Positions 1 to 13,234 of a DNA stretch of 13,234 nucleotides are shown piece by piece. Numbering within the stretch: the first letter of the stretch is position 1; each line of letters starts with the position of its first letter. The DNA comes from Pseudomonadota bacterium. GTDB lineage: Bacteria > Pseudomonadota > Gammaproteobacteria > Burkholderiales > SG8-39. The notes under the pieces were generated by a model. It had not been told where the DNA came from. It searched no databases and worked only from the letters and a program-made list of their open reading frames with translations. The DNA is taken from positions 1-13,234 of the forward strand of contig JAKAIH010000018.1 of assembly GCA_021825225.1 (NCBI GenBank), written 5' to 3'. Both the position numbers and the translations under genes were made by a program.

Positions 1-113
1 TCTGATTTTCAACGTCGTGGGTTCTGGCCGGGTCAAGCGAGACCGCCGTTGCGCTCCCGCCACGACAGCCGCAGTCGCGGGCTGACGTTTACCCGAATTG
101 AAAGGCTGGAAAC
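1..113. other. Left-edge region upstream of ppiA; no confident gene
   Basis: No recognisable gene. On the plus strand one frame is open from base 2 to a TGA at 83-85 and could be the 3' tail of an upstream gene, but its 27 residues match nothing I know, so this is only a possibility. AAAGG at 101-105 is a plausible ribosome binding site for ppiA, 8 nt before its ATG. I see no convincing -35/-10 pair. A GTTTAC hexamer lies at 87-92. Confidence 0.35.
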
Positions 114-686
114 ATGCGTTCGCTCCCGCTCCTGTTAATGTGCTTTCTGTTCTGGTCGGCACAGGCGTTTGCGGCCGAGCCGCTGGTGGAGATGAAGACC
201 AGCGCCGGCGCCATACGCATCGAACTGTATCCCGACAAGGCGCCAAAAACCGTGTCCAATTTCCTGCAATACATCAAGGACGGCGCTTACAACGGCACGC
301 AATTCCACCGCGTCATCAACGGCTTCATGATCCAGGGCGGCGGCTTCGACCGGCAATTCCGGGAAACGAAAACCCGCGCGCCAATCGAGAACGAAGCCGG
401 AAACGGCCTGCGCAACGACAGCGGCACCATCGCCATGGCCCGCACCAGCGACCCGCAATCGGCAACAGTGCAGTTCTTCATCAATGTCGCCAACAACGAA
501 GCGCTCAATTTCCGCGAGCCCACCCGTGCGGGCTACGGCTACGCCGTGTTCGGCAAGGTAGTCCGCGGCATGGACGTGGTGATGCGCATCGCGCGCACAC
601 CCACCGGACCCGGCGGCCCTTTTGCCAGCGACGTACCGCTGCACCCCGTCGTCATCGAATCGGTTTCCCTCATCTCCAACAAATAG
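114..686 (+). CDS. ppiA: Periplasmic peptidyl-prolyl cis-trans isomerase, cyclophilin type
   Basis: A cyclophilin that catalyses cis-trans isomerisation of X-Pro peptide bonds, probably helping envelope proteins fold in the periplasm. The 190-residue product begins with a typical signal peptide: Arg2, a Leu/Phe-rich core, and an AFA-AE cleavage site after about residue 20. The mature part is a single cyclophilin domain with the [15 protein letters not shown] active-site block (catalytic Arg in HRV) and the later QFFINV and LNF motifs, as expected for the short bacterial type. The ATG at 114 is preceded by AAAGG at 101-105 and is the start that gives the signal peptide. It is followed after 10 nt by a cytosolic paralogue, so the two are probably co-transcribed. 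The family and export call is firm; the client proteins are unknown. Confidence 0.95.
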
Positions 687-696
687 CGAGCACATC

Positions 697-1188
697 ATGG
701 TCAAATTGCACACCAATCACGGCGTCATTACGCTGGAACTCGACGCCGCCAAGGCACCGAAGACGGTGGAGAACTTCCTCGCCTATGTGAACAGCGGGCA
801 TTACGACAATACCGTGTTCCATCGCGTCATCGACGGTTTCATGATCCAGGGCGGGGGGTTCGCACCGGGAATGAAACAGAAGCCGACACAGGCGCCGGTC
901 GAAAACGAAGCGGCCAACGGCCTCAAGAACGAGCGTTATACCATTGCCATGGCGCGCACTTCCGATCCGCATTCGGCCAGTGCCCAGTTTTTCATCAACG
1001 TCAAGGACAACGGTTTCCTCAATCACAGTGCGCCGACGCCGCAGGGATGGGGCTATTGCGTGTTCGGCAAAGTGGTCGACGGCATGGATGTGGTGGACAA
1101 GATCAAGGGTGTGAAGACCGGCAGCCACGGCGGCCACCAGGATGTACCGACCGAAGATGTGGTAGTGGAACGCGCCGAAGCGCTGTGA
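697..1188 (+). CDS. ppiB: Cytosolic peptidyl-prolyl cis-trans isomerase, cyclophilin type
   Basis: Cytosolic cyclophilin of 163 residues, close to the usual PpiB length of about 164, catalysing prolyl cis-trans isomerisation during protein folding. It has no signal peptide and starts directly with the first beta strand (MVKLHTNHG). The [15 protein letters not shown] block, [15 protein letters not shown] and a C-terminal VFGKVV...D segment are all present. The frame is open upstream to 622, but the ATG at 697 is chosen because the homologous domain starts there, the upstream part overlaps ppiA, and the gap to ppiA is then only 10 nt. It is clearly a paralogue of the gene before it, differing in export. 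A GC-rich inverted repeat begins immediately after its stop codon. Confidence 0.96.
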
Positions 1189-1239
1189 GCGCCGGCCTGG
1201 TGTGCATGGCGCAGCGGGTGCGGCAGGAACGGCCGGCGC
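1189..1239 (+). repeat. GC-rich 9-bp inverted repeat directly after the ppiB stop
   Basis: GCGCCGGCC at 1189-1197 is perfectly complementary to GGCCGGCGC at 1231-1239, with a 33-nt loop. It starts at the first base after the ppiB TGA. No T-run follows on either strand, so it is not a standard intrinsic terminator. It might protect the 3' end of the ppi message or reduce transcription into lpxH, which begins 39 nt further on. The pairing is visible; any role is inference. Confidence 0.5.
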
Positions 1240-1278
1240 CCTGATCCGTTCTTCGCGCATACCGCGGCTCCGCCCCGC

Positions 1279-2007
1279 TTGAGCACACTGTTCATCTCCG
1301 ACCTGCATCTTTGCGCCGACCGGCCGCAGGGCAGCCGCGCGTTTTTCGGATTTCTCGAGCGCGAAGCGCGCGGCGCCGATGCGCTGTATATCCTGGGAGA
1401 TCTGTTCGAGTACTGGGTAGGCGACGACGACCTGGACGATGCATTCAATGCCGCGGTTGTCTCCGCCCTGGGTCGGCTGGTAGCCGGTGGCGTCCCGGTC
1501 TACCTGATGCACGGCAACCGCGACTTCGTCATCGGCGACGCGTTCGCGCGCGCGAGCGGGGTGACGCTGCTGCCCGATCCCACCCTGCTCATGCTGCATG
1601 GGCAGGCGGTGTTGCTGATGCACGGCGATACCCTGTGCACACTCGATGTGGAATATCAGGCCTTCCGGCGCGAGGCGCGCAGCCAGGTCTGGATCGGCAA
1701 TCTGATGCGGCAGCCGCTGGCCCAGCGCAAGGCGGCGGTCGAAGCCCTGCGCCGGAAAAGCGAGCAGGAAAAGCGCGTCAAGCCGGCCGAAATCATGGAC
1801 GTCGCGCCGTCCGAAGTCGATGCCGTATTACGCCGCTACAACTATCCGCGGCTGATTCACGGCCATACCCACCGCCCGGCGCGCCACGTACACCTAGTCG
1901 ACGGCCACGCCTGCGAGCGCTGGGTGCTGGCCGATTGGTATCAGGGCGGCAGTTACCTCGCTTGCGACACAGGCGGCTGCTGTGCCGTATCCCTGAACGA
2001 AAGCTGA
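1279..2007 (+). CDS. lpxH: UDP-2,3-diacylglucosamine diphosphatase
   Basis: LpxH hydrolyses UDP-2,3-diacylglucosamine to lipid X and UMP, an early step of lipid A synthesis at the inner face of the cytoplasmic membrane. The 242-residue product, close to the family norm of about 240, is a calcineurin-like metallophosphoesterase. Metal ligands are visible as D8 and H10 (SDLHL), D41 (GDLFEYWVGDDD), N80 (GNRD), H115 (HGDTLCT) and H196/H198 (HGHTH). YWVGDDD and the HGDTLCT block are LpxH signatures. The start must be TTG at 1279: the frame is open back to the ppiB stop but has no ATG or GTG there, and TTG places SDLHL at the usual position. No clear ribosome binding site precedes it. It follows ppiB by 90 nt in the same direction. 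Confidence 0.95.
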   Translation: MSTLFISDLHLCADRPQGSRAFFGFLEREARGADALYILGDLFEYWVGDDDLDDAFNAAVVSALGRLVAGGVPVYLMHGNRDFVIGDAFARASGVTLLPDPTLLMLHGQAVLLMHGDTLCTLDVEYQAFRREARSQVWIGNLMRQPLAQRKAAVEALRRKSEQEKRVKPAEIMDVAPSEVDAVLRRYNYPRLIHGHTHRPARHVHLVDGHACERWVLADWYQGGSYLACDTGGCCAVSLNES

Positions 2008-2047
2008 AAGCGGCGTACTGGCGGCTGGCGCAGTCGCCTACTTCAGC
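2003..2047. repeat. Short inverted repeat spanning the convergent lpxH/metZ stop codons
   Basis: GCTGAA at 2003-2008 pairs with TTCAGC at 2042-2047, enclosing the 30-nt gap between the convergent lpxH and metZ genes. The two stop codons lie at or inside the arms. There is no T-tract on either strand and six base pairs is weak, so this is at best a modest convergent hairpin. No better terminator is visible between the two genes. Confidence 0.25.
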
Positions 2048-3210
2048 CCGCGCTCCAGATCCGCCTGGATATCGCTGAGCGCCTCCAGGCCGACCGCCAC
2101 GCGCAGCAAACCCTCATTGATGCCGGCAGCCTTGCGCGCGTCGGCGCTGATGCGGCCGTGCGTAGTGGTGGCAGGATGGGTAATCGTGCTCTTGGTGTCG
2201 CCCAGGTTGGCGGTAATCGAAATCATGCGCGTCGCGTCCACCACCCGCCAGGCGGCCTCGCGCCCGCCTTTGACCTCGAATGACACCACTGCCCCGCCCA
2301 GGCGCTGCTGCTTTTTCGCCAGTTCGTATTGCGGATGCGATGACAGGCCGGGATAGTACACGCGCTCGATGCCAGGATGCCGTTCCAGCCATTGCGCCAG
2401 CTGCAGCGCGGCATGCGACTGCGCGTCCATGCGCAGCCGCAGCGTTTCCAGTCCCTTGAGCAGTACCCAGGCATTGAACGGCGAAAGGCTGGGGCCGGCA
2501 GTGCGCAGGAAACCGTAGACACCGTCCATCTCCGGGCCGCGTCGCCCCAGCACCGCTCCACCCAATACCCTGCCCTGCCCGTCCAGGTACTTGGTCGCCG
2601 AATGGATCACCAGATCCGCGCCGAGCTGCAGCGGCTGTTGCAACGCCGGCGTACAGAAGCAGTTGTCCACCGCCAGCAACGCTCCTGCCCGTTTCGCCAC
2701 CGCTGCCAGCGCAGCGATATCCGCAATCTCGGTAAGCGGATTGGAGGGGGTCTCGACAAACATCAGCCTGGTGTTGCCGCGCAACGCGCCCTCCCAGGCA
2801 GCTACGCTGGCGCCCGCAACGAAGGTGGTCTCCACACCGAATCTGCCCATGATGTTGGAAAACAGCTGCACCGTGGAGCCGAACACACTGGCCGAGCACA
2901 GCACATGGTCGCCGGCCTTGAGCAAGGCCATGGCCAGCGCCAGAATGGCCGACATGCCCGACGCGGTCGCGACGCAGGTCTCTGCGCCCTCAAGGGCCGC
3001 CAGGCGCTCCTGGAACGCGCTCACCGTGGGATTGGTGAAGCGCGAGTAGATGTTGCCTTCCTCGCCGCCGGTGAAACGCGCCGCCGCCTGCGCGGCATTC
3101 TGGAACACGAAACTCGAGGTGAGATACATCGCCTCGGAATGTTCGCCGAACTGACTGCGGTGTATGCCGGTGCGCAGCGCCAGGGTATCGAATTCGGATT
3201 GATTTGCCAT
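2038..3210 (-). CDS. metZ: O-succinylhomoserine sulfhydrylase
   Basis: MetZ is a cytosolic PLP enzyme that makes homocysteine directly from O-succinylhomoserine and sulfide, the direct sulfhydrylation route to methionine. The 390-residue protein belongs to the Cys/Met metabolism PLP family: phosphate-binding Y55 and R57 (IYSRFTNPT), ring-contacting D182 (VDNCF), and Schiff-base K207 in HSATKYLDGQGR, a form characteristic of MetZ as opposed to MetB or methionine gamma-lyase. The ATG at 3210 is chosen because MANQSEFDTLALRTG matches the usual N-terminus. An in-frame ATG at 3252 would add 14 unrelated residues and is unlikely. The Shine-Dalgarno sequence is weak. It lies downstream of a SAM-II-type riboswitch and terminator, which fits feedback by SAM. 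It converges on lpxH. Confidence 0.95.
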   Translation of the reverse strand: MANQSEFDTLALRTGIHRSQFGEHSEAMYLTSSFVFQNAAQAAARFTGGEEGNIYSRFTNPTVSAFQERLAALEGAETCVATASGMSAILALAMALLKAGDHVLCSASVFGSTVQLFSNIMGRFGVETTFVAGASVAAWEGALRGNTRLMFVETPSNPLTEIADIAALAAVAKRAGALLAVDNCFCTPALQQPLQLGADLVIHSATKYLDGQGRVLGGAVLGRRGPEMDGVYGFLRTAGPSLSPFNAWVLLKGLETLRLRMDAQSHAALQLAQWLERHPGIERVYYPGLSSHPQYELAKKQQRLGGAVVSFEVKGGREAAWRVVDATRMISITANLGDTKSTITHPATTTHGRISADARKAAGINEGLLRVAVGLEALSDIQADLERGLK

Positions 3211-3255
3211 GATTGCGTCCGTATGAATGGTAGTGCTTGCCTTGCAGCGCATCGC

Positions 3256-3276
3256 GAGGCATGAGCCTCAAATATA
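3256..3276 (-). promoter_or_regulatory. Possible metZ-proximal promoter and small hairpin
   Basis: On the minus strand a TATATT hexamer (plus-strand 3271-3276) looks like a -10 box, 61 nt before the metZ ATG and downstream of the riboswitch terminator. No good -35 box sits 16-18 nt upstream and there is no extended -10, so the evidence is weak. A 5-bp hairpin, GAGGC-TCAT-GCCTC (3256-3269), follows directly. If active, this promoter would bypass SAM control. Confidence 0.25.
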
Positions 3277-3292
3277 GCCCGCGCAAGAGCCG

Positions 3293-3320
3293 GTCGGGGC
3301 GAAGGCCCCCCCCTTCCGAC
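3293..3320 (-). repeat. Stable hairpin with an eight-base G tract in the metZ leader
   Basis: GTCG at 3293-3296 pairs with CGAC at 3317-3320, and GAAGG at 3301-3305 pairs with CCTTC at 3312-3316, around a run of eight G on the minus strand (3306-3313). It lies between the riboswitch terminator and metZ. No T-run follows, so it is not a terminator. Its function is unknown. Confidence 0.4.
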
Positions 3321-3339
3321 GCGAGCGGTCCCTAAAAGC

Positions 3340-3373
3340 AAAAAACCCGCTCAGCTTTGGCTAAGACGGGTTT
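3340..3373 (-). terminator. Intrinsic terminator between purF and metZ, the riboswitch expression platform
   Basis: Minus-strand RNA from 3373 to 3340 forms a long hairpin. AAACCCG (3373-3367) pairs with CGGGUUU (3349-3343). Inside, after one bulged U, C-UUAGC (3365-3360) pairs with GCUGA-G (3355-3350, one G-U pair), closing a CAAA loop. Six U residues (3345-3340) follow directly. On the plus strand there is no T-run, so it acts on minus-strand transcription only. It can end transcription from the purF operon and also from the leader promoter. Its inner arm UUAGC is also complementary to GCUAA of the riboswitch core, so the two structures exclude one another. Confidence 0.9.
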
Positions 3374-3378
3374 CCCAC

Positions 3379-3453
3379 GCTTTAGCTGTATTTGTATGCC
3401 GGTATGCAAACCAGTAACCGGCGGCGCCCGCAAGCTATGCTTCAAATCGGCGC
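3379..3453 (-). promoter_or_regulatory. SAM-II-type (SAM_alpha) riboswitch aptamer upstream of metZ
   Basis: Elements read 5'-3' on the minus strand: P1 strand GCGCC (3453-3449); GAUUUG (3448-3443); AGCUUGC (3436-3430); P1 closing strand GGCGC (3428-3424); an inserted hairpin, GCCGGU (3422-3417) with ACCGGC (3403-3398); A-rich linker AUACAAAUACA (3397-3387); and GCUAAAGC (3386-3379). GCUUGC pairs with GC-(UA)-AAGC to form the pseudoknot, leaving the UA for the ligand site. The GAUUU, UUGC and GCUAAA blocks, their order, and the H-type pseudoknot match the SAM-II class, which in alphaproteobacteria controls methionine genes. The next gene, metZ, is a fitting target, and a terminator follows directly. 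The extra hairpin is unusual. Identification is by eye, without a covariance search. Confidence 0.8.
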
Positions 3454-3459
3454 AGAGTT

Positions 3460-3488
3460 ACGTTACTACTGTAGCGCGCAGGTGTCAA
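3460..3488 (-). promoter_or_regulatory. Sigma70-type promoter for the metZ riboswitch transcript
   Basis: On the minus strand a perfect TTGACA -35 box (3488-3483) lies exactly 17 nt from TAACGT (3465-3460), which keeps the key first, second and last bases of the -10 consensus. The predicted start near 3453 coincides with the first base of the riboswitch P1 stem, which makes the assignment coherent. The -35 box begins 3 nt after the purF stop codon (3492-3494). It would give metZ its own SAM-controlled transcript, independent of the purF operon. Confidence 0.7.
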
Positions 3489-3491
3489 ACT

Positions 3492-5021
3492 TCAGGTCTG
3501 ACTCGTCTCCACCAGCCCGAGATCCAATTGGGTGCTTGACGCTTCCTCGGACGATCCCTCGCGCGCGCAATTGCGGTTGTTTTCCACACTGTCCAAATAT
3601 TCGCGCGTGACATCGCCGGTGATATAGCAGCCGTCGAAGCAGGAAGTTTCGAACTGTGACAGCCGCGGATTGGCCTCGCTCACCGCAGCCTTGAGAGCGT
3701 CCAGGTCCTGATAGATAAGCGCATCGGCGCCGATTTCGCGCGCGATCTCTTCTGTGCTGCGGCCGTTGGCGATCAGTTCCTGGCGCGTGGGCATGTCGAT
3801 ACCGTAGACGTTGGCATAGCGCACCGGCGGCGCGGCCGAGGCGAAGAACACGCGATTGGCACCGGATTCGCGCGCCATCATCACAATCTCGTGGCTGGTG
3901 GTGCCGCGCACGATGGAATCGTCGACCAGCAGCACGTTCTTACCCTTGAATTCCATCGCAACCGCGTTCAGCTTTTGCCGCACCGATTTCTTGCGTTCGC
4001 GCTGGCCAGGCATGATGAACGTGCGGCCGATGTAGCGGTTCTTGACGAAGCCCTCGCGATAGGACAAGCCCAGGTTCAGGGCGAGCTGCATCGCGCTCGG
4101 GCGGCTGGAATCCGGAATCGGGATTACCACGTCGATGTTCAGGTGCGCGTACTGATTCCTTATCTTTGCCGCCAGCTGCTCGCCCATGTGCAGCCGCGTC
4201 TCGTACACCGACACCCCGTCCATGAGCGAATCCGGACGCGCCAGGTAGACATACTCGAAAATGCAGGGGTTGAGCGAGGTCTTCGCCGCGCATTGGCGGC
4301 TGTAGAAATTGCCCTCTTCATCGATGAACACTGCCTCACCCGGCGCGACGTCGCGCACAATCTGAAAGCCCAGAGTGTCCAGCGCCACTGATTCGGAAGC
4401 CACCAGGTATTCGTAGCCCTTGCCGGTGTCGACGCGCCCGATCACCAGCGGCCGTATGCCGTAAGGGTCGCGGAATGCGAGCAGGCCGTATCCGGCGATC
4501 ATCGCCACCACGGCATAGGCGCCGCGGCAGCGCCGGTGCACCGCGCTAACCGCAGCGAAAATGATCTGCGGATCAAGCTTGTAATTGGTCGAGGCCTCCT
4601 GCAGTTCGTGCGCCAGCACATTCAGCAGCACTTCGGAATCGGAGTTGGTGTTGATGTGGCGCAGATCCTGGCGGAACATCTCCTGCTTCAGGCTCTCGGA
4701 GTTGGTGAGGTTGCCGTTGTGGCCGAGCACGATGCCGAAAGGCGAATTGACGTAGAACGGCTGCGATTCGGCCGCACTCGACGGCGAACCTGCGGTGGGA
4801 TAACGGCAATGCGCAATGCCCATATTGCCCGGCAGGGCACGCATATTGCGGGTGTGAAACACATCGCGCACCAGGCCGCCGCCTTTGTGCATGTGGAAGG
4901 TTTGCCCTTCGGAGGTAGCGATGCCGGCCGCATCCTGGCCGCGATGCTGCAGCACCAGCAGCCCGTCGTAGAGCAGCTGGTTCACCGGAGTCCTTGCGAC
5001 TACACCGAGTATCCCGCACAT
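3492..5021 (-). CDS. purF: Amidophosphoribosyltransferase
   Basis: PurF catalyses the first committed step of purine synthesis, turning PRPP and glutamine into 5-phosphoribosylamine in the cytosol. The 509-residue protein has both expected domains. The N-terminal Ntn glutaminase begins MCGILGVV, with Cys2 as nucleophile after removal of Met1, and carries [11 protein letters not shown] and HNGNLTN. The C-terminal phosphoribosyltransferase domain has the PRPP loop [13 protein letters not shown] at residues 363-375. [11 protein letters not shown] near residue 461 is a familiar late motif. The length matches the E. coli-type enzyme. The ATG at 5021 is preceded by a good AGGTGA Shine-Dalgarno sequence (5031-5026) overlapping the cvpA stop, so translation is probably coupled to cvpA. 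It is the last gene of the long minus-strand operon. Confidence 0.98.
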
Positions 5022-5025
5022 GGTT

Positions 5026-5514
5026 TCACCTGTAACGGATGCGTTGCGCCAAATCTTTCGGCAGCGCCGGCTTCGCCGCCAGCACGGCCGTCTCTACCGG
5101 ACCGGACAGCGCCGCCTCGCGCCAGAAAGGCTCTTTCGGCAAGCTGGTCAAGCCGGCCAGCATCACCCCGACGAACACGATCGCGGCCCCGCGCAGCAGC
5201 CCGAACAAGGCGCCCAGTGCACGGTCGGCGAGACCCAAGCCTGCCGCGCGAAAAAGTTTGGCCAGCAGCAGGCCGGTCACGCCCGACAGCAGCAGCACGC
5301 CGAGGAAGATGATCAGGTAAGCAATGATCGCCCTCAGCACCTGCGACAGGCTCGCCGGCAGCCACTGCGCCAGTTCCTGCGCGAACAGGCCCGACAGTAT
5401 CAGTGCCGCCGCCCACCCCGCCAGCGCGGTGATTTCCCGCACCGCTCCCCGGATCACTGCCAACAGCACCGACAGGCCGAGGATGGCGATAACGACATAA
5501 TCAAACCACGTCAT
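5026..5514 (-). CDS. cvpA: CvpA family inner-membrane protein
   Basis: A 162-residue integral membrane protein of the CvpA (colicin V production) family. About four hydrophobic segments are visible, near residues 5-25, 30-50, 60-85 and 105-128, followed by a short polar C-terminal tail. The family is needed for colicin V export in E. coli and has been linked to envelope stress and bile resistance, but its biochemical function is not settled. The start codon overlaps the stop of the upstream SPOR gene by 4 nt (ATGA, 5511-5514), and the stop lies 4 nt before purF. The cvpA-purF pair is a widely conserved arrangement in proteobacteria, which supports the name. Confidence 0.92.
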
Positions 5515-6140
5515 CGGCTCGCGACTGCACCGGGCCTGAGTCCCATCGCAACCAGCTTGACGCGCGCCTTCTCAGCCGCCTCCTTGGTGGCAAACGGCCC
5601 GGCGCGCACGCGCGTCAGTTCACCCTTGTTGGTCTTGACCGGCTCAGTATAGGACTTTAGCCCCGCCGCAGATAGCCGGCTACGCAACTGCTTCACGTTC
5701 TTTTTATCGGAGAATGCGTCGAGCGCCACGACCCAGGTCTGGTCGTTGAGCGCGGCCTGTGCACGCTGTGCCTCGGACTTATTGAGCGGCTTGACGTCCT
5801 CGCCTGCCGTAGCCGGCTCGGCCTTCGACACCGCGGGCGCCGCCGCCTTGACCGGAGGTGGTGATTCTGCCTTGGCCGGCGCGATTTCGGCTTTCTTTTC
5901 AGGCATCGGCGCGGCAGGCTCCGGTGCAGGCGCTGCAGACACTGGCGGCGCGACGCGGGTATTGAAACCACCCGAATTCTGATTCGGAATTTGCACGCTC
6001 AACGGCGGACCGGCCGGGCCGGGCTCCTTATCGAGAATCAGCGGCAGGATGATGACGACGAAAGTCACCAGGGCGATGGCACCGACCAAGCGGCGCCGGG
6101 CACGCCGTTTCAGCTGCAGGGCTTCTTCGCTTTCCGCCAT
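5511..6140 (-). CDS. dedD: DedD-like SPOR-domain cell division protein
   Basis: A bitopic inner-membrane protein with a periplasmic peptidoglycan-binding domain, probably acting at the division septum. Of its 209 residues, 1-17 are a basic cytosolic tail (KRRARRR), about 18-36 form one transmembrane helix, and about 40-125 are a low-complexity Pro/Ala/Lys linker. Residues 133-206 are a SPOR domain, starting WVVALDAFSDKKN and with RVRAGPFATKEAAEKA near its end. SPOR domains bind glycan strands stripped of stem peptides at septa. The position between folC and cvpA matches that of dedD in E. coli, though the linker is not alignable by eye, so the symbol rests on architecture and neighbours. The ATG at 6140 has an AAAGG Shine-Dalgarno sequence at 6150-6146. 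Confidence 0.88.
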   Translation of the reverse strand: MAESEEALQLKRRARRRLVGAIALVTFVVIILPLILDKEPGPAGPPLSVQIPNQNSGGFNTRVAPPVSAAPAPEPAAPMPEKKAEIAPAKAESPPPVKAAAPAVSKAEPATAGEDVKPLNKSEAQRAQAALNDQTWVVALDAFSDKKNVKQLRSRLSAAGLKSYTEPVKTNKGELTRVRAGPFATKEAAEKARVKLVAMGLRPGAVASR

Positions 6141-6229
6141 CTAGACCTTTGAGTTCATTGCAAAATGATGAAATATCTCCCCTCATGCCCCCTAAGTCAG
6201 AGACCGTTTCTGAAATTCTGAAACTGCCT
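6141..6229 (-). other. folC-dedD intergenic gap with a short tandem repeat
   Basis: This 89-nt gap is one of the two largest in the operon. It contains TTCTGAAA twice in perfect tandem (plus strand 6208-6223), which also lets GTTTC and GAAAC pair across it. No T-run follows on the minus strand, so it is not an intrinsic terminator, and I see no convincing promoter. The composition is more AT-rich than the neighbouring genes. Confidence 0.4.
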
Positions 6230-7513
6230 CTAAGAATTCTCTCGGGCAGCGATTACATCCGCCACTGTATGAAAGGACCCAAACACTATAATTCTATCAT
6301 TTTCAGCCGCGGCACTGCAGGCGGCGGCGTAGGCTCGCGCCGGATTTTCGAACTCGCGCACCCGGTCGACGCCCGCCTGCCGCAGTGCCTGCGCCAGCTC
6401 GGATGCCTGCGCTCCGCGCGGCGGCGGCAGGGTGCAGGCGTACCAGCGGTCGATGTGCCGCACCAGCAGTTTCACCACGCCGGCGATATCCTTGTCGCGG
6501 AGCATGCCGAACACCGCGGCTGTGCCAGAACAAGGGCCAAGATCAGCCAGATTTTGCGCGAGCACCGCGGCTGCTTGAGGGTTGTGCCCCACGTCGAGCA
6601 CCAGCGTCGGTCGTCCCGGCAGCAGCTGAAAGCGCCCGCCCAGCCGAACGCCCGTTAATCCCCGTCGCAACGCGTCCGCGGACACCGGCAGGCGTTCATT
6701 CTGCGTGTCCAATGCCGCCAGCACCGCACTCGCATTTTGCAGTTGGATCGCGCCTTGCAGCGCAGGCTCGGGCAAACCGGAACGCCGGCCAGCCGGGCCC
6801 CAGAAAGACCAGTGACCCCGCTCTCTCGCGTAGCCGAAGTCCCGGCCGATGCACAGCAGCTTCGCACCCGTTGACTGCGCATGCGCGAGCACCGATGCAG
6901 GCGGTTCAGGATCGGCAATCACCGCCGGCCTCCCGGCGCGGAAAATGCCGGCCTTTTCATAGCCGATTGCCTCGCGCGTATTGCCGAGGTAATCCATGTG
7001 GTCCAGGCCGACGCTGGTGACAATGGCGCAATCCGCGTCAAATACATTGACCGCGTCGAGCCGCCCGCCCATGCCGACTTCGAGCACCAGCACATCGACT
7101 GCGCTGCGCAGAAACAGATCCACCGCGGCCAGGGTGCCGAACTCGAAGTAGGTCAGCCGGGTGTTGTCGCCCGATTCCGTCCTGGCCGCCTCCACCCGCG
7201 CGAAAGACGCAACCAGCGCGGCGGCGTCGGCCTCCAGTCCGCCGATGCGCACGCGCTCGTTGTAGCGCAACAGATGCGGCGAAGTATAGAGGCCGACGCG
7301 ATAGCCGGCTGCCGTGAGAATGGCTTCCAGCATGGCGCAGGTCGAGCCCTTGCCATTGGTGCCTGCGACGGTGATTACCGGCACTGCGGGCGCGAGGCCC
7401 ATTGCATCGCGCACGCGGCCGACGCGGTCCAGCCCGAGCGCAATGGTCTGCGGATGCTGCTGCTCGATATAGGCGAGCCAGCCGGCCAGTTCCTCGGGGC
7501 GTTTATTGCTCAC
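6230..7513 (-). CDS. folC: Bifunctional folylpolyglutamate synthase/dihydrofolate synthase
   Basis: FolC adds glutamate to dihydropteroate to make dihydrofolate and then extends the polyglutamate tail of folates, using ATP in the cytosol. The 427-residue protein has the Mur-ligase-like fold: P-loop GTNGKGS at residues 51-57, then YTSPHLLRYNERVRI, the LEVGMGGRLDAVN metal/ATP block, a carbamylated-lysine region around GYEKAGIF, and LDVGHNPQAA opening the C-terminal domain. I choose GTG at 7513, giving MSNKRPEELAGWLAYIEQ, which matches the usual start. The frame is open to a TTG at 7600, which would add 29 residues with no family resemblance. The Shine-Dalgarno sequence is poor. It follows accD by 99 nt, the standard accD-folC order. 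Confidence 0.95.
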   Translation of the reverse strand: MSNKRPEELAGWLAYIEQQHPQTIALGLDRVGRVRDAMGLAPAVPVITVAGTNGKGSTCAMLEAILTAAGYRVGLYTSPHLLRYNERVRIGGLEADAAALVASFARVEAARTESGDNTRLTYFEFGTLAAVDLFLRSAVDVLVLEVGMGGRLDAVNVFDADCAIVTSVGLDHMDYLGNTREAIGYEKAGIFRAGRPAVIADPEPPASVLAHAQSTGAKLLCIGRDFGYARERGHWSFWGPAGRRSGLPEPALQGAIQLQNASAVLAALDTQNERLPVSADALRRGLTGVRLGGRFQLLPGRPTLVLDVGHNPQAAAVLAQNLADLGPCSGTAAVFGMLRDKDIAGVVKLLVRHIDRWYACTLPPPRGAQASELAQALRQAGVDRVREFENPARAYAAACSAAAENDRIIVFGSFHTVADVIAARENS

Positions 7514-7612
7514 GGTTGATCGGATTCGGACAGGGCGCGAAGGTCGCGGAGAAGGCAGAACGCCACGGCCCGCGTATTCTTCTGCCGTGAATTCCCTCAA
7601 TGACGCTGCGGT

Positions 7613-8482
7613 CTAGGCATTCTCCGGCGCGATGCGCAGCAGCAGCGTTATCAGCTGCGCCAGCCGGTCGCGCATCTGGCGCCGGTCCACGATCATGTCG
7701 ATCGCACCCTTTTCCAGCAGGAACTCCGCGCGCTGGAACCCTTCGGGCAGTTTTTCGCGCACGGTCTGCTCGATCACGCGCGGCCCGGCGAATCCGATCA
7801 GCGCCTTGGGCTCGGCGACGATCACATCGCCGAGCATGGCGAAGCTCGCCGATACGCCGCCCATGGTGGGATCGGTAAGCACGGAAATGAAAGGCAGCCT
7901 GCGTGCCGCGAGCTGGGTCAATACCGCCGTGGTCTTGGCCATCTGCATCAGCGACAACAAGCCCTCCTGCATGCGCGCCCCGCCGGTGGCGGCGAAGCAG
8001 ACGAAGGGCAGGTTCTGCTCCAGACACACCTGCACGCCGCGCACGAAGCGCTCGCCCACTACCGATCCCATCGAGCCGCCCATGAATTCGAACTCGAACA
8101 CGGCCGCCACCAGCGGGATATTCTTGATTGCGCCCTGCATCACCACCAAGGCGTCGGTTTCCCCGGTCTGCCGCTGCGCATCCGCGAGGCGGTCGACATA
8201 GCGCTTGCTGTCCTTGAATTTGAGGCTGTCCACCGGCAGCACCTCGGCGCCGATCTCGAACCGCCCCTCGGGGTCGAGCAGCATGTCGATGCGCGCGCGC
8301 GCGGAAAGGCGATTGTGGTAGCCGCACTTGGGACAGACGTTGAGATTCTTTTCGAGGTCGGTGGCATACAGCACCGCGTCGCAGGATTCGCACTTGATCC
8401 ACAGCCCTTCGGGCACGGCCCGTTTGCTCGGGCCGATCGAGCGCTTCATCTTGGGCGGCAGCAGCTTCTGCAACCAGCTCAT
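7613..8482 (-). CDS. accD: Acetyl-CoA carboxylase carboxyltransferase subunit beta
   Basis: AccD, with AccA, forms the carboxyltransferase that moves CO2 from biotin to acetyl-CoA, giving malonyl-CoA for fatty acid synthesis. The 289-residue protein has the N-terminal zinc ribbon (C31, C34, C50, C53: CESC and CPKC) and a crotonase-like carboxyltransferase core with [44 protein letters not shown] and [11 protein letters not shown]. The frame is open far upstream, but [10 protein letters not shown] is the classic AccD N-terminus and its ATG overlaps the trpA stop by 4 nt (8479-8482), implying translational coupling. The trpA-accD-folC order is widespread in beta- and some gammaproteobacteria. 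Confidence 0.97.
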
Positions 8483-9279
8483 TTTGCATCCAGCGCTGCG
8501 CGTATACCCTGCATGAACCTGCCCGCGTACTGCACCTGCTCCCCCGCCGGCGCGGCTTCCATCTGCTGGATAATGGCGCTGCCGATGACCACCGCATCGG
8601 CAATCTGCGCCACCGCCCTGGCCGTGGCCGCGTCGCGGATGCCGAAGCCCACGCCCACCGGTAGCCTGCTTTCGCGGCGGATGTGCGGAATTTTCTCGGC
8701 CACTTCGGCGAGATCGAGGTGGCCGGCCCCGGTGACGCCTTTGAGCGAAACGTAATAGAGATACCCGCTGGCGAGCTTGGCCACCTGCGCGATGCGCGCA
8801 TCGCTGGAAGTCGGCGCCAGCAGAAAAATCAAGTCCATGCCGTGGCTGCGCACCAGGGCGGCGAAGGATTCGCACTCCTCCGGCGGATAGTCGACCACCA
8901 GCGCTCCGTCGACGCCCGCCCGCTGTGCCTCTTCGACGAAGCGCGCGGTTCCCATCGCCTCGATCGGGTTGGCATAACCCATCAGCACCACCGGCGTCGC
9001 CTGGTTGGTTACGCGAAACTCGCGCACGAAAGCGAGCACCCGGTCCAGCCCCACTCCATGGCGCAACGCACGGTCGCTGGCGCGCTGGATCACCGGCCCG
9101 TCGGCCATGGGGTCGGAGAACGGGACGCCGAGCTCGATCACGTCCGCGCCGGCCTCAACCAGCGCATGCATCAGCGCTACCGTAATGCCGGGCTCCGGAT
9201 CGCCGGCGGTGACGAAGGGAATCAGCGCCGTGCGCCCGCTCTTGGCAAGTTGCTCGAATGTGGCCTGGATGCGTGACAT
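8479..9279 (-). CDS. trpA: Tryptophan synthase alpha subunit
   Basis: TrpA cleaves indole-3-glycerol phosphate to indole and glyceraldehyde 3-phosphate and channels the indole to TrpB in the alpha2-beta2 complex. The 266-residue TIM barrel has both catalytic acids at the canonical numbers: E49 ([11 protein letters not shown]) and D60 ([10 protein letters not shown]). The glycine-rich phosphate site is seen in SLKGVTGAG and VGVGFGIRD. The ATG at 9279 gives the usual [11 protein letters not shown] start; the frame is open beyond it but overlaps the methyltransferase. It begins 7 nt after the methyltransferase stop, without a strong Shine-Dalgarno sequence, so it probably relies on coupling. It is separated from trpB by that methyltransferase. 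Confidence 0.97.
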
Positions 9280-9286
9280 TGGGATT

Positions 9287-10084
9287 TCACAGTTCGGAAA
9301 AAAGGTCTGCCACGTTTTCGTTTCCGCCGTGCTTGCCATTGACACTCTGGGCAATGCGTTTTTCAACGATGGCATAATAATCGGGATTGAGTTCGAAGCC
9401 GATGAAGCGCCGCCCGTGCCGAAGGGCAGCCTCGGCGGACGTGCCGCTGCCCATGAAGGGATCGAGCACGGTGCCGCCCGCGGGGCAGCTCGCCAGCACC
9501 ATGCGCTCGACGATTTCCAGCGGCTTTTGCGTAGGATGGTCCTCGCGCTCGGCGTGCTGGCGGTGCAGGCGCGAAACGCTCCAAACGTCCTTCGGGTTGT
9601 AGCCGACTTCCAGCCACTTCGCGCCGACGAAAATGGAGCGCGTACGCGCCTTCTTGGTCTCGGCGTCGTAGGGAATGCGCACGGCATCGATATCGAAGTA
9701 GTAGTCGCGCGACTTGACGAAGAAACCGATGTTGTCGTGCACCGAGGAGAATTTGCGCGTGCTTCCGCCCATGCTGGGGACCCTGCGGTCCCAGATGATT
9801 TCGTTCACCATGGCGAGCCGGGTCTTGATGTAGCTGAAGACTTCCGGGCTATGCTGCCAGGTGAGAAACACGTACAGACTGCCGTTCGCCTTCAGCTTGG
9901 GCAGCACCGCTTCGATCCAGCGCCGGCTCCAAGCAAGGTATTCCTGCGCGTCGAGGCGATCGGAATCGTTGCCGTAGTCCTTGCCCAGGCCATAGGGCGG
10001 ATCGGCAATGACCAGGTCGACGGAAGCATCGGCGACGCGGCCGATTCCGCTCAGGGCATCCTCGTTGTAGAGCAAGGCGCTCAT
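9287..10084 (-). CDS. Solitary site-specific DNA methyltransferase (N6-adenine/N4-cytosine type) within the trp operon
   Basis: A 265-residue SAM-dependent DNA methyltransferase of the amino-methylating class. The catalytic motif DPPYG (residues 28-32) comes first, and the SAM-binding motif [15 protein letters not shown] (from D208) comes near the C-terminus, after HPTQKPLEI. This order is that of beta-class enzymes such as CcrM. The central region (about 95-180) should contain target recognition. No restriction endonuclease gene is nearby, so it is an orphan enzyme. The ATG at 10084 (MSALLYNED) begins the conserved fold; the gap to trpB is 11 nt and to trpA 7 nt. From memory, Ralstonia and Burkholderia carry a methyltransferase in this same trpB-trpA position, associated with GTWWAC methylation. 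Orthology and specificity are inferred, not shown. Confidence 0.9.
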
Positions 10085-10095
10085 CGGCAATCGAA

Positions 10096-11295
10096 TCAGA
10101 ACCGGATACCGGATTTCTCGGCAACCGTATGCATGTCCTTGTCGCCGCGTCCGGAAAGATTCACCAGCAGTATCCTGTCCTTCGGCATGGCCGGGGCGAT
10201 TTTCGCCGCATGCGCCAGCGCGTGGCTGGATTCCAGCGCAGGGATGATGCCCTCGTAATGGCACAAATCGTGAAATGCCTTGAGCGCTTCGTCGTCCGTA
10301 ACAGTTACGTACTCGGCACGTCCGCTGTCCTTCAGCCAGGCGTGCTCCGGTCCGACCCCGGGGTAGTCCAGACCCGCGGAAATCGAATGCGTTTCGATGA
10401 TCTGGCCATACTCATCCTGCAACAGATAGGTGCGGTTGCCATGCAGCACGCCGGGACGGCCTGCGGTCAGAGAGGCGGCGTGCTTGCCGCTGGCAAGGCC
10501 GAGGCCCGCTGCCTCCACGCCGATCAGGCGCACGCCATCGACGCTGATATAGGGATAAAAGATGCCCATCGCATTGGAGCCGCCGCCGACACAGGCGATG
10601 ACCGCATCGGGCTGGCGCCCGGTGAGCTCGGGCATCTGCTGCATGCATTCCTCGCCGATCACCGATTGGAAATCGCGCACCATCATCGGGTATGGGTGCG
10701 GTCCGGCGACGGTGCCGATGATGTAATAGGTATTGTGAATATTGGTGACCCAGTCGCGCATGGCTTCGTTCAACGCATCCTTCAGCGTCTTCGAACCGGA
10801 TTCGACCGGAACCACGCTGGCACCGAGGATTTTCATGCGGTGGACGTTCGCCGCCTGCCGCCGGACGTCCTCCGAGCCCATGTACACCACGCATTCCAGC
10901 CCATAGCGGGCCGCCACGGTGGCCGTAGCCACCCCATGCATGCCGGCTCCGGTCTCGGCGATGATGCGCGGCTTGCCCATGCGCCGCGCAAGCATGGCTT
11001 GCCCCAGGGTATTGTTGATTTTGTGGGCGCCGGTATGGTTGAGATCCTCGCGCTTGAGGTAGATCTGCGCCCCGCCGAGCAAGCCCGACCAGCGCTTGCA
11101 GTGATAGACCGGACTCGGCCGGCCGACGTAATGCTTGAGGTCGTAGCGGAACTCGGCGATGAATTCGGGATCGCTGCGATATTTTTCGTAGGCGATCCTG
11201 AGTTCGTCCAGCGCCTGGATCAGGGTCTCGGCGACGAAGACGCCGCCGTAGGGACCGAAGTGCCCATGGCTGTCTGGCAGATCATGCATTTTCAT
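10096..11295 (-). CDS. trpB: Tryptophan synthase beta subunit
   Basis: TrpB condenses indole with serine to give tryptophan, using PLP, as the beta subunit of the TrpAB complex. The 399-residue protein shows the N-terminal [15 protein letters not shown] signature, the Schiff-base lysine K92 in [24 protein letters not shown] with the catalytic Glu, the phosphate-binding loop [12 protein letters not shown], and the late SGRGDKD motif. The start at 11295 is supported by a strong GGGAG Shine-Dalgarno sequence (11306-11302) with 6-nt spacing; a second ATG two codons later is also possible. The chosen start overlaps the trpF stop by 14 nt. The length is close to the family norm. Confidence 0.98.
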
Positions 11296-11905
11296 TCTTA
11301 ACTCCCGCTATGAAGGCCGCGATTTTCGCGGCGTCCTTGATGCCTTTGGTCGATTCCACCCCGCTGGACACGTCCACCGCCCAGGGCCTGACCTGGCGCA
11401 CTGCCGCCCCCACGTTTTCCGGCGTAAGCCCGCCCGAGAGTATGACGGGCTTGGGGAGTCCCTGCGGTATCAAATTCCAGTCGAAAGACGCGCCGGTGCC
11501 GCCGTAAAGCCGGTCGTGGTACGCGTCCAGCAACCAGCCCTGGGCCGCGCTATAGGCCGAGAGATATTGTACCAAATCGGCATCGGCCCTGACCCGCGCT
11601 GCCTTGATGTAGGGCAGGTCGAATCCGTTGCAGAACTCGGGTGATTCATCACCATGGAATTGCAGCAGGTTGAGCGAACAGCGACGCAAGACCGACTCGA
11701 CTTCGCTGCGCACGGGGTCGACGAACAAGCCAACTACGGTCACAAAAGGCGGAATCGCGGCGATAATCGCTCGCGCCTGATCCAGACCGACATAGCGCGG
11801 ACTGGGTGCGTAGAACACCAGACCGATGGCGTCGACGCCCAGCTGTACGGCGGCACGCGCATCCTCTATCCGCGTTAGGCCGCAGATCTTGATGCGTGTC
11901 CTCAT
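11282..11905 (-). CDS. trpF: Phosphoribosylanthranilate isomerase
   Basis: TrpF isomerises N-(5-phosphoribosyl)anthranilate to the 1-deoxyribulose form, the third step of the tryptophan branch. The 207-residue TIM barrel has the catalytic pair C8 (KICGLT) and D127 (LLDAYHD), at the expected places. [11 protein letters not shown], the glycine-rich GGTGASFDW and the phosphate-binding [10 protein letters not shown] and DVSSGVES motifs complete the family pattern. It is a free-standing trpF, not fused to trpC as in enterics. The ATG at 11905 overlaps the truA stop by 4 nt (ATGA). It is followed directly by trpB. The rest of the pathway (trpE, G, D, C) is not in this window. Confidence 0.97.
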
Positions 11906-12699
11906 GCCGTCACCTGTTCCGGAAAAACGAGCCGGCCGGATGCGAAAGCGGGCAAGCCCCAGCCGGGAGCGTATTCTACGCCTGCAAGATACAGCCCATC
12001 GGGGGCGAAAGTCGGCGCCGCCTGACGGCGATCACGGCCCTTGATTACCTCGGCCAGCCAGCCCGGCGGATACTTCCCCTTGCCGACATAGACCAGACAG
12101 CCGACGATGTTGCGTACCATGTGATGCAGGAAGCCGTTGGCACCGCATTCAAAACACAGTAGGGGACCGCGTTGCTCCAGTGTGCAGGAACGCAAGGCGC
12201 GCACCGGACTCTTCGCTTGGCACTCGCTCGAGCGAAACGCGCTGAAATCGTGTTCTCCCACCAGATAAGCCATTGCCGCGCGCATCGCTTCCGCATCGAG
12301 CGGCAGATGGAACCAGCCGACGCGGCCGTGGTGCAAGGCCGGGCGCACCGGGTGGTTGTAAAGGACATAGCGATAGCTGCGCGAAATGGCCGAGTAGCGC
12401 GCATGAAAATCCGCGGTCACGGGGGCCGCCCATTGCACCGCGACCGCTGGAGCGAGCAGTGTATTGACGCCGCGCACCCAGGCCGATTCGGGGCGCGCTG
12501 CGGCAGTCTCGAAATGCGCCACTTGTGCCAAGGCATGCACGCCGGTGTCGGTCCGTCCCGCCGCCGCCAGGCGCACCGGCTCGCCGGCGATGGACGCAAG
12601 CGCGCGCTCCAGTTGGTCCTGGATCGTATCGCCTGACGGCTGCGACTGCCAGCCGTGAAAATTGCTGCCGTCGTACTCTATGCCGATTGCGATTTTCAT
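11902..12699 (-). CDS. truA: tRNA pseudouridine(38-40) synthase
   Basis: TruA converts uridines 38-40 in the anticodon stem-loop of many tRNAs to pseudouridine. The 265-residue protein has the N-terminal [16 protein letters not shown] motif, the catalytic aspartate D51 in [13 protein letters not shown], and later family blocks including [36 protein letters not shown] and [18 protein letters not shown]. The length matches the bacterial family. The ATG at 12699 gives the canonical start. It is the first gene of the long block: an intrinsic terminator lies just upstream and separates it from fimV. The fimV-truA-trpF order is typical of betaproteobacteria and pseudomonads. Confidence 0.97.
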
Positions 12700-12746
12700 G
12701 ATTTCCGGATCGATCCGTGGCGCGGAAGATTTGCGCAGGCAGTCCT

Positions 12747-12775
12747 AAAAACAAAACCCCGGGACTAGCCCGGGG
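12747..12775 (-). terminator. Intrinsic terminator downstream of fimV
   Basis: On the minus strand CCCCGGG (12775-12769) and CCCGGGG (12763-12757) form a perfect 7-bp GC stem with a 5-nt loop, followed by TTTTGTTTTT (12756-12747). It begins 21 nt after the fimV stop codon and ends 47 nt before the truA ATG. It should separate fimV from the truA-purF block. The truA promoter must therefore lie in the remaining 47 nt or overlap the terminator; I see no strong match there. Confidence 0.9.
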
Positions 12776-12796
12776 CTGGTTCGAAACTCTGCGGCC

Positions 12797-13234
12797 TCAG
12801 CCCAGTGCAACGAGCATGCTCTGCGCTTGCTCCTGCTGGGCCGCATCGCCTTCCTTCAGGACTTCGTTGAGCAGTTCGCGCGCCCCGTCCTTGTCGCCCA
12901 TCTCCTGGTAGGCCTTGGCCAGATCGAGCTTGGTCGCCACTTCCTGCCAGCGCGCATCCAGCGCTGGCGCCGCCTCGCCTGGCACGCCCAATTCCAGGCT
13001 GATCGAGGACAGGTCCAGCGGCGCCGCCGGCGCCTCTTCCTTCTGCGGTGGCAACTCCAGATTGAAATCGAAGTCGATGCCGCCACTACTTTCTGCGGCG
13101 GCCGTCGGTGCCTCCGCAGCGGCAGGTGCTGCAGCTTCGGCTGCGGCTGGCGCAGCTCCGCCCAAACCAGGCAGCTCGAAATCGAAATCGATGGACGAAA
13201 CCGCCTCGGCGCTGGCTTCGGCAGCCTTGACCTC
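12797..13234 (-). CDS. fimV: FimV-like pilus/peptidoglycan-associated protein, C-terminal end (truncated by window edge)
   Basis: Only the last 145 codons are visible; the frame is open to the right edge, so the start lies outside. The visible part is Ala/Glu/Pro-rich and acidic, then ends in a helical domain with LDLAKAYQEMGDKDGARELLNEVLKEG and QSMLVALG, the signature of the FimV C-terminal domain, a TPR-like module. FimV is a large inner-membrane protein with a periplasmic LysM domain and a cytosolic repeat region. It promotes polar assembly of type IV pili and type II secretion in Pseudomonas. A short IDFDF-E/N-L motif occurs at least twice in the acidic linker. The position before truA supports the identification. 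The N-terminal LysM and membrane segment cannot be seen here. Confidence 0.88.
   Translation of the reverse strand, partial: EVKAAEASAEAVSSIDFDFELPGLGGAAPAAAEAAAPAAAEAPTAAAESSGGIDFDFNLELPPQKEEAPAAPLDLSSISLELGVPGEAAPALDARWQEVATKLDLAKAYQEMGDKDGARELLNEVLKEGDAAQQEQAQSMLVALG

Follow-up and report, generated by a model that had tools for sequence, protein, structure and literature searches.

The leader of metZ in the window, by which we denote the whole stretch of 13,234 nucleotides analysed here, is very probably a transcriptional OFF riboswitch that consists of a SAM-II aptamer with an additional P3 hairpin, inserted after the 3' arm of P1 and before the A-rich strand. All features of the leader are located on the minus strand. 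The earlier note had placed the element before a methionine gene, and this gene (2038..3210) is identified as metZ, encoding O-succinylhomoserine sulfhydrylase, by two NCBIfam models above cut-off (NF006003, 705 bits; TIGR01325, 588 bits). Its start lies about 170 nt beyond the aptamer, and the end of purF adjoins the leader on the upstream side. For metX, the home genome (assembly 84.67% complete) offers just a weak match of 34%, which we do not accept as that gene.

The ordered blocks that the earlier note had read at 3379-3453 (P1, GAUUUG, CUUGC, P1', an A-rich linker and GCUAAAG) are all found in the sequence. The 5' arm of P1, GCGCC (3449..3453), pairs with 3428-3424 and is followed by GAUUUG (3443..3448), the spacer AAGCAUA, and GCUUGC (3430..3435), the 5' strand of the pseudoknot helices P2 and P2a. 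A single G separates GCUUGC from the 3' arm of P1, GGCGC (3424..3428). The adjoining stretch 3423-3398 holds the inserted hairpin (3398..3422, 6-bp stem GCCGGU/ACCGGC) and leads to the A-rich strand AUACAAAUACA (3387..3397), with the A-rich block ACAAAUACA at 3395-3387. The last block, GCUAAAGC (3379..3386), provides the 3' strand of P2/P2a and also the 5' arm of a predicted antiterminator. P1 comprises 5 bp, with GAUUU immediately following its 5' arm and UUGCN immediately preceding its 3' arm; P2a comprises 2 bp in this register, and the nucleotides of the SAM-II ligand site (GAUUU, UUGC, GCUAAA) are all present. GAUUUG is expected to form the third strand of the SAM-binding triplex, a role carried over from the structure of SAM-V, whose core is described as superimposing on that of SAM-II (PMC6061858). 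The same structure is reported to show A-minor contacts of the A-rich strand to P1 (PMC6061858), and a strand similar to that of the window occurs in its relatives.

The core is conserved far beyond the window. Of 252 sequences, a parser resolved 172 into their elements. Among the 80 that it left unresolved, 61 belong to L001-L081, for the most part metZ loci that lack the element (L081 was omitted deliberately); the remaining 19 include 10 loci found by RF00521 (L092, L239-L245, L249, L251) and the window duplicate L152. The 132 betaproteobacterial rows reduce to 128 after removal of duplicates, and alignment A2 consists of 50 of the 88 compact sequences. Across these 50 sequences, drawn from the whole phylum, GAUUUG, UUGC and GCUAAA are invariant. 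Each of the six P1 pairs changes on both sides somewhere in the alignment, for three of them in just one sequence. The cells of P1 are paired to 98.0%, and its covariation score is 0.308 versus 0.122 for shuffled alignments, with none of 500 shuffles reaching the observed score under a control that ignores relatedness. P1 reads GCGCC/GGCGC in 128 of the 132 betaproteobacterial rows; 31 of the 34 rows from other classes of the phylum have CGTGGT/GCCACG, and a few more rows have GCGTC/GACGC or GCGCT/AGCGC. The rows labelled 'alpha' are genomes of the same phylum but of another class, presumably alphaproteobacteria; their SAM-II loci carry the pieces in the same register as the betaproteobacterial loci. 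The four P2 pairs are possible in all 50 sequences and never vary, therefore covariation says nothing for P2. For P2a, a covariation test of L1 against the nucleotides downstream of GCUAAA is negative (365 of 500 permutations score at least as high), and P2a is not used as covariation evidence. The degenerate pattern of the blocks is found in 194 of the 399 genomes of the order, with none among the matches listed for the reversed-pattern control; this contrast and the covariation of P1 place the blocks above chance. The sequence, the homology and P1 are shown directly.

The leader escapes the available Rfam models. The window has no match at gathering scores and falls below the cut-off of every Rfam SAM model. 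At E-values up to 10, SAM_alpha (RF00521) reports 11.3 bits against a cut-off of 36, in an alignment that takes the inserted hairpin for P1 and is rejected as out of register. The test proposed in the earlier note, a search of the leader with the SAM-II model, hence fails, and in its comparison the SAM-V and SAM/SAH models, like those for SAH and the other SAM classes, report nothing for the window at E-values of 10 or below. Across the home genome RF00521 has no match and RF02424 has one antisense match below cut-off.

The relatives that lack the hairpin share P1, GAUUUG, CUUGC, the A-rich strand, GCUAAA and their spacing with the window, and for these the result is different. In scans of loci that we chose (11, 20 and 20), SAM_alpha matches all 11 hairpin-free metZ relatives at E < 0.1, four of them at or above cut-off (41.6, 37.6, 37.3 and 36.5 bits), and also 14 of 14 further compact loci found by pattern, eight above cut-off. 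The scan of 20 compact loci includes six (L232-L237, two of which pass) that were brought in by RF00521 itself, so that only 14 are independent (all 20: 20/20 match, 10/20 pass). The model for SAM-II long loops (RF01726) reports two rows among these 20 loci, at 18 bits and E 9-10. The RF00521 matches in hairpin-free loci fit the same register, as judged by coordinates rather than alignments. Of 20 hairpin-bearing loci, none exceeds the RF00521 cut-off and six have any SAM_alpha row. It therefore seems to be the hairpin, rather than the core, that hides the element, and the window apparently fails the SAM-II model owing to the 25-nt hairpin inserted downstream of the 3' arm of P1. A model trained without any copy that carries a hairpin in L3 (R1) finds the window element at full length with 33.1 bits (E 1.1e-5 in 478 kb) and its two halves with 28.2 and 20.6 bits; elsewhere in the window R1 reaches at most 6.4 bits.

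Membership of the leader in SAM-II is supported through these intermediates, as some hairpin-free relatives pass SAM_alpha and the window matches a model built from such copies. The class proposed in the earlier note for this betaproteobacterial metZ leader is upheld in this way, although not by Rfam directly. With RF00521 the window shares the register of P1, GAUUUG, UUGC, the A-rich L3, GCUAAA, a terminator, methionine genes and a -35 box just upstream, and part of its hairpin-free relatives pass the cut-off. It differs in its extra hairpin, its 2-bp P2a, the nearly fixed betaproteobacterial P1 (GCGCC/GGCGC) and in being missed by the model. The occurrence of a class best known from alphaproteobacteria had been regarded as notable, a surprise that is misplaced since betaproteobacterial SAM-II is already published: Bordetella is listed among the aligned SAM-II organisms in Corbino 2005 (PMC1273637), SAM-II with terminators in betaproteobacteria is described by Barrick & Breaker 2007, and Meyer 2009 reports SAM-II in Alpha-, Beta- and Gammaproteobacteria.

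The hairpin within the aptamer was absent from the earlier note. In the window, where L3 comprises 36 nt, the 25 nt of 3422-3398 fold with -11.0 kcal/mol (z -2.76), and its stem shows one two-sided change within the genus, a G-C pair in the window (and L180) versus A-U in L179 and L002; the contrast in Rfam scores is a further indication of the insertion. An L3 of at least 20 nt is found in 59 of the 128 non-redundant betaproteobacterial elements, a proportion that is not to be read as a frequency because the sampled regions were chosen partly for inserts and the set is enriched. These 59 inserts fold with a mean z of -2.71 (51 below -1, one above 0). Judged by match length, the hairpin-bearing form is widespread: it makes up 46 of the 108 places with the pattern in the home family (47 longer than 50 nt minus one with an insert in L1). 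An L3 of 11 nt is found in 32 of the 34 parsed SAM-II rows of other classes and is the modal length in betaproteobacteria (65 of 132 rows). In four loci (L154, L212, L230, L231) it is L1, the segment from GAUUUG to CUUGC, that contains a hairpin. Our literature search, which covered papers outside subscription and without supplements, found no paper on a P3-like hairpin in SAM-II. A similar hairpin may nevertheless be known already among the 'SAM-II long loops' that Weinberg 2010 describes from Bacteroidetes and marine samples.

As described by Huang & Lilley 2018 (PMC6061858), a P3 stem-loop of 3 bp extends from the 3' end of P1 in SAM-V, SAM-II lacks P3, and P2a, the 3' extension, comprises 5 bp in 60% of SAM-II and 2 bp both in SAM-V and in the crystallised metX SAM-II. 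According to this description no P3 is found between P1 and the A-rich strand of SAM-II. The window has a 6-bp hairpin at 3422-3398 and is therefore filed as a SAM-II variant, not as a plain member. The H-type pseudoknot, the hairpin at the place of P3 after P1 and the 2-bp P2a are shared with SAM-V, and one could ask whether the window is SAM-V, or a hybrid of both classes better filed as SAM-V. This assignment has little probability: SAM_V gives no row at E up to 10 for the window and none in the scans of its relatives, P1 comprises 5 bp in the window versus 4 in SAM-V, and relatives without the hairpin score as SAM_alpha. Also, SAM-V acts by translational control with the Shine-Dalgarno sequence in P2a, whereas the expression platform of the window is a terminator.

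This intrinsic terminator (3340..3373) consists of a 13-bp stem and a U tract (-17.5 kcal/mol), as claimed in the earlier note; a scan placed the stem at 3365-3350, and refolding gave the 13 bp. Terminators are found downstream of 116 of the 128 elements versus 6, 10 and 12 in three shuffles, with at least one hairpin misplaced by the finder used for this count (L002). For the region up to the 3' arm of the terminator, 110 leaders have a mean z of -1.57, with z above 0 in 13 of them. An antiterminator hairpin GCUAA...UUAGC (3360..3386; -10.4 kcal/mol alone, z -2.39 with loop) pairs GCUAA (3386-3382) with UUAGC (3364-3360), the latter being part of the 5' arm of the terminator. Support for the hairpin, the terminator and these competing folds is computational. 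In the 110 leaders, 3.63 nucleotides of GCUAAA are paired versus 1.90 in shuffled sequences. A complement of 5-6 nt to GCUAAA occurs in 58 of the 116 terminator-bearing leaders (shuffles: mean 27.7, maximum 39), so that the antiterminator as drawn is not general, and its role as a universal antiterminator is rejected.

Upstream, the promoter described in the earlier note as near-consensus is borne out in one of its two boxes. The -35 box TTGACA (3483..3488) is perfect and lies 40 nt before GAUUU; the -10 box TAACGT (3460..3465), at a spacer of 17 nt, agrees with the consensus in 3 of 6 positions, and a promoter scan of the window leader reports none. Among the 128 relatives, TTGAC is located 40-43 nt before GATTT in 62, with one further relative having two matches, and 46 have no upstream TTGAC.

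From the class of the aptamer we infer SAM binding and switching of the metZ leader as follows. The transcript would begin at P1 or just before. With SAM bound, GCUUGC would pair with GCUAAAGC as pseudoknot P2/P2a, GAUUU would lie in the groove of the pseudoknot, and U3384 would contact the adenine of SAM, the hairpin presumably leaving the SAM pocket intact. Sequestering GCUAAAGC would block the GCUAA:UUAGC antiterminator, the terminator at 3373-3340 would form, and metZ would be switched off. In the absence of SAM, GCUAA (3386-3382) would pair with UUAGC (3364-3360) and metZ would be transcribed. For metZ of Sinorhizobium, a SAM-II leader has been described in which SAM is predicted to induce termination (PMC9373788), and the minimal Agrobacterium aptamer is reported to bind SAM near 10 uM and to discriminate against SAH (Corbino et al., PMC1273637). 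That the SAM-II fold of the leader senses another ligand, for example SAH or an intermediate of the methionine pathway, finds a parallel in the rare variants of a known SAM aptamer reported as a spermidine riboswitch class (PMC10853860); it is highly improbable in view of the invariance of GAUUUG, UUGC and GCUAAA across the 50 aligned sequences and of the methionine genes that are regulated.

In two genomes of another order (L252, L253) the element precedes a gene that we read from its protein sequence as metK. Here a 9-bp GCUAAACAG:CUGUUUAGC antiterminator overlaps a 10-bp terminator stem, which amounts to the same logic as in the window with a different sequence. Locus L234, also from another order, was considered as an ON switch in which GCUAAA could form the terminator directly; in a longer sequence, however, a second terminator emerged and the layout proved to be the OFF arrangement seen elsewhere. 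In L113-L119 the element ends in GCUAAAGAGGUC directly before the start codon of metX, and control is probably translational.

In the loci examined, the genes next to the element are mostly metX, metZ or metH. In 60 pattern-found loci (L112-L171, window included) the next gene is metX in 38, metZ in 13, metH in 8 and an unknown ORF in one; genes were assigned by clustering and named from representatives, metH from a fragment. The pattern is found in 51 of the 61 genomes of the home family, and three genomes of the same genus have two matches each, every match with an insert in L3. Among the best 80 metZ loci (named genomes), the blocks lie upstream of metZ in 22, in two cases at a distance of over 600 nt; the L3 hairpin is missing from 19 of these 22. 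The home genome harbors a second copy (L256, about 1505-1577; C309:2801-2877), which likewise has an L3 hairpin and is accompanied by a stretch resembling a terminator; it precedes the start of an ORF that we read as metH. The model detected this copy, the pattern did not. Locus L254 (and likewise L112) contains two tandem SAM-II-like elements, of which the first has a terminator; the ORF behind them encodes 102 aa and has no NCBIfam match.

A methionine leader element of the same taxa has been described before. Leyn et al. 2014 (PMC4239095) report a metXZ element in 35 betaproteobacterial genomes; their description of it gives no effector, draws no link to SAM-II and leaves region 3 without a complement. 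Both elements are found in betaproteobacterial metX/metZ leaders, with six conserved blocks, a pseudoknot, a terminator and the same genes and taxa; the difference is that here CUUGC, which we take as region 3, pairs with GCUAAA. As far as can be told from that description rather than from an alignment, the metXZ element is probably the SAM-II element of these leaders. The same literature search found no paper that joins the two.

The best Rfam row of the window belongs to RF02424 (Bp2_287; 3340-3479, plus strand, 29.7 bits, E 3.9e-5, cut-off 70), a family that describes an sRNA on the opposite strand. The reverse complement of its consensus (GCGUCGAUUUGAU...AGCUUGCGGACGC...CAGCUAAA) carries the same blocks, hence the family looks like the same element on the other strand. 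This similarity suggests that RF02424 is the reverse strand of this element and that the family was placed on the wrong strand. The candidate is located upstream of methionine genes in Khoo 2012, where a cis-acting role is suggested for it. That the stretch encodes this sRNA and no metZ leader is scarcely credible: the plus-strand match and the place of the candidate among the verified sRNAs of Khoo 2012 favor it, and against it stand the score below cut-off, a consensus that starts with the complement of a terminator U tract and has the SAM-II blocks in order in its reverse complement, and the -35 box and terminator on the metZ-sense strand.

The metZ leader, read as a SAM-II variant, also admits a wider interpretation, to which we assign slightly less than an even chance: SAM-II and SAM-V may be the ends of one continuous family, with the hairpin-bearing betaproteobacterial form as the missing middle and SAM as the effector of the orphan metXZ element. 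A SAM-II core with a terminator would then have gained or lost a SAM-V-like P3 many times.

The SAM-II class and its betaproteobacterial occurrence are known; new are the hairpin where SAM-V has P3, the invisibility of such copies to Rfam, the probable identity with the metXZ element and the reverse-strand signs in RF02424. The hairpin would explain why Rfam misses many copies in the order, and metH is added to the likely targets of the element. An Rfam sRNA family is perhaps on the wrong strand, as the blocks in its reverse complement suggest. For structural studies, the hairpin-bearing copies are natural SAM-II sequences in which a SAM-V-like P3 is present, and a methionine leader element published in 2014 without an effector would obtain a probable one, SAM.
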